From positions 1 through 64,000 of the forward strand of contig JAJRPF010000021.1 of NCBI GenBank assembly GCA_024280885.1: 64,000 bases of DNA. Direction: 5' to 3'. The notes beneath the pieces were generated by a model. That model saw nothing but the letters and a program-made list of their open reading frames with translations, searched no databases and was not told the origin of the DNA. Shown in pieces: positions 1 through 64,000 of the stretch. The stretch is from Planctomycetota bacterium. Lineage in GTDB: Bacteria; Planctomycetota; JAJSAM01; JAJVHW01. The position numbers and the translations under genes are program-made. Position 1 is the stretch's first letter. Every line of letters starts with the position of its first letter.

Positions 1-11
1 CCCGCACCCAG

Positions 12-1715
12 CTACTGCAGGTCCTCCACCCCAAACAAAGGACGGCGCTGGAGGTCCACCTTCAGATCGCGAAGTTCCTGCCACGTCGCGATCCGCGGCG
101 AGCCGACGGCCGGAGCCTTCGGACCGGACGGGGGATTAACCGCGGGCTGATTGTCCTTCGGCGTCGGACTGCCGCCGGGCGGATTCGGCCCGGCGGGCAC
201 GCCCGGCCCCTCGCCGTTCCCCGTGTCGCCTGAGCCGACATCACCGGAGCCGTCGCCTTCGGAGTCGCCCGCGCCAATCACTTCCGAGTCGGTCTGCAGA
301 TTCTGGATCTTGGTCAGATCCAAGGCGTCCTCTGCGGCCAGGTTGACCGCGCGCAGCACGCGCTCCTCGTACGGGCGGAACAATAGATGGAAGAGGCGCT
401 CAGCGCCCACTTCTCGCCAGACAGCCGTGGCCCGCTCGCCCGACAGAACTGCGCGAGCTTCGACCAGATTGTGCCGCACGTCCCGCGACGAATCGCCGGC
501 GCGCAGTCGCGACTCGATCCGGCGGAGGGCGGCGTCGCGGGCGGCCTTCTGGGGCATGCGGACGGACGTGACCGCAGCCGCCGCGCGCACGAGCGGGCTC
601 TTCGCGCTGAAGCGCTCGAGAACGGCGGCGGACGCCGATTCGTCGTCGATGCCTCCGAGTACCATCACTGCGGAGGCGCGCAGCCGCGCCGACGACGTAC
701 TCCGCAGGATCGAGAGCAGATCAGGGAGCGCTGTTGCGTCATTGCGCGCGACGAGAAGATCACAACTCAGCTCACGGACGACATCGTCTTCGGCGGATCG
801 CGCCGCGCGGTGGGAGAGATACGCAGTCGTACCGGAGTCCTCGAAACGGCTCAGCCCAAGCAATGCCGGCGAGATCACAAGAGCCTGCTTCTCGCGATCG
901 AGGAGGCCCATGAGTACGTCCCGCGTGTCGGTGCGTCTCAGCGTTGCCACGAGATACGCGACGACCGCAGCGTGCCGCAGTTCGCGCTTCTTCCCGCGCA
1001 ATCCGGAGCGAAGGGCGGCTGACGGCTCCGGGCTATTCGCCTCGAGGGCCACCGCGGGGAAGAAGCCGAGTGCGAGGACACGCGCACGCTTCACATGTGG
1101 ATTGCCGACTCGGCTCCGCAAACGCTCCATCAGCAGCGTTTGCGCCTCCGGAGTACCGATGCGCGCCAGGGTCAAGGGCGCCGCGGCGCGCAGAGTGTGG
1201 ATGCTCTTCGACGAGCGCAGCGCCGCACGTAGCGGCGCGACCGCCGCGGCGTCGCGATAGCGTGCCAGCCCGAGAGCGGCGAAACCGGCGACGAATGGAT
1301 GCGACGTCTCGCGCTCAACCGAAGCACGCAGTTGGTCGACCGTGCGCGGATCGAGAATGGCGGAGAGCGTCAAGGCCGCTGCCGCTCGGATCGGCGGCTC
1401 CTCGTTCTCGAGCGCCGACATCAGCGGCTGCACGGCCCAGTAGCCGATGTCCTCGAGTTCGCGGCGCGAAGCCGTACGAGCGCGCACGGAGTCCTCGGCG
1501 AAGCGCCCGATCAGGTCGTCGATCCGCTTCGCGGTGTCGCGATCCGGCTCGTGAAAGAAGATGTTGCCGCCGCGCTCGTCGAATGCACCGGGCTCGTCGG
1601 CCTGTGCGGGCGGCGCAGAGAGGCCTCCGAGACTGATCGCAACCAGTACCGCAGACATCTTCCACCGGGTGACGCCGAGAACTCCGACAGGCTTGCGCGA
1701 ACTCATCACCACCAT
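12..1715 (-). CDS. secreted HEAT-repeat protein
   Basis: A 567-residue exported protein. Residues about 1-39 form an N-terminal signal-like segment ending near APPAQA, followed by a string of helical HEAT/PBS-lyase-type repeats (for example IRAAAALTLSAI and LRASAVMVLGGI) to about residue 440. A low-complexity Gly/Pro/Asp-rich segment follows, then a short conserved-looking tail. HEAT arrays are protein-binding scaffolds; no catalytic motif is seen. The start is supported by a GAGGGG ribosome site six bases upstream; an internal Met at residue 20 directly before the hydrophobic stretch is an alternative. It lies 48 bp downstream of the degenerate peptidase-like gene on the same strand and may belong to its operon. 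A second secreted HEAT-like protein occurs at 29.3-31.9 kb. Confidence 0.8.
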   Translation of the reverse strand: MVVMSSRKPVGVLGVTRWKMSAVLVAISLGGLSAPPAQADEPGAFDERGGNIFFHEPDRDTAKRIDDLIGRFAEDSVRARTASRRELEDIGYWAVQPLMSALENEEPPIRAAAALTLSAILDPRTVDQLRASVERETSHPFVAGFAALGLARYRDAAAVAPLRAALRSSKSIHTLRAAAPLTLARIGTPEAQTLLMERLRSRVGNPHVKRARVLALGFFPAVALEANSPEPSAALRSGLRGKKRELRHAAVVAYLVATLRRTDTRDVLMGLLDREKQALVISPALLGLSRFEDSGTTAYLSHRAARSAEDDVVRELSCDLLVARNDATALPDLLSILRSTSSARLRASAVMVLGGIDDESASAAVLERFSAKSPLVRAAAAVTSVRMPQKAARDAALRRIESRLRAGDSSRDVRHNLVEARAVLSGERATAVWREVGAERLFHLLFRPYEERVLRAVNLAAEDALDLTKIQNLQTDSEVIGAGDSEGDGSGDVGSGDTGNGEGPGVPAGPNPPGGSPTPKDNQPAVNPPSGPKAPAVGSPRIATWQELRDLKVDLQRRPLFGVEDLQ

Positions 1716-1763
1716 CGTCGCCCCTCGAAGCCGTCTGTCAATGCCGATGCGGCAGACATCCGG

Positions 1764-3014
1764 TTAGTACGTCTTCCGCACCCACGCACTCCACTTGTGG
1801 TGCGCCGCTGCGGGATCACTGCCGAGCGCGTCCCGGCACGCACCGTCGATCGAGCCTGTGCGCTTGTAGACGAGCACGAACCGCACGAGGAGTTCCTGGC
1901 TGTTCAGCCACTCGACAACGCTCCACGATTGCTGCACATCCGCAAGCAGCGTCTTGTTGAGCGAGAGCTTCGCGAGCGCGCCGAATGTCTTGTCGTCGTG
2001 ATCGCGAACACTCCGCTTGACGTCGCGGCGCCACCTGTCAGCGATCTTGGCCTTCTTGAGTTCGTCGGCCTTGGGCGTGCCATCTCGCACGTAGTCGCCG
2101 GCACCGGCAACGTCGATGCAATACGTGAGATTGAGCCCCGTCAGGCGAATCTCCTGCCATGTCGCGAAGCCCTCCAGCAACCACCACGGCATCCAATCGC
2201 CCGCCGGTGCGTACATCAGGAGAAGGGCATGGCTCGCCTGGTGCGACGCGTTACTCGTGAGGGACTGCAGCGTCGCGGCGCCCCGGTAGCGCGCCATCAG
2301 CGGGCGCGGAGTCATGATCCAGAACCCCTTCTGGCGCCGCATGAGCGCCAGGCGCTCGTCGTTGACACTGTCATCGCGCAAGCGAGTGAACACCTTGTCC
2401 ATGAACTTCAGGTATGCGGGCTCCTGCGCGAATTGGAAACAGTAGAACGCCCCTGGCTGATCGCTGCTGCGCGACGGCAAGGCGTCCGCGACGTCGCACT
2501 TGAAGATGTCACAGAAGTCGGTGACGGTCTTCTGAATGGCGTGCGCGACCTGCGAGAGATCACTCTGGGAGTGATCGCCGAAGACCCACGCGTTGGGACG
2601 TGCCGCGGCATCGAGCGAGAGTCCCATGGGCCTTCCGAAGCGGCGCGCTTCGTCGCGCACGAACTTCCGCGTCGCCACGTCGAGACCCGGCATGAAGGGG
2701 CCGTCGCGCTCTGCCCGGTCATCGTCCGGAGCGAGATCCTTGCCCTTGTCCGCGCGCTCCACGTCCTCGACGCGAAACGTGCGCACTTTCCCGTCGCTCG
2801 TCCGCACGCGTACTAGGCGTTCGCTCTGCGACAGGATCTGGCCACCGACGCGCGTCCCGTCCTTCAGGTAGAGGATGTCTGCGCGACACGCCTCGATCGT
2901 GACAAGCGACACAACGAGTGGCGGAACCACCAACACGACGAGCCGTGCGACAACGGCCAGGGCGGCGACTGCAAAGACGGCGACAGGGCGTGCCACCAAT
3001 CGACTTCCGATCAC
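1764..3014 (-). CDS. exported peptidase-MA-like protein with altered active site
   Basis: A 416-residue protein with a long N-terminal hydrophobic region (about residues 10-45) and then a small beta-rich module beginning ADILYLKDGT, a type also seen in the decayed gene at 16.3-17.5 kb. The C-terminal half resembles the DUF1570/peptidase-MA gluzincin fold: HQASH followed about 14 residues later by WLLEG. The expected catalytic Glu of HExxH is Gln here, so zinc may be bound but hydrolysis is doubtful (inference). The start is GTG; its GTGA overlaps the stop of the upstream sigma54-activator gene, so translation is probably coupled. The activator may therefore be cotranscribed with the genes below it. 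Confidence 0.7.
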   Translation of the reverse strand: MIGSRLVARPVAVFAVAALAVVARLVVLVVPPLVVSLVTIEACRADILYLKDGTRVGGQILSQSERLVRVRTSDGKVRTFRVEDVERADKGKDLAPDDDRAERDGPFMPGLDVATRKFVRDEARRFGRPMGLSLDAAARPNAWVFGDHSQSDLSQVAHAIQKTVTDFCDIFKCDVADALPSRSSDQPGAFYCFQFAQEPAYLKFMDKVFTRLRDDSVNDERLALMRRQKGFWIMTPRPLMARYRGAATLQSLTSNASHQASHALLLMYAPAGDWMPWWLLEGFATWQEIRLTGLNLTYCIDVAGAGDYVRDGTPKADELKKAKIADRWRRDVKRSVRDHDDKTFGALAKLSLNKTLLADVQQSWSVVEWLNSQELLVRFVLVYKRTGSIDGACRDALGSDPAAAHHKWSAWVRKTY

Positions 3015-4972
3015 GAATCTCCGATCTCGATCCCGTATTTCTCCAGCTTACGCTGCAGTGCGAAACGTGAGATGCAGAGCGCGTCGGCGGCCTTCGTCTT
3101 GTTGTTGCCAAAGAGCGTCAGAGCCTTCTCGATCTCGGCAACTTCCACGTTCTGCACGAGCTGTCCGAGATCGCGCACGACATCGGGTTTTCCGATCGGA
3201 ATCGACTGCGGCACGTGTCCGCGAATCTGTTCCGAGAGCACGGAGGGCTCGACGATCTCGCCAGAGAGCGCCACCATGCGCATGCACTCGTTTTCGAGCT
3301 CGCGCACGTTGCCGGGCCAATCGTAGGCCGTCAGTGACTCAAGCACTCCCGGCGCGAGTCGAACGGGTTTCCCTCCGGTCCGCAGGGCCTCGCGATCCAG
3401 GAAGTGCGACACGAGCAGCGGCACGTCCTCGCGCCGTTCGCGCAGCGGCGGCATGCCGATCTGCAAGACGCGCAGACGATAGTAGAGATCCTGTCGGAAC
3501 TCCCCGTCGGCGACCATCTGATGCAAATCGCGATTGCTCGCGCTCACGATCCGGACATCCACCTTGATCGGCTCGACGGCGCCGACACGGCGCACCTCGC
3601 CCTCCTGCAACACACGCAGGAGCTTGCGCTGCATGCCCTGACTCATGTCCCCGACTTCGTCCAGGAAGAGCGTCCCGGTGTGGGCTAACTCGAAGAGCCC
3701 TTTGCGGTCGCGCTCCGCGCCGGTGAACGCGCCGCGCACATAGCCGAAGAGCTCGCTCTCGAGCAGCGTCTCCGTCAGCGCCGCGCAGTTCTCGGAGATG
3801 AACGGGCAGTCGTTGCGGCGTCCGTGCACATGGATGGCACGTGCGATGAGTTCCTTGCCCGTACCGCTCTCGCCGTGGATGTGGACGGGCACATCGGAGT
3901 CCACGACCCGATCGAGTATCCGAAGCGTCTCCATGACCGCCGCGGAGCGCCCGATGATCTCGCTGTAGTCATACTTCGTCTCGAGCGTCTGACGCGCGCG
4001 GAACGCACCGCGTAGCTCCTCGAGTTCGATACTCTGGCCGCGGACGATCTGCTCCAAGCGACCGTTCAATGCCTCGACGCGCGCCTGCGCTTCGACGAGT
4101 TCGACGCGCGACGACGACGCCTCCGCGAAGAGACGCGCATTGCGCAGCGCAATGGCGGCGTGATCGGCGAGCGCCTCCAACATGCGCTGATCCGCTGGTC
4201 CGAACGCGCGTCGCGCCAGACGGTTGTCGAGATAGAGGGCGCCGACCACCTGGTCGTGCTCGCGCAGCGGCACACAGATCACGGAGCGCAACCCCAGCAT
4301 CGAGATCGACTGAACGTCCCGGAAGCGCTCGTCCTCCTGGGCATTCACAGCGCAGATCGCCTCGCCCGATTCCATCACGCCACTCGCGAGAGATCGGCTG
4401 ATATCGAGTTCGTTGCCCTCCACGGCGTCGCCCGCAAAGTTGCGCGAAGCGGCGAATTCGAGCCCGCCTTCGCTCCCCTTCAGCAGCAAGAAACCGCGCT
4501 CTGCGCGCACGATGTCAATGGCGTGATCGAGGACGAGATCGAAGAGCCGACCGCGGTCGAGTTCGCTGTTGAGCGCGCGTGCCGTGCGCTGCAAGCGCAA
4601 TAGATCAGTGCGCTCGCGGCGCGACTCATCGTCACCGTCGTCGAATACATCGAGGATCTGTGTGCGCGTGTCGTCCACGCGATCGAAGAAGATCCGCGTG
4701 GCGCCGATCTGGATCACGTCACCGGTGTCGAGAGGGCGCGACTGGACCAGTTGTCCGTTCACGAGCGTCCCGTTCGCACTGCCATCATCGATGACCACGT
4801 AGCCGTCGTTCTCGGGCTCGACGCGGCAGTGGCGCCGACTAGCGCGCCGATCGGCGATCGGTAATGCGTTCTCGCGGCTGCGACCGATCCACACGGCGTC
4901 GTCGCCGAGCGGATACTCGATGTGATTTCCGTCAGTCGTCAGAAGGATCAGCTTGGTCACGGGGGCGCGCAT
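3011..4972 (-). CDS. FHA-GAF sigma54-dependent transcriptional activator
   Basis: About 653 residues. An FHA domain (roughly 5-95, with GRSRENALPI and RRASRRHCRV) should bind phosphothreonine. A GAF domain follows (about 150-310). An AAA+ sigma54-interaction domain (about 345-575) carries Walker A GESGTGKE, the sigma54 contact loop GAFTGA and Walker B LFLDEVGD, and a Fis-type helix-turn-helix lies at the C-terminus (FGNNKTKAADAL). The protein would activate RNA polymerase-sigma54 at distant enhancers in response to a kinase or ligand signal. The start is put at the Met just before TKLILL, where the FHA fold begins; the open frame extends 26 codons further up. It overlaps the downstream gene by four bases. 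No sigma54 promoter was identified in the window. Confidence 0.92.
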   Translation of the reverse strand: MRAPVTKLILLTTDGNHIEYPLGDDAVWIGRSRENALPIADRRASRRHCRVEPENDGYVVIDDGSANGTLVNGQLVQSRPLDTGDVIQIGATRIFFDRVDDTRTQILDVFDDGDDESRRERTDLLRLQRTARALNSELDRGRLFDLVLDHAIDIVRAERGFLLLKGSEGGLEFAASRNFAGDAVEGNELDISRSLASGVMESGEAICAVNAQEDERFRDVQSISMLGLRSVICVPLREHDQVVGALYLDNRLARRAFGPADQRMLEALADHAAIALRNARLFAEASSSRVELVEAQARVEALNGRLEQIVRGQSIELEELRGAFRARQTLETKYDYSEIIGRSAAVMETLRILDRVVDSDVPVHIHGESGTGKELIARAIHVHGRRNDCPFISENCAALTETLLESELFGYVRGAFTGAERDRKGLFELAHTGTLFLDEVGDMSQGMQRKLLRVLQEGEVRRVGAVEPIKVDVRIVSASNRDLHQMVADGEFRQDLYYRLRVLQIGMPPLRERREDVPLLVSHFLDREALRTGGKPVRLAPGVLESLTAYDWPGNVRELENECMRMVALSGEIVEPSVLSEQIRGHVPQSIPIGKPDVVRDLGQLVQNVEVAEIEKALTLFGNNKTKAADALCISRFALQRKLEKYGIEIGDS

Positions 4973-5234
4973 CCTGTTCACTCGTAGAGGGATCGAGCGT
5001 ACCACCGTCGGCCGCACGCACACGCCGAATCGTGCGAAATCGCACATCACGCGTGAGCCTGCCGATCGCCGCCGCCACCCGAACTACCTGTCGCCAACCC
5101 CGAACCAACAAGCGCAGTCTCTCTCTTCCCGGGTACCTGTTTCAAGTCGGACCTGACAGCCTGTCGGAGTAATCCATCGGAACCGACGATAGGCGACGAT
5201 CGAACTCGGGTGCACGCGGCAGATCTCACACTCC

Positions 5235-6167
5235 ATGATCTTCAACCTCCTCCTCGGCGCCGCGGTGACGGCTGGCTTCTTCTGGCCGGCCCCGGGTCTG
5301 GCTGTCGCGCCGTGGAGCCGACAGTTGGTGATCGCCGTCATGTTCCTGATGTCGGTGACGTTGCCCGCGGAGCGCCTGCGGGCCGCTGTCGGAAACGTGC
5401 GCGGTTGGGGCGCCGCGTTCGGCGTCGGCTATTTCGTGCTCCCCCTGCTCTGCGGAGTTCTCGGCCATTGGCTCTTCGCAACGGAGCCGGGGCCGCTCGC
5501 CGGCATGGTCATCCTCGGCGCGCTGCCCTGCACGCTCGCGTCGGCAACGGTCTGGACACGACTCGCCGGAGGCGACGACGCGCTGGCGCTCACATACACG
5601 GTGCTCAGCAACCTCGCGTCGCTCGTCTTCATCCCCGCCTACCTGCTGCTCTTTCTCGGGTCGGCGCTCGACGTTCCCACGACACGATTACTGACCGATC
5701 TCTCCATCGTCGTGCTCGCTCCCGTCGCCGTCGGGCAGGCCGTGCGGCACCTTCTCGGCGCCCGTGTTGACCGCGCCAAACTCGCGATCTCGCGCGTCGC
5801 GCAGGGGCTTGTGCTGACCATCGTGCTGGTCGCCGTCAGCAACATGTCCGGCGAGATTCACGCGCAACCGGGAACGGTCGCGCGACTCGCTCTGCTGGGC
5901 GCCCTCGTCCACACCGCAGCTCTCGCGCTCGGCCACGGAGTTGCGGCACGCCTCGGGTGCTCGCGAGCCGAGCGGATCGCGGTCGGGTTCTCCGGGTCCC
6001 AGAAGACGCTCTTCATCGGCGTGTTCCTCGCGCGCGAGTACTTCCCTACCGCGCCACTGGCACTCCTTCCGATCACGGCCTATCACGTGCTGCAATTGGT
6101 GATCGATACGGCCGTCGCCGGGCATCTCGCCCGTACGACCGACGCCGAAGGGAGCCCCACCGCCTGA
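5235..6167 (+). CDS. SBF-like (bile acid:Na+ symporter superfamily) transporter
   Basis: A 310-residue integral membrane protein with about nine to ten hydrophobic segments. The overall pattern and the signature FSGSQKTLFIG near residue 260 match the SBF-like family (PF13593, YfeH/Rch1 type) rather than classical bile-acid carriers. Substrate is unknown; characterised eukaryotic relatives influence ion homeostasis. It is read divergently from the sigma54 activator. Its stop TGA shares one base with the ATG of the following M48 protease, so the two are very likely translated together. Confidence 0.85.
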   Translation: MIFNLLLGAAVTAGFFWPAPGLAVAPWSRQLVIAVMFLMSVTLPAERLRAAVGNVRGWGAAFGVGYFVLPLLCGVLGHWLFATEPGPLAGMVILGALPCTLASATVWTRLAGGDDALALTYTVLSNLASLVFIPAYLLLFLGSALDVPTTRLLTDLSIVVLAPVAVGQAVRHLLGARVDRAKLAISRVAQGLVLTIVLVAVSNMSGEIHAQPGTVARLALLGALVHTAALALGHGVAARLGCSRAERIAVGFSGSQKTLFIGVFLAREYFPTAPLALLPITAYHVLQLVIDTAVAGHLARTTDAEGSPTA

Positions 6168-7960
6168 TGGTCGCCTTCCTCCAGTACCTCGTCGCCCTGG
6201 TGATCGCCATGAGTCGCGCCTCGGGTCCTGACGCCTCTGCGGGGCGCCCGGATTGGTTCGCGATCATGTTCACGCTGGGCGCGTTCGGGCTCGCGTGGAC
6301 CAGCTTCGGCCTCGTCTACGCGCGGCGCGTCCGCGCGGACTCCGATGCCGCGTTCGGCCGATTTCTGATGGTGCTGGACGTGGGCCGCGTCTCGGCGCTC
6401 GTCTGCTTCTGGTGGATCGCACAGCACGGACTGACGAACGAGTGGCCAGCGTCGCTCGGCATCGCCCACTGGGTGCTCATCCCCCACGCTCTCCGCCTCG
6501 CCCCTTTCGCCCTCCTTGTGGCGCTCCTGCGCATCGGACTGCATCCGGCTGGCGTGCGGTTGGACGCCGAACCGCCGTCGATCGGTCGCACACTGCTCCT
6601 CGAATTCCAGCAGGCGCTGGTTCCCCTGGGACCGCTCCTGCCGCTCCTGATCGTGTGGGATCTCGTGTTCCTCTCGGCGCCGAGCTCCTGGCTGGGCGCG
6701 GTGCGCAGCGTCATTATCGCGTTGCCGGTCGCGCAGGCGCTGCTCTCCCTTGCCATGCTGCTCGGCGCGCTCATGGTCATGCCCTTCCTGCTGCGCATGC
6801 TGTGGAAAGCGCAGCCCATGCCGCCAAGCCAGCTGCGCACGCGCCTCGATGCGTACGCTGCGCGCGTCGGTCTACGCGTGCGCGATATCCTGGTGTGGCC
6901 GACGGGCCCCGGCGTGATGAACGCCGCGGTGGTGGGCCCCTTCCCCCGGTTCCGGTACGTGTTCGTCACAGATGGACTGCTGGAAGCTCTCGGGCCGGAC
7001 GAAGTGGAGGCTGTCTTCGCGCACGAGGCCGGACATGCGCGGCGGGGGCACATCCTGCTCTTCTTCGGCTTCACGACGGTTCTCGTGCTCTCCAGCCTGC
7101 TCCCGGATGCCCCCGTCGGGTCGCCTCTCAGGCTCTGGACGGAGCTCGATCCCCTGCTGCGCTCGGTGCTCATGATGATGGCGTGGATCGGCGTGGTCTT
7201 CGGTTGGATCTCGCGGCGCTTCGAGCAGGAGGCGGACGTGTTCGGGATCGACACGATCCCGTTCGAGGCCGCGAATGCGGGCTCGAACGACACCTCGACG
7301 GGCGCTTCGCGAGCCAGCGCGTCGGAGCACCCGTTCGCACGCGCGCTGGAGCGCATCGCCGACGAGGCGGGGGGCATCCGCGAACTCACGGGTTGGCGGC
7401 ACTTCTCCATCGCCGACCGCATCGAGTTCGTCGGGGCGTATCTCTCCGATGCCGACGTCCGCGCCCGGTATCGGCGCTCGATCTTCCTCGTTCGCGGAAC
7501 GCTCCTCACGATCATCGTCGGGTTCGCGCTCCTGGCGGCGCTCCGCGTGCCGGGCGAGCTGGCCGCGGCTCCGGAGATCTGGCGCGCGGCCCGCGACCCC
7601 TCGTCGCGGTTCTCGTCGCAGATGCTGCAATCACTTCAGAATGCGCTCGTCCCGCTCCCCGGACCCGTCCGGGCGCGGTCGTTCGTGCTGGCTGCGCAGG
7701 CCGCAGAACAGGCCGGGCACGCCGATACAGGCCTCCGGTGGCTCCGGAGCGCGACGACGCTCAGTCCCGCGGACCCGTACGTGCTGGCGACCTATGCGCG
7801 CGCCCTCGCGGCCGCCGATCGCCCGCTCGGATCCGCGCTCGTGTGGCGCGATCTCCTGGCGCTCACGAACGTGCCGCAAGAGCTCCGCGAACAGGCGCTC
7901 ACAGCGCTCCCAGACGAGCCCGCGGGCGGCGTCGCGAAAGACCCCGAGCCCGACGAGTAG
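6167..7960 (+). CDS. M48-family membrane zinc metallopeptidase
   Basis: A 597-residue multi-spanning protein. The catalytic HExxH is HEAGH (His286, Glu287, His290), and the third ligand is the Glu of EQEAD (Glu355), the order expected for M48 (HtpX/Ste24-like) peptidases. Hydrophobic helices precede the active site (about residues 1-210) and follow it. The C-terminal 100 residues look like TPR helices (RSATTLSPADPYVLATYARA). It probably degrades or processes membrane proteins with a cytoplasm-facing active site (family knowledge). The start overlapping the transporter stop is chosen over the longer open frame because the first hydrophobic helix begins there. Confidence 0.9.
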   Translation: MVAFLQYLVALVIAMSRASGPDASAGRPDWFAIMFTLGAFGLAWTSFGLVYARRVRADSDAAFGRFLMVLDVGRVSALVCFWWIAQHGLTNEWPASLGIAHWVLIPHALRLAPFALLVALLRIGLHPAGVRLDAEPPSIGRTLLLEFQQALVPLGPLLPLLIVWDLVFLSAPSSWLGAVRSVIIALPVAQALLSLAMLLGALMVMPFLLRMLWKAQPMPPSQLRTRLDAYAARVGLRVRDILVWPTGPGVMNAAVVGPFPRFRYVFVTDGLLEALGPDEVEAVFAHEAGHARRGHILLFFGFTTVLVLSSLLPDAPVGSPLRLWTELDPLLRSVLMMMAWIGVVFGWISRRFEQEADVFGIDTIPFEAANAGSNDTSTGASRASASEHPFARALERIADEAGGIRELTGWRHFSIADRIEFVGAYLSDADVRARYRRSIFLVRGTLLTIIVGFALLAALRVPGELAAAPEIWRAARDPSSRFSSQMLQSLQNALVPLPGPVRARSFVLAAQAAEQAGHADTGLRWLRSATTLSPADPYVLATYARALAAADRPLGSALVWRDLLALTNVPQELREQALTALPDEPAGGVAKDPEPDE

Positions 7961-8016
7961 CAACCGCCCTGGAGGCCCCGAATTTGCTGGACTCCGGCGC
8001 CCTCACGGACCGAACA

Positions 8017-8042
8017 TAAGTCCCTTAGTTATAAGCCACTTA
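8017..8042. promoter_or_regulatory. tandem TAAG-N3-CTTA elements upstream of gyrA
   Basis: Two dyad elements, TAAGTCCCTTA (8017-8027) and TAAGCCACTTA (8032-8042), lie 15 bp apart in an AT-richer island about 120 bp before the gyrA ATG. TATAAG at 8030-8035 overlaps them and could be a -10 box; no good -35 is seen. A repressor or activator operator is possible (inference). Confidence 0.3.
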
Positions 8043-8157
8043 GGGCCGGTTCGCGAGTGATCCCCCGGAAGTCCGATCCGGCATCGGCAGGGGGAGCGTG
8101 CGGCGCTCGGCCACGGACCGCCGCCCAGGCGGTCTTGAAGGTCCCCGGAATCACCCC

Positions 8158-10842
8158 ATGACCGACCCTGTCCCCGACCCCGTCCCTGTCGATGCTCCCA
8201 CGGAGAACATCCAGGATCTCCTCATCGAAGACGAGATGAAGGAGAGCTACCTCAAGTACGCGATGAGCGTCATCGTCGCGCGCGCCTTGCCGGAAGTGCG
8301 CGACGGGCTCAAGCCGTCCCAGCGCCGCATCCTGGTGGCGATGAACGACCTGGGGCTCCACCCACGTGCCAAGTTCAGGAAGTGCGCCAAGATCGCTGGC
8401 GACACGTCTGGCAACTACCACCCCCATGGCGAGCAGGTCGTCTATCCGACGCTCGTGCGCATGGCGCAAAACTTCAACATGCGCGTGCCGCTGATCCAGC
8501 CGCAGGGGAACTTCGGCACGCCCGACGACCCGCCGGCCGCCATGCGTTACACCGAGGCACGCCTTGCCGCGCCGTGCATGGAGATGCTGGCGAACCTCGA
8601 CGAGGACACGGTCGATTTCGTCCCGAACTACGACGAGACGCGCACCGAGCCCACCGTCCTGCCCGCGCGCTTTCCGAATCTGCTCGTCAACGGCGCGCAG
8701 GGCATCGCAGTCGGCATGGCGTCGTCGATCCCTCCGCACAACCTGGCGGAGGTCTGCCGCGCGGTCATGGCGCTGCTCGACGACCCCGAGATCACGCTCG
8801 ACGGCATCATGGAGATCATCCCCGGTCCGGACTTCCCGACCGGAGCCATGATCTGCGGCGCGAGCGGCATTCGCGACGCGTACGAGAGTGGTCGCGGCAA
8901 GCTGCGTCTCCGCGCGCCGGTCACCGTCGAGGAGCGCACAGGCGATCGCCTCTCGCTCGTCTTCACGCAGTTGCCCTACGGCGTCTCGATCAAGGCGGTG
9001 AGCGACCAGATCGTCGACCTCGTCAACCAGAAGAAGCTGACCTCCATCAGCGACGTGCGCGACGAGTCGAGCCTCGCCGACGGTGTGCGACTCGTCGTCG
9101 ATCTGAAGCGGGGCGAGAACGACCGCGTCGTGCTCTCGCACCTCTACAAGCACACACGCCTGCAAGAGACGTTCAGCGTCATCATCATCGCGCTCGTGCG
9201 GGGGCGCCCCGAGACGCTGCCGATCAAGCGGATGCTGGTCGAATTCCGCGATCACCGCATCACGGTCCTCCGGCGCCGGACGCGTTTCCGCCTCGAAAAG
9301 GCCGAAGCGCGCGCGCACATCGTCGAGGGGCTGCTGAAGGCGCTCGACATCATCGATTGCATCATCGAGACGATCCGCTCGTCGAGCAACCGAGACGAGG
9401 CGAAGGCACGCCTGGTCGCAGGCAACTTTGAGGCGCCGCCGAACTGGACCGGCGCGTTGCCTGCCGTCACGTTCAGCGAACTCCAGGCCGATGCCATTCT
9501 CGACATGCGGCTCGCCCGCCTGACAGGGCTCGAGCGCGACAAGCTGGAGACCGAGTTCAACGAGTTGAAGCTCGTGATCGACGATCTGCGCGACATCCTC
9601 GAACATCGCGAGCGCGTGCTCGACATCATCCGCGAGGACATGCGCGAGATGATCGAGAAGTACGGCGAGCCGCGTCGCACGCTGATCACGGACGACCCGA
9701 GCGAGGTCCGGATGGAGGATCTGATCGCGGACGACCCGGTCGCCGTGACGATCTCTCACGAGGGCTATATCAAGCGCCTGGCGCTGACTGAATACCGCAC
9801 GCAGGGTCGGGGCGGCAAGGGCGTGCGCGCCGCCGAGACGAAGAAGGGCGACTTCGTCGAGCGCATGATCGTCACGACGAACCACCAGTACTTGCTCGTG
9901 CTCACACAGACGGGACAGATGCACTGGTTGCGCGTCTTCGACATCCCGGAAGCCGGTCGCTACAGCCGCGGACGGGCGCTCATCAACCTGCTCTCGGTGG
10001 AGCAGGGCGATCGGATCGCGGCATGCGTGCCGGTCCGCAGTTTCGACGAGGGCTACCTCCTCACCGTGACGGCGAAGGGCAAGATCCGCAAGACGCCCCT
10101 CAGCGGGTTCAGCCGGCCGCGCGTCGGTGGGATCATTGGGGTCCGCGTCAACGAGGGCGACTCGCTCATCGCTGCGCGCGAGATCTACGAGGGCCAGGAG
10201 GTCCTCCTGGCAACCCGCAAGGGCAAGTCGATCCGCTTCCCCGAGAGCGACGTCCGCACGATGGGCCGCGCGTCGGCCGGAGTGCGCGGCATCAAACTGC
10301 GCGAGAACGACGAAGTCTGCGCGATGGTCGTCCTCGAAGAGGGTAAGCAGATCCTCACGGTCTGCGAGCAGGGCTACGGCAAGCGCACGGTACTCGAGGA
10401 GTACCGCGTCCAGGGCCGCGGCGGCTACGGCATCATCAACATCAAGGTCATCGAACGCAACGGCCCGGTCGTCGGTTGCCGCGCCGTCGATGAAGACGAC
10501 GAGTTCATGATGATCACCGAACGCGGTCAGGTCGTACGCACGCGCGTCGCCGACGTCCGCGTCATCGGTCGCTCGACGCAAGGCGTCACGCTGATGAGCG
10601 TGCCGAAGAAGGACCAGATCGTCGCGGTCGCGTTGATCGTCCCGGAGGAGGAGTCCGACGAGGACCCCGATGGCGAGGATGAAGGCGGCGAGGGCGGCGG
10701 CAGTGACGAAGGTGGCAGTGACGGCGACGGCGGTGCCCCGACCGACGGCGGCGAGGGTGGCGACGCGGCTGAGGAGGTCGGGACCGAGGCCGAGTCCATG
10801 GCGCCGGACGCGGACGGCGCCGAGGTCGGGGAGCAGGCCTAG
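8158..10842 (+). CDS. gyrA: DNA gyrase subunit A
   Basis: An 894-residue type IIA topoisomerase subunit that breaks and rejoins DNA. The active-site tyrosine is Tyr131 in MRYTEARL. The C-terminal domain carries the GyrA box QGRGGKG, which separates it from ParC, plus a second QGRGG motif (VQGRGGYG). The ATG at 8158 is used because conserved sequence starts shortly after it; an in-frame GTG lies 20 codons upstream. The region equivalent to the E. coli quinolone-resistance region reads HGEQVVYP, so the positions equivalent to Ser83 and Asp87 are Gln93 and Pro97. The last 75 residues are an acidic Gly/Asp/Glu-rich tail. gyrB is not in the window. Three short AGGACTT-type repeats start at the stop codon. 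Confidence 0.98.
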
Positions 10843-10859
10843 GACTTAGGACTTAGGAC
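10839..10859. repeat. 7-bp tandem repeat at the gyrA stop
   Basis: Three consecutive copies of a TAGGACT-like heptamer (CTAGGA, CTTAGGA, CTTAGGA) begin at the gyrA TAG stop. Purely a sequence observation; no role is proposed. Confidence 0.6.
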
Positions 10860-10917
10860 GTGGGCGCGCGTCGTTGACCGCACGCTCGTCGAGGCCCGCC
10901 CCCAACGTCCGGAGCAC

Positions 10918-11008
10918 CGTGCCAGGCTCAGTTTTTTTTTTCGGCGCGGCCGCCCAAGCTGACATGGGCGAGACTCGTCGCCGCGCCGAGAAAATTGAGC
11001 CTGGCACG
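10918..11008 (+). repeat. R1 interspersed repeat, copy 1
   Basis: A 91-bp element with perfect 13-bp terminal inverted repeats (CGTGCCAGGCTCA at 10918-10930, TGAGCCTGGCACG at 10996-11008). A second nested inverted repeat lies inside (TCGGCGCGG / CCGCGCCGA), giving one long hairpin. The core has GGGCGAGACTCGTCG, shared with copies at 43.5 and 60.4 kb. It contains a run of ten T. It lies between the convergent ends of gyrA and the MscS gene. Confidence 0.85.
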
Positions 11009-11059
11009 CGATTTCGGGCTGCCACGCCTCTCGCTGATCGACGTGGGCGCGGATGTTCG

Positions 11060-12211
11060 TCAGGCGGGCTCGGGGATCGCTGCGGGAGCGTTCGCATCCC
11101 GTTCGTCGCGCAGGATGACCGTCCGCATCGGGAACGGGATGTCGAGCCCCTCGGCCGTGCAACGCTCGTGGATGCGATGGTGCAATTCCGAGAGTGGAGT
11201 GCGCCGTCCGACGTACTTCGCCAGTTGCACCTCGAGACGGAAGTTCAAGGCCGAGTCGCCGAACTCCATGAAGCGCACGGTGTGTGGCCCGCGCAGGATG
11301 CCGGTGACCTCGCGTCCGGCGGTCTCGAGAACCTCTTCGAGCACACGCTGCACGTGGCGTGAGTTGCAGTCGTAGCTGAAGCCCACGGAGAAGCGGTGCG
11401 CATAGCGGCGATCGTAGGCCTCGTTGTTCACGATCACCGTCTGCGCCAGCACGTTGTTCGGCACAATGATCATGTTGTTGTTGAGCGTGCGGATCTTCGT
11501 CGACCGGAGACCGATCTCGTGCACGACGCCGCGCGTGCTCTGGTCGACCTCGACGAAGTCGCCCGCGCGGATCGGTCGGTCCACCACGAGTTGAATACCC
11601 GAGAAGACATTCGCGAGGGTGTCCTGGAGCGCCAGCGCCACGGCCAGCGAGCCCACACCCAGAGTCGTCACGAACTGGATGATCTCGATGTTCAGCGCGG
11701 ACAGCACCGTCAGCATCACAAGCGGCAGCCACACGATCTTGACGGCAAGCTTGATCGGCGGGCCGAGCGGTGTCAGCTCGGGGCGCCCCGCGATCCAGGC
11801 ATCCACGACGACGAGCACGATGCGGACGGCCACCCACGCGATGACCAGGATCGAGATGACGATGAGCAGCTTCCGCGCGACGGGGCTCGCGTCGAGCGGC
11901 GTGGACGAGACAATCGCCTCGGCTGCGACCAGAAGCATGATCGGGTACACGGCCCGCTTCAGCGCAGTGGCGGCGACGTCGTCGATCTTCGACTCCGTCT
12001 TGGCCGCGAGTCGAGCGAACCAGGTCCCCAGTATCGAACGTAGGACGAGCGCCGTCAGCCACAGGAGGATGAGGAGGATCGGCAAGCCGACCACGGGACG
12101 CAATGCGAGTTCGTAGCCGAGCGCCGTCGTGGAGCCAGCACCCCACTCCACGGCGTCATGCCACCACGGGGAGTTGTTCGCCTGCTGCGCGAGCACGAGG
12201 GTCCAGTTCAT
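11060..12211 (-). CDS. MscS-family mechanosensitive channel
   Basis: 383 residues. Several N-terminal hydrophobic helices lead into the family-defining pore helix and beta domain: LGVGSLAVALALQDTLANVF followed by SGIQLVVDRPIRAGDFVEV. The C-terminal cytoplasmic domain ends with a short Ala/Pro tail. By family it should open under membrane tension to release solutes during hypo-osmotic shock. The hydrophobic N-terminus follows directly on the chosen Met. It is convergent with gyrA, with R1 copy 1 between them, and diverges from the zinc-ribbon gene. Confidence 0.93.
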   Translation of the reverse strand: MNWTLVLAQQANNSPWWHDAVEWGAGSTTALGYELALRPVVGLPILLILLWLTALVLRSILGTWFARLAAKTESKIDDVAATALKRAVYPIMLLVAAEAIVSSTPLDASPVARKLLIVISILVIAWVAVRIVLVVVDAWIAGRPELTPLGPPIKLAVKIVWLPLVMLTVLSALNIEIIQFVTTLGVGSLAVALALQDTLANVFSGIQLVVDRPIRAGDFVEVDQSTRGVVHEIGLRSTKIRTLNNNMIIVPNNVLAQTVIVNNEAYDRRYAHRFSVGFSYDCNSRHVQRVLEEVLETAGREVTGILRGPHTVRFMEFGDSALNFRLEVQLAKYVGRRTPLSELHHRIHERCTAEGLDIPFPMRTVILRDERDANAPAAIPEPA

Positions 12212-12347
12212 GCCGAGAGGCTATGGGCACCCTCCGACGCTCGGGGCGACCCGATACGGCCGACGCGTCTCCCGAACGGAAAAAGGCGCGAAAACAGACC
12301 CGGTCTGTCGGGGTTATTGCGACGCTGTGGCGGTTGGGATTCGGGGT

Positions 12348-12644
12348 ATGTTGGGGACCGTGGCTTCGCGACAGCGCCCCGTCGAATTCTGTCCTCACTG
12401 CCAGGAGAGCTTCCCGGCAGGGCGGCCGGCGTGTCCGCATTGCGGCAGCGATGCCGAGACGGGGTGGAGTCGCGAGGGGATCACCGGCGAGGCGCACGGG
12501 ATACCGGAGACGTTCACCGAGGAGGACTACGACGACGTTCTCCGCGGGATCGGCGCGCTCCCACCGAAGCAGCGCTATCCCACGTGGATCGTCGTCACGG
12601 CCATCATTGCTCTGATCGCATTCGCCGTCGTGTTCACGCTCTGA
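12348..12644 (+). CDS. zinc-ribbon protein with C-terminal membrane anchor
   Basis: A 98-residue protein (94 if the GTG four codons later is used). The N-terminus has two CxxC knuckles, FCPHC and ACPHC, separated by ten residues, a typical zinc ribbon. A charged middle follows (TEEDYDDVLRGIGALPPKQR), then one C-terminal transmembrane helix (TWIVVTAIIALIAFAVVF). No known named family was recognised beyond this architecture. The open frame extends upstream across the MscS start, but that part lacks protein-like features. Confidence 0.7.
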   Translation: MLGTVASRQRPVEFCPHCQESFPAGRPACPHCGSDAETGWSREGITGEAHGIPETFTEEDYDDVLRGIGALPPKQRYPTWIVVTAIIALIAFAVVFTL

Positions 12645-12738
12645 GAGCGCCCCACCGCGCGCGGCAGCGACACCGCGGGACCGACACACCAGGAAGCGCT
12701 GCGAGTCAGCGCGCCCAGTTCGCCGCCCCGCGAATCGA

Positions 12739-12770
12739 GACGGCCCGGAGTCGCGTGACTCCGGGCCGTC
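12739..12770. terminator. bidirectional hairpin between convergent genes
   Basis: A perfect 14-bp stem (GACGGCCCGGAGTC paired with GACTCCGGGCCGTC) closed by the tetraloop GCGT, between the zinc-ribbon gene and the selenoprotein gene, which converge. There is no strong T-tract on either side. Confidence 0.75.
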
Positions 12771-12803
12771 CTTGGTCATCCGGCGCGCTGCACCGGCGCG
12801 GAA

Positions 12804-13760
12804 CTACTCCGCGGACGCGGCCTGAGCGGCCTTGATCTTCGCGTAGAGTTCCGTGACGCGCGCCTCGAGCGGCGTCTTCTTCACGGCGCTCTTGAGTGAC
12901 CCGAGGATCTTCTTCGCCGCGGACATCTCGTCCTCGTCGATCAGATCGTTCGCCTTGTCGAGTTCCTCGCCGGCCTTCTCCATGAGAACGCCGTGGTACT
13001 CGGTGACCATCGCAGCGATCCGATCGCCCTTCTTGTTCAGCTTCTTCGCCCTCTTCTTGAGCAGGGCGAGCGCCTTACCAGCACCCTTCTTGTCGAGCAA
13101 CTCATCGCACTCTGCTTGGGTCTTCTTGACCGCGTCGATGTCCTTGCGCGAGAGACTCGGGCCGTGCTCGGCGTTGAGCTTCGCCTTCATCTCCTCCACG
13201 GCCTCGATCAGCTTGCCCGCGGTCGAAGAGCCCGGCATCGACTTCATCTCGTCGAGGGTGTACGGATCGACGATGGACGTGTACGGGATCTTGCTGGTGT
13301 TGTTGTACTGACCCGCCTTCGTCCGGCGGAAGGCGTACATTTCCTCGATGGTGAGGTTAGGCCATTCGACCAGGTACTTGACCGGCTTGCCGTCGGCGTC
13401 AACCGTGTCGTACGTGTGGGACTTCTCGTCCTTCTTCTCGATGCCCTCGTCGAGGCGACTGAGTGACATCACGTCAACGGCGTTCTCGTATGTGAACTTC
13501 GCGAAATCCTCGTTCTGCAGCACAGACCTGTGCATGCCCCAGCAAGGGCCTCAATAGAAGCCGTGGCTGTAGACGATGATCGGCACGTTGAGCAGCTTGG
13601 CCTCTTCGATCGCCTTCTCCCACGTCTTCGCGTAGGTGACAGAGGGCTTGATCTCGGGCTTCTTGTCCCTCGCAACCGCGACGGCACCGGTCGCTGCCGC
13701 CGCAATCGCGGCCAGCGCCACGATGGCTGTTCTTGCAAACATCGCCGTTCCTTCAAACAT
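12804..13760 (-). CDS. secreted thioredoxin-fold selenoprotein (UGPC motif, UGA read as Sec)
   Basis: Read through one in-frame UGA (13553-13551) this gives a 318-residue protein with selenocysteine at position 70. Residues 1-30 are a signal peptide (MFARTAIVALAAIAAA). Residues 44-95 match the start of thioredoxin-like DUF255/Thioredoxin_7 domains: TWEKAIEEAKLLNVPIIVYS, then HGFY-U-GPC-WGMHRSVL, so Sec replaces the first Cys of the redox CxxC and Cys73 is the resolving residue. Residues 170-318 are a Lys/Glu-rich helical, possibly coiled-coil domain. The ATG at 13760 has GAGGAG seven bases upstream. Read conventionally it would be split into a 69-residue leader fragment and a separate 243-residue ORF, but both are in one frame with only five codons between them. 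The UGA is followed at the correct distance by a SECIS-like hairpin. It probably acts as an extracytoplasmic thiol/selenol oxidoreductase (inference). sel genes are not in the window. Confidence 0.88.
13517..13537 (-). promoter_or_regulatory. bacterial SECIS element
   Basis: RNA hairpin 14-34 bases after the UGA: lower stem GCA/UGC, a bulged U at 13534, upper stem GCAC/GUGC and the hexaloop AGGUCU (13529-13524). The E. coli fdhF SelB-binding hairpin, as known, has a three-pair lower stem, a bulged U, a short upper stem and the same AGGUCU loop. It would recruit SelB with Sec-tRNA. A second small stem (GCCC/GGGC) lies directly behind the UGA. Confidence 0.85.
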
Positions 13761-14074
13761 TCGAAGTCTCCTCAACGCTGCGCACCCCGGATCTCTTCCG
13801 AAGCCGCGCGCCCAACAACTATTTGTAGCAATACGAGTCCGGTCTCGACACGCATCGAACCATCCGGGTCCCCACCCGGAAGCCCGGCAGTCTACACCGT
13901 TCCTGTCCCTACTAACGCACGCCCCTCGACCAGGGTTCCCTCACAGATTCCCGCCCAGACCGGGTCGGCCTTGGGGCCTTATAGCCTCAACTCGGGCCGT
14001 CGAACCGGGAGAGGGCCACCCTTCTGACGGGAAAAAGGTCGCGGGTGAGTCTGTCGGGGCGCAGAAGAGAAGGC
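13761..14074. other. divergent intergenic region
   Basis: 314 bp between the selenoprotein gene (minus) and the nitrilase gene (plus). It must hold both promoters. The most AT-rich tract is 13819-13842, and TTATAG at 13979-13984 could be a plus-strand -10. No repeat or ORF with protein-like content is seen. Confidence 0.4.
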
Positions 14075-14932
14075 GTGAAAGCCGCCCTCGCTCAGACCGC
14101 CCCGCAGCTCGCGAACGTCGCGGCCAACTTCGCCAATCACGCTGCAATCGTCGATCGCGCGGTCGCCGCGGGCGCGGAGTTGGTCGTCTTCCCGGAGCTC
14201 TCGCTGACCGGCTATCTGCTCATGGAGGCGACCCCCGAAGTCGCGATCACGCTCGACTCACCGCGGATGGACGCGTTGCGCACGCTCTCGAAACGGGCCG
14301 CGCTCGCCGTCGGCCTCGTCGAGGAGGCCCCCGGCGGCCGCTACTTCAACTCGGCAGCGTTCCTCGACGGCGGTGAGTTGCTCCACGTCCACCGCAAGGT
14401 GTACCTGCCGTCGCACGGACTCTTCGACGAGACACGCCACTTCGCGATAGGCGACCGCATTCGCGCGTTCGACACGCGCTTTGGCCGGGTCGGCATGCTC
14501 ATCTGCCGTGACTTCTGGCATCTCGGCCCGGCATACCTGCTGGCGTGCCAGGACGTCGACGTCATGTGCGTCCTCTCCGCAAGCCCGGGGCGCGGTGCCG
14601 AATCGGACTCGGGGCGTTTCGAGAGCGGAGCGTCGGTCTCGCTTCTCGGCGACGTCTACGGTCGGTCGTTCGGTTGCCACGTCCTGCATGCCAATCGCGG
14701 CGGCGTCGAGGAAGGCGTCACATTTGTCGGTGGGTCGGAGGCGTATGCACCGGACGGCTCACTCCTCGCGCGGGGCAAGGACGAGGAGTGCGATCTCGTC
14801 GTCGTCGAGATCGACCCAGCGGCGCGGCGCGCGGCGCGCTTGCGAATGCCCTTCCTGAAGGAAGAGCGCCCCCACCTCATCCTGCGGGAGCTGCAACGTG
14901 TCCTCTCCGAGCGTTCCGCACCTCGATACTGA
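14075..14932 (+). CDS. nitrilase-superfamily amidohydrolase, likely glutaminase partner of NadE
   Basis: A 285-residue carbon-nitrogen hydrolase with the full triad: Glu41 (FPELSLTGY), Lys107 (HRKVYLP) and Cys143 (LICRDFW). The GTG at 14075 is preferred because family members start with (M)KxALAQ and a purine-rich AGAAGAGAAGG precedes it; the open frame runs ten codons further up. Its last 35 bases overlap the start of nadE. In glutamine-dependent NAD synthetases a nitrilase domain supplies ammonia to the synthetase domain within one chain. Here the two are separate, overlapping genes, so this product may be the ammonia-producing subunit (inference). Confidence 0.88.
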   Translation: MKAALAQTAPQLANVAANFANHAAIVDRAVAAGAELVVFPELSLTGYLLMEATPEVAITLDSPRMDALRTLSKRAALAVGLVEEAPGGRYFNSAAFLDGGELLHVHRKVYLPSHGLFDETRHFAIGDRIRAFDTRFGRVGMLICRDFWHLGPAYLLACQDVDVMCVLSASPGRGAESDSGRFESGASVSLLGDVYGRSFGCHVLHANRGGVEEGVTFVGGSEAYAPDGSLLARGKDEECDLVVVEIDPAARRAARLRMPFLKEERPHLILRELQRVLSERSAPRY

Positions 14933-15728
14933 GCTGGCCGAACGCGTGCTGGTCCGCTTCCTCCGCGAGGAAGCCGGACGCGCTGGTTTTACGCGCTTCG
15001 TGATCGGGCTCTCCGGCGGGATCGACTCCGCTGTGTCGGCGTATCTTGCCGCGCGCGCCGTCGGTCCCGAGAACGTGATCTCGATCGCCATGCCGTGGCA
15101 CCTCTCAAGTGCCGAGAGTCTCGAACACGGACGACTCGTGGCCGACGCTGCCAGTCTCTCGCTCGACGTCGTCGATCTCACGGACGCCGCTCAAGCCCTG
15201 TTGGCGGAGCTTCCCGAGCCTTCGCCGCATCGCATCGGCAATGTACTCGCGCGACTGCGGATGATCACGCTGTGGGATCGCAGTTTCGCCGAACGCGCGC
15301 TCGTCGTCGGCACCACGAACAAGACGGAGTTGCTCGTCGGCTACGGAACACTGCACGGAGATCTCGCGTCGGCGCTCAACCCGCTCGGCGACCTCTACAA
15401 ATGCCAGGTGCGCGCGCTGGCGCGGCATCTCGGCGTCCCCGCAATCGTCATCGACAAGCCACCATCGGCGGACCTCGCGCCCGGGCAGACCGACGAGGCC
15501 GACTTCGGCTTCACCTACGACGAGGCCGACGCCGTACTCGATCGCATGGTCGATCGTCGCCACGCGCCCGAGGACATCGTCGCGGCGGGCTTCGAGGAGT
15601 CGCTCGTGCGCTCGATCCACGAGCGCGTCGTGCGCAATCAGTACAAGCGCCGTGGCCCGCTGATCGCAAAGCTCAGTCGGCGCACGGTCGGCTGGGAGTT
15701 CCGCTACCCGCGCGACTGGCGGACCTGA
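14898..15728 (+). CDS. nadE: NAD+ synthase
   Basis: 276 residues, the size of single-domain NadE. It has the ATP-pyrophosphatase loop SGGIDS (39-44), GTTNKTELLVGYGT and the HGDLASALNPLGDLYK segment. It amidates deamido-NAD with ATP and ammonia, the last step of NAD+ biosynthesis. Translation starts at GTG inside the nitrilase gene, implying coupling and probable complex formation. Its 3' end overlaps the 3' end of the opposite-strand kinase-like gene by 25 bp. Confidence 0.93.
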   Translation: MSSPSVPHLDTELAERVLVRFLREEAGRAGFTRFVIGLSGGIDSAVSAYLAARAVGPENVISIAMPWHLSSAESLEHGRLVADAASLSLDVVDLTDAAQALLAELPEPSPHRIGNVLARLRMITLWDRSFAERALVVGTTNKTELLVGYGTLHGDLASALNPLGDLYKCQVRALARHLGVPAIVIDKPPSADLAPGQTDEADFGFTYDEADAVLDRMVDRRHAPEDIVAAGFEESLVRSIHERVVRNQYKRRGPLIAKLSRRTVGWEFRYPRDWRT

Positions 15729-16248
15729 TCGAGCCACGCGGCGACCTCGTCGCGTGATCGCAGGCGCACGAACTCGATGTGCGCCCAGCGCGGATCGGCC
15801 ATCGCCGCGGTCATGCTCGTGCGCTTGCGTGCATGCCGCGTGAGCGCCCACAGGATGACGTTCTCGGCGGGGCGCGGGTCGATCATGTTCCACCACCGCT
15901 CGCGGTTGCCGTTCCACAGCACTTCTCGGTCCCAGAGGCGCCCGAGGGTGCGGCCGATCACCTGCCGCATCACGACCCTGAGCGGCAAGTCCAGCCAGAC
16001 GACCGTATCCACCGCGGCCCACACGAGCGGTCGCGAGAGCGTCGTGTAGTTGCCGTCCACGATCCACGCGTCGGCCCGCAGACGCTCCGCGAGATCCGCC
16101 CTGAACTCGTCGGCGGTCGCGGCACCCAACCCGGTTGGTGATGCAACGCATCCAACTCGACATGCACGGCCCCGAGTACTTCCGAGAGCTCCCTGGCAAG
16201 CGTGGACTTGCCGGAGCCCGACGAACCGGTGATCGAGATACGCCGCAT
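15704..16248 (-). pseudogene. P-loop kinase-like NTPase, frameshifted
   Basis: Two adjacent reading frames together make one adenylate-kinase-like/AAA_17 protein of about 180 residues. Frame one gives MRRISITGSSGSGKSTLARE with Walker A and LDALHHQPGW. Frame two gives DEFRADLAERL, WIVDGNYTTL, WLDLPLRVV and WNGNRERWW, the conserved order of the family. The break lies near 16112-16122, in a GC-rich CCGCCGAC stretch; one extra base would restore PPDEFRADL. It is either a real one-base deletion or a sequence error. The nearby gene at 16.3-17.5 kb is also frameshifted. Confidence 0.75.
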
Positions 16249-16295
16249 GCGTGCCGCATCGTAGGACTGCTCATGGCTGGAGCGAAGTGTTGCGA

Positions 16296-17487
16296 TCAAC
16301 GTCGCGGACGGTGGATGGCTCCGCGGTCGTGATGGTCCTCGACGCCCGACCTCGGGCGCGTGAAGGGCAGCTTGCCCGTGCCGCGCACAGAGTCCCAGGT
16401 CGGCACCAACCCCAGCCCGCGATGCACACCGCGCGCGGGATACGGATACGGATGATAGATGCGCCGGGAACCGCGGTAGAGGAGGTCCCGCTCGCGCTGC
16501 GTCTCCCACTCCGATTGGTCCAAGATGCGCTCACGCAGGTCAACGGCGAGCGGTTCGTCCGGGACGATCGAGAGCACCTCGTGGTGCTGCCGAGATCGCA
16601 GAACGGCGCGCGCCACTCGCGAGTTGCAAATCGCCGAGATGGAGCAGGCCATCCACGCGCGCCTTCTGCACACGTGCGAGAAGCGCGGCCGCAGCGGTGC
16701 GCGTTCCCTCGTCGACGTCGTCTCCCGTCAAGTCGCCCAAGCGCTCGGCGACATCCCCGAGCAAGCGTGTGCCCGAACTGAGGCGAGACGAGCGCGACGA
16801 GCTGATCCGAAGACCGCCGGGCGATGCCCGCAGTCGCGAAGTCCCGCGCTTGGCGATCGTCTGCAGGCGGCGCAGAGTGAGTTCATGCCGGGCATTCCGT
16901 ACCGGGGATGGCATCGCGGGCGCAGCCGTCGCCGGGCCGAGGAGATCGAGGAGCTCCTGCGCCATCACCGCATCCGGTCCGGCCTCGTCTGCGGCCACTG
17001 CGGCGCGCGCGGCCGACGCAGCTGCGGTCGGTTCATCGTGGCGAAAGAGATCACAGGCACGCTCGAAGTGATGCCGAGCCTCGAGCCCGGGCCGGGCGTC
17101 ACGAAAGAGATCCAGGGCCAGCTTGGCCGCATCACTCGTCTCGGCCGCTGCGGCGTAACTCGCTTCGGCGGCGTCGAAGAGCGACTTCTCGCGCGAGAAG
17201 TTTGCAAGTCGCAACCAACCGTCGGTGTCAGCGTCGTCCAGCGTTCGCGCCCAGACCGTCGCCGCCGACCGCGGCTCGATGTCCGCCAACTTCACGCGTA
17301 CCTGTTTCCGGACACCTTCGGTGCTGCGCGCAACGTGAAGGACCATGTGATTGTCCAGGACGTCAACGCGCTCGGCGTCGATCAGAGTGCCGTCACGCAA
17401 TTCCACCAGATCGCCGGCGAACGCGGATTGTGCAAGAAGAGCAACCACCGCGGCCGCCAAGGTCCCAACCATCCATCGGAGCGTCAT
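16296..17487 (-). pseudogene. exported protein of unknown function, frameshifted
   Basis: It starts with a strong GGAGGT site and a signal peptide (MTLRWMVGTLAAAVVALLAQ, cleavage near SAFA), then a beta-rich LVELRDGTLI module like that in the 1.8-3.0 kb gene and an Ala-rich helical domain. Around 16600-16625, in a GCGCGCGCC run, the coherent sequence moves to another frame. That frame gives AVLRSRQHHEVLSIVPDEPL, then YHPYPYPARGVHRGLG and WDSVRGTGKLPF, before a stop at 16296. One extra base explains the shift. No function is recognised. A real pseudogene cannot be told from a sequencing indel here. Confidence 0.6.
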
Positions 17488-17552
17488 CGCCACCTCCATT
17501 TGGAGTCCCCGGGTCGAGTGTAGTTGCGACGGTCATCACCGCAACCCACGGG

Positions 17553-17701
17553 CTACAGAGCGCGCTCGATCGACCGCCGCGAGAGGGGCGAGACGCGTGT
17601 GGCGCGGCGTCCACCGAAGAACTGCACGAGCTCGTCGTGACGTGCCACGGCGTCGCTCTCGCCGATCCCCATCAGCAGCTCCAAGTAGCCGCGCTCGAAG
17701 A
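17553..17701 (-). pseudogene. duplicated 3' fragment of the patatin gene
   Basis: About 149 bp encode the final 49 residues of the patatin protein found at 20.8-22.1 kb: FERGYLELLMGIGESDAVAR, then HDELVQFFGGRRATRVSPLS to the stop. It matches 20808-20956 at about 85-90% by eye, including the stop codon. Upstream of the Phe the similarity ends abruptly. No catalytic part is present. It is a relic of a partial duplication or recombination. Confidence 0.85.
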
Positions 17702-17865
17702 CACTGGAGGCAAGGACCGTCGGTGGCAGCGTCTCAACTTCACGGGTAGTGCTCGTGAGTGCAGTGCGGAGAGCCGGAATCGTCACCGTTGTTCGTCGCG
17801 TGAGACAGACGTCGCAATCGCGCCACGCGCCTAGCGCAACAAACGAAAGGTCATGGTACGCCAGG

Positions 17866-18168
17866 TCACGGCGTCACGAGGTATTGCATGAAGGTGCAGA
17901 TCGTCTCGTGCATCTCCGCCATGGTGCCTAAAAACGGCGTGCGCTCCCAGCGTCCCGTGTGACGCTTGACGCTCAGTCCCCAGGTGCATCCACCAAGACG
18001 CGTGAGCCGCACGCGGTCATCGATGATCGCGCCGCCGTCGGGGCCGGTCTCGGCGCGGCCGAGCGTCAGAATCTGGCCGCGCGTGCGCACGCTCATGCCG
18101 GTCGTCACCGCGCTCTCTTCCACGAGCGTCTGCAACTCGTCGTGAGCTCGGGTCATGACGGCGTTCAT
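17866..18168 (-). CDS. hypothetical protein
   Basis: A possible 100-residue protein beginning MNAVMTRAHDELQTLVEESA and ending CTFMQYLVTP. It has helical ends and a beta-like centre (GAIIDDRVRLTRLGGCTWGL), no signal peptide and no recognised family. The frame stays open further upstream through a poly-C run (about 18217-18226) into sequence that does not look like protein, so the start is uncertain and an indel in the C run is possible. It lies in the decay zone and may itself be a remnant. Confidence 0.4.
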   Translation of the reverse strand: MNAVMTRAHDELQTLVEESAVTTGMSVRTRGQILTLGRAETGPDGGAIIDDRVRLTRLGGCTWGLSVKRHTGRWERTPFLGTMAEMHETICTFMQYLVTP

Positions 18169-18440
18169 CGCGGTCCTGTGCTTGTCGCAATCGATCACCT
18201 TCGGCTTCCGCCATTCCCCCCCCCCACTCGCCCTTTCCTTCCTCGTGCGCCGTGAGACCCCCGGCGGCTCCGTCTTCCGCCTCGTCTCCAGGGAGCGGCG
18301 GCGGGTCAGGGTCGGCGGGGTATTTCCCGGTGGAGCCAGCCACCAGTATTCTCCTCGACGAATTCGCGGCGCACCTTGTGACACCGAACATACTTCGGGC
18401 GGTGACGTCGTCCTGCGGCGGCGATGGCGATCGGCCTCAG

Positions 18441-18767
18441 CTACTTGTTGAGCCACCACTCTTCGATGGATGCCAGGAAACGGTACGTCGTGCGCACCCC
18501 CGGCATCGCCGACGGGCGATGGAGGGCGGATTCGGAGATCACATGCTCACCATCTTGACCATGTGCGTCGATGTAGTGGACAAGCAACATCTTGTCCCGG
18601 TCACGAACGAGCCGCATGCGCACCAGCGCACCTGACTGCCGGTCACGCACGTACGCCGCGACGTAGATGGCCAGAATGGCCCCGACTGCCGCGACGGTCG
18701 CGACCAACCACGTCCAGCGCCTCCGCGGCTTCCGTGGCGGAGTCAGTTGGTCACCCGCAGCAGTCAT
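18441..18767 (-). CDS. single-pass membrane protein, unknown
   Basis: 108 residues: a short basic cytoplasmic start (TPPRKPRRRW), one transmembrane helix (TWLVATVAAVGAILAIYVAA) and an exported or periplasmic part with KMLLVHYIDAHGQDG and a C-terminal LASIEEWWLNK. No family is recognised. Its ATG overlaps the stop of the small upstream ORF (ATGA), which suggests coupled translation. Confidence 0.5.
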   Translation of the reverse strand: MTAAGDQLTPPRKPRRRWTWLVATVAAVGAILAIYVAAYVRDRQSGALVRMRLVRDRDKMLLVHYIDAHGQDGEHVISESALHRPSAMPGVRTTYRFLASIEEWWLNK

Positions 18768-18988
18768 GCGCGCGTCCCGTGCGTCCCCCCTGCAACCGTG
18801 ACTGATGTGTCGCGGTGGCCCCAATCGTCCAGTTGCCCCTGAAGCGGAGCGCTCCCGCCGCAGCGTGCTGCCCCTCCGAGCGTGGCGTAACCACGGAAAC
18901 TGACCTGCGCGCGGCCACGGTAGTCCGCTCGGCCATACTTCAACCTCCACCTGTCGTCACGAGCAACGGTACGCACGAGCAGTCCCAC
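18764..18988 (-). CDS. small ORF coupled to membrane protein
   Basis: 74 residues from a GTG start, beta-rich and Gly-rich (AQVSFRGYATLGGAARCGG). The only support is the ATGA overlap with the following gene and plausible composition. It could also be the 3' remnant of a longer decayed gene, since a TAG lies in frame three codons upstream. Confidence 0.3.
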   Translation of the reverse strand: MGLLVRTVARDDRWRLKYGRADYRGRAQVSFRGYATLGGAARCGGSAPLQGQLDDWGHRDTSVTVAGGTHGTRA

Positions 18989-19438
18989 GCAAGTAGTCTA
19001 GTTGGCGCATCCATGGCCAAGACTGATTCAGGTCGGCGGCGCGGTCGGCACGAGGCACCCATCGGGCTTGGGTAGCGCCACAGGGTCCGCGAATAGGAAG
19101 ACGAATAGGAAGACCGGACTCCGACGACCTCAATGGCGCGGATGCCCTAGCTGCGTTCACCGAACCGCGGAGTGCGGATGTGGGTCGACGTCGCCGATCA
19201 GATCTGACAGACCCCGGAGAACGTCACAACGTACGTCCCGTTCGCTACCCATACGGTCCTGAATCCGTCCGGCGGACCACCGTGACCTTGGGTGGGGTCA
19301 GCGTGTTCGTCCGGGTTCCTCGGGGTGGAATCGCTATCCCAATACGGTTGCTGATGGCTACTGGTTCTTACGCCTGCCTCCGTGGCCGTGGCCTTCCCCC
19401 GACACTCGCACGCCGAGTGCATCCCGGTCGTGCACGAG
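18989..19438. other. intergenic, no supported gene
   Basis: 450 bp in the decay zone. It contains an exact 12-bp tandem duplication (GAATAGGAAGAC twice, 19091-19114). A weak minus-strand ORF at 19198-19422 (ending GTYVVTFSGVCQI) has no ribosome site and no recognised family. Nothing else is seen. Confidence 0.4.
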
Positions 19439-19954
19439 TCACCGGTCTCGATACGCGCGACGCGAGAGACCCAGTTCGCGCGCAGCGGCGCGCTCCGGTA
19501 CGCCCTGGCAGGCGAGTTACCACGCCGCAAGTTGCTTCACCGTGAGGAGAGCAGCGACATCGACGTCGGGGAGCGGTCGCGGTGGGAGTTCGTCGGGCTC
19601 GACCGGGTCGCGGGCCTCGAGGTCGTCGATGCGGTCGCCCGCCGTGGGGAGTTCCGCGCGCCGCAGGGCGAGGAGGTGCCGCTTCATGACGCCCGCGAGC
19701 CACGGAACCAGGCCGATACCGCGGCGGTCAGGTCGCGACCACGTCGTCGGAACGCAGCGGGCAAGGACGACGATCTCGGCGACGAGTTCCTCGTCCTCGC
19801 CGGGACGTAGGCGGCGCCGCACGGCGGGCAATGCCCGTCGCGCGCAATCCCGCACAATCAACCACGCGCGCTCATCCGCCCAGCCATGTGATCCGACGAG
19901 ATCAAGCCACTCGCCGAGCGTGATGGCGCGGTAGCCCTCTGACGTGAGAGGCAC
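19439..19954 (-). pseudogene. ECF-type sigma factor with internal TAA
   Basis: GTG start with AGGAGA upstream. Region 2-like sequence (EDEELVAEIVVLARC) and a linker lead to region 4. In region 4 the frame reads VKQLAAW, then TAA, then LACQGVPERAAARELGLSRR and AYRDR before TGA. The part after TAA is an evident DNA-recognition helix-turn-helix in the same frame. A single G-to-T change (GAA to TAA) explains the break. TAA is not a known selenocysteine or pyrrolysine codon, so recoding is unlikely. The truncated protein would lack its -35-binding helix. Confidence 0.75.
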
Positions 19955-20008
19955 CGCCGTTCTCCTATCGACCCAGACTCCGTTCCCGCGCCTCCTTTGC
20001 GCGGTTCC

Positions 20009-20785
20009 CTACGAAGAGCGTAAGGGGGCGTGGCGGATGCGGCAATGGCCGCCGTCCAGCCCCAGCGGTTCCACAGTCCGGCCTCCCGGCGCGCGCGTCT
20101 TCGAGAGCGTCGTGATCCACATCCACTCGCTGTGCAGTTTTTCGCGACGGTCGTCGAGTTGGCGACGCACGGTGCGAACCTCCTGCGTGCGCACGACGCG
20201 CACCGCGCGCCCGAGCGACGGCCACGACGTCAGCCCCTCGAAGTCCCAGCAGCGCACCTGCACCTTGCCGTCTTCGCGGCGAAACTCCACCGGCGCCTCG
20301 ATCTCGCAGAGCGCGAGCGCGTCCTGGTAGAAATCGCGCGCCTCTTGCTTGAGCACCACCAGCACGTCCTTGCCGAGATCCACTACGGCGCGGAAGAAAG
20401 GCGCGGCATCTTCCGCGAGTCGGTGACCGCGCGCAACGCGGCCACGACGTCGCCCAGTTTGTGCTCGGCGTGGCGGAGCGCCAGGCTGAGCACCGTCCTT
20501 GGCCTCGCCAGCGCGCACCCGCTGCCAGTGGATCTTCCAGAGTTCCTGGAGGATCTCGCGCAACTCGCAGTCTTGATCGAGCCAGAGCCGCGTCGTCTCG
20601 CGCTGCGCCTTGGAGACGTAGAGCTGACGCAGCTTGCCTTCGTCCTGTCGGTAGACGTACGTGGAGTGACGCCGAGGATCGCCGGGCTGGGCGCAATGAC
20701 AGGTCTTGTGCCCACACCCGCGCTGGCGCTCGATCCAGGAGCCGTGCAACAGGCCCGCAACAGCGCCGGTCTCAGCGCTGACCAC
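20009..20785 (-). pseudogene. decayed transposase with two or more frameshifts
   Basis: The N-terminus resembles short-ORF/DUF6788-type sequence often fused to IS transposases: GSWIERQRGCGHKTCHC, then YVYRQDEGKLRQLYVSK. Sequence then continues in another frame (LALRHAEHKLGDVVAALRAV, about 20415-20510) and returns to the first frame for FYQDALALCEIEAPVEFRRE and RRQLDDRREKLHSEWMWITT. The usual C-terminal catalytic Glu region is unrecognisable. No terminal inverted repeats were found. It is an insertion-sequence relic lying directly against the patatin gene 3' end. Confidence 0.65.
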
Positions 20786-20807
20786 CTACGGGATTGCGGA
20801 ACCGCTG

Positions 20808-22073
20808 CTACAGAGCGCGCTCGATCGACCGCCGCGAGAGGGGCGAGATTCGCCTGGCTCGCCGCCCGCCGAAGAACTCCGCGAGTTCGTCGTGACGTGC
20901 CACGGCGTCGCTCTCGCCGATCCCCATCAGCAGCTCCAGGTAGCCGCGTTCGAAGAGCAGGAGGCTGAGTGCGTCGCTGGACGTCACCTCGCGCGTCCCC
21001 CATCCGCGGAGTAGCCAACGGACGGCGCGCGGGAGTTCGAGTTCGTGTGCCGACGCCAGCGTGCCGAGGTTCGCGGCAGGGCGCTGGACGAAGAGATCGA
21101 TGTGGCGCAATCCCTCGCGCAGTGCGGGCGGGACATGCGGCAGAAGGCGGTTCGCCTTCTCGATCCGCGCGGCATCCTGATCGACGAGATCCAGGAAGAC
21201 GGAGTTCAGCAGGACGCCCGCGACTTGCGCCGGTTGCGGATAGTGCAGGTGGCCGGTGTCGGTCGCCATCGTCTGCGCACCGGATTCCGTCCGGCACGTC
21301 GTCACGGCCAAGATACGGTCCGCGCCGAGGTGGATCGCGGGTGAGAGCGGAGCGGCCAGGCGGATCCCGCCATCGCCGTACCAACCGTCGGCAAGACGCA
21401 CCGCCGGGAAGATGAAGGGGAGCGCCGCGGAGGCGGAGATGTGATCCACCGTCAGGGCGGTCGGAACGCCCCGCCGCCCGGGTCGCGACCACGTCGGCAC
21501 GTCGGAGCCCTGCACCCATGTCACCGACGCTGCGGTCGCGTACGACGACGTCGTCAACGCCAGCGCGCGTAGCCGGCCGTCGCGAAGGTTGGCATCGACA
21601 CCGGGAAGCGTCCCGTCGGGCCGGGCGTGAAGACGCTCCGACAGCAACTTGTGGAGCGGCGCCGTGTCCAGGAGTCCACGCGTGGACGGAGCCGCGCCGG
21701 AGCCGCCGGCGACCAGGCGCACGCCCCATCCGAGCACACTGCGGAAGAGCGATTCGGTATCTGCGCGGAACACACTGCGTGTCGTCAAACTGCGCCAGAG
21801 CGCAGCGAGATCATCGACCGCCTCGACGAACGAGCCGCGGTGAGATGCCAGGAACGCCGCGTTGATCGCACCGGCGGAGACGCCGAAGATCACGTCGAAA
21901 CGAACGTCGGGAAAGGCGCGCGCCACATGTCGCAGAAAGCCGACCTGATACGCAGCGCGGGCGCCGCCGCCGGGGAGAACCAGGGCCGTCGTTCGATCAC
22001 GACTCGCATGCCTCCGACAACTCGGTGCGCGTTGGGTTCCCTTCCCTCTCGCGTGTTGGGTTCCGGCTGACAT
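20808..22073 (-). CDS. patatin-like phospholipase
   Basis: About 421 residues. It has the patatin oxyanion motif GGGARAAYQ, the nucleophile elbow GVSAG (Ser66) and the dyad Asp in YGDGG, the full Ser-Asp set of patatin lipid hydrolases. The C-terminal 100 residues (FVQRPAANLGTLASAHE and beyond) belong to the longer bacterial patatin type. No signal peptide is seen. The start is uncertain: the open frame extends 53 codons upstream of the Met used here. Its last about 150 bp are duplicated at 17.55 kb. Confidence 0.88.
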   Translation of the reverse strand: MSAGTQHARGKGTQRAPSCRRHASRDRTTALVLPGGGARAAYQVGFLRHVARAFPDVRFDVIFGVSAGAINAAFLASHRGSFVEAVDDLAALWRSLTTRSVFRADTESLFRSVLGWGVRLVAGGSGAAPSTRGLLDTAPLHKLLSERLHARPDGTLPGVDANLRDGRLRALALTTSSYATAASVTWVQGSDVPTWSRPGRRGVPTALTVDHISASAALPFIFPAVRLADGWYGDGGIRLAAPLSPAIHLGADRILAVTTCRTESGAQTMATDTGHLHYPQPAQVAGVLLNSVFLDLVDQDAARIEKANRLLPHVPPALREGLRHIDLFVQRPAANLGTLASAHELELPRAVRWLLRGWGTREVTSSDALSLLLFERGYLELLMGIGESDAVARHDELAEFFGGRRARRISPLSRRSIERAL

Positions 22074-22268
22074 GACGAGCGGACCCTCGACGGGCCCTCC
22101 TCCTTCGTTTCCTGGTCGCGGCGTGCGGCGTGTCGTGCCGGGCAGTCGAGTCGCCCGGGCAGTCGCCCCCGCTCCTCTATTGAAACCGATTTTGGCAATC
22201 CTCGTTCGCCACCTGCCACGGCGTCGCAACAAGCCCGGCGCGCAGGCCCCGCCGTTCCCGTTTGCGCG

Positions 22269-23198
22269 CTACTCGAAGAGCCCCTCGGTCGAGAGATAGC
22301 GCTGGCCGGTATCAGCGATCACGCAGACGACGAGCTTCCCTGCGAACTCGGGACGACCTGCGATCTCGCGCGCCGCCCACGCGGTCGCCCCGGACGAGAT
22401 GCCGGTGAGGAGCCCCTCGGCCCCTGCGAGTTCGCGCACCGTCGCCCACGCCACGTCTGCCGGAACGTCCATGATCTCGTCCACGAGCGCCGCGTCGTAG
22501 TTGGCTGGAGTGAATCCCGGAACGACGCCAGGGATGCGATGCGCGGTGAACTCGCCCGTCCGGTAGTAGGGCGCCTCTGCAGGTTCCACTCCCACGACGT
22601 GCACCGTCGCGCCCTTCGCGCGGAGTCCCCGCGCGACGCCGGACAGAGTCCCACACGTTCCGAGGCCGGCGACGAAGACCGCGAGCGTGCCATCGGTCTG
22701 ATCCCAGAGTTCTTCCGCCGTGCCGCGGAGATGCGCGAGTGGGTTATCGGGATTGTCGTGTTGCCGGATGTAGAACGCCTGCGGCAACTCCTCGAGCAGC
22801 TCCAGGACGCGCGCCTTCGCGCCCTTCGTATGCAGTTCCTTCGGCGTCAGCTCGATCCGCGCACCGAGCGCGCGCAGGACCTGCCGACGTTCCTCGCTCA
22901 TCGCTTCGCTCATGCACAGCACGAGGTCGTAGCCCATCACCGCACACGCCATCGCGAGCCCGATGCCGGTATTCCCCGACGTGGCCTCAAGGATCGTCGT
23001 GCGGCCTGGGGTGACATCGCCACGTCTCTCCGCCTCGCGCAGCATCACGAGTGCGGGCCGATCCTTCACGCTGTACGGATTGAGCAACTCGAGCTTTCCG
23101 AGGACGCGCCCGCGCCCCGCGGTCGGCGGCGCGAAGCGATCGAGCGCAACGAGCGGTGTCGCGCCCACACAGTCGAGCAGACTCTCGCGGATGTCCAT
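22269..23198 (-). CDS. cysK: cysteine synthase (O-acetylserine sulfhydrylase)
   Basis: 309 residues, PLP fold type II. Lys45 in NPYSVKDR forms the Schiff base. TSGNTG (73-78) binds the substrate carboxylate and GISSGA the phosphate. It makes cysteine from O-acetylserine and sulfide. CysK, CysM and cystathionine beta-synthase-like enzymes are hard to separate by eye, and the length favours the simple cysteine synthase. It is divergent from the lipoprotein gene with only 38 bp between, so the promoters overlap. Confidence 0.92.
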   Translation of the reverse strand: MDIRESLLDCVGATPLVALDRFAPPTAGRGRVLGKLELLNPYSVKDRPALVMLREAERRGDVTPGRTTILEATSGNTGIGLAMACAVMGYDLVLCMSEAMSEERRQVLRALGARIELTPKELHTKGAKARVLELLEELPQAFYIRQHDNPDNPLAHLRGTAEELWDQTDGTLAVFVAGLGTCGTLSGVARGLRAKGATVHVVGVEPAEAPYYRTGEFTAHRIPGVVPGFTPANYDAALVDEIMDVPADVAWATVRELAGAEGLLTGISSGATAWAAREIAGRPEFAGKLVVCVIADTGQRYLSTEGLFE

Positions 23199-23236
23199 GG
23201 CGTCTCCCTCCGGATGCGCAGTAGTGTCGCCGCAGC

Positions 23237-23755
23237 ATGCGCCGCGCGCTCCTCTTCCTCGTCCCCCGCTTCCTCGTCGCTCTGCTGGCCGCGTTGACGG
23301 TCCTTCTCCCTGGGTGTGCCATGACGAACGACACGACCGTCGAGCGGGCTGCCGCCGACGTCGCCATCAACGCCGTCCTCGACGACTTCCACGCCGCCGC
23401 CGCGGCGGCTGACGGCGAACGCTACTTCACGCATTTCGCGCCGGACGGCGTCTTCATCGGAACCGACGCAACGGAGCGCTGGACGGTCGCGGAGTTCCGC
23501 GCGTTCGCGGAGCCGATCTTCGCGCAGGGCAAGGGCTGGACGTACCACGTCGTCGAGCGCCATGTGGCCGTCCACCCGGATGGCGGCAGCGCGTGGTTCG
23601 ACGAGCGCCTGACGAACGAGAGCTACGGCGAGACCCGCGGGTCGGGCGCGCTGCGCCGCATCGATGGCATCTGGCGCATCGAGCAATACGTGCTCAGCTT
23701 TCCGATCCCGAACGACATCGCGAAAGACGTGGTCCAGCAGATCCGTTCCCGCTGA
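23237..23755 (+). CDS. NTF2-like (SnoaL-type) lipoprotein
   Basis: 172 residues. The signal peptide ends in a lipobox (LLPGC), predicting a lipid-anchored protein. The rest matches the nuclear-transport-factor-2-like fold: AVLDDFHAAAAAADGERYFT, DGVFIGTDATERW, then FRAFAEPIF and GIWRIEQYVLSF. Members of this fold act in very different pathways, so no function is assigned. It converges with the membrane protein gene downstream. Confidence 0.8.
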   Translation: MRRALLFLVPRFLVALLAALTVLLPGCAMTNDTTVERAAADVAINAVLDDFHAAAAAADGERYFTHFAPDGVFIGTDATERWTVAEFRAFAEPIFAQGKGWTYHVVERHVAVHPDGGSAWFDERLTNESYGETRGSGALRRIDGIWRIEQYVLSFPIPNDIAKDVVQQIRSR

Positions 23756-23782
23756 CTCACGACTCCGGCACGGCCCGCTACG

Positions 23783-24301
23783 TCAGCGCTCTCGCGGGCG
23801 CATGCGGCGGAGAGACCAGACCGCCCCACCGACGACCAGCATCCAGCAGACCGCTTTCACCGCATAGGCGACGTCGGTCTCGTGAAGCACGCTGCGCAAG
23901 CGTGGGGTCATTCGGGCGCCGAGAAAGGCCATCACGCAGACGAGGCCAGCCAGCGACAGCCGTCGCGGTCCATCGAGCGGGCGGTCCGCTCGCACGAGCG
24001 CGAAGAGGGCAGCGCTGCCGCCGAAAAAGAGAGCGGCGAAGAGCGCCGAGCGCTTCACGACGGAGCCGGTGTTGCGCACGTCCAGATCGAGCGCCCGCAC
24101 GGCCGCCTTCCCCCACGTCATTGCGACGTCCTGCACACCGAACGCATTATCCGCGACAATCACAGCACACGCCGCAGCGACGACCGTCCATGTGAGCCTT
24201 CGATCGCGCGGAGCACGCGCGAGGGCGCAGCCGGTCACCGCCGTCGCGAAGGTCCACACGACGATCCCGACAAGGTCTTCGGAGCTGAGCGTTGCGATCA
24301 T
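23783..24301 (-). CDS. multi-pass membrane protein, unknown
   Basis: 172 residues with four to five hydrophobic helices (LVGIVVWTFATAVTGCAL, SALFAALFFGGSAALFAL, LAGLVCVMAFLGA) and a basic C-terminus ending RRMRPRER, probably cytoplasmic. The Met at 24301 is chosen because the first helix follows it; the open frame runs 52 codons further, over the NfeD start. No family is recognised. Confidence 0.6.
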   Translation of the reverse strand: MIATLSSEDLVGIVVWTFATAVTGCALARAPRDRRLTWTVVAAACAVIVADNAFGVQDVAMTWGKAAVRALDLDVRNTGSVVKRSALFAALFFGGSAALFALVRADRPLDGPRRLSLAGLVCVMAFLGARMTPRLRSVLHETDVAYAVKAVCWMLVVGGAVWSLRRMRPRER

Positions 24302-24441
24302 TCCGGACGGATTCGAGCGCACCGGCACGACAGACGCAACCTCGCTCTGTGCAGCGCGACACACGCCGCCCGCGATCGCGGGTGAAGTTGGGGACAGATC
24401 GACCGCGCAGACCGCGGGCGGGGTAGAATCCTTCGATCTGG

Positions 24442-25827
24442 ATGAAGCACCTGTCATGGCTCCGCCGCTCGATGTTGCTGCTGCTACTCACCATGGCATC
24501 GGCGGCGGTCTTGGTCGCCACCGCTGCCTCATCTCAGGCGCAAGATCGCGAACAGAGCGGCGCGGCGCGCGTGGATGTGCTGCACGTCGAGGGCCCGATC
24601 ACCCCGGTCGTCGCGAGTTACCTGGCGCGCGGCCTGGCCGACGCCCAATCCGAGGGCGTGGACCTCATCGTCATCCAGCTCGACACGCCGGGCGGCAGCG
24701 TGCAAGTTACCGAAGAGTTGATGAAGGACATGGCGGCGTCGGACGTGCCGATCGCGGTGTGGGTGGGACCGAGCGGCGCAATGGCCGGATCAGTGGGCAC
24801 GTTCATCACGCTCGCCGCACACGTCGCCGCGATGGCGCCCGGCACCACCATCGGCGCCGCGAGCCCCATTGGGCCGCAGGGCGGAGAGTTGCCGGAGACG
24901 ATCAAGTCGAAGCTGCAGAATATGCTCGTCACGATGGTGCGATCGCTGACGAAGCGGCGGGGACCACAGGCCCAAGATTGGGCCGAGAGCACAGTGACAC
25001 ACGCCGTCGCTGACGATGCCGAGAGTGCCCGTCAGCTGGACGTGATCGACTTGATCGTGCGCGACATACCGGATCTCCTGCGGGCGATCTCGTCGCCCTT
25101 CGCGTTTCGGATGAACGACAAGGCCGTGACTCTGGAAGTGGCCAACGCAATCGTCCGCGACGTCGAGATGAGCGCGGCGGAGAAGATCCTGCACAAGATC
25201 GCGTCGCCCGATCTCGCGTACATCCTGCTGGCGCTCGGACTACTCGGGATCGTGTTCGAGTTCTCGAGTCCGGGCTTCGGGTTCGCGGGAGTCGTCGGCG
25301 CAATCTGCCTCCTCTTCGGCGTGTATGCCATGGGCGTTCTGCCCGCGAACTACACCGGCGTGGCCATGATCGCCCTCGCGTTCGCGCTCTTCGTCGCCGA
25401 CGCCAAGCTCGGCACGAGCGGACTGCTTGCGATGGGCGGCGTGGTGGCGATGGTCGCGGGCGGCATGCTGCTCTTCGACTCGCCGATCTACGCAGTCTCG
25501 CAACCCGTCCTGTGGACGACGGCGCTCTCATGTGGAGCGTTCTTCGCATTCGCGGCAGGCGCCGTATTCCGCTCCCAGCGGCGACGCCCGACGACCGGCC
25601 GCGAGGGGCTTGTCGGAGCGAGAGGCGTCGTGCGTACGCCGCTCACTCCCGAGGGTCTTGTCGTGGTTCAGGGCGAGACATGGCGCGCGACGGCGGACGA
25701 CGGCCCGTTCGATGCGGGCGCGTCCGTCGTCGTGTCAGCGGTGGAAGGCCTGCGTGTGCGCGTGCGCGCGGCAGGTGTGCACACGACGGACGAGCACGCC
25801 ACAGACAGTGCGGAATCAGAGACATAG
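24442..25827 (+). CDS. nfeD: NfeD-type membrane serine protease (ClpP-like)
   Basis: 461 residues: signal peptide, an SppA/ClpP-like domain (about 43-235), four to five transmembrane helices (about 250-380) and a C-terminal OB-fold NfeD domain ([20 protein letters not shown]). The candidate nucleophile is Ser117 in SGAMAGSVG and the general base Lys171 in SLTKRRG, the positions expected in stomatin-operon partner proteins, though the spacing is longer. The stomatin gene starts eight bases after the stop, the classic NfeD-stomatin pair; archaeal relatives cleave the stomatin C-terminus. Confidence 0.92.
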
Positions 25828-25835
25828 GAGATCCC

Positions 25836-26705
25836 ATGCCCCAAGCAGTGACTGCACTCTTCGTGATCCTGGGCTTCGCCCTCTTGTTCCTCTTTCAGGC
25901 GGTGCGCATCACGCAGGAGTACGAACGCGGCGTGATCTTCCGCCTCGGACGGTTGGTAGGTGTGAAGGGACCGGGTGTGGTCTTCCTCATCCCATTCGTC
26001 GATCGCATGGAAAAGGTGGACCTACGTGTCGTGACGCTCGACGTCCCCGCCCAGGAGTGCATCACACGCGACAACGTGACGGTCAAGGTCAACGCCGTCA
26101 TCTACTTCCGCGTGATGGAGCCCGACCACGCCATCGTGAACGTCGAGAACTACCAGCGCGCGACGTGGCTCGTCTCGCAGACGACGCTCCGCAGCGTTCT
26201 CGGTCAGAGCGAGCTCGACGAGTTGCTCTCGAAACGTGAGAAGATCAACAACGAACTCTGCCGGATCATCGACGAGGAGACCGAGCCGTGGGGCATCAAG
26301 GTCTCGATGGTCGAGGTGAAGGACGTCGAGTTGCCAGCGTCGATGCAGCGCGCCATGGCGAAGCAGGCCGAGGCCGAACGCGAGCGCCGCGCCAAGATCA
26401 TCCATGCCGAGGGGGAGTACACCGCCTCCGAGCAGTTGGCGGCGGCGGCGAAACGCCTCGCAACCGAGCCGGCCGCGATCCAGTTGCGCTATCTCCAGAC
26501 GCTGACCGAGATCGGTGTCGAGCAGAACTCCACGATCATCTTCCCGGTGCCGGTGGACCTCATGGCGGGCATTCTCAACAAGCTGGGCACCGGCACGGAC
26601 GGCGGCGGTGGCGTGACGGTCGCACGCGGTATCCAGGTTGACGAGAAGGCCAGCGAGGATGCGGCCGGCATTGACACGGGCGGCACCGCAAACGCGCCCG
26701 CCTGA
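25836..26705 (+). CDS. slipin/stomatin-like SPFH protein
   Basis: 289 residues. An N-terminal membrane helix ([17 protein letters not shown]) precedes the SPFH/band-7 domain with [11 protein letters not shown], then [13 protein letters not shown] and AVIYFRV. A coiled-coil segment ([20 protein letters not shown]) and a hydrophobic C-terminal stretch ([13 protein letters not shown], the usual protease target) follow. The ATG has AGGAG upstream within the nfeD stop region. It should form membrane scaffold oligomers with the NfeD protease. Confidence 0.95.
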
Positions 26706-26725
26706 GAAAGCGAGACGGCCCTACG

Positions 26726-26952
26726 GAGGCGATACGGAGCCAGGACAACTTCGGCAGAGTTCGGAGGTTGGCCGTCGCCGTGTCGAGACCGCTGCGCCGA
26801 ACTCTGCCGAAGTTGTCCTGGCTCCGTATCGCCTCTCACCGACCGGGGACGGCGGGGCGTGCTCTTGAATTCGAAGGAGTCCCGGAGACGCCCCGCGGTC
26901 CCCGCCGAGCGGTGGACCGAGGGGGTCGCCGCAGCCGAGCCAGTTGGGCCGC
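26726..26952 (+). repeat. R2 interspersed repeat, copy 1
   Basis: It begins 20 bp after the stomatin stop. A perfect 39-bp inverted repeat (26726-26764 and 26797-26835, arms starting GAGGCGATACGGAGCCAGGA) encloses 32 bp. A flank at about 26889-26952 matches, in reverse complement, the flank of copy 2 at 34588-34650. It may also serve as a terminator, but there is no T-tract. Confidence 0.85.
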
Positions 26953-26985
26953 CCTGACCGAGCGCGACCCAAGAGGGAGCCGCGA

Positions 26986-27633
26986 CTACCGTGCCGGGAA
27001 CTTCGCGAGCAGCGCATCCGCGAGCTTCACGCCCGTATTCGGGCCGCCATCGGCGCGCGACGGCCCCGTGACGGGCGGCACAGCCAGGTCCGTCACCTCG
27101 CCGAGGTAGAGCGTCGTCTCGGAACCGTCGTCCTGCGTCGCGACCAACCCGATCCATCCGCTCACGATCACGCCCCCATCGCTCGCGCGGCGAACGCCCG
27201 TGATCGATGAGCGCAGGGGGAACGTCTGCCCGGGCCGATCGACGGACGCGCCGGCCGCATCCACGTAGTCCAGCGAAAGCGGGCTGTAGCCCTTCGCCAG
27301 TAGTTGCTCGTAGAGCGCCTCTCGAAACGCGGTGCGGACTGAAAGAGCCGCGGCGCCGCCGGGACGCTGGATCGCGACCTCGACGACATCGAAACTCGCG
27401 AGTTGGCCGTGTGCATTCGCGCTCATTGCGCCGACGGCCGGCGGGGCAGCCACTGTGGACTTCTTGCGGCTCTCAAAGATCGTGCGTCGGTTGACGCAGG
27501 AGCCGAGCGGGAGTGCGCAGATTGCGATCAGCGACACGAGCAGGACACAGCGCGCAGTGCGCGGGTCGCGCGTCGGGACGATTGAACTCAGATCGGTCGA
27601 AATCAGGGCTGCGGTGCGACGGTCACCCACCAT
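26986..27633 (-). CDS. putative lipoprotein
   Basis: About 215 residues. A hydrophobic segment (CVLLVSLIAICALPLGSC) ends in a lipobox-like LGSC. The mature part is beta-rich with FDVVEVAIQRPGG, LSLDYVDAAGASVDRPGQ, VSGWIGLVATQDDG and LADALLAKF. This resembles small outer-membrane or periplasmic proteins but no family is recognised. The Met chosen overlaps the end of the upstream M64 peptidase gene by 31 bp; starts closer to the hydrophobic segment are possible. Confidence 0.65.
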   Translation of the reverse strand: MVGDRRTAALISTDLSSIVPTRDPRTARCVLLVSLIAICALPLGSCVNRRTIFESRKKSTVAAPPAVGAMSANAHGQLASFDVVEVAIQRPGGAAALSVRTAFREALYEQLLAKGYSPLSLDYVDAAGASVDRPGQTFPLRSSITGVRRASDGGVIVSGWIGLVATQDDGSETTLYLGEVTDLAVPPVTGPSRADGGPNTGVKLADALLAKFPAR

Positions 27634-29195
27634 GTCTCTCGCTCCTCGAGAAGATGGTTCGTGTCCTTCAGAACCCACGGCGTGGTATCGCGGACGACGA
27701 CGGTGACCTTGTAACGCCCGGGCGGCAGTTGGCCCACGGGGAACTGGTGGCGTTTCGGCTGGCCCTTCTTCTTGCGCGGTTTCTTCGCCAGTTTCGAGAG
27801 GTCGCCGACAGGTGCCTTGTCGAGGGCCGAGCGATCCTCGTACGCGCGACGACCGCGTCGGCGCCAACGCCGATGCCCGCCGCGCCGCATGCCGCCTGTC
27901 CCGCTGCTCGTCGCCGCCTCGGGGCCGTCGGCGTCGGCCTCGACCGACGCGACGTGCCACGTGACCTCGAGGTCGTGGGAGCGCGGCTGCATCGGCGTGA
28001 CGGCGAGAACGTCGTCGTCGCCGTCGACCACGCTCACTTCGGTCGTCGTCGCCGGACTCGACGTGTCGATCGGACTCACGTAGCGGTAGATCGCCAGGAC
28101 GTTCGCCTCGCGGCAGACGGGACAGAAGCCGGTGGCGCCCGCCGAGTTCATCGCGCACGTCTTGGCCGGACGCCACACGCCCTTCTTGTACGTCGCGCCG
28201 CCCTCGATCACCTCGACGCCCTTCGTCTTTGCATCGAGGAAGTGCTGCCACGGGATGTCGTTGATATCGCTCGTGGCATTCGGCGCACGGATCGGCCGCG
28301 GGGGCAGCGTCGGGTTGTTCGTGTACTCGTCGCGGAGCCCCGTGAACGCGTGCCCGAACTCATGCACGGTGACGGATTTGTCGGGGCGGCCCACGTTTGC
28401 GACGCCACCGCCACCCATCCCCAATTTGCCGAACCGCGCGAAGGCAATCACGAGCGAGTCGTCCATCACCCCGGGCACAACCTGCGCGGCAACTGAGAGC
28501 CAATGGAAGACCTTCTGGCGGTCCGCCATGACCTGGCCCTGCGGCCCCATGGCCTTGCAGTCGAGCGCGGTCTCGTAGTCGTATTTCTTCTTCTTCGCGC
28601 GACGCTTGTTCTTCTCGTCGATCTTCGCCTTCTGCGCATCCGTCATCTTCGGATCGACCTTCTCGTCCTCGCTGACGAGACGCACGAAGTAGTAGTTGAA
28701 GTAGTCGAGGTACTCGCCGAACGAGGGCTCGCTGATGAGCACCTCGACGCACAACTCCGCCCACTGGAGTTCCTTCTTCTGGTCCTTCTTCGCCACCGTG
28801 AAGCCGTCGCCCATGACCGCGACGTCGATCCGCCGCGAGGGCGGTCCGCTCTCGTGCAGGACGACGACACCCGCGAAGTGGTTCTCGGTGCCATCCCAGC
28901 CCGAGCGCAGCAGGATGTCCTGTTTGTGGACCGAGTCCGGGTACGTCTTCAGGACCTTCCAGAAGGCCCGCTGGGCGCTCTGGAATTTGCCCTTGCGCTG
29001 GAGTGCGAGCGCCTTGAGGTAGGGATCGGTCGAGTCGTCCCGCATGACCTCGGGTTCGCCATCGGGCAACTCTTCGAGATCATCCTGCGCCCAGGCTCGC
29101 TCGGGAGCGACGAGGAGCGGGACCAGGAAGGCTCCGCCTGCCAGAAAAAGGGTCGAGAGGAGGGTTCGCGGGCGCATGCGTCGGAGAGGATACAT
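27603..29195 (-). CDS. secreted M64-family metallopeptidase
   Basis: 530 residues. Signal peptide to about AWAQ, a TPR-like segment (LKALALQRKGKFQSAQRAF), then the IgA-peptidase M64 fold: IDVAVMGDGFT, FNYYFVRLVSEDE and the zinc site HEFGHAFTGLRDEY. A Lys-rich insertion (KIDEKNKRRAKKKK) precedes a Cys-containing segment CAMNSAGATGFCPVC. The C-terminal region is basic and then Ig-like (YKVTVVVRDT). The start at 29195 has GGAG upstream. It is probably an extracellular protease of unknown target. Confidence 0.88.
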   Translation of the reverse strand: MYPLRRMRPRTLLSTLFLAGGAFLVPLLVAPERAWAQDDLEELPDGEPEVMRDDSTDPYLKALALQRKGKFQSAQRAFWKVLKTYPDSVHKQDILLRSGWDGTENHFAGVVVLHESGPPSRRIDVAVMGDGFTVAKKDQKKELQWAELCVEVLISEPSFGEYLDYFNYYFVRLVSEDEKVDPKMTDAQKAKIDEKNKRRAKKKKYDYETALDCKAMGPQGQVMADRQKVFHWLSVAAQVVPGVMDDSLVIAFARFGKLGMGGGGVANVGRPDKSVTVHEFGHAFTGLRDEYTNNPTLPPRPIRAPNATSDINDIPWQHFLDAKTKGVEVIEGGATYKKGVWRPAKTCAMNSAGATGFCPVCREANVLAIYRYVSPIDTSSPATTTEVSVVDGDDDVLAVTPMQPRSHDLEVTWHVASVEADADGPEAATSSGTGGMRRGGHRRWRRRGRRAYEDRSALDKAPVGDLSKLAKKPRKKKGQPKRHQFPVGQLPPGRYKVTVVVRDTTPWVLKDTNHLLEERETWWVTVAPQP

Positions 29196-29311
29196 CGGTC
29201 CTACTCCAACGCATCGGCAGGGGTCACGGTTCCGCTGCAATCGGGGTCGATGGGGCGGCAGTCGGCTCCCGGAGTGTCCTGTCGGCGCCGCGACTGCCCT
29301 TCTGAGTTTGC

Positions 29312-31852
29312 CTACTTGGTGGTGCCGGACTTCGTCGGGCCGTCCAGATCGCTCGCTCCGAGCGCGAGGAGTGCGCGGCGGGCTTCCTCCCGCACTTTCG
29401 CGTCGGTGTCACTTGCCGCCACGTCGAGGAGTCGTTCGAGGGCGTCCGGGGCACGCAGCGCGACGAGGCCCGCGACGCCAGCCATACGCTTGATCGGGTC
29501 GCCGTCGGAGAGATACGCCGTGACCCGCTCGCGAGTCGTGCGACGCGCGACGATCGCCCGGGTCCACGCGAGATCCTCTTCGGCGCCACGCAAGGCCGCG
29601 AGAGCCTCGCGGGCGGCGTTGCGCAGCGTCGGATCACCGGACCGGGCCAGTTCCCCCAAGCGCTCCGCCGCCTCGGGGTCGGGCAGCGACGTCTGCCACT
29701 GCGCGGCCCAGACCTGGAAGACCTGGAGCTCGGATGCCAATCCACGTCGTGAGACGCGTCTTTGGGCATCGGCCGTCAGGTTCTTCGGGCTCGCCGGCAG
29801 CAGGCCGGAGGCCGATGCATTGGTCAGGATCGCAACGATCAACCGCTCGCGTACATCACCAGATAGCCCGCCACTGCGCCACACAGCCGAGAACACGCTC
29901 CTGGCTCGTACGATGGGAGGCTTGTCGAGGGCGGCCGCGAGAGTCGCTTCGGCGTCATCTCCTTCGATGGCGATCAGCATGCGCGTCGCGTCCGCAATAC
30001 TCCCCACTTCTTGGCGGCGCGATTGGTCATCCAAGATCAACGCATCGCCCAAGATCATCCGACGTGCGACATCGGCAGTCTGCGGGAGCCCAGCAGCGTT
30101 CATGGCCCGCAACGCTTGCCAGTCCGCCGCTGATCCAGTCGGCAACGCTGCCGCGAGCGCGTCGGGGCCCGTCGGGCGCATGTCGAAGAGCGCCGAGAAC
30201 ACCGTCTTCCAGCGACCGTTCGTCCACACGAACTCGTTCGTCACGAGCGCGGCAAGAGCCTCGGCGAAGGGCGTCGCGTCGAGCGTCTTCGCGTTGTGCA
30301 TCTTGCTCAGTACGAGACCGGCCATCACGCGGACGTACGCTGCCTCGTTCTGCAGGAGCGGCACGACGACGCGCGTCGCCCAGGCTCCGTCCTCGCAACC
30401 TTTCTCGAACAGCCACCTCACGACGGCGCGCTCGAGTCCGGCGTCCACCGCCACCTCAAGAAAGTCATTCGTGAGGTCTCCGCGCGTCGCCATCGCGATG
30501 AGAAGCGCCGTCGCGTGGGAGTCAGGGTAGTGGACGAGCATTGCACGCCACTCGGCCTTGCTCGGGGACGGCTGCAGCGACTCCGAGATCACGTTCACCA
30601 TCCGCGTGGCCGTGTTGTTGTCAACCTCCCCCCACGGTCCACTCGAGAGCGCCGCGATGAAGAGTTTCCGGTCGTCGCATCGGATCGAGAACTTCCACGT
30701 GAGCTTCAACGCCAATTCGCGCGTCTCCGGCATGCGCAGCAGAGCGTCACGCAGACTAGCGCGCGGCTCGATCCTATATCCCTGCGAGTAGATGTGCTCT
30801 GCAAGCGTCCTGAGCGCCTCTTCATCCTCCAGGACCTCGGCCGGCGGAGCAAAGAGCGCATGCGGCGATCGGAAGCGTTCCTTGCTTTCCGCCCTGTACA
30901 AGCGCAGATGAGCGAGCGCGGCGTCGCGTGCCGCCCCGGGGCCAGCGGCGATCGACGACAGAATGACGCGATCAGTTCCGTGGTTCTTCGTGGGTTCGTC
31001 TGGGAACGCCAGGCGCCGCGCCCACTCCTCCGCGACGATGACTTCGCCGAGCCACGCCTGATTCACGTGCACGTTCAACGCAGACGTCACCACACGGTCG
31101 CGTAGCTGCGTGTCCGTCAGGTTCACGATGCCGCGTCCAAGAACATCGGGCAATGCGCCACCGATGAGGCCCAGAGCAAGCGAGTCGCGGTAGAGCACGG
31201 CATCGTCCGTGAAGGCCGCCAGCAAGGCGGCGGTCGCAGTCTGTGATCCGCGCAGGGCGATCCGTTGCAGCGAACCGGAGGACCGCTGCACCGTACTCGG
31301 GTCGGCGGAGCGCACGAGTTCGGAAAGGACCGGAACGGCGCGACCACCGAAGGCAGCGACGCGGTTCTTCCAGTCTTCGAGGCGCAGACTGGCGCGCACG
31401 AGGGCGCGCACATCTCCGGCCGAGTCGGCGCCGGTGAGCACGTTCGCGGCGGAAAGCGCGCGCGTCGCGGCGATGAACTTCGCATCGGCGGAATAGCGCT
31501 GCGCAAGGAGGTCGAGCGCCCCCTTCAACTCGTCATAGCGCCCGAGTGCTTGCAGGCAACGGGCGCGCGCCAGTGATGCCTTCTTCGCGATCGCGTGCTC
31601 ACCGTACGTTCCAAGCAACGCGTCGTACGCGGCGAGCGCGGCCGTGGGATCGTTCTTCCCCACTTCGAGATAGTAGGCGCGCAGGAAAGCCGTCTCCGCG
31701 TCGTCTTGCGTCGCGGGCTGTGCTGGCGGATCTTGCTGGGCAAGCGCGGGACGGAGCGCGGCAGGCGCCACGGAGAGAGCGGCCAGGGTGGCGGCGGCGA
31801 GAGCGAAGCGGCGGGATCGGGTGGTCGGGCGTGCGGTTCTGGTTGGATACAT
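29312..31852 (-). CDS. large secreted TPR/HEAT-repeat protein
   Basis: 846 residues. The signal peptide (FALAAATLAALSVAPAALRP) is followed by TPR-like helices (about 40-130, AFLRAYYLEVGKNDPTAALA) and a long helical array ending in clear HEAT repeats (LRNAAREALAALRG, VREEARRALLALGA). No enzymatic motif is seen. The ATG at 31852 has a perfect GGAGG nine bases upstream, which settles the start against a longer frame. The two-component genes lie just upstream on the same strand, 108 bp away. Confidence 0.75.
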   Translation of the reverse strand: MYPTRTARPTTRSRRFALAAATLAALSVAPAALRPALAQQDPPAQPATQDDAETAFLRAYYLEVGKNDPTAALAAYDALLGTYGEHAIAKKASLARARCLQALGRYDELKGALDLLAQRYSADAKFIAATRALSAANVLTGADSAGDVRALVRASLRLEDWKNRVAAFGGRAVPVLSELVRSADPSTVQRSSGSLQRIALRGSQTATAALLAAFTDDAVLYRDSLALGLIGGALPDVLGRGIVNLTDTQLRDRVVTSALNVHVNQAWLGEVIVAEEWARRLAFPDEPTKNHGTDRVILSSIAAGPGAARDAALAHLRLYRAESKERFRSPHALFAPPAEVLEDEEALRTLAEHIYSQGYRIEPRASLRDALLRMPETRELALKLTWKFSIRCDDRKLFIAALSSGPWGEVDNNTATRMVNVISESLQPSPSKAEWRAMLVHYPDSHATALLIAMATRGDLTNDFLEVAVDAGLERAVVRWLFEKGCEDGAWATRVVVPLLQNEAAYVRVMAGLVLSKMHNAKTLDATPFAEALAALVTNEFVWTNGRWKTVFSALFDMRPTGPDALAAALPTGSAADWQALRAMNAAGLPQTADVARRMILGDALILDDQSRRQEVGSIADATRMLIAIEGDDAEATLAAALDKPPIVRARSVFSAVWRSGGLSGDVRERLIVAILTNASASGLLPASPKNLTADAQRRVSRRGLASELQVFQVWAAQWQTSLPDPEAAERLGELARSGDPTLRNAAREALAALRGAEEDLAWTRAIVARRTTRERVTAYLSDGDPIKRMAGVAGLVALRAPDALERLLDVAASDTDAKVREEARRALLALGASDLDGPTKSGTTK

Positions 31853-31960
31853 GGTGTCCTCCGGTTGTTCGGACCATTGCATTGGAAGCCCGATCCGCCG
31901 GATCCGTGGTACCGGAGTCGTAACGCTCGGCCGGAAGGCCCCAAGCTTCATCACGTGACG

Positions 31961-32644
31961 TCAGTCCGAAGCCGTCAAGCGGTAGCCCGCGCCATGCACG
32001 GTCACGAGATGACACGGATGCGCGGCGTCGCGCTCGATCTTCTTCCGCAACCGCGCAACGTGGTTGTCGAGCGTGCGTGTGCTCGCACCGCCGTCCAGCC
32101 CCCACAGGTCGGAGAGCATGCTCGACCGCTCGACGACCCTCCCGACGCGCGCCGCGAGATAGCGCAGGATCTGGGCCTCGGTCTCGGTCAGCGCCACACG
32201 TTCGCCACGCACGGTGACCGCGCGGTCGTCGAGCAGCACGCAGATCGCACCGAGGTCAACCTCGCCGCCCCGCGTTCCGCTCGCTCGTCGTAGAACAGCG
32301 CGGACACGGGCCATCAGTTCCTTCGCGGAAAACGGTTTGGTCACGTAGTCGTCCGCGCCGAGATCGAGCCCGCGGATCCGATCCTGCTCCTCCGCGCGCG
32401 CCGTCACGCAGAGCACGGGCGTGCGATCGCCGGACGCCCGCAGCACGCGCAGGACTTCCGTCCCATCGCGCTTCGGCAGACGCAAGTCGAGCAGGATCAC
32501 ATCGAAACGCCCACCACGCGCAGCAACCAGTGCCGCATCACCGTCACCCGCAATCTGTACTTCGAAGCCCTTGGCCTCGAGATGCAGACGGATAGCGAGA
32601 GCCAGATCCGGTTCGTCCTCGATTACGAGCGCGCGCAGCGACAT
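31961..32644 (-). CDS. OmpR/PhoB-family response regulator
   Basis: 227 residues. The receiver domain (3-118) has phospho-acceptor Asp53 in LLDLRLP, acidic residues at the start (VIEDEPD) and Lys103 in VTKPFS. A winged-helix DNA-binding domain follows (ALTETEAQILRYL, RTLDNHVARLRKKIE, GAGYRL). The start lies one base past the stop of the histidine-kinase gene, so the pair is one operon with the kinase first. Target genes are unknown. Confidence 0.95.
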   Translation of the reverse strand: MSLRALVIEDEPDLALAIRLHLEAKGFEVQIAGDGDAALVAARGGRFDVILLDLRLPKRDGTEVLRVLRASGDRTPVLCVTARAEEQDRIRGLDLGADDYVTKPFSAKELMARVRAVLRRASGTRGGEVDLGAICVLLDDRAVTVRGERVALTETEAQILRYLAARVGRVVERSSMLSDLWGLDGGASTRTLDNHVARLRKKIERDAAHPCHLVTVHGAGYRLTASD

Positions 32645-32645
32645 C

Positions 32646-34454
32646 TCAATCTCCCTCGTCTTCTCGCGATGCCGCCTCGAGAGGCAGCCACATCCGGAAG
32701 GTGGCACCACCGCCGTCTGTTTCGACGACCTCGACGCGCCCATCGTGCGCCTCGGCCGCGTGGCGTACCAGCGCGAGCCCGATCCCGGTACCACGCGTCT
32801 CTTGCACGTCCGACGCAGCGCCGCGGAAAAAGCGCTCGAAAACACGCTCCCGCTCGGCTTCCGGCACGCCCGGCCCGTGATCGATCACAGCGAGTATGAT
32901 CGCACCACCGTCGCGATGCACGCGGACGATGACGTCGCGTCGATCCCCCGCGAACTTCGCCGCGTTATCGAGCAGGTTGACGAGTGCGGCGCCCAATGCG
33001 TCGCGATCGCAGCGCAAGCGTGGCAACGCGTCGTCCACGTCGATCTTCACCCGGAGACCGGCACGATCGAGCGCAGCACGATGCGCCTCAACGGTCTCGC
33101 GTACGACGTCGCCTACGCCGCATTCCGCGAGCGCGAAGCGGCGCCGTCCGGACTCCATGCGGGCGAAATCCAGCACGTTGTCGAGTAGTCCGGACAACCG
33201 CTCACTTTCGCGCACGATCCCCTTGACGAGTCGCGTGCGATCCTCTTCCCGTGTCGCTCGACCGAGCGCCAACGCCTCGGCGGAGGAGCGGATGACGGCG
33301 ACAGGGGTCCGCAGTTCGTGACCGACGGTGGCGACGAACTCACTGCGTAGCCGGGCCAACCGAGCTTCGCGCGACACACCGCGCGCAAACGCGACAAAGG
33401 CCGCCATCGCAGCAATGCTCGCCACAGAGAATCCGGCAATGAGAAGGACACTTGCCGACGCTTGTGTGTCGGGCCGCGCGGCAACGCGATAGCCGCCGGA
33501 ACCGGGCAGTCGTGCGAACTCGTCGTCTCGCGTAGCACGTGCTCCCGGTGGGAGAATACGAAGCCCGTCAGGCCAAGTTCCGCCGTCGAAACGAAGCGCG
33601 GCCGGGTCCTCGGCTCTCCTGACCCACCACGCGGCGTCGGTCGGAGCAGACGTCGCCCTGCTGCGAGGAGCATCCGGCACACCCACCACGACGTGACCAT
33701 CCGCAACAAGGACGCGCGCCTTCTGGTCCTCCGAGATCGGGGGCGCGACCCGGACCAGCGCAGCAAGCTGCCGCGATTGCTCGAGCGCGCGTTGGCGCCC
33801 ACGCACCGCCGCTTCGACTTCATTCGCCTCCATCGATGTGGCGCCGAGCAAGAGGGCGCGGGCGACGTCTTCGTCGGGGCCGCCGAACGCAGCGCGCGCG
33901 TTCCGGAGCGCTTCGACAGTCCCCGCGAGCAGGCCGAGGTGGACGGCGTCGCGCGTCGAGAGCAACGCCGCCGGGACGCGCGCGGTCACGAGCAGTTCCG
34001 CGGCATCCCCGCCCTGTTGCGCCGCCGCGAGTGCCGCACGAAGCCGGACGACCGAGTCGCTCGAAGCCATCGCGAGCCGGAGCGCTGCGGCGGCCTCCTC
34101 GCCCGACGCGCTGCCTCCCGACACATCCTCGACGAGACCGACGAAGAAGGCCGCCTCGTCATCGACGACCTCCGGCAGGCGAGTGAACGCGCGCGGCATC
34201 GCCGGACTCACGGGTCGGAACGCCCCATCGAGAACAATCCAGTGCGCGTCAGTCTCGTCCACAACATCGCGCGCGATCTCGGTCAGCAGGTCTGTCGCAA
34301 AGCGCGCCGCACGATCCTGGGTCCGTCGTCGCGCACGATCACCCTCGGCCTGCACGAGAGCCCAGACCGCAGTCGCCAACGCCAGCAGTGTCAACGCAAG
34401 CCCGACGCCTCCGAGCAGGAGAACGCGACGCGAGCCGTTCGGAAGAGCCTTCAC
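32646..34454 (-). CDS. membrane sensor histidine kinase
   Basis: 602 residues. One N-terminal transmembrane helix and a second near residue 340 bracket a large, probably periplasmic sensor region (about 30-335) rich in Ala/Arg helices. The transmitter has the H box VATVGHELRTPVAV (His379), N box NLLDNAAKFAG, G1 DHGPGVPEAE, F box FERFF and G2 GTGIGLALV. Phosphate would pass to the regulator encoded directly downstream. The start is GTG with no clear ribosome site, so the exact N-terminus is uncertain. Confidence 0.93.
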   Translation of the reverse strand: MKALPNGSRRVLLLGGVGLALTLLALATAVWALVQAEGDRARRRTQDRAARFATDLLTEIARDVVDETDAHWIVLDGAFRPVSPAMPRAFTRLPEVVDDEAAFFVGLVEDVSGGSASGEEAAAALRLAMASSDSVVRLRAALAAAQQGGDAAELLVTARVPAALLSTRDAVHLGLLAGTVEALRNARAAFGGPDEDVARALLLGATSMEANEVEAAVRGRQRALEQSRQLAALVRVAPPISEDQKARVLVADGHVVVGVPDAPRSRATSAPTDAAWWVRRAEDPAALRFDGGTWPDGLRILPPGARATRDDEFARLPGSGGYRVAARPDTQASASVLLIAGFSVASIAAMAAFVAFARGVSREARLARLRSEFVATVGHELRTPVAVIRSSAEALALGRATREEDRTRLVKGIVRESERLSGLLDNVLDFARMESGRRRFALAECGVGDVVRETVEAHRAALDRAGLRVKIDVDDALPRLRCDRDALGAALVNLLDNAAKFAGDRRDVIVRVHRDGGAIILAVIDHGPGVPEAERERVFERFFRGAASDVQETRGTGIGLALVRHAAEAHDGRVEVVETDGGGATFRMWLPLEAASREDEGD

Positions 34455-34564
34455 ACGGAGGATGGTCGCATGACCAAGCGCAACGATCTCGTCCCGGAGC
34501 TGTAACGGGCCAAGAACGAGCAGACCCTGAGGACCCGCGCGGCAATCGGAGCCGGTGCCCGGTC

Positions 34565-34749
34565 GTGGATGGTACCCGGCGAGCGGCGGTCAAACTGGCT
34601 CGGCTACGGCGACGCCCTCGGTCCGCCGCTCGACGGGGACCGCGGGGCTTGCGGTACGGAGCCAGGACAACTTCGGCAGAGTTCGGAGAGAGCTGTCGCG
34701 CTTGCGTTGCCCGCGCCCCGAAATCCGCCGAAGTTGTCCTGGCTCCGTA
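34565..34749 (-). repeat. R2 interspersed repeat, copy 2
   Basis: Inverted orientation relative to copy 1. Perfect 23-bp inverted repeat at 34655-34677 and 34727-34749 (arm begins TACGGAGCCAGGACAACTTC), weaker pairing further in, and the shared flank at 34588-34650 (CTGGCTCGGCTACGGCGACG). The head CGTGGATGGTACCCGG at 34565 recurs at 34809 before R3. Confidence 0.85.
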
Positions 34750-34808
34750 TCGATCCGAGCGACGGGGTGCTCTCCGGATTCGGATCGGATCGGCGTTGGA
34801 CCGTCTCC

Positions 34809-34948
34809 GTGGATGGTGCCCGGTGAGCGGCCGGTTCCCCCGCTTGAGCGAGAGAGCTCGCTGCTCCGCCACACACTCGGGTCCGCGGGGCGCACTCGCG
34901 ACAACGACTCGCCGTCCCCGGTCGGCGGCGGAGCAACGAGCTCTCTCG
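34809..34948. repeat. R3 inverted-repeat element
   Basis: 22-bp arms 34849-34870 and 34927-34948 (CGAGAGAGCTCGCTGCTCCG and complement) with one mismatch, 56 bp apart. It is preceded by a 24-bp head nearly identical to that of R2 copy 2 (two mismatches). One copy is seen in the window. Confidence 0.75.
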
Positions 34949-35115
34949 TCGAGGCCAGGTGGCCCGCCGACGCCCGGGTACGATCCAAGAGGCAAAGCCC
35001 TCCCCAGGCTGACCAAGAACGAGGGCAAACGCCGCAATTGGACGGGCCCTGCACTTGATCGAGGCCCGCGCCACGACGTTCCGGAACCGGAGGCGGCGAC
35101 GGCACACGAATCAAC

Positions 35116-35306
35116 CGTGAGGCGAAGGGAGGGGATTCCGCCTGCGAAACCCGCCCAGGCGACGAGCGCACTCACGCGACGTGATCACTTCCCGAGGCGC
35201 GGCAACGAACTCCAACCGCGGGCCCGGTTGAAGCAGCCGGAGCACCGACCGAAGCCGAACACCCGAGCGAAGCGAGGGGTGGCGACGGAGTCGCCACAAA
35301 CGCAAC
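35116..35306 (-). repeat. R4 interspersed repeat, copy A
   Basis: About 190 bp. Conserved blocks: GTGAGGCG, ATTCCGCCTGCGAAACCC, CCCGGTTGAAGCAGCCGGAG and the hairpin GTGGCGACGGAGTCGCCAC near the end. It abuts the terminator hairpin of the alpha-2-macroglobulin gene with a 2-bp gap. The strand given is that of the adjoining gene. Confidence 0.85.
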
Positions 35307-35308
35307 AC

Positions 35309-35351
35309 GATGCTGGCGCGCCGCGTGCTCTGCACGCGGCGTGACAGCATC
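35309..35351 (-). terminator. terminator hairpin of the alpha-2-macroglobulin gene
   Basis: Two coaxial stems overlapping the stop codon: GATGCTG/CAGCATC (7 bp) outside and GCCGCGTGC/GCACGCGGC (9 bp) inside, with a 3-base loop. No T-tract. Confidence 0.7.
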
Positions 35352-38300
35352 ACCGTCGCCAGAGCGCCACGTGGCCGCCCTTCTCGGCTACGACGGAGAA
35401 CTTGCCGCCCACGCCGCCCGCCTCGAACACGCCGCGCGCATCCGTGAAGCCCTGCGCCTTGATCGATGCCCCATCGCCGATCTTCACGTAGACCTCGGGA
35501 CGCGGAGCGCCGGTCGCGCGGTCGGTGGCGTACACGCGCACCGAGCCGTTCACTTCCTGCACCTCGATCTTGAGGTCGGAGACGAGCACGACGCTCGACG
35601 CTTCCAATCCGCCGGATCGCGCCGTCACCAGGTACACACCCTTCTCCCGGACGGGGAGCGGGACGGTCTCGTCGCTCCAGCGATGATCCTCGGCGCCGCG
35701 CCGCGCGACGCCCCACTCCTTGACGGGGCGGATGCCGGAGAGGTCGATGCGATTGACCTGCGAGAGGTCGGGTCGCAGCGCGTAGAGGATCATGAAGTCC
35801 ACCGCGAAGACCTGCACGCGTACTTCGGGGACGTTGCGACGCCGCAGGTGCAACTCCGGCGCTTCGCCGACGCCGACACTCTCGACCTCGCGTAGCTCGA
35901 GCCCCTTGCGGGTCAGGAATGCGTGTGCGTCGCGCGCATCGGGGAAGAGATGCGCAACCTGCCCGTAGAGATCGGCCGCGCGGGCCAACTCACCACGGGC
36001 ATGCGCAATCCGAGCGGTCAAGTGGATGGCCTTCGCCCGAAGCGGCGAAACCACCAGCTGCTTCGGGTTCTGGTCGGACGGATACTCGCGCTCAAGCAGC
36101 GGGCGCGCTGCAGCGAGCGAGCGGTCGAACGCGCCGGCCTGGAATTCGCCCTCGGCAACGAGGTACGTCACGTCATCGAGGAAACGACTCTTCTCGTGGC
36201 GACGCAGGAAGCGCGCGCCCTCGTCGATGGCCTCTTCGGCGAGCCCCATGCGGAGCAGGAGTTGCACCGTGAGATGCCCTGCCTCGTGCGCCCACGCCGA
36301 CGTCGCGTAGTGCGCTTCGAAGGCACGCAACTGTGTGACCGCCTCCGTCAACATCAGCGGTCCGCTCCCGGCTGACGCGCCGTTCCCGGAGCCAACGATG
36401 TGCATATCAGCCGTACGACGCGCCAGGGCCCACTCCTCGGCCTGCACCCAGCTCGCATCGGGAAGAGACCGCAGCGCATCCATGAGCAGCGTCCGCGTAC
36501 GCCATGGGTTCCCGATCTGTGCGAACGCGTCGATGGCCGCGCGATCGGTTGCGAAGTACTCGCGCACGAGATCGCGCAACACGGTCAGAGCGCGCTCGTG
36601 TTCGCCAAGTCCACGGTACGCGACGGCGAGGCGACGGCGATCAGCTCGGGCCTTCGGCGCCCGACGTGGGTTGCGATCGACGATCTCCTCGAAGGCCTTC
36701 ACGATCAGCTCGGAGTCATCGAGTTCGATGCCCGCACGGAAGAGCAGGACCCATGCCTCCTCGGCGATCTTGGGGCGCAACTCGAAGTCGCGCAGCAAGC
36801 CGCGAACAGCGTCCCGCGCCGCGCTCCAATCACCGCGGTCGGTGTCGCGATGCGCGAGTCCCCAGATCTCGTCGGGCGTGATCTCTTCGGACGACGGCGC
36901 GCGGCCAGCGGCTCCCGGTTCGCTCGTGACCTCCAACGCGTGTTCGCGCGACCAACCATGCAGCTCGGGTTCGTACATGGCCCGCGCCTGCGCCGGGAGC
37001 GCTGTGTAGGAACCCGGATGGACGGCCTGTAAGACATAGCTGAGCGTGACCGTTCCGCTCAGTCGGGAGAGGAAGAATACCTGCCGGTCGTCGCGCCGCT
37101 CCTCGCGGTCGAACGTGCCCACCGTGGAGTCCGAGACGACCTCGAACCCCGCCGGAAGCGCATCCTCGACGATCACGCGCTCGACAGCGACGCGCGACGA
37201 CACGCGCAATGTGACACGCACCTTGTCGCCGGTCCCCGCGCGGGAGAGCGGACGACCGATCCACCCGGCCGGGCGCTTCGCGCGAGCGACGATCGAGTAC
37301 CCTGGCGCCACGCGCCGCAGCACATCTTCACCGGGCAGCGCGGGCCGCACCCACTCGGTGTAGTTGCGCTCGATCGCGATCAACGTGCCGCCGCGCTCGA
37401 TACGCCCCTCGGCCGGAGCCGCTTCGACTGCGGAAAGTAGCACGCTCCAATGGACAGCGCCTGAGCCCGTACGCCGCAGTACGACACGGTTCTTCCCGGC
37501 ATTCAGTTTGTCCGCCGGCACGGTGAACGAGATCGGCGCATCCACGGCGCGATCGGCCCCGAACGTCACGTCGCCGACAGCTTCGCCGTTGACCTCGACA
37601 CGGACGACGCCATTCGCGACGAAGACGGCGGCGCGGCCGGCGTGCGCCGCGAGAGCCTCGATCGCAACAGCGGTATCACGCGTCGAACGCCAGGCCGGAC
37701 CGCGCCGCGATGCGCGCAACCACGCTGCCGCGGGGTCCACCAGCGGGCTGGACGGATCGGACGCGAGGAGAGCCAGGAGCGCGTACGCCGTGGGCTCGGC
37801 GTTCCGGAAGCGAACGGGCCGCCCGATGAAACGCTTGCGCGCGTCATCCTGCGGGCTGCCCCAGTGCGCCTGACCGTCTGACTGCTGGACCAGCGTCGCG
37901 AGTTGACGCACAAGTTCGAGCGCATTCGTTGGGCGCCCGGTGTGCTGCATCGAGAGAGCGAGCAGCGCCAGCGCGCGGGGCGAGAGCTTGGAACGCTCGC
38001 GATAGAGCGCGTTCAGATCGGCGAGATCGGCCTGCTTCGCAAACGAGAGCGCGTAGAGCAGGAACGCTCGCTGCTCCGACGAGGCACCACGTACGAGACG
38101 CTTCGCGGCGGCGATCGCCGCGTCGCGATTGCGCGTCGAGACGCGGAAGCGTGCGCGCTCGGCCCGCACGAGTCCCAGCACGGCGTAGGCTGTCATCTCG
38201 GGGTCGCCGCCGCTCGCACGCTGCGCGCTGCCGTGTGACCGCACACCGAACCACCCGAACGAACCGTCGTCGTTCTGCAATGCGTAGAGCGCCGCAAGGC

Positions 38301-41300
38301 CACGCCGCACAGAGTCGTCGAGCGCGTCGCGCTTGCGGAATACCGGGGAGTTCAAGCTCTCCAGAGCCATGCGCGCGGCGAGTGCCGGGAGGAAGCGATT
38401 GACGGTCTGCTCCACGCAGCCGTAGGGGTAGCTCGCCGTGTACGCCAACGACTCGAGCAACGCGAGGTCGATCGAGGGAGACATCGTGACGACCAGCGAT
38501 GCAGTCCCGTCGATGATCTCGGCCGGGAGTTCGAGTTCGGCGAACGCCTCGTCGATCAGCGTGCCGCTCGCGCCATCGAGGCGTCGCAGACCGTGCGGCA
38601 GGACCGGCAATCCGGTTACGGCCGCGTCGCCGGATTTCGTCGTCGCCACCGACGCGCGAACACGCGCGGCGCCATGACCCGCTGCCAAGAGCGCCGCCTC
38701 GAAGCTGGTCACCGAGCCGGGTGCGATCTCGACGTCGGTCTTCGTCTCACCGGTCACACGATCACCCTCAGCAGCAACGGAGACTCGCGCCTGAACGGCT
38801 TCGGCCAACGACGAGTGAACGATACCCGTGGCGGTCGTCGCGTCGCCGGTCACGAGGAAACGCGGGGCATCCACGCGGATGAGCAGCGGCTTCGTGACGC
38901 GGAAGGATGAGCGCGTCTCGCCGACGAGCGGACCGGCCGAGGCGCCACGTGCGGTGATGCGCCACTCGGTCAGATTGTCGGGAAGCGTGAACGTCAGATG
39001 CGCCTTGCCGTCAGCGCCCGTCTCGACGCGTGGATCGGTGACCGCCGTATCTTCGAAGCGCCGGCGCAGTTCGGGGACCACGAAGGGGACTGCGTCCTGT
39101 GCGAGCATGACGGCGCCCTGCATGTCCGCAGTGGAGGCCCACGATTTCAGGCGCGCGAACTGGTTCTCCGCGCGGGCGCGGAAGTCACCTGACTTCGCGT
39201 CCTTGAACAACGCCTTGTCAGCGGGCGCGTCGTCGGTGTCTTGGTTCTCGCTCTTCTTCCCGCCGCCGCCACGCGCGCGCAAACTGCGCCGCCCGCCCTT
39301 CCGTCCGCCGAATGCGCCTCCGGCCCCGCCACCGATCCCGATCGTGCCGTTTGTGCTCGGGCCTTCGAATGCGCTGTCCATCGCGGGCTTCCGCGAAGGA
39401 GAGCGTGCTTCGACGGGGCGAGTCTCACGTGACTTCGACTTCACCGCTAGACGGTCCTGGCGCCGCAATTGATCGAGCAGTCCGCGCGCCTCGTAGTTCC
39501 CGGGACCGATCTCGAGCGCCTTCTCGAGTTCTTCGATGGCGCCCTGCTGCTTCCCGAGTTTCAACAACGCGCGTCCGAGCCGCACGTGCTCCTGCATCTT
39601 CTCGAATTGGTCCTTCCCGAGACGCCGCATGCGCTCGAAGAGGAGGTCGCGGTTGGTCGGCCGCGTGACGGACGGGAGAGTGAGTCCGGCCGACGACGCT
39701 GTGCGAACGGCATGCGAACGGCGCTGGTCGTAGAAGAACGGCTTCACCTGCGGCGTGGCGTCCGGCGCGAGTGCGTAGATCGCAGCGTCCACAACATCCA
39801 CGCCGACGAGCGCCCGCACCGGATTGCCGCTCTGATCTGTCGTCGTGACCGAGAGCGTGACCGCGTCGCCTGGGCCGTACTCGTCGCGATCGGGTGTCAC
39901 CGAGACGTCCAGGTACTGAAACACGGCAACCTCGTCGCCCGCCTCGTGCAACTCGCCGTCCTTCGCGACGGCCATGCGCAGGAAGACGTTGGGCGAGTGA
40001 GCCGCGCTCAGTGGCAACTCCACGATCGACGAACGCTCGGTGGCCATGAAGACGCGATGCTCCAGAATGCGATCGCCCTCGTAGGTCAGGAGCACGGGCA
40101 CGGGCGCGGAGGGCACGTTCACGAGCACCTTCGCCACGTCGCCCTCCCGATAGAACTCGCGGTCGGCGACGAGCTTCGCGTGCTTCGTCAGGTCCTCGGA
40201 GTCGCCACTGACCGTGATCTCCGCGGCGCCGGTGACGGTGTTCCCGCGCGCGTCCTTCGCGACGAAACGTGCGAGATACGTACCGGGCCGCGGTGCCGTC
40301 AGATCGACCGTAGCGCGACCGAGCGCGTCCGTCTTGGCCGCGACCGTCTGCACGTCTTCTTCCGCCCAATGCTGATCCACGCGAACGCGGCGCACGAGGA
40401 TCGCGCGCCCCTCCACGACCACCGGAACGTGCAACGCATTGACGACCGTCGTCTTCAGCGTGAACGCCTCGCCCGGTCGGACGACCTTCTTCTCGGTCTT
40501 GCAGAGAACGTGAAAGCCGCGCGTCGTGACCGGGACGGCGGCAGAAGTGCGCACCCACCGTCGGTTCGGATCCTGCGCCTCGACGACCAGCGTGTACGTG
40601 CGATCCTGCTCGACGGCATCCGTCGCGAACGTGATCGTCGCGCGCCCCTCGCGATCAGTCACCGTCTCGCCCTGCGCGTGCAGAACGGCGCCGAGGGCGG
40701 CGCGGCGGCGCGCCTCTTCCTCGCGGACCGGATCGCGGAAGAACCACGCGAAGTCCTGGTGCACGGTCTTGTCGAAGACGTACGTTCCGCGATACACGGA
40801 CCAACGCACGGGCGCCGCCGACGCGACGCCACCGACCGCGTAGCGCAGCGAGACGGAGGCCTCGACCGGATCGCCCGCCAGGTATGCAGCGCTTCCCGGG
40901 ACGACCTTCATCAGGACGTCCGGCTTCTTGAATGCCTTGACCTCGAATGACTGCGTGAATGTCCGACCGTCGAGCTCCGCCGTCATGGTGTACGTGCCGA
41001 GCGCGGGCTCCGACGCCAGTTCCAGAATGCCGGACGCCACGCCGTACGCGTCGCAGGCGAACTTCTCGTCGAGGAGCATCGCACCGCGCGGATCGACGAC
41101 GCGCACCGGAACGCGGAGCGAATCCTCGGCGACGTAGCGCCCCTCGCTCACGCGGCGCACCGTGGCACGCAGGTTCACCGTCTGCTGTCCGCGGTAGAGC
41201 GGTCGATCGGTGGTCAGGAAGACCTTCGTCGTATACCCGAACGCTGTCGCGGCACCGGCCGTGGCGTCCGCGAACGCAAAATGACCGTCGTGCGCTCCGG

Positions 41301-43386
41301 TGCCCGTCAAGAGCGCGCGCAATCGCGGCATCGGTTTGCCGTCCTCGCGCCAGACGCCATCCGCTGCGGTCACGCCGCGATGATCGCCGTCCAGCACGTG
41401 TACGCGTACACCGCCCACCGGCTTGCCGAGGCGCTCGTCGTAGACGAAGACAAGCCCGCCCGCAGGCGATGACTTCACGATCGCCGTCAGATCGCTGATG
41501 ACGACCATGAAGCGCGCTGTCAGCTCGTCGTCCGCTGCCGTCACGATGTACGCGCCGGGTGCGGAGAAGGGCAGCGCGCACGCGCGCTCGAGCAGGCGAT
41601 ACTTCGCATACTCACCGGCCTCCCAATCCCACGCGTGGTCGGGCTTCACGACATCCACATCGACGGTCTCGACGCCCGCAAGACCACCGCGCCGCGCGAC
41701 GTACGCCGCGGCGTCCAGGCGGTAGGCTTTCATCCGCAATCGCTCGACGTTGCGCAGCGTGAACTGCACTGCCGGGCTCTCATCCGTACGGAAGGCGCGC
41801 TTCACGACGGCGCGCAACGTGCGCGCTTTCATCTCGCCCATGATGCGCCGCGCCTCGGCGGCCGACGGAGTGCCCGGCCACTTGGTCGCCGTTTCCTCGT
41901 ACGCGGCAAGTGCCGCGTCGAGGTCGGCCAGCGGTCCTTCGTGCGCGCCCGCAACGGCCAGCATGGCGACGGGGGCATCCGACGACTGCGGGTACTTCGT
42001 CGCGCAGAGTCGCCATGCCTCGACGGCCTCCGCATGCCGCTCGGCACGCTTCGCCAGATCTCCGAGGAGTCTCTGCGCCGCGGGAGCATGCGCGTCGACC
42101 GGGAACGCCGCGAGGAACGCCGCGAGTGCAGTGCCGGCCGCGTCGTCCTGCTCGCGCTCGAATGCGCGCGCGCCCTTCAGATACGACGCCTCGGCGACGC
42201 GCCTCTGGGCCTGCCCCCAGAGCGGATGATCCGGCCAGCGATCGAGCAACACGCGCCACTCGCGTACCGCACCGTCGAAGTCGTCCAGTGCGAGGCGTGA
42301 CGCGGCGGCGCGATCCTGCGCGGAAGGCGCTTGGTCGTGATCGCCGAACTTCGCGACGAACTCCAGGAACGCGGCGGACGCCTCGTCCGGACGCCCGGCG
42401 GTGGTCCACGTGTTGCCGATACCCAACAACACCGAGGCTGCGTCGTCGTGCGCCGGGTAGAGCCGCAAGAATTCGCGCCACGCGGCGATCGCGCGACGGG
42501 CGGGCTCGAGCCCGCTGCCCGTCCACCAACTCTCGCCGGTGCGGATCAACGCGAGCGGCGCGAACTCGGAGTCACCGAAGCGCTCTCGGAGGCCTGCGAA
42601 CGCGCGACGGGCTCCGGGACGATCACCCGCGATGACGCGCGCACGGCCCAGAGTATAGAGCGCATCATCGGCCACATCGCCCACACCGACGGCGTCCGCC
42701 GCAGCGAGCGGCTCCAGTTCGCGGATCGCCGCCCCCGCGTCCCCCGACTCAAGAGAAGAGAGACCGATCCGGAACGCCACCAGTGCCCGCTCGGCCTCCG
42801 GGACATGCACCGACCGGGCCATCTCATAGAAACGACGCGCGCTCGCCCAGTCGCGCACTCGCTTCATCCGGCCATAGGTATCCGGGCGCTCCTCACCCTC
42901 GAAAGCGCCGCCGGCGATCTCGCGGTAGAGCGCAGCCGTCACGGCCGCATGGTCATCCGAAGCCGCCTCGTCCACGCGCGCCGCGTAGACGTCGGCCGCA
43001 CGCTGCCAGTCCCGCTTCCGCGACGACGCCTCGGCCACAAGGTAGAGCGCCTTCACATGCCAAGCGGAAGCCGCGCGCTCGACGATGGGATCGACCGCCG
43101 CGAGCGCCGCGTCGTTCTGACCGAGCGCGAGGCGCGTCCGCGCCACCAACAGTCGCGCTTCGTCCGCGGCATCGAGTCCCGGCTTGGCCGCCTGGAAGGC
43201 GCGCGCAGCGGTCTCGACGGCCGCCAGATCACGATCGGCGGCAGCGCTGCGGACGGCCTCGAGGCGCCGCCCGAGTTCGGCAGCTTCCTGGGCGTGGACG
43301 ACGAGAGTCAGGGCCACCCCCACCGTGACGACGGCGGCGAGCAGGATTCGGGCGAGAACGGTTCGGGCAAGAAGGGTGCGACGCAT
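35350..43386 (-). CDS. giant alpha-2-macroglobulin-like protein with TPR modules
   Basis: 2678 residues, exported (signal peptide to about LVVHAQ). Residues about 35-530 are TPR-like repeats. MG-type beta domains run from about 540. A TPR insert (KQQGAIEELEKALEIGPGNY, about 1260-1310) and a Gly/Arg-rich linker (about 1345-1380) precede the A2M domain (LTEWRITARG). The thioester domain has YPYGCVEQ, with Cys1657 and Gln1660 forming the bond. After the receptor-binding-like region (to about 2145) comes a second TPR block and another MG-like domain (VPEVRVQVFAVDF, about 2510-2678) resembling the one near 545. Bacterial A2Ms trap proteases; most are about 1500-1900 residues with no such C-terminal addition. 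It is not beside a pbpC gene. Confidence 0.9.
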   Translation of the reverse strand: MRRTLLARTVLARILLAAVVTVGVALTLVVHAQEAAELGRRLEAVRSAAADRDLAAVETAARAFQAAKPGLDAADEARLLVARTRLALGQNDAALAAVDPIVERAASAWHVKALYLVAEASSRKRDWQRAADVYAARVDEAASDDHAAVTAALYREIAGGAFEGEERPDTYGRMKRVRDWASARRFYEMARSVHVPEAERALVAFRIGLSSLESGDAGAAIRELEPLAAADAVGVGDVADDALYTLGRARVIAGDRPGARRAFAGLRERFGDSEFAPLALIRTGESWWTGSGLEPARRAIAAWREFLRLYPAHDDAASVLLGIGNTWTTAGRPDEASAAFLEFVAKFGDHDQAPSAQDRAAASRLALDDFDGAVREWRVLLDRWPDHPLWGQAQRRVAEASYLKGARAFEREQDDAAGTALAAFLAAFPVDAHAPAAQRLLGDLAKRAERHAEAVEAWRLCATKYPQSSDAPVAMLAVAGAHEGPLADLDAALAAYEETATKWPGTPSAAEARRIMGEMKARTLRAVVKRAFRTDESPAVQFTLRNVERLRMKAYRLDAAAYVARRGGLAGVETVDVDVVKPDHAWDWEAGEYAKYRLLERACALPFSAPGAYIVTAADDELTARFMVVISDLTAIVKSSPAGGLVFVYDERLGKPVGGVRVHVLDGDHRGVTAADGVWREDGKPMPRLRALLTGTGAHDGHFAFADATAGAATAFGYTTKVFLTTDRPLYRGQQTVNLRATVRRVSEGRYVAEDSLRVPVRVVDPRGAMLLDEKFACDAYGVASGILELASEPALGTYTMTAELDGRTFTQSFEVKAFKKPDVLMKVVPGSAAYLAGDPVEASVSLRYAVGGVASAAPVRWSVYRGTYVFDKTVHQDFAWFFRDPVREEEARRRAALGAVLHAQGETVTDREGRATITFATDAVEQDRTYTLVVEAQDPNRRWVRTSAAVPVTTRGFHVLCKTEKKVVRPGEAFTLKTTVVNALHVPVVVEGRAILVRRVRVDQHWAEEDVQTVAAKTDALGRATVDLTAPRPGTYLARFVAKDARGNTVTGAAEITVSGDSEDLTKHAKLVADREFYREGDVAKVLVNVPSAPVPVLLTYEGDRILEHRVFMATERSSIVELPLSAAHSPNVFLRMAVAKDGELHEAGDEVAVFQYLDVSVTPDRDEYGPGDAVTLSVTTTDQSGNPVRALVGVDVVDAAIYALAPDATPQVKPFFYDQRRSHAVRTASSAGLTLPSVTRPTNRDLLFERMRRLGKDQFEKMQEHVRLGRALLKLGKQQGAIEELEKALEIGPGNYEARGLLDQLRRQDRLAVKSKSRETRPVEARSPSRKPAMDSAFEGPSTNGTIGIGGGAGGAFGGRKGGRRSLRARGGGGKKSENQDTDDAPADKALFKDAKSGDFRARAENQFARLKSWASTADMQGAVMLAQDAVPFVVPELRRRFEDTAVTDPRVETGADGKAHLTFTLPDNLTEWRITARGASAGPLVGETRSSFRVTKPLLIRVDAPRFLVTGDATTATGIVHSSLAEAVQARVSVAAEGDRVTGETKTDVEIAPGSVTSFEAALLAAGHGAARVRASVATTKSGDAAVTGLPVLPHGLRRLDGASGTLIDEAFAELELPAEIIDGTASLVVTMSPSIDLALLESLAYTASYPYGCVEQTVNRFLPALAARMALESLNSPVFRKRDALDDSVRRGLAALYALQNDDGSFGWFGVRSHGSAQRASGGDPEMTAYAVLGLVRAERARFRVSTRNRDAAIAAAKRLVRGASSEQRAFLLYALSFAKQADLADLNALYRERSKLSPRALALLALSMQHTGRPTNALELVRQLATLVQQSDGQAHWGSPQDDARKRFIGRPVRFRNAEPTAYALLALLASDPSSPLVDPAAAWLRASRRGPAWRSTRDTAVAIEALAAHAGRAAVFVANGVVRVEVNGEAVGDVTFGADRAVDAPISFTVPADKLNAGKNRVVLRRTGSGAVHWSVLLSAVEAAPAEGRIERGGTLIAIERNYTEWVRPALPGEDVLRRVAPGYSIVARAKRPAGWIGRPLSRAGTGDKVRVTLRVSSRVAVERVIVEDALPAGFEVVSDSTVGTFDREERRDDRQVFFLSRLSGTVTLSYVLQAVHPGSYTALPAQARAMYEPELHGWSREHALEVTSEPGAAGRAPSSEEITPDEIWGLAHRDTDRGDWSAARDAVRGLLRDFELRPKIAEEAWVLLFRAGIELDDSELIVKAFEEIVDRNPRRAPKARADRRRLAVAYRGLGEHERALTVLRDLVREYFATDRAAIDAFAQIGNPWRTRTLLMDALRSLPDASWVQAEEWALARRTADMHIVGSGNGASAGSGPLMLTEAVTQLRAFEAHYATSAWAHEAGHLTVQLLLRMGLAEEAIDEGARFLRRHEKSRFLDDVTYLVAEGEFQAGAFDRSLAAARPLLEREYPSDQNPKQLVVSPLRAKAIHLTARIAHARGELARAADLYGQVAHLFPDARDAHAFLTRKGLELREVESVGVGEAPELHLRRRNVPEVRVQVFAVDFMILYALRPDLSQVNRIDLSGIRPVKEWGVARRGAEDHRWSDETVPLPVREKGVYLVTARSGGLEASSVVLVSDLKIEVQEVNGSVRVYATDRATGAPRPEVYVKIGDGASIKAQGFTDARGVFEAGGVGGKFSVVAEKGGHVALWRR

Positions 43387-43548
43387 GCGATCTCCAGGGA
43401 GTCAGGCCCCGTTTCGACGCGATCGCGCGCTCGGGGTTCCCGCCCCACGGGAAGATGTTAGCGCGGGGTGGGTTCGGAGGTTGCAGGATCGGGATCGGGA
43501 GAGGGAGGGAGACGTTGGTGCTTTGACGTCGTCGGTCGGCCGAAACAC

Positions 43549-43633
43549 CGTGCCAGGCTCAATTCCTCGGTGCGGCAGCCCGATTCCACGAGGGCGAGAC
43601 TCGTCGGCGCCCCGAAGAATTGAGCCAGGCACG
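43549..43633 (+). repeat. R1 interspersed repeat, copy 2
   Basis: Arms CGTGCCAGGCTCAATTC (43549-43565) and GAATTGAGCCAGGCACG (43617-43633), 16 of 17 paired. The core GGGCGAGACTCGTCG is shared with copies 1 and 3. Together with the R4 tail this fills the 320-bp gap between the archease-like gene and the A2M gene. Confidence 0.85.
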
Positions 43634-43670
43634 CTCTCTCGGCCGTGCCACGCCCTCTGTTGATCGTGCT

Positions 43671-43705
43671 GGCGAGGGGCGCCGACGGAGTCGGCGCGAA
43701 CGCGA
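43671..43705 (-). repeat. R4 tail fragment, copy E
   Basis: It holds only the terminal R4 block: GCGAGG then the hairpin GCGCCGACGGAGTCGGCGC and GAACGCGA. It ends one base before the archease-like gene stop codon. Confidence 0.65.
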
Positions 43706-43706
43706 C

Positions 43707-44201
43707 TCAGTCTTCTAGTTGCAGGTGGAAGCGGACGCGGAGGATGCCGTTTTCTTCCCAGACACCCGTTGCGGCGTCGGACGGGGTGATGCGGCGCAGC
43801 GTGGGGTCGTGCTCCGCGTCCACATGGCCACCATCGCAGATGAGGACCGCGGAGATGCCGGGGGGCAATTTGCCCCCCTCCTCGATCGCGATGACCGAGC
43901 GACACATCGCGACGGATGCGAAGCGGCCCTCGGAGCGGTACATCTCGCTCAGAACGCCGATGAACGCGTCGACCAAGGCAACCGTCGTGTCTCCGCGCGC
44001 CTCGACCCGAAACGGTGCCGCCGGAGCCAGCGAGGTCGGCTCGCCAGCGGCGTGGAACACAGCCTCCGCCAGCCGCGCCAGCACCTCGGTCAGGTCGCTG
44101 CCCCAGACGTCGATCGTGACGTCGTCGTCCCCCGCCAGGAATCGAAAGCCCCCCCGGAAGGGCGACTCGTCGGGGGGGCTCGCAGGCGCTTCGTCGGTCA
44201 T
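43707..44201 (-). CDS. archease-like protein
   Basis: 164 residues. The pattern DDDVTIDVWGSDLTEVLARL, then DAFIGVLSEMYRSEG and a final RRITPSDAATGVW leading into RVRFHLQLED follows the archease fold (an RtcB RNA-ligase cofactor in characterised systems). The usual HTAD motif is replaced by GDDD, so metal-dependent activity is unsure. It is the last gene of the acyl-CoA operon, ten bases after the dehydrogenase stop. No rtcB is in the window. Confidence 0.5.
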   Translation of the reverse strand: MTDEAPASPPDESPFRGGFRFLAGDDDVTIDVWGSDLTEVLARLAEAVFHAAGEPTSLAPAAPFRVEARGDTTVALVDAFIGVLSEMYRSEGRFASVAMCRSVIAIEEGGKLPPGISAVLICDGGHVDAEHDPTLRRITPSDAATGVWEENGILRVRFHLQLED

Positions 44202-44211
44202 CTGCGCTCGA

Positions 44212-45375
44212 TTAGACGCCGACTCCCTCGGTTAGCAAGGAGCGGCTGATAATCAGGCGTTGGATCTCGCTCGTGCCCTCGCCGATCTCGTTCAGCTTGG
44301 CGTCGCGATAGATGCGCTCGACGTCGTACTCGCGCGTGTAGCCGTAGCCACCCAGGATCTGGATCGCCATATCCGCGCAACGCGATCCGGTCTCGCTGCC
44401 CATGAGCTTGCCCATCGAGGCCTCACGACCGTAGGGCAGGCCTGCGTCCTTCAGCATGGCGGCGTGGTAGATGAGATGCCGGGCCGCCTCGCATTGCATC
44501 GCCATGTCGGCCAACTTGAAGCCGATCTCCTGGTGTTGGATGATCGGTCGCCCCATCGACTCGCGCTGCTTCGCGTATTCGAGGGCGCGTTCGAGTGCGC
44601 CGAGACCGCAGCCGACGCCGAGCGCGCCAATGCCGATCCGACCGCCCTCGAGCGTCTTCATGAAGTTCCGGAAGCCGACACCGATTTGAGCCTCGCCGCC
44701 GAGTACGTTCTCGGCGGGGATGCGCATGTCCTCGAACACGATCATCCGCGTGTCAGAAGCGCGCATGCCCAACTTCTTCTCGAGCTTGCCGAGGACCAAG
44801 CCGGGCGTGCCCTTCTCGACGACGAACGCCGAGATCTCCTTGCGATCGCCGTCCTTCTGGCCAGTGATCGCCGTGAAGGTGATGACGTCCGCGAACGTGC
44901 CGTTCGTGCAGAACATCTTCGCGCCGTTGACGACAAACTCGTCGCCGTCGCGCACGGCTGTTGTGCGAATGCCCTGCGCGTCGGAACCCGCGTCCGGCTC
45001 GGTCAGCCCGAACGCGCCGATCCACTCGCCCGTGGCGAGTTTCGGGACGTACTTCTGACGCTGCGCGTCGGTCCCGAACGCAAAGATCGGAAACGTGCCG
45101 AGCGAGACATGCGCGGCGATCGTGAGCGCCGTGCTGCCGCAGTGGCGCGCGACCTCCTCGATCAGGATCGCGTTGCTGACGTTGTCCATCCCCATACCAC
45201 CGAGTTCCTCGGGGAACGGGATGCCGAGGAAGCCCATCTCGCCCATCGCCTTGATGGTCTCGAGCGGGAACTCGCAGGATTTGTCGATCTCTTGCGCCCG
45301 CGGAGCGATGTTGTCGCGCACGAACTCGCGCGCGCTCTCGCGGATCATCTGGTGGTCTTCGGTCAGGTAGAGCAT
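44212..45375 (-). CDS. acyl-CoA dehydrogenase
   Basis: 387 residues with the three-part acyl-CoA dehydrogenase fold: N-terminal helices ([20 protein letters not shown]), a beta domain with [12 protein letters not shown] and [10 protein letters not shown], and C-terminal helices ending [10 protein letters not shown]. The catalytic base is Glu366. It oxidises an acyl-CoA to the 2-enoyl-CoA with FAD, passing electrons to ETF (family knowledge). Chain length is not predictable; short or branched chains are plausible given icmF nearby. The start follows the second dehydrogenase by 25 bp. Confidence 0.93.
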
Positions 45376-45400
45376 TAGTGGTGGGTCCCTTGAACGCCGC

Positions 45401-46543
45401 TCAGGCAAGTACAGCGCGCGAGATGACGAGTCGCTGGATCTCGGTCGTGCCTTCGTAGATCTCGGTGATGCGTGCGTCGCGCATGTAGCGCTCCACCGGG
45501 AAGTCCTCGAGGTAGCCCGCGCCGCCGTGGATCTGCACCGCCTCGCGGGCAGAGAAGTTGGCGGTCTGCGACGCCAGCAACTTCGCGCAGGCGGCCTCGG
45601 TGCCATGGGGTTCGCCCTCATCTTTCAGCCACGCCGCGCGCAGCGTCATGAGTTCCGCCGCATCGGTGCGCGCGCGCATCTCGGCGAGCTTGGCGCGAAT
45701 GGCCTGGAACGACGCGATCGGCTTGCCGAACGCGTGGCGCTCCTTGGCGTACTTGACGGAAGCAGCGATCGAAGCACGAGCGATGCCAACGGCCTGCGAA
45801 GCGATTCCGATCCGACCGCCGTCGAGAATCTGCATCGCCAGCGGGAAGCCGCGGCCGATCTCACCGAGCACGTTCGCCTTCGGCACGTGGCAGTTGTCGA
45901 ACACGATCTCGCACGTCGACGACGCGCGAATACCGAGCTTGTCTTCCTTCTTCGAGACGCGGAACCCCTCGGTCCCCTTCTCGACGATGACGCAGGTGAT
46001 GCCGTGGTGCAGCTTCGGTTCGCGCGACGTCCGCACGAACACGATGAACACGTCGGCGTGCGTAGCCGACGTCACCCACAGCTTGGTGCCATCGAGCACG
46101 AGATCGTCGCCGTCTTCCTTCGCCGAGCAGACGAGCGCCGCGGCGTCGGAGCCGCAACCGGCCTCCGAGAGGGAGTACGCGCCGAGTAACTCACCGGCCG
46201 CCATGCGCGGCAGAAAGCGTTTCCGCTGCTCTTCATTGCCGCCCAAGAAGATCGCGTTGCACGCAAGTGAGTTATGCACGGAGAGCGTCACGCCGGTCGA
46301 GGCGCACGCGCGATTCACCTCGATCAAGATGAGAGAGAGTTCGACGTTCCCCAGCCCAGCACCGCCGTACTCCTCGGGCACCGCCACACCGGTGAAGCCG
46401 TACTCGCCCGCGGCCCGGAACCCGTCGATCGGAAACTCCGACGTCAGGTCGCGCGCCGCGGCACCGGGCGCCACGACGTCATCGGCAAATTGGCGCGCTG
46501 CGTCGCGCACCATCTGCTGGTCCTCGTTCAACCGAAAATCCAT
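45401..46543 (-). CDS. acyl-CoA dehydrogenase (butyryl-CoA type)
   Basis: 380 residues, typical length. [20 protein letters not shown], then [12 protein letters not shown] and [11 protein letters not shown], and the catalytic Glu364 in [10 protein letters not shown]. It is closest in feel to short-chain (butyryl-CoA) enzymes. It is a diverged paralogue of the next gene rather than a recent copy. It follows the hydroxyacyl-CoA dehydrogenase gene by 12 bp in the operon. Confidence 0.93.
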
Positions 46544-46555
46544 CGAAGTGCTCCG

Positions 46556-47410
46556 CTACTCGTAGGTGTAGAAACCGCGCCCACTCTTACGCCCGAGAAG
46601 ACCAGCCGCGACCATCCGCTTCAGCAGCGGGCACGGACGGTACTTTGGATCGCCGATTTCGGTATGCAGGACGTTCAGGATCGACAGGCAGATGTCGAGT
46701 CCGATGAAGTCTGCCAATTGCAGCGGCCCCATCGGGTGGTTGCAACCGAGCTTCATCACGCCGTCGATCGAGGGCGCATCGGCGACCCCTTCCATCAGCG
46801 CAAAGCACGCCTCGTTGATCATCGGCATCAGGATGCGGTTCGCAACGAAACCGGGGAAGTCATTGGCCTCAAGCGGCGTCTTCCCGAGCGCTGTGCACTC
46901 GGCCATGATCGTCGCCAGCGTCTCGTCGTTCGTGAGTTGACCGCGGATGACCTCGACCAACTTCATGATCGGCACCGGGTTCATGAAATGCATGCCGATG
47001 ACCTGTCCCGGACGCGTTGTCGCCGCGCCGATCACCGTGATCGAGATCGACGACGTATTCGAAGCGAGGATTGCGTCGGGCTTGCAGATCGTATCGAGCC
47101 GTCCGAACAGCTCGGTCTTGACGGCGGCGTTCTCGACGATCGCCTCGACGACCAGGTCGCAGTCGCCCAATGCATCGACATCCGCGCCCGTCGAGATCCG
47201 GCCCATCACTTCGCCAGCGAGCGCATCCGCATCGAGTTCCTTCTTCGTCGCGAAGCGGCGCACGGACTTCTCGATCCGCGCCAGCGCCTTCTCGAGCGCG
47301 GCCGGCACCATGTCGATCAGCACGACTTCGCGCCCCTTCGAGGCGAAGACCTGCGCGATCCCGTTGCCCATCGTCCCGGCGCCGATCACGCCGACCTTCT
47401 TGATCTCCAT
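46556..47410 (-). CDS. hbd: 3-hydroxybutyryl-CoA dehydrogenase
   Basis: 284 residues, the size of the stand-alone (Hbd/PaaH) enzyme. The NAD-binding Rossmann start is VGVIGAGTMGNGIAQ. The catalytic His lies in GMHFMNPVP, followed by NDFPGFVANRILMPMINEA and the C-terminal GRKSGRGFYTYE. It oxidises 3-hydroxyacyl-CoA to 3-ketoacyl-CoA. It sits between thiolase and the dehydrogenases, so the operon covers acyl-CoA oxidation except an enoyl-CoA hydratase, which is missing here. Confidence 0.95.
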   Translation of the reverse strand: MEIKKVGVIGAGTMGNGIAQVFASKGREVVLIDMVPAALEKALARIEKSVRRFATKKELDADALAGEVMGRISTGADVDALGDCDLVVEAIVENAAVKTELFGRLDTICKPDAILASNTSSISITVIGAATTRPGQVIGMHFMNPVPIMKLVEVIRGQLTNDETLATIMAECTALGKTPLEANDFPGFVANRILMPMINEACFALMEGVADAPSIDGVMKLGCNHPMGPLQLADFIGLDICLSILNVLHTEIGDPKYRPCPLLKRMVAAGLLGRKSGRGFYTYE

Positions 47411-47512
47411 CGTCTCGTCTCCGTCTGTCAGTTTCTTGGATGTCAGTTGCGGAAGCAGCAGAGAAGTCGGGCCAGCGCGATCGCCAGACCGACTCCCGTC
47501 ACGCGGAACGGC

Positions 47513-48697
47513 TCAGCAGCGCTCGACCGCGATGGCTACGGCGTTGCCGCCGCCGAGGCAGAGACCCGCAATGCCCGTCTTGCCGCCCGTGTCCTCGAGC
47601 GCCGTCAGCAACGTGCTCAGGATACGCGCGCCGGACGCGCCGATCGGGTGACCGAGCGCCACGGCACCGCCGAAGATGTTGACCTTCGCCGGGTCGAGGC
47701 CGAGCTCGCGGCCGACGGCGATCGACGCCACGGCGAACGGCTCGTTCAACTCGTAGAGATCGTAGGACGCCGCGTCGGTGCCCGTCTTCTTCCACAGTTT
47801 CTTGACCGCGTCCACCGGCGCCATCATGACCCACTCGGGCGCCATGCCGCCGGTCGCGTAGCCAGTGATCTTCGCGATCGGATCGAGGCCGAGTTCGCGC
47901 GCCTTTTCGGCCGATGCGATCACCATCGCGCAGGCGCCATCGTTGATCGACGACGCGTTCGCCGCGGTGACCGATCCCGCCTCGCGATCGAAGGCGGGAC
48001 GCAACTTGGCGAGCGACTCGACCGTAACGCCTTCGCGCGGCCCCTCGTCGCGATCGACGATCGTCACCTTGCCCTTACGGCCCTTCACCTCGACCGAGCA
48101 GACCTCGTTCGCGAACTTCCCGGCGTCCCACGCGGCGACGGCGCGGCGGTGGCTCTCGGCGGCGAACTCGTCCTGGGCGGTGCGGCCGATCTCGTATTTC
48201 TTCGCGACGAGCTCGCCCGTGTTGCCCATGTGGAAGTCGTTGTAGACGTCCCAGAGACCATCCTGGATCATCGCATCGAGCAACTGGCCGTGGCCGAGTC
48301 GCATGCCGTCGCGCGCCTTCGGAACGAGGTACGGCGCGTTCGTCATCGACTCCATGCCGCCGGCGACGATCAGATCCGCGTCGCCACATTTGATCGCCTG
48401 CGCCGCGAGCATCACGGCCTTCATGCCGGAACCGCAGACCTTGTTGATCGTGACCGAGCCGGCCTCGTCGGGAATGCCCGCTCCACGCGCAGCCTGGCGC
48501 GCCGGGTTCTGCCCCACGCCGGCCTGAAGCACGTTGCCCATGATGCACTCGTCCACGAGCGCCGGATCGATCTCGCGCTTGGCGAGCGCAGCCTGGATTG
48601 CAAGCGTCCCGAGTTGCGGCGCCCGGAACGACGACAGGCCGCCCTGGAAGCGGCCGATCGGCGTGCGGGCGTACGAGAGAATCACGACTTCGCGCAT
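47513..48697 (-). CDS. acetyl-CoA C-acetyltransferase (thiolase)
   Basis: 394 residues. Catalytic Cys88 in [10 protein letters not shown], His350 in [11 protein letters not shown] and Cys380 in GLCLGGGNA complete the thiolase set. It cleaves or condenses acetoacetyl-CoA. First gene of the operon; the ATG at 48697 is preceded by AGGAG, which decides against the 33-codon upstream extension. It is divergent from the esterase gene, with about 200 bp between that should hold the operon promoter. Confidence 0.95.
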
Positions 48698-48903
48698 GAG
48701 GGACTCCTGGAGGTGACGCTCGCCGAGGGGGAGACAACGAGCAGGGAGACGCGCATCGTCTCCGGGGATCGCCGATCGCGCTGTGACTGCGATCATGCCT
48801 GGCGAGCCGCAGATCTTATGTGTGCGAGCCTTCTTCGCCCACGAAAGCGGAGTCCGGAGGCCCCTCCCTGAGCCTGGGACGACGCATCGAGTAGGATCCT
48901 GGG

Positions 48904-49692
48904 ATGCATGCCCTCAGCCGCAGTCTCCTCGTCCTCGCCACTCTCATGCTCACCGCCGCACCGGTCGCGCTTCTGGCCGCCGACGACGCGCCCAAGCTCC
49001 CGAAGTGGAAGAAGGGCGTCCAGGAGGGCGTCGTCGAAATCGACGGCAAGAAAGAGGCATTCGTCGCGCTCGTGCCGAAGGGCTACTCGCCGAAGAAGGA
49101 GTGGCCCGTCGTCCTGCTCCTGCACGGCAATGGCGGCAAGGCCGCGAGCTTCCTCAACACGGTGAAGTCCGCCGCAGGAAAGAAGCCCCCGCTCCTCATC
49201 AGCCTCGAACGCTGCGACAACAACCAGGACGCTGTCGGCTACGCACCGAAGTACCTGGAAGCGCTGCGCGCGCAGTTCTCCATCGACGACGCCAACGTCT
49301 ATGCGCTCGGCTTCTCCGGCGGCGGCTTCCGGCTCTGGGACGACATCGTGTGCAAGGCCGACGTGCTGCCGAAGTTCCGCGGCGTCATTCTCTTCGGTTC
49401 CGCCCGCCAGAGCTTCGACCCACCGGAGAAGCCCGAGAACGCCCCCACCGTGATCCTGGTCGGCGACCCGAAGGACAGCAACTTCACGAAGACAGCGCCC
49501 GCCGGCGAGAAGGCACTCGCCGATCGCGGCTACGAGGTGATCGTCCTCGAACACCGCGGCGGACACTCGGTCGCACGCAAGGAGTTGGAGGAGGTCTTCG
49601 AGTGGATCGCCGCCATCGTCAAGGGCAAGAAAACCGACCTGGCCACGCGCCGGGTGGACAATGGCGACAAGAAGAAGAAGAAGAAGCGGTAG
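48904..49692 (+). CDS. secreted alpha/beta-hydrolase (esterase-like)
   Basis: 262 residues. Signal peptide to about LLAADDA. The fold shows LLLHGNGG (oxyanion strand), nucleophile elbow GFSGGG (Ser138), an acidic region in VGDPKD and the His in HRGGHS, so the triad is complete. It resembles phospholipase/carboxylesterase or polyhydroxybutyrate-depolymerase-type enzymes. The C-terminus is a run of lysines (DKKKKKKR). It converges with the Wzz-like gene. Confidence 0.83.
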
Positions 49693-49726
49693 ACGGCCCC
49701 CGCCGCGCGGATCGTAGGCGACGCGA

Positions 49727-50509
49727 TCAGCGCTTCAGCGCCACCGTCGATCCGATCCCGAGCACCAAACCGATCAATCCGCCGAGCGCCGCGAGCGCGG
49801 GCCCACTGCGTTTGTAGGGCGCCGTCGGAGTGGAGGCGGGGGAAACGAGTTGCGCGCGCGCAGCAGCGCGCGACTCTGACTCTGCGCGCAGTCGCACAAT
49901 GCGCTCGTCCACGTAACGAAGCTGCGCCCTCGCGTCCTCCAGTCGCACAGCCGGGGCTTCCTCAGCGGAGTCGCCGACGCCGCCATCCCGGGTTGCCGAG
50001 GCCCGGCGAGCGGTCAGATCTTCGATCTCGCTCGTGAGTTCGCCTGCGCGTGCCCCAAGGGCGCGCAGCCGTCCTCGCATCTCGCCGCCGCCGTTGACCG
50101 CGTCGACGCAAGACGCGGAGACCGACGCCGCGGCGGCGCGGGCAACTGCCGGATCCGGATGCTCAAATACGATGTCGACAAGATACTGACCGCGGCGCTG
50201 CGAGACGTTCAGGCGGGTCAAGAACTCATCAGAGGTCATCGTCCGCTCTGCCGCACCGAGTTCCTTCCAGGACGCTTCGTTCAGCGCGAGAACCGCGATG
50301 CGACGTGAGGAAAAGAGCGCGACCTGCGACGCACGCCACGCCCGCTCGCCTGCTTGCTCAGATACGGGCCCATTCACGTGAAAAACAACGGCAGACTCGG
50401 GGGGTACGACTTCGAGGACAGCCACCGAGCGATACTCGGTCCCCGCGCACCACCACCCGATCACCGCTCCACATGCGGCAACGACAACTCCGACCACGAG
50501 ACGCTTCAT
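49727..50509 (-). CDS. Wzz-like chain-length-determinant-type membrane protein
   Basis: 260 residues with a transmembrane helix at each end (LVVGVVVAACGAVIGWW and LAALGGLIGLVLGIGSTVAL) and a periplasmic part containing VAVLEVVPPES near the start and a coiled coil (about 150-225). This is the topology of polysaccharide co-polymerases. The Pro-rich stretch before the second helix (SPASTPTAPYKRSGP) fits the family. No tyrosine-kinase domain. GGAGGA precedes the ATG. No polysaccharide genes are adjacent, so the role is inferred from shape. Confidence 0.65.
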   Translation of the reverse strand: MKRLVVGVVVAACGAVIGWWCAGTEYRSVAVLEVVPPESAVVFHVNGPVSEQAGERAWRASQVALFSSRRIAVLALNEASWKELGAAERTMTSDEFLTRLNVSQRRGQYLVDIVFEHPDPAVARAAAASVSASCVDAVNGGGEMRGRLRALGARAGELTSEIEDLTARRASATRDGGVGDSAEEAPAVRLEDARAQLRYVDERIVRLRAESESRAAARAQLVSPASTPTAPYKRSGPALAALGGLIGLVLGIGSTVALKR

Positions 50510-50649
50510 CGATCTCCTCCTTGCACTCCAACGCCCGGAATTCTGCACGACAACGAACAACGGCGCAACTCGCGAGACGGTGCGCATCCCCGCAGCTCCC
50601 GTCTCACGAGATGAAGAACGTCGCATACAATGCACGGCAGGAGGGACTG

Positions 50650-50889
50650 ATGGCTCTTGATGAGAATCGAATTGACGACGCGGTCCTGGCCCTGCTGTAT
50701 CTGACTGTGATGGACGATCGCGGCAACTGGCGCGCGTGGAAGTCCCACCCGTGGGACGCACTCGACCGGCTCTACGAGAAGGGCCTGATCTCCAATCCCC
50801 GGTCAAAGGCCAAGTCGGTCGTCTTGAGCCACGAGGCGATGCAGCGCTCCAAGGAGTTGGCCACCGAACTCTTCGGTCAGCGCGCGTAG
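50650..50889 (+). CDS. DUF6429-like small protein
   Basis: 79 residues: DENRIDDAVLALLYLTVMDD, WRAWKSHPWDALDRLYEKGL, ISNPRSKAKSVVLSHE. This matches the DUF6429 pattern of small proteins of unknown function, probably a winged-helix-like fold (inference). A perfect AGGAGG lies just upstream of the ATG at 50650, which decides the start against the Met 13 codons earlier. Confidence 0.85.
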   Translation: MALDENRIDDAVLALLYLTVMDDRGNWRAWKSHPWDALDRLYEKGLISNPRSKAKSVVLSHEAMQRSKELATELFGQRA

Positions 50890-51034
50890 AGAGCTCGGCG
50901 CGGCGCCACTAATCCGAACCGCGGTAACACCGACGCGTTGCCAGGCGGTGACGGAACAAGCGCGGCGGTCGCGGCCTCTGGATTGCAGCGGTGGGGCGGC
51001 CGATCGCCCGTCTATCGTTCAGTTGGAGGCTCCC

Positions 51035-52768
51035 ATGCGCTGCTCGCCCACCATCGCCGCTCTCGTGCTCCTTGCCGCCGTGCCCCTCAGCGCGCACGCT
51101 GACGAGGCCACGGCGTACCCGACGAGCGTCGGCGACTCCGTCGACGGGCGCGGCACCGCCTATTGGCCCGTGCGCGTGCGCTCGCTGGACCGCATCGACT
51201 GGACGTATCGCGGCGGGAAGTTACCGGGGATGATGACGCCGGGCCACGACGGCAGTTTGCGACTCATGGCCGGCGCGGGTCATCTCCGAGCGATCGATCC
51301 CGCGACCGGCAAGCACACCTGGGTGTCGACGTCGAACCCGAGGTTCTGGAACTACTCGAGCTGCGTCACCGGCGCGGACGGCACAGCGTACTTCGGCAAC
51401 CATGCGTTCGTCACCGCCACCGACGCGACGGGCGAGCGGTTGTGGCGGACTGAACTCCGCGCGTCCTGGATCCACCGCCCACCCGCGCTCTCTCCAGACG
51501 GTAAGACGCTCTACCTCGTCTCGGACGCGATCGGCCTCGTATCGCTCGACGCCGCCACAGGCAACGTCAACTGGCTCCGGCGCGACTGGACGTCGCCCTG
51601 GGCCTCGCTCACGTTCGATCCAGCGGGTCGGGTGCTCATAGGTACCGGCCACACGGTCACGTGCTTCGACCACAAGGGCGCGAAGTTGTGGCAGCTGAAG
51701 AATGGAATGCGCGATCTCATGGTGACCGGTGACCTCCTGCTCGGAACGGCCTCTACCGCCGGCGAGGTGCGCTGCGTCGACCTGCGCACGCGCAAGTTCG
51801 TGTGGCGCCGGACGATCGAGCCGAATATCACCGGCATGGCGCTCGGAGACGACCGGCGGCTGCGCGTGACGCACGCGTCGGGAGTGATGACGTGCCTGGA
51901 CCTGAGAGGTGGCGTTCGCTGGACGACGCGCGTCTCGGACGTCGGCCTCACGCGCCCCGCGACGGCCCTCGGTGGTGACGCGCTCACCGTCGACCTGCAG
52001 GGGACGCTCTATCTGGTCGACCGCGGCGGACGCGTGCAACAGTCGCTCGCCACAGGCAAGCCCCCGTTCCGATGGCGCCCCGCGGTGGGGCCGGATGGCG
52101 CAGTGTACGTCACGCAAGACGATCAAGTGGTCCGAGTCAGCGGCGACGAACGACCGCTCGCGCCACTGCCGCTATCCAGCGAGATGGTCGTCGTGGCGGA
52201 CGACTTCGTCGTCGACGTCTGGGTGAATGGGCAACCGCTGCCGCGGGCCTCGCGCACGATGCTGGCGGAAGTCCACGGGGCGATGACGGAGAGGATCAAC
52301 GTCGACCTCGACGCGGGCGATTGGATCGTGTTCCACGTCGTCGCCAACCGCCAGTGCTGGAACGCCGCGTCGTACTTCGGTGTCTACGCAACAGCGCCCG
52401 ATGACGCGCCCGCGTTCTCGTCGACGACGCGCGGAAACTGGTCCTACTGCGACGACGTGTCCCGAGTGAGCGCGTTCATCTCGGAGCGCGATGCGGGCGC
52501 GGACCAACTGGCCGTGGCACCGCGAAATCCCTGGCACGACGCCGGCCGGCTCTGGCGCACGCACATCGGCCGGGAGTTCCCGGGCGAACCGGTCTGGGGG
52601 GCTGCGCCGAGCACGTGGATCAAGTGCATCGTCCCCGCGCGCATGGCCACCGAGCAGACGCTCACGCTCCCCGCGCGACGCTCGATCGAAGAGGATTACG
52701 GAGAGCCGTGGCCCGCTCCGCCGAGCCCCGCCGAGAGGAACCCGCCTCCCCCTCCGGACGGGCGCTGA
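51035..52768 (+). CDS. secreted PQQ-type beta-propeller protein
   Basis: 577 residues. Signal peptide (MRCSPTIAALVLLAAVPLSA), then a chain of PQQ-like blades, for example LRAIDPATGKHTWVS, YFGNHAFVTATDATGERLWR, LVSLDAATGNVNW and TCFDHKGAKLWQL, to about residue 395. The C-terminal part (about 400-550) resembles an Ig/galactose-binding-like domain (VVDVWVNGQPLPRASR, DAGDWIVFHVV) and ends in a Pro-rich tail. BamB-like and dehydrogenase propellers share these blades; no PQQ cofactor residues can be argued. TTGGAGG precedes the ATG. Confidence 0.78.
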   Translation: MRCSPTIAALVLLAAVPLSAHADEATAYPTSVGDSVDGRGTAYWPVRVRSLDRIDWTYRGGKLPGMMTPGHDGSLRLMAGAGHLRAIDPATGKHTWVSTSNPRFWNYSSCVTGADGTAYFGNHAFVTATDATGERLWRTELRASWIHRPPALSPDGKTLYLVSDAIGLVSLDAATGNVNWLRRDWTSPWASLTFDPAGRVLIGTGHTVTCFDHKGAKLWQLKNGMRDLMVTGDLLLGTASTAGEVRCVDLRTRKFVWRRTIEPNITGMALGDDRRLRVTHASGVMTCLDLRGGVRWTTRVSDVGLTRPATALGGDALTVDLQGTLYLVDRGGRVQQSLATGKPPFRWRPAVGPDGAVYVTQDDQVVRVSGDERPLAPLPLSSEMVVVADDFVVDVWVNGQPLPRASRTMLAEVHGAMTERINVDLDAGDWIVFHVVANRQCWNAASYFGVYATAPDDAPAFSSTTRGNWSYCDDVSRVSAFISERDAGADQLAVAPRNPWHDAGRLWRTHIGREFPGEPVWGAAPSTWIKCIVPARMATEQTLTLPARRSIEEDYGEPWPAPPSPAERNPPPPPDGR

Positions 52769-52833
52769 CTGCGAAACGACGGTCGTTCGTAGCGGCAGCA
52801 CGCTGCATCCGTGGCTGGCCTGGGAGTAGACGA

Positions 52834-53358
52834 ATGAACGTGACGATCCGACGCCTGCAATCCGACGACTCGGCTCTGTATCGCGATATCCGCCTGTGTT
52901 CGCTGGCCGAGGACCCGACCGCGTTCCTCGCGAGCCGCCGGGAAGACGAGGCTCGGCCGATGTCGGAGTGGCGCACGCGTCTCGGCGGGGCAACGGACTC
53001 CGCCGTCTTCGGCGCGTTCGCGAACGACGCGCTTGTCGGCATCTGCGGAGTCCGTCGTCCGTCCCGCGACAAGGTCCGGCACCGGGCGCAAATCTGGGGC
53101 ATGTACGTCGCCCCCGAAACACGACGCCACGGCGCGGGCCGAGCGCTACTCCGCGCAGCGATCGAACACGCGCGCTCCATCCCGGCAGTCGACGTCGTCA
53201 CGCTCTCGGTCAACTGCAGCAACCTGGCGGCGCGCTCCCTCTACATCGATGCCGGCTTCGTTCCGTGGGGCATCGACCGCGACGCATTCCGCGTAGACGG
53301 CGTCGCTCAGGACGAGGAACACATGAGCCGCACGTTCGAATCGCGCGCCCCGCACTGA
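52834..53358 (+). CDS. GNAT N-acetyltransferase
   Basis: 174 residues. N-terminal VTIRRLQSDDSALYRDIRL, motif A IWGMYVAPETRRHGAGRALL (acetyl-CoA pyrophosphate loop RRHGAG) and motif B LSVNCSNLAARSLYIDAGF. The substrate is unknown. The ATG lies eight bases after GGGAG. Confidence 0.9.
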   Translation: MNVTIRRLQSDDSALYRDIRLCSLAEDPTAFLASRREDEARPMSEWRTRLGGATDSAVFGAFANDALVGICGVRRPSRDKVRHRAQIWGMYVAPETRRHGAGRALLRAAIEHARSIPAVDVVTLSVNCSNLAARSLYIDAGFVPWGIDRDAFRVDGVAQDEEHMSRTFESRAPH

Positions 53359-53396
53359 CACGCTGCACTGACAAGTGCCCGCATCGCCCGATCGAC

Positions 53397-53591
53397 CTAC
53401 GCGAGCGCGCGCCGCACCGTCTTGAGCGAGATGTAGAGGTGCAGCAGATCGTCCACGAGGGAGTGGAATTCGTAGCGCGCGTAGAACCCGTGCGCGCGTT
53501 CGTTCGTCGCAACAACCTCGGCGCCCCAGATTCCGATCTCGGGCGCCGCGTCGAGGGCTTTGCGAAGCGCATGGAGAAGAAGCCGCTCACG
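53397..53591 (-). pseudogene. truncated GNAT acetyltransferase, C-terminal fragment
   Basis: Sixty-four codons encode RLLLHALRKALDAAPEIGIW, then GAEVVATNERAHGFYARYEF and HSLVDDLLHLYISLKTVRRA ending at TAG. This is the C-terminal third of a TacT-like GNAT (as in DUF1778-GNAT toxin-antitoxin pairs). Upstream, coherent protein sequence stops where R4 copy B begins (about 53596), so the acetyl-CoA loop and N-terminus are missing. Probably inactive; no antitoxin gene is present. Confidence 0.75.
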
Positions 53592-53595
53592 ACAA

Positions 53596-53841
53596 CGCTG
53601 GAAACGAGAGCGACTGGCGCGGGTTGTGCGTCAGCACGACGCGTGACGGTCGCGGTGAGGCGTAGGGAGTGAATTCCGCCTGCGAAACCCCACCCTGGCG
53701 ACGCGTTCACTCCGACGTCGCGGCTCCGACCCGATGCGGGGCACCGGGCCCCGAGCGCAGCCCCGGTTGAAGCAGTCGGAGCCGCGACGGGAGCCGAACA
53801 TGCGAGCGAGAGCGAGCGGGGAGCCGGAGGCGACCCAAACG
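53596..53841 (-). repeat. R4 interspersed repeat, copy B
   Basis: It shares the extended head (CTGGAAACGAGAGCG, then TTGTGCG and CAGCAC) with copy C, and the core blocks ATTCCGCCTGCGAAACCCC and CCCCGGTTGAAGCAG. The terminal hairpin is degenerate. It ends 12 bp from the terminator of the SIS gene. Confidence 0.8.
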
Positions 53842-53852
53842 AGATACCGCGA

Positions 53853-53887
53853 GCTTGAGCATCCCGCCTTCGGCGGGCGACTCAAGC
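53853..53887 (-). terminator. terminator of the pyrK-SIS operon
   Basis: Stem GCTTGAG/CTCAAGC (7 bp) plus inner CCCGCC/GGCGGG (6 bp) with a 3-base loop, starting five bases past the SIS gene stop. No T-tract. Confidence 0.75.
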
Positions 53888-53892
53888 GGGCT

Positions 53893-54438
53893 TTACTCAA
53901 GCTGCGTATGCTGCTTCGCCATCTCGCGCTCGGACACGCCGAGTTTCTTCATTGCGAGCAGCACGAGCGCGTCGCAGTAGAGCAGCAGGCTCTGCTCGAA
54001 GATGGTGCCCATCGGCAACTGGCTCTTGCCGCCCTTCTCGACGGCGATCTGGAAGACGTAGTCCGCCTGCATCGCGAGTGGGGTGTCGGCGTACATCGTG
54101 ATGACGGCGGCCTCGGCCTCGGCCTCGTGAGCCTTGTCGATGTAGGTGCGCAGCGAGCGGGATCGGCCGTAGCGCGAGCAGCAGATGAGGAGGTCACCGA
54201 GGCCGATCGAAGGCGTTGTCGTCTCCCCAACGACGAAGACCTGCATCTGGAGGTGCATCAGGCGCATCGAGAACGCGCGCGCCATGAGCCCGCTGCGGCC
54301 CATGCCAGCGACGAAGATGCGCTTGGCCTTCGCCATGCGGCAAACGAGCGCGTCCATCTCGACGGGATCGACGTGCGACGTCACCTCCGCAAGTTCGGAG
54401 AGGATTGCGGCTAGTGGATGGAGCGAATCAGGTCCCAA
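53893..54438 (-). CDS. SIS-domain sugar-phosphate isomerase (HxlB-like)
   Basis: 181 residues, the size of 6-phospho-3-hexuloisomerase. KRIFVAGMGRSGLMARAFSM and RLMHLQMQVFVVGETTTPSI are signature SIS segments, with DLLICCSRYGRSRSLRTYID and a C-terminal FEQSLLLYCDALVLLAMKKL. HxlB interconverts hexulose-6-phosphate and fructose-6-phosphate; no hxlA is present, so the substrate is open. No ATG fits: the family's N-terminal helix is retained only from a TTG at 54438, inside the last 28 bases of pyrK. Confidence 0.8.
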   Translation of the reverse strand: MGPDSLHPLAAILSELAEVTSHVDPVEMDALVCRMAKAKRIFVAGMGRSGLMARAFSMRLMHLQMQVFVVGETTTPSIGLGDLLICCSRYGRSRSLRTYIDKAHEAEAEAAVITMYADTPLAMQADYVFQIAVEKGGKSQLPMGTIFEQSLLLYCDALVLLAMKKLGVSEREMAKQHTQLE

Positions 54439-55277
54439 CGGATCGCCTCGACAGGAAAGACCGGCCCTTCCACGCACGACTTGCCATAGCGGAAGCCGTC
54501 GGGATGGTTGTCCGACCGTAGCGGCACGACGCAGCCCGCGCACGCGCCGTATCCGCACGGCATCGACTCCTCGGTCGAGACCTGGCAGGCGAATTCGAGC
54601 CCCTCGGCGCGCTTCTGCTCCACCAGCGACGCGAGCGACTTGAACATCGGGTTCGGGCCGCACGCGAGAACGCGCACACCCGACGCGAGCAGCGGATCGA
54701 GCAACTGCGTGACGTAGCCCTGATGCCCGAGGCTGCCGTCGTCAGTCGCGATCTGCACGTCGCAACCGAGCGCCGCGATCTCGTCGGCGAGGTAGACGAA
54801 GTCCTTGTTGCGGCCGCCGACAAGGTAGGTCAGCCGCTGCTCCGCCGACCGCGCGCGCAGGAAGCGCGCAACGTAGAGGAAGGGCGCGGCGCCGATGCCG
54901 CCCGCCACCATGATCATGTGCTCGTCGGGCGTCCCGAGGTCGTACGGGTTGCCGAGCGGGCCGAGGAAGCCGATCTCCTCGCCGACGACGCGCTTGGTGA
55001 GCGCCAGCGTCCCGACGCCGATCACGACTTGGAGCACGACCAATCCGACCGGCTCGCCCCCCTCGTAAATCAGATCGCAGATGCTGAACGCGCGTGAGAG
55101 CAGCGGATCGAGCCCCTGCCGACAGCGCAGCATGAGGAATTGCCCGGGCGTCGCGGACCGGGCGAACTCGGGGCAGCGAATCTCGAGCCGCCAGCAGTCG
55201 GGAGCCACCTCGACGTTGCCGGTGACAATCCCGACGCGCATCTGCGCGGAGGACGTGGAGGAACAGGTCGCGTTCAT
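54411..55277 (-). CDS. pyrK: dihydroorotate dehydrogenase electron-transfer subunit
   Basis: About 288 residues (277 if the internal Met before RVGIV is used). FAD-binding beta barrel with LLSRAFSIC, NAD-binding part with MVAGGIGAAPFLYVARFL, and a C-terminal [2Fe-2S] site CGYGACAGC plus the fourth Cys in GKSCVEGP. PyrK passes electrons from the PyrD flavin to NAD+ in pyrimidine synthesis. pyrD is not in the window. Related ferredoxin-NADP reductase-like subunits look alike. Confidence 0.88.
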   Translation of the reverse strand: MNATCSSTSSAQMRVGIVTGNVEVAPDCWRLEIRCPEFARSATPGQFLMLRCRQGLDPLLSRAFSICDLIYEGGEPVGLVVLQVVIGVGTLALTKRVVGEEIGFLGPLGNPYDLGTPDEHMIMVAGGIGAAPFLYVARFLRARSAEQRLTYLVGGRNKDFVYLADEIAALGCDVQIATDDGSLGHQGYVTQLLDPLLASGVRVLACGPNPMFKSLASLVEQKRAEGLEFACQVSTEESMPCGYGACAGCVVPLRSDNHPDGFRYGKSCVEGPVFPVEAIRWDLIRSIH

Positions 55278-55314
55278 GGCACGGATCGTAGCGGCTGTCG
55301 CCCACGGTGCACTG

Positions 55315-57594
55315 CTACTCCCCGGCCGCGCGTAGCCGTGCGCGGACGACCGTCTCGCGATCCGAGCGGATGTCAACATCGGACAGGCGTACGGGCTCGT
55401 AGCCGGTAGCTGTCACGACAACGGCGTAGATCCCGGACGCCGCGAGGCGGTGTCGCACGATGCGGACACCGTCTTCGATCCACGAGACGTGCTCCACGTC
55501 ACGCTGCGTAGACGCAAGGGAGATCTGGAGCGACACGTCGCTCACCGCAATCGGGTCTCCGGTCTCGGCATCAACGAGGTGCACGACGAGCGACCGATGT
55601 CCGTCGATGCGCACGACCACCTCCTCGCCATCGGGCGTCCAGCCCGAGATCCCTCCCTGCCGACCGCCGACGTCGCCCGCGTCCCCGTGCGCCGTGGCGA
55701 CGATCCGATGCTCTGTTCGCGCGATGTGGCTCAACGTCACGCGACCGTCCTCCCCCGTCGTGCCCTGCGCAACGATCTGCCCGACTCGGATCGAATGCAG
55801 CACGATTTGAGCACCGGCCACCGGCTCACCGTCGTCGGTCACCGCCCTTGCTACGGCGTCCACGCCCGACGACAGAACGACGTCGCCGAGGTCCGCGGTT
55901 CGATCGGCATCTGCTCGAGCTCTGATTCCGGCTCCGGCGCGGTACATCGCCGTCGCATGAGCGTCGTGCTCGAAGAGGAGCGGCACACCGAGTCGCTCCA
56001 GCTTCGTCAGCGTGAAGCGGCCGTCGGGCCCAGAACGGGCACGATCCATCGTGTAGACGCTGGAAATCTGCGCGTCTTCGACGGGCCGCCCCTCGTCGTC
56101 CACGCAGCGGCCGACGACGCGGAACTCGGGTGCGAGCGTCACATCGAAGAGCGCATGTTGCAGGTCGCGCTCGCCGATCATCGTCCACGCCGTGACATAG
56201 CCTTCGGCCGCGATCTCGAGCGTCGCACCGTCCAGCACGGTGCGCGGGAGCAGCGGGAACGCAAAGCGCCCCTCGGCATCGCCGGTCGTGGCGAGACCGC
56301 CCACTCGCCCTCGATCCCCCGCGAGCCGGAGCTGCATGCGGGCGCTGGCGATCGCGACGCCGCCGGAGTCAGACACCAGCCCGCGCAGCTCCATCGCCGC
56401 CTCGAGTTCCAGCGTCCACGTCGCGGCCGTCGGATCCCACAGGACGACGATGGGGCCCACGGCGGCCCGACCGTTGCCGCGTGCCACGAAGCGCGCCTCG
56501 CGGACTCGGCCCTCGGGACGCTCGAACGTGACGGCGCCCTCTGTGTCGGTGATCCCGCGCGCCAGCACGGTCTCAGCCGCACGGTCCCTCCCGTCGGCGT
56601 GGAGGACGTCCACGCCGACGCCCTCGACGGGCCTCCCGTCCTGCACGACGAGCACATGGAGCGATCGGTCGCGCGGCACGACCACCGCCTCATTCGAGGG
56701 CGATCCATCGTCGTCCACGGGTGAGAGGCCTCCCGGCTCGGGCGCCACGTCATCGACGCCGCCGTTGCCGACACGATCGCCTTGCGGCCCGGCGCCGGCC
56801 GCCCGGGCGCGGCCCGCGGGTCGATCCAAGTCCGTCGCCTCCCGAGGAACCGTGTCGGTACTCGCAGCGTCGTCGCCGCGCGCGCCCGCGCCACTTCGAC
56901 TGCTCCAGAGCGAGACCGCGACTCCTCCGAGCACGAGGAGCACCGCGACTACAATCGACACCGCCGCCGCGGGCCACCGGGTGCGTCTCCGCGGCGGATC
57001 GGCTTCCACTCCCGCGGCGGGCAGGAGAAGCGGGAGCAACGCACGACGCCACGACCGTCCGTCGCCGCCGTGCTCCGCGTCCAGCAGTTCACGAAGCCGC
57101 GCATGTGCGCGGGCAAGTCGAGAGCGCACCGTCGAGGCGGGGACGCAGAGTCGTTCGCCGATTTCCTTTGGCTGTAGGCCCTCGAACCAGCGCAGAAGGA
57201 CGATGTAGCGCTGACTCTCGCTGAGGGCGAGAACGGCCCTCACCACACGACGATGCTCGTCCGCGCGCGATGCAAGCTCCGCGGTCGAGGGGACGGCCTC
57301 GTGGCGCGCCACGGCGGCCTCGCGCGCGGTCCGCCTGGACCCGGTCCGCAACGTGTCACGAAAGCGGTTGCGAACAACCGTCGCCAGCCATGCACGGGGG
57401 GAGCGCGTCTCACCCGGCGCTCCGCGCAGAGCGCGGAGCCAGGTGTCCTGCTCCAGGTCGTCGGCGTCCGGCGTGTCGCCCAAGAGTGCCCGGGCGACCG
57501 ACCGAACCCACGCTCGGTGCACCAAGAGGTCGTTCGTTGGGACTGTGGTTTCGATCGTGGCAGGGTCGGTGGGCAGATCGGTGTGTTGTGTCAT
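55315..57594 (-). CDS. ECF sigma factor fused to membrane anchor and Ig-like domains
   Basis: 759 residues. Sigma region 2 (23-90, DADDLEQDTWLRALRG) and region 4 (113-170, SESQRYIVLLRWFEGLQPKE and VPASTVRSRLARAHARL) form a complete ECF sigma factor. A transmembrane helix follows (207-230, AAAVSIVVAVLLVLGGVAV), an acidic linker, and from about 285 at least five carboxypeptidase-regulatory or Ig-like repeats (RPVEGVGVDVLHADG, RPVEDAQISSVYTMD, EPVAGAQIVLHSI). The sigma domain is cytoplasmic and the repeats would lie outside. Release of the sigma part by proteolysis would be needed for free action (inference). The start is the Met just before the sigma fold; the frame is open 111 codons upstream. 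Confidence 0.88.
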   Translation of the reverse strand: MTQHTDLPTDPATIETTVPTNDLLVHRAWVRSVARALLGDTPDADDLEQDTWLRALRGAPGETRSPRAWLATVVRNRFRDTLRTGSRRTAREAAVARHEAVPSTAELASRADEHRRVVRAVLALSESQRYIVLLRWFEGLQPKEIGERLCVPASTVRSRLARAHARLRELLDAEHGGDGRSWRRALLPLLLPAAGVEADPPRRRTRWPAAAVSIVVAVLLVLGGVAVSLWSSRSGAGARGDDAASTDTVPREATDLDRPAGRARAAGAGPQGDRVGNGGVDDVAPEPGGLSPVDDDGSPSNEAVVVPRDRSLHVLVVQDGRPVEGVGVDVLHADGRDRAAETVLARGITDTEGAVTFERPEGRVREARFVARGNGRAAVGPIVVLWDPTAATWTLELEAAMELRGLVSDSGGVAIASARMQLRLAGDRGRVGGLATTGDAEGRFAFPLLPRTVLDGATLEIAAEGYVTAWTMIGERDLQHALFDVTLAPEFRVVGRCVDDEGRPVEDAQISSVYTMDRARSGPDGRFTLTKLERLGVPLLFEHDAHATAMYRAGAGIRARADADRTADLGDVVLSSGVDAVARAVTDDGEPVAGAQIVLHSIRVGQIVAQGTTGEDGRVTLSHIARTEHRIVATAHGDAGDVGGRQGGISGWTPDGEEVVVRIDGHRSLVVHLVDAETGDPIAVSDVSLQISLASTQRDVEHVSWIEDGVRIVRHRLAASGIYAVVVTATGYEPVRLSDVDIRSDRETVVRARLRAAGE

Positions 57595-57644
57595 CGTACC
57601 CACAGGACGACACCGCCCCACGGCGCGTCCCGTCGCGATCAAAG

Positions 57645-58430
57645 TCAGAGCCCGCGGTAGACGTCGGGGCGGCGATCGCGAAGGAACGGCAGGCTGACGC
57701 GCACCTCGGAGACGACGGCCGGGTCGACCTCGCCCTCGACGACGCCCGCCTCGCCAGGCGGCAGCGACGACAGGATCTCGCCGAGCGGCGAGACGAACAG
57801 AGAGTCGCCCTCGAAGACCATCCCCCCACCGGAGCCGACGCGGTTCACACCAAGGACGTAGCACTGTGTCTCGATCGCTCTCGCGATGAGCAGCGCCTTC
57901 CAGTGATGCGCCCGGGCGGCGGGCCAACTGGCGACCACGACGAAGAGATCGGTCTCGTCCGCCCTTGCGGTGAAGACCTCGGCGAAGCGCAAGTCGTAGC
58001 AGATGAGTGGCGTCACCCGCACGCCGGCTACACGCACCGTGACGAGCACGTCGCCGGCCTCGAAATGACGTCCCTCGCCACCGAAGTTGAAGGGATGGAT
58101 CTTCGCGTAGCGATGCACGCCCCCTTCGGGGGTCGCAAGCAGGAAGACGTTACGCGGGCGGGCCCACGAGTCGCGTGTCTGCGCCACGCTTCCGGCAATC
58201 GCGCTACCCGTCTCGCGGGCCAACGAGACCAGGAACTCCTCCGACGCGCCGCCCTCGCGCTCGGCGATCCGATCGGCGTGCATCGAGAAACCGGTGGGCC
58301 ACATCTCCGGGAGGACGATGAGCCCGCCACCCGATCGCGCCGCAACCGCACGCACAAGACGGCCGAAGCGCTCGCGATTGGCTGCGGCGTCTTCCCAGAC
58401 CAGATCCGATTGGAGCCCGGCGACGTGCAT
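57645..58430 (-). CDS. carbon-nitrogen hydrolase, omega-amidase-like
   Basis: 261 residues with the nitrilase triad Glu42 (LPEMWPTGFSM), Lys110 (HRYAKIHPF) and Cys144 (LICYDLRFAEVF). The short length and LPEMWxTGF plus CYDLRF motifs place it near omega-amidase/YafV enzymes that hydrolyse 2-oxoglutaramate-type amides. It is distinct from the NadE-linked nitrilase at 14 kb. It is followed after 50 bp by the ECF fusion gene on the same strand. Confidence 0.88.
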   Translation of the reverse strand: MHVAGLQSDLVWEDAAANRERFGRLVRAVAARSGGGLIVLPEMWPTGFSMHADRIAEREGGASEEFLVSLARETGSAIAGSVAQTRDSWARPRNVFLLATPEGGVHRYAKIHPFNFGGEGRHFEAGDVLVTVRVAGVRVTPLICYDLRFAEVFTARADETDLFVVVASWPAARAHHWKALLIARAIETQCYVLGVNRVGSGGGMVFEGDSLFVSPLGEILSSLPPGEAGVVEGEVDPAVVSEVRVSLPFLRDRRPDVYRGL

Positions 58431-58550
58431 GCCCCGGAGCCTACCAGTCCGGTACCCCCACGCCGTGTCCCGGCCAGGGCCGGCCAGGGAATACGCCCGG
58501 CGGGGCGCGCCGCTGCTATCCTCCGGCCCGCACAGCACAAGGAGTTCACG

Positions 58551-58853
58551 ATGTCCGGCAAGCCCCACGATTTCCTGACGAGCCGCAAAGAGAAGGCAGA
58601 GCCCGCCTCCGAGGCCACGTTCGCCTACTTCGGCCCCGAGGGGGCCGCGGATCGCTGGCGCTTTCTCGTCACGAAGGAACACGACGATGTCGTGTCCGTG
58701 CTCCCGCACACCGAGGCACGCTTCAAGAAGGGCCTCGTCGCGTGGCGTTGGGACGACGCCGAAGGTGGGGAGCCGACTCCCTACCGCACGCTGAAGACGA
58801 CGCCGCGCCGCATCGATCTGCGCCGCGAAGGCCCGGCGCCAGAGAGCGCCTGA
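58551..58853 (+). CDS. small hypothetical protein
   Basis: 100 residues, soluble, with FAYFGPEGAADRWRFLVTKE, VSVLPHTEARFKKGLVAWRW and a basic C-terminus. AAGGAG precedes the ATG by eight bases. No family is recognised. It lies between divergent neighbours, so it has its own promoter. Confidence 0.7.
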   Translation: MSGKPHDFLTSRKEKAEPASEATFAYFGPEGAADRWRFLVTKEHDDVVSVLPHTEARFKKGLVAWRWDDAEGGEPTPYRTLKTTPRRIDLRREGPAPESA

Positions 58854-58945
58854 TCCGAGCCTGCCTCGCGCTCCTTTGAACCTTCTCACTCCTCGGGCGT
58901 TCGCACGTGAGGGGGCCGTCTTGCGAGACGCACAGAGGAGGTGCC

Positions 58946-60337
58946 ATGTCGAAGATCCACTGCCTGCGAAGCGCTCTCGGCGTCGCCGCCGTGTCCTTTC
59001 TGGCCGCCGGTTGCGCCAAGCAACCCGCCGTGATCGTGCAGCCCCCTCGCGATGTGCGCGTGGTCGAGATCTCCGACGAAGTGGCGGAACAGATCGCGAA
59101 GCGCGTCGCCGCGTACATCCCGAAGGCGCCGCAGGCTGCCGCTCCCATCCGGACGCAACCGGTAGCGGTCGTCCGCGGCGGCGCTGCACCAGACTCCGTG
59201 CGAGTGGTCCCGGAGCGCCGGGAGGTCGGTGGATCGGCGGTCTATCCTCGACCGCCGTCGCCCGAGATCTTCGCGCCCGCCCCGAACATCTCGATGAAGC
59301 GTCTACGCACCGGGACAACGGCTGCCGTGGACAGCGCTCTTGCGTGGCTTGCCGAGCACCAGGGGGAGAACGGAGCGTGGGATGCGAGCGCATTCGGAGA
59401 GGCGTGCGACAAGCAGTGCGACGGCGCGGGAGAGCAGACGTACACAGCCGGTGTCACAGGGATGGCCGTCCTATGCTTCGTGCGTGATGGCCAAACGTCG
59501 CGCAGCGGCGAGTACAAGGACGTCGTCGCGAACGGGTTGCGCTACCTCCGCACAATTCAGGACTCCGAGGGCTGCTTCGGCCTCCGCGTGAGTCAGCACT
59601 TCCAGTACAACCACGCCGCCGCGACGCTCGCTGTGGTCGAGGCCTACGCCCTCACGAAGAGCCCGATCCTGCGCGAGTCAGCACAGGCGGGTGTCAACTT
59701 CGTCCTGCGCAGCCAGAACCCGTATCTCGGATGGCGCTACGGTGTTCTCGACGGCGACAACGACACGTCGATGACGTGCCGCATGACCGAGGTGCTCGCG
59801 ACCGCACTTGCGGCCGGCCTCGTCGTCGACCGCTCCGCGTTCCGCGGCGCGGTCGCATGGGCCGACAAGATGACGGAGCCGGAGTTCGGGCGCGTCGGCT
59901 ACATCCGCCGCGGCGGCCCGACGGCCCGGACGCGGGAGACGATGGAGACGTTCCCCGCCGAGCACTCGGAAGCGATGACGGCCGCCGGACTGCTGATCCG
60001 CATGTACTCGGGTCAGGCGGCAAACGCCAACCAGTCAATCCGCAAGGGCGCGGACTTGATGGCCGTACGACCTCCGGTCTGGAACGTCGCACGCGGCACG
60101 AACGACTTCTACTACTGGCTCCTCGGCACGACCGCAATGCGAAAGGTCGGCGGCGTCAAGTGGAACGCCTGGCGCAACTCGCTCTTCGCTGCGGTGGTAG
60201 AGAACCAGCAAGGAAGCGATGCGCACACGGCGGGGTCGTGGGACCCAGTCGACGCGTGGTCGGGCGACGGGGGTCGGGTGTACGCGACGACGACGCTTTG
60301 CCTGGCGCTGCAGCAAGTCGAGGCGTCGCTGAAGTAG
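58946..60337 (+). CDS. lipoprotein with prenyltransferase/squalene-cyclase-like repeats
   Basis: 463 residues. Signal peptide with lipobox LAAGC; a linker with DEVAEQIAKRVAAYIPK; then an alpha/alpha toroid of terpenoid-cyclase/prenyltransferase-like repeats (ALAWLAEHQGENGAWDASAF, GLRYLRTIQDSEGCFGL, GVNFVLRSQNPYLGWRYG). The catalytic DxDD of cyclases is absent, so it is probably a binding or structural protein. AGGAGGT precedes the ATG at 58946 and settles the start. Confidence 0.82.
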   Translation: MSKIHCLRSALGVAAVSFLAAGCAKQPAVIVQPPRDVRVVEISDEVAEQIAKRVAAYIPKAPQAAAPIRTQPVAVVRGGAAPDSVRVVPERREVGGSAVYPRPPSPEIFAPAPNISMKRLRTGTTAAVDSALAWLAEHQGENGAWDASAFGEACDKQCDGAGEQTYTAGVTGMAVLCFVRDGQTSRSGEYKDVVANGLRYLRTIQDSEGCFGLRVSQHFQYNHAAATLAVVEAYALTKSPILRESAQAGVNFVLRSQNPYLGWRYGVLDGDNDTSMTCRMTEVLATALAAGLVVDRSAFRGAVAWADKMTEPEFGRVGYIRRGGPTARTRETMETFPAEHSEAMTAAGLLIRMYSGQAANANQSIRKGADLMAVRPPVWNVARGTNDFYYWLLGTTAMRKVGGVKWNAWRNSLFAAVVENQQGSDAHTAGSWDPVDAWSGDGGRVYATTTLCLALQQVEASLK

Positions 60338-60433
60338 ATGGGCGCTGGATGGGTGTGGGGCCGGCGGGCGGGGGAGTAGGAGTAGGGAGAGTCAGGGGAT
60401 GGTGGATCGCGACTCGTCGAGGGGTCGAAATAC

Positions 60434-60518
60434 CGTGCCAGGCTCAATTTCTTCGCGCGGCCACCCGGATGGACGAGGGCGAAGCTCGTCGGCGCGCGCA
60501 AAAATTGAGCCTGGCACG
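60434..60518 (+). repeat. R1 interspersed repeat, copy 3
   Basis: Perfect 17-bp arms CGTGCCAGGCTCAATTT (60434-60450) and complement (60502-60518). The core GGGCGAAGCTCGTCG is nearly that of the other copies. The right flank GCGATTTCG also follows copy 1. Confidence 0.88.
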
Positions 60519-60631
60519 CGATTTCGACGCCGCGCACACCCGCTTGGTTGATCGGGGATCGCAGGAGGAGCGGAGAAGGAGACGATCAAGGGAGACTGCG
60601 GACTCGGCAGAGAGCCCACCCACCACGACCA

Positions 60632-60886
60632 CGCTGGAAACGAGAGCGTTTGGCGGGCCTTGTGCGCCAGCACAAGGCGTGACGAACGCGGTGAGGCGCA
60701 GGGAGCGGATTCCGCCTGCGAAACCCGCCCAAGCGACGCGCGCCTTCGACGACGAGGCCACGCCCCGATGCGAGGCAACGACCTCCGAGCGCGGCCCCGG
60801 TTGAAGCAGCCGGAGCCGCGACCGAAGCCGAACATGCGAGCGAAAGCGAGCGTGCCGACGGAGTCGGCACAAACGCAAAGAAGGAG
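60632..60886 (-). repeat. R4 interspersed repeat, copy C
   Basis: Full-length copy with the extended head shared with B, the core blocks, and the terminal hairpin GTGCCGACGGAGTCGGCAC followed by AAACGCAA. It forms a direct tandem with copy D, 248 bp apart. Confidence 0.88.
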
Positions 60887-60938
60887 CCCCCGTGAGTGGC
60901 GGGCCGTGAGCTCCGCTCTCGGCGTGACACGCACGGGA

Positions 60939-61127
60939 GTGAGGCGCAGGGAGCGGATTCCGCCTGCGAAACCCAAACTCGCGACGCGCTCACTTACACG
61001 TCGAACATCCGACCCGATGCGAGGCATCGACATCCAATCGCGGCCCCGGTTGAAGCAGCCGGAGCCGCGACGGGAGCCGAACATGCGAGCGAAAGCGAGC
61101 GTGCCGACGGAGTCGGCACAAACACAA
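60939..61127 (-). repeat. R4 interspersed repeat, copy D
   Basis: Nearly the same as copy C from GTGAGGCGCAGGGAGCGG onward but with a different variable segment between the two core blocks. It ends 14 bp before the terminator hairpin of the gene at 61.2 kb. Confidence 0.88.
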
Positions 61128-61141
61128 TGAATGCACCTGCA

Positions 61142-61182
61142 CGCGTTCTGATCTGCCGACTTCGTCGGTAGATCAGAACGCG
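61142..61182 (-). terminator. terminator hairpin overlapping a stop codon
   Basis: A 19-bp stem (CGCGTTCTGATCTGCCGAC with its complement, one G-U pair) and the 3-base loop TTC. It includes the stop codon and last codons of the minus-strand gene. Confidence 0.8.
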
Positions 61183-62654
61183 CGCCGTGCATAAGCGCGC
61201 CAGTCCTCGTCGATGTCCTCGATCTCCTTGCCGAGGAGTTGCTTCAGCGTCGCATCTTGGTCGAGATCCTTCTCGTCGCGAGTGAGCTTCAGGAACGCGA
61301 TGAACTTCTCGCGCTTCTTCTCCATCAGCCACGTCACCACCGCCCACGCTTTGATACTGTCGGGCAGACGCAACGTGGAGAGCGGCGTGAGCAGGATCTT
61401 GCGCAACTCGGTGTCGGCCTTGGCGTTCACGATCGAGCGCAGGTAGTCGCGCCAGCGCTCCGACTCGGTCCAGTCCTTGTCCCCGCCCATGATCTCCTGG
61501 TTGTTGCCGTAACCGGTGATCGTCTTGTCGAGGCACGATGTGCGCGTCGTGCCCTGGATGCGAACGGTGTAGTAGTACGCGAGCCCCTCGTCGAGCCACG
61601 CGGCACGACGCGAGTTCCAGACGAATTGCCCGAGGAAGTGCGCGGCGTGATGTAGCAGCGGGTCGCGCGTGTCCACGATCTCGGCGGTCTCGACGCGCAA
61701 CACGCCACCACGCAAGAGGAGGTACGAGCGCGAGGTATTCGACTCCTTCGTCCACTCCTTGTCGGACGTGTTGCTGAACTCGTCCACCCAGCGCGCCCAA
61801 TTGGCCTGCTGCGAGACGACAACGAGGTCGATCTTCTTGCCGTTGAGGACGTCGGTTGTGGGGTCGATGCCGACGTCTGCCAGGAAGTAGACGTAGAGCA
61901 CCTCGAGCGCCTTGATGTGATCGGGTAACACGGCCTTGTCGCCGTCATCGTAGAGACGGAAATGCGGCGACTCCATGGCGCTCAGCTTGACGCCCACGCC
62001 CTTCTCGTACGCCTCGCCGCTGATCCACTTGCCCTCGGTCGCCTTCTTGATTGCGGCGAGCTTCTTCTGCGCCATCCAGAGCTTGCCGACCTTCACGTGG
62101 CCGGCGCCCTTGTGAGCGGCCTCGTTCTCCTTGTCCACGAGGAGCGCGCGCTCGAAGCACTTCTTGGCCTGCTCGGCGTACCCTGCCGCGGCGCAGTCGT
62201 TGCCGAGTTGCGCGTACTTGTCGGCGAGGTACGTGTCGGCCTTCGCGCGCTTCTCGCGCCAGCGCTCGACCTTCTTGTCGAACGACTTCTGCGACTCCTT
62301 CGCACCCTTCATATTCTGCTTCTGGAGCTTCGCGGCCTTCTCCTCGTCACGGACCCAACCGCTCTTCTTCTTGTCGTAGCGGAGATAGTCGCGCGCGTCC
62401 TTGTGGTTGGGGTCCAGCTCGAGCACGTAGTCCGCCGTCTCGAACGCGAATTGGAAGAGCCCGGACTTCTTGGCATCACCGACGACGCCCCAGAACTTCT
62501 TCGCGGCGCCCCTCTTCATCTTCTTGTAGCCGGCCTCGAAGAACGCCAGACCGGCGTCCTCGGCGTGGGCGGGAGTCGCGGTCATGACCGAGACCGCGGG
62601 ACTGACGAGAAGACCGGTCGCGAGAGCGATGGCGAGGGAGAATGAGGTGCGCAT
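61173..62654 (-). CDS. exported peptidase-MA/DUF1570-like protein with altered active site
   Basis: 493 residues. Signal peptide to about AHAEDA. A Lys-rich TPR-like helical half (about 30-220) is followed by a gluzincin-like domain: [14 protein letters not shown] and [12 protein letters not shown]. The spacing equals HExxH plus the downstream Glu, but the catalytic Glu is His here (HHAAH). A parallel change (HQASH) occurs in the gene at 1.8-3.0 kb, so both look like pseudo-enzymes. Fairly acidic/Lys-rich and soluble after export. Confidence 0.72.
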
Positions 62655-62819
62655 CGCTCGATTCTACGCGGGCGATGCCCCCCGAGTCGCGTATCCAACA
62701 GTTCGCGCAGTCGCCCCGAGGGGCGCGGATTGTCGTCCCAACGGCCCGGATTCGACACAATGGCCGGGTTCCGCCGCAGCGCCGCCCACGAAGCGCCTGC
62801 GGCAGCCTGGAGCCCCTGC

Positions 62820-64000
62820 ATGACGACCGAGACCCGACCGGAGACGAGCGCGCCCGAGCCTGGCTCAGTCCCGGAGGAGCCCTTCCAGCTCAACCACAAG
62901 GTGCGCTTGGTCACGGCGACCTCGCTCTTTGACGGCCACGACGCATCGATCAACATCATGCGGCGCATCGCGCAGGCGTGCGGCGCCGAGGTGATCCACC
63001 TGGGCCACAACCGCTCGGTCGTCGAGATCGTTGACGCCGCGATCCAGGAAGACGCGCAGGGCGTGGCGATCACGTCCTACCAGGGCGGACACAACGAGTT
63101 CTTCCGGTACATGAAGGACCTGCTCGACGAGCGCGGAGCGGGGCACATCCGCATCTTCGGCGGCGGCGGCGGCGTGATCCTTCCCGAGGAGATCGCCGAC
63201 CTCCAGGCGTACGGCATCGAGCGCCTTTACTCGCCCGACGACGGCCGCGAGATGGGGCTGAAGGGCATGATCCAGGACATGCTCACGCGCTGTGACTTCG
63301 ACACGGGTGTGCAGGCGGACCTTGCGGCGCTGACCGTCGAGACGAAAAAGGAGATCGCGCACGCCATCTCCGAGGCGGAGCGTGACTCCGCCGGTGTAAA
63401 CGAGCGCCTGGCGGCGCTACCCGCACGCGCGACGAAGGCGCCGGTACTCGGGATCACGGGGACCGGCGGCGCCGGCAAGAGTTCGCTCATCGACGAACTC
63501 GTGCGGCGCTTCCTGCTCGACTTCCCCAAGAAGCATCTCGCCATCCTCTCGGTGGACCCCAGTCGACGGAAGACCGGCGGCGCACTGCTCGGCGACCGTA
63601 TCCGCATGAACAGCGTGTCGGCGCATCCGCGGATCTACATGCGTTCGCTGGCGACGCGGCAGCCGAACCTGGCACTCGCGGGATGCATTCCGGAAGCGCT
63701 GGGTGTGCTCCAGGCAGCGGGCTTCGACCTCATCATTCTCGAGACATCGGGGATCGGACAGTCCGACACGGAGATCGTCGACTTCTCCGACGTCGCCATG
63801 TACGTGATGACGCCTGAATTCGGCGCTGCGACGCAGCTCGAGAAGATCGACATGCTCGATTTCGCCGACATCGTCGCGATCAACAAATTCGATCGCCGCG
63901 GCGCCAAGGACGCGCTGCGCGATGTACGCAAACAGTTCCAGCGCAACCGAGAACTCTTCGCGATCGCGCCGGCCGACCTGCCGGTACACGGCACGATGGC
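62820..64000 (+). CDS. icmF: fused isobutyryl-CoA mutase, N-terminal part
   Basis: Open to the window end; 393 residues are visible of a protein normally about 1050-1100. The cobalamin-binding domain has [15 protein letters not shown] (the cobalt-ligating His in DGH), [10 protein letters not shown] and [14 protein letters not shown] MeaB-like G-protein chaperone follows with Walker [15 protein letters not shown] and [10 protein letters not shown]. This order, B12 domain then GTPase, is that of IcmF, whose mutase domain should follow beyond the window. It isomerises isobutyryl-CoA and n-butyryl-CoA. Confidence 0.95.

What the first reader, a model, noticed from the sequence alone, without database searches (positions are those of the whole stretch)
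12804..13760. Secreted thioredoxin-like selenoprotein with a UGPC motif
Two ORFs that would normally be called separate hypothetical proteins are in one frame, split only by UGA. The UGA falls exactly on the first Cys of a thioredoxin CxxC motif (HGFY-U-GPC-WGMH), flanked on both sides by coherent thioredoxin-fold sequence. A signal peptide and a long helical C-terminal domain make this an exported selenol oxidoreductase. I know of no described selenoprotein family with this architecture, although Cys-containing homologues of the DUF255/Thioredoxin_7 type are widespread.
Basis: partly seen in the sequence, partly recalled or inferred. Interest (0 to 1): 0.95.

Follow-up and report, generated by a model that had tools for sequence, protein, structure and literature searches.

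The report
Unannotated planctomycete thioredoxin-like selenoprotein family
What gene finders cut into two hypothetical proteins is one gene whose internal UGA 'stop' most likely encodes selenocysteine, giving a predicted exported thioredoxin-like enzyme of a planctomycete family whose UGA-bearing members stand in databases as pieces cut off at that codon.

Summary
Window 13760..12804 (minus strand) is one 318-codon frame with a single TGA (13553-13551) on the first position of a thioredoxin CxxC motif. Of 66 database relatives, 40 span that position and all 40 have Cys; 25 start after it, as a missed Sec codon predicts. In 392 genomes drawn from the phylum, 27 of 34 matches carry exactly one TGA and none a TAA or TAG. 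A sister subfamily (HKDx-UxxC) is mostly TGA-bearing (37 of its 39 strongest matches). A hairpin 22 nt after the UGA covaries through third codon bases across 53 sites. The genome holds selA, selB, selD (itself with an in-frame TGA) and tRNA-Sec(tca). The model (pLDDT 92) shows a DsbH/DsbD-gamma-like thioredoxin domain plus a helical domain. Most likely function: periplasmic selenol-disulfide reductase; the genome's only DsbD_TM protein also shows UxxC, and no DsbB or VKOR was found, which suggests a selenium-based reducing relay. The window protein reaches no NCBIfam cut-off, and no row of a 2026 table of 119 selenoprotein families shows this architecture. Selenium incorporation itself is not shown.

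The parts
12804..13760 (-). Selenoprotein gene, 318 sense codons plus TAG (U70 if the start is ATG 13760, U64 if ATG 13742)
   Evidence: alignment with 26 full-length Cys homologues
13551..13553 (-). In-frame TGA, predicted Sec codon, first position of UGPC
   Evidence: Cys in 40 of 40 database relatives that span it
13520..13533 (-). SECIS-like hairpin GCACA-GGUC-UGUGC (+21 to +34, loop 22 nt after the UGA)
   Evidence: register A, covariation in relatives
13671..13742 (-). Signal-peptide-like N-terminus (hydrophobic stretch, about residues 7-30)
   Evidence: read; model helix 7-23; no signal-peptide predictor run
13164..13655 (-). Thioredoxin-fold domain, residues 36-199, with UGPC 70-73 and invariant Pro159
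12807..13172 (-). Helical C-terminal domain (five helices, TPR-like arrangement)
13767..13773 (-). Shine-Dalgarno-like GAGGAGA before ATG 13760
   Evidence: read
12739..12770 (-). Perfect 14-bp inverted repeat after the stop, possible terminator (no T run)
   Evidence: read; not listed by the terminator scan

Best explanation
Window 13760..12804 (minus strand) is one gene whose in-frame TGA occupies the first cysteine position of a thioredoxin CxxC motif and is most likely read as selenocysteine, giving a predicted exported selenol-disulfide reductase. Inferred mechanism: SelB with Sec-tRNA-Sec recognises the hairpin 22 nt after the UGA and inserts Sec; the protein is exported through its signal-like N-terminus; the Sec70 selenolate attacks a substrate disulfide, Cys73 resolves the mixed selenylsulfide, and the oxidised U-C pair is reduced again, most likely by the genome's only DsbD, whose gamma domain itself shows UxxC. 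The helical C-terminal domain would bind substrate or partner proteins. Shown: the gene structure, the UGA/Cys equivalence across the family, the covarying hairpin, the selA, selB, selC and selD genes. Inferred: Sec insertion in vivo, export, direction of electron flow, the DsbD link, the role of the C-terminal domain.
For: One TGA at the Cys position in 27 of 34 matches in 392 genomes, none with TAA or TAG; Cys in 40 of 40 database relatives that span it, 25 of the other 26 start after it. Sister subfamily: 37 of the 39 matches at E 1e-40 or better have one TGA, 45 of 46 database relatives start after it. Hairpin: 27 of 29 TGA sites against 2.2 expected; pairs 22-33 and 25-30 standard in 37 and 34 of 40 against 20.2 and 18.2 shuffled. 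Machinery; SelD itself with TGA. selA in 28 of 28 family-holding genomes against 241 of 392. Fold. Only DsbD_TM protein with UxxC; no DsbB or VKOR match.
Against: No selenium was measured. The two hairpin registers were chosen after seeing the sequences, and shuffles ignore relatedness. The published bSECIS limits do not discriminate here (52 of 53 TGA sites, 4 of 5 Cys sites, 189 of 300 random positions). The window's own 5-bp hairpin is not better than synonymous shuffles on energy alone, and the 71-nt fold has z -0.42. Codon changes against four relatives are not mainly synonymous. No gene neighbour links it to DsbD. The genome is 91.5% complete, so absence of DsbB or VKOR is soft.
Confidence: 0.8

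Rival explanations
1. The Sec assignment is right, but the protein works as an oxidase or isomerase (DsbA/DsbC-like), a peroxidase-type enzyme, or a metal(loid)-binding redox protein rather than as a disulfide reductase.
For: xx of UxxC varies widely in the family (GP, PS, NP, PP, PG, GG, SP, GA), so the redox potential may vary; no substrate is known.
Against: Nearest folds are DsbH, DsbD-gamma and thioredoxins; the window motif is the GPC of thioredoxin (recalled); no DsbB or VKOR match in the genome, a DsbD is present.
Confidence: 0.15
2. Pseudogene or sequencing error: a Cys or Trp codon mutated or was misread as TGA.
For: Gene finders and databases treat the gene as truncated.
Against: TGA recurs at the same position at 53 sites and both sides of it are conserved in the family; none of the 34 matches has TAA or TAG.
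Confidence: 0.01
3. Two separate proteins: translation ends at the UGA and restarts at ATG 13535, giving a stand-alone C-terminal part.
For: Annotated relatives start there: 24 of 25 truncated entries begin at the Met of WGM-H.
Against: The restart would cut away the first half of the thioredoxin fold and the motif; Cys homologues are continuous; in the sister subfamily the annotated starts differ; no Shine-Dalgarno spacing is seen before ATG 13535 (read).
Confidence: 0.02
4. UGA is read as another amino acid (Cys or Trp) by a changed code or a suppressor tRNA.
For: None beyond the open frame itself.
Against: TGA still ends many family ORFs; the tRNA with anticodon tca that was found is tRNA-SeC, although tRNAs were scanned only in two loci and the window; Sec machinery is complete; the hairpin covaries.
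Confidence: 0.02

Closest known systems
Chlamydial DsbH (2ju5) and DsbH-domain protein of Brucella (7tkv)
   Different: 16% identity; window protein 16.7 bits against the DsbH cut-off of 190; Sec instead of Cys; extra helical C-terminal domain
DsbD gamma domain (2fwe, 1vrs), including its Sec form (Trx-like 2, cd02953, PMC2398784, passage seen)
   Different: Here a separate exported protein without the DsbD membrane domain and with a helical C-terminal domain
Trx7/PDZ selenoprotein, NF041199 (PMC13188914, Table 1)
   Same: Selenoprotein with a Thioredoxin_7-like domain; 4 of 8 sister-subfamily members match the model (best E 2.4e-5)
   Different: Listed motif is CxxU, here UxxC; the window protein does not match at E 1
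YbbN (3qou; E. coli, called CnoX, recalled)
   Same: Thioredoxin domain followed by TPR-like helices; Foldseek E 4.5e-4 over 279 columns
   Different: TMq 0.27, rmsd 11.1; cytoplasmic and without Sec (recalled)

Membership tests
Bacterial selenoprotein (UGA-encoded Sec) | In-frame UGA inside a conserved reading frame, aligned with Cys in homologues | tested here: met
   40 of 40 spanning database relatives have Cys; 27 of 34 genome matches have one TGA
Bacterial selenoprotein (UGA-encoded Sec) | SECIS stem-loop shortly after the UGA | tested here: met
   Conserved, covarying hairpin with loop 22 nt (register A) or 26 nt (register B) after the UGA; the generic bSECIS limits of PMC13188914 alone do not discriminate
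Bacterial selenoprotein (UGA-encoded Sec) | selA, selB, selC, selD in the genome | tested here: met
Bacterial selenoprotein (UGA-encoded Sec) | Selenium in the protein | not testable with these tools
   needs 75Se labelling or mass spectrometry
Thioredoxin_7 (PF13899) | Gathering score 27 bits | tested here: not met
   Window protein 21 bits; the sister-subfamily protein L056:1465-2382 reaches 33.7 bits
Trx7/PDZ selenoprotein NF041199 | Match of the window protein to the model; Sec at the second position (CxxU) | tested here: not met
   Not among the 3 NCBIfam matches of P0001 at E 1; Sec is at the first position
DsbH (NF043050) | Cut-off 190 bits | tested here: not met
   16.7 bits
Thioredoxin fold | Redox motif at the start of the helix after the first central strand, and the conserved Pro loop | tested here: met
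   Strand 61-67, motif 70-73, helix 71-81; invariant Pro159 before strand 160-164; structural matches
TPR domain (C-terminal part) | Match to TPR profiles or TPR structures | tested here: inconclusive

The most novel reading that the evidence does not exclude
Planctomycetota run an exported disulfide-reducing relay built on selenium at consecutive steps: a Sec-DsbD hands electrons to this Sec-thioredoxin/helical-domain family (two subfamilies, HGFY-UxxC and HKDx-UxxC, at times in tandem copies), an envelope selenoprotein system that annotation has missed because the genes are cut at the UGA.
Probability: 0.4. Interest if true: 0.8.

Novelty: new variant of a known kind. Interest (0 to 1): 0.64.

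Why it matters
It adds a selenoprotein family with an architecture absent from the latest list seen (exported thioredoxin plus helical domain), with a sister subfamily whose database entries are nearly all cut off at the Sec codon. It suggests that envelope redox chemistry in planctomycetes may depend on selenium. It gives a clean SECIS case: third bases of two codons follow first bases of upstream codons, so the RNA constraint can be read from protein-neutral changes. The tree needs 7 Sec/Cys switches, at least 5 of them forced by well-supported branches, which makes the family usable for asking why Sec is kept or lost.

Tried and rejected
Rejected: pseudogene or error (TGA recurs at 53 sites); changed code (TGA still ends family ORFs); two-gene model. 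The genome-contig scan with P0001 alone gave 21 pattern matches and no relative; the scan with A1 gave 24 loci, of which L082 (Porphyromonas endodontalis, E 3e-5) was not used.

Weak or without result: fold of the stretch around the UGA (z -0.42); hairpin energies against synonymous shuffles whose codon table included the hairpin itself (mean z -0.73 for 24 TGA sites, +0.22 for 5 Cys sites; the window's own z is +0.69); the published bSECIS limits; Rfam scan of 2 kb (4 matches, none at gathering score); promoter and terminator scan (no promoter, one terminator-like site on the other strand); gene neighbourhood of the window and 23 loci (apart from the gene itself and overlapping frames, clusters are shared by at most 4 loci). 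In four pairwise comparisons nonsynonymous codon changes exceed synonymous ones in 7 of 8 stretches, so that test gives no support; the family alignment does.

Residue 82: Gln in 21 of 21 DNA-proven Sec proteins, Cys in 27 of 45 Cys proteins. I considered a compensating third cysteine, but on the tree it rests on 2-3 independent pairs (median p 0.25), and the Gln codon lies in or beside the hairpin, so I do not claim it. Residue 162 shows no such trend on the tree.

Rows dropped: P0067 (unrelated N-terminus, perhaps chimeric) from the count of truncated relatives and from the tree, though it was in the tree; P0002 and P0012 (the window's gene and G006's) from both trees; L_G042 and P0055 as too short; sister-subfamily rows are not in the trees; three chance pattern hits (L040 3432, L078 12432, L014 2283) from the 56, leaving 53; L053, cut by a contig end, is in the 29 and not in the 53.

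Absence from print: of PMC13188914 I read section 7, parts 1 and 2 of 3, with all of Table 1, and passages elsewhere; of PMC9312934, PMC12013277, PMC1794560, PMC1088965, PMC2398784 and PMC4807772 I saw passages only. Paper searches: (listings). Only papers under open licences are in the library.

Full report
What is there. On the minus strand 13760..12804 a single frame of 318 codons runs from ATG to TAG with one internal TGA at 13553-13551. The mechanical ORF list cuts it into 13756-13469 and 13535-12804. The TGA stands in HGFY-U-GPCWGMH. A Shine-Dalgarno-like GAGGAGA precedes ATG 13760 and AAGGAA precedes ATG 13742 (read).

The position is a Cys position. A search of 5.8 billion proteins gave 66 relatives (only the 7998 candidates sharing most words were scored). 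Forty span the position and all forty have Cys. Of the other 26, 25 start downstream of it (24 at the Met of WGM-H, P0012 a few residues later), and one, P0067, has an unrelated N-terminus. The names given by sources are 'hypothetical protein' or labels such as cytochrome b562; none says selenoprotein.

The TGA recurs. In the class, 9 genomes were searched: four have a full-length TGA form (G000, G006, G004, G007), and G007 also has a Cys paralogue. In 392 genomes drawn from the phylum, 28 have a match at E 1e-20: 34 matches, 27 with exactly one TGA, 7 with none (one of these, in G042, is a fragment that does not reach the motif), none with TAA or TAG. In the loci read the TGA is always the first position of UxxC, while xx varies (GP, PS, NP, PP, PG, GG, SP, GA). 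A selA match was found in 241 of the same 392 genomes and in all 28 that hold the family (hypergeometric 6e-7; the genomes are related, so this is a guide only). The Cys-form genomes hold selA too. Of 24 named loci, 19 bear planctomycete names, 4 only 'bacterium', all 23 from uncultured or metagenome-assembled genomes; the 24th, Porphyromonas, is a weak match and was set aside.

A sister subfamily. Weak matches led to proteins with HKDx-UxxC (also HAEH, HQDG), again with TGA, at times in tandem (L056, L057). Its profile A2 aligns with A1 over 282 columns (hhalign probability 99.9, E 4.7e-35). A phylum search with A2 found 67 of 392 genomes at E 1e-15, which includes the first subfamily and looser relatives without a stop; of the 39 matches at E 1e-40 or better, 37 have exactly one TGA and two none. 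Of 46 database relatives of A2, 45 begin after the UGA position; the other, P0113, is distant and aligns with Ala. One Cys form (L055) was read.

The hairpin. Among the 29 TGA sites first collected (26 of the first subfamily, 3 of the sister), 27 have 5 or more contiguous pairs in one of two registers: A (stem 21-25 with 30-34, loop mostly GGUC at +26) or B (loop CGUGAU-like at +30). Synonymous shuffling gives 2.2 of 29; of 5 Cys genes, 1 has it against 0.5 expected. The registers were defined after looking at the sequences. Over 53 TGA sites, 40 are not register B; in these, pair 22-33 is standard in 37 (shuffled 20.2, sd 2.5) as C-G, G-C and U-A, and pair 25-30 in 34 (18.2, sd 2.9) as C-G, G-C and A-U. 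Positions 30 and 33 are third codon bases, so the codons of residues 79 and 80 follow the first bases of the codons of residues 77 and 78. These shuffles ignore relatedness. A GGUC loop is also found in the E. coli fdhF SECIS (recalled). The generic bSECIS limits quoted in PMC13188914 are met by 52 of 53 sites, but also by 4 of 5 Cys sites and 189 of 300 random positions, so they carry no weight.

The machinery. The genome (6.3 Mb, 74 contigs, 91.5% complete) has selA (504 bits), selB (297 bits, 331 with its C-terminal piece), selD (389 bits) with its own TGA in GGG-U-AAK, and tRNA-Sec (72 bits, anticodon tca). PMC13188914 lists UxxK as the Sec motif of SelD.

How it most likely works. The GPC motif, the DsbH/DsbD-gamma-like fold, the signal-like N-terminus and the lack of a DsbB or VKOR match (the controls rang in 6 and 3 of 14 genomes) point to a periplasmic reductase. 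Its likely electron donor is the genome's only DsbD_TM protein, whose gamma domain also shows a TGA in FTGVG-U-PNC. In the phylum 88 of 392 genomes have a DsbD relative at E 1e-60: 60 with one TGA, 26 with none, one with two TGA, one with TGA and TAA; the place of the TGA was read only in the window's genome. Sec forms of a thiol:disulfide interchange protein with UxxC are known (PMC2398784, PMC13188914). The link between the two proteins is inference; gene neighbourhood does not support it.

Evolution. On a tree of 88 rows, built without residues 1-83, the Sec/Cys label needs 7 changes, at least 5 forced by well-supported branches; without P0067 it is again 7. Truncated entries were counted as Sec by inference. 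Direction is not inferred.

Novelty. The window protein reaches no NCBIfam cut-off; for other members the tables give no cut-offs, the best selenoprotein models being TsoB (E 2.4e-4 in A1, 3.4e-5 in A2) and Trx7/PDZ (2.4e-5 in A2). None of the 119 rows of Table 1 in PMC13188914 (2026) shows this architecture. The S9 table of PMC4807772 could not be read. I file it as a new selenoprotein family, a variant of the known UxxC thioredoxin-like kind.

Noticed in passing
L113 about 2520-2522 (G000:C43:19492-21510, +): The genome's only DsbD_TM protein also has an in-frame TGA at the gamma-domain motif FTGVG-U-PNC, followed by an 8-bp hairpin (CCUGGAGA-CAUUGA-UCUCCAGG); 60 of 88 DsbD relatives in 392 phylum genomes have exactly one TGA.
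   Followed up: partly
L056 1666 and 2651, L057 1663 and 2627, L026 378, L027 1249 (TGA, coding-strand positions): Sister subfamily with HKDx-UxxC, mostly TGA-bearing, partly in tandem copies; database entries start after the TGA.
   Followed up: partly
L018 (G000:C27:30162-31088, -): SelD of the window's genome is itself a likely selenoprotein: TGA in GGG-U-AAK.
   Followed up: partly
L047, L051, L052: Tandem pairs of the first subfamily, both copies with TGA.
   Followed up: no
14045-14932 (+) and 5957-7960 (+): Neighbouring genes: a carbon-nitrogen hydrolase read divergently from the selenoprotein gene, and an M48 peptidase; 8 other nearby frames had no Pfam match.
   Followed up: no
35350-43386 (-): A 2678-residue open reading frame, not examined.
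   Followed up: no
L025 (G005:C126:127904-128221): The C-terminal helical domain matches a 248-codon frame without a thioredoxin domain in a same-family genome.
   Followed up: no
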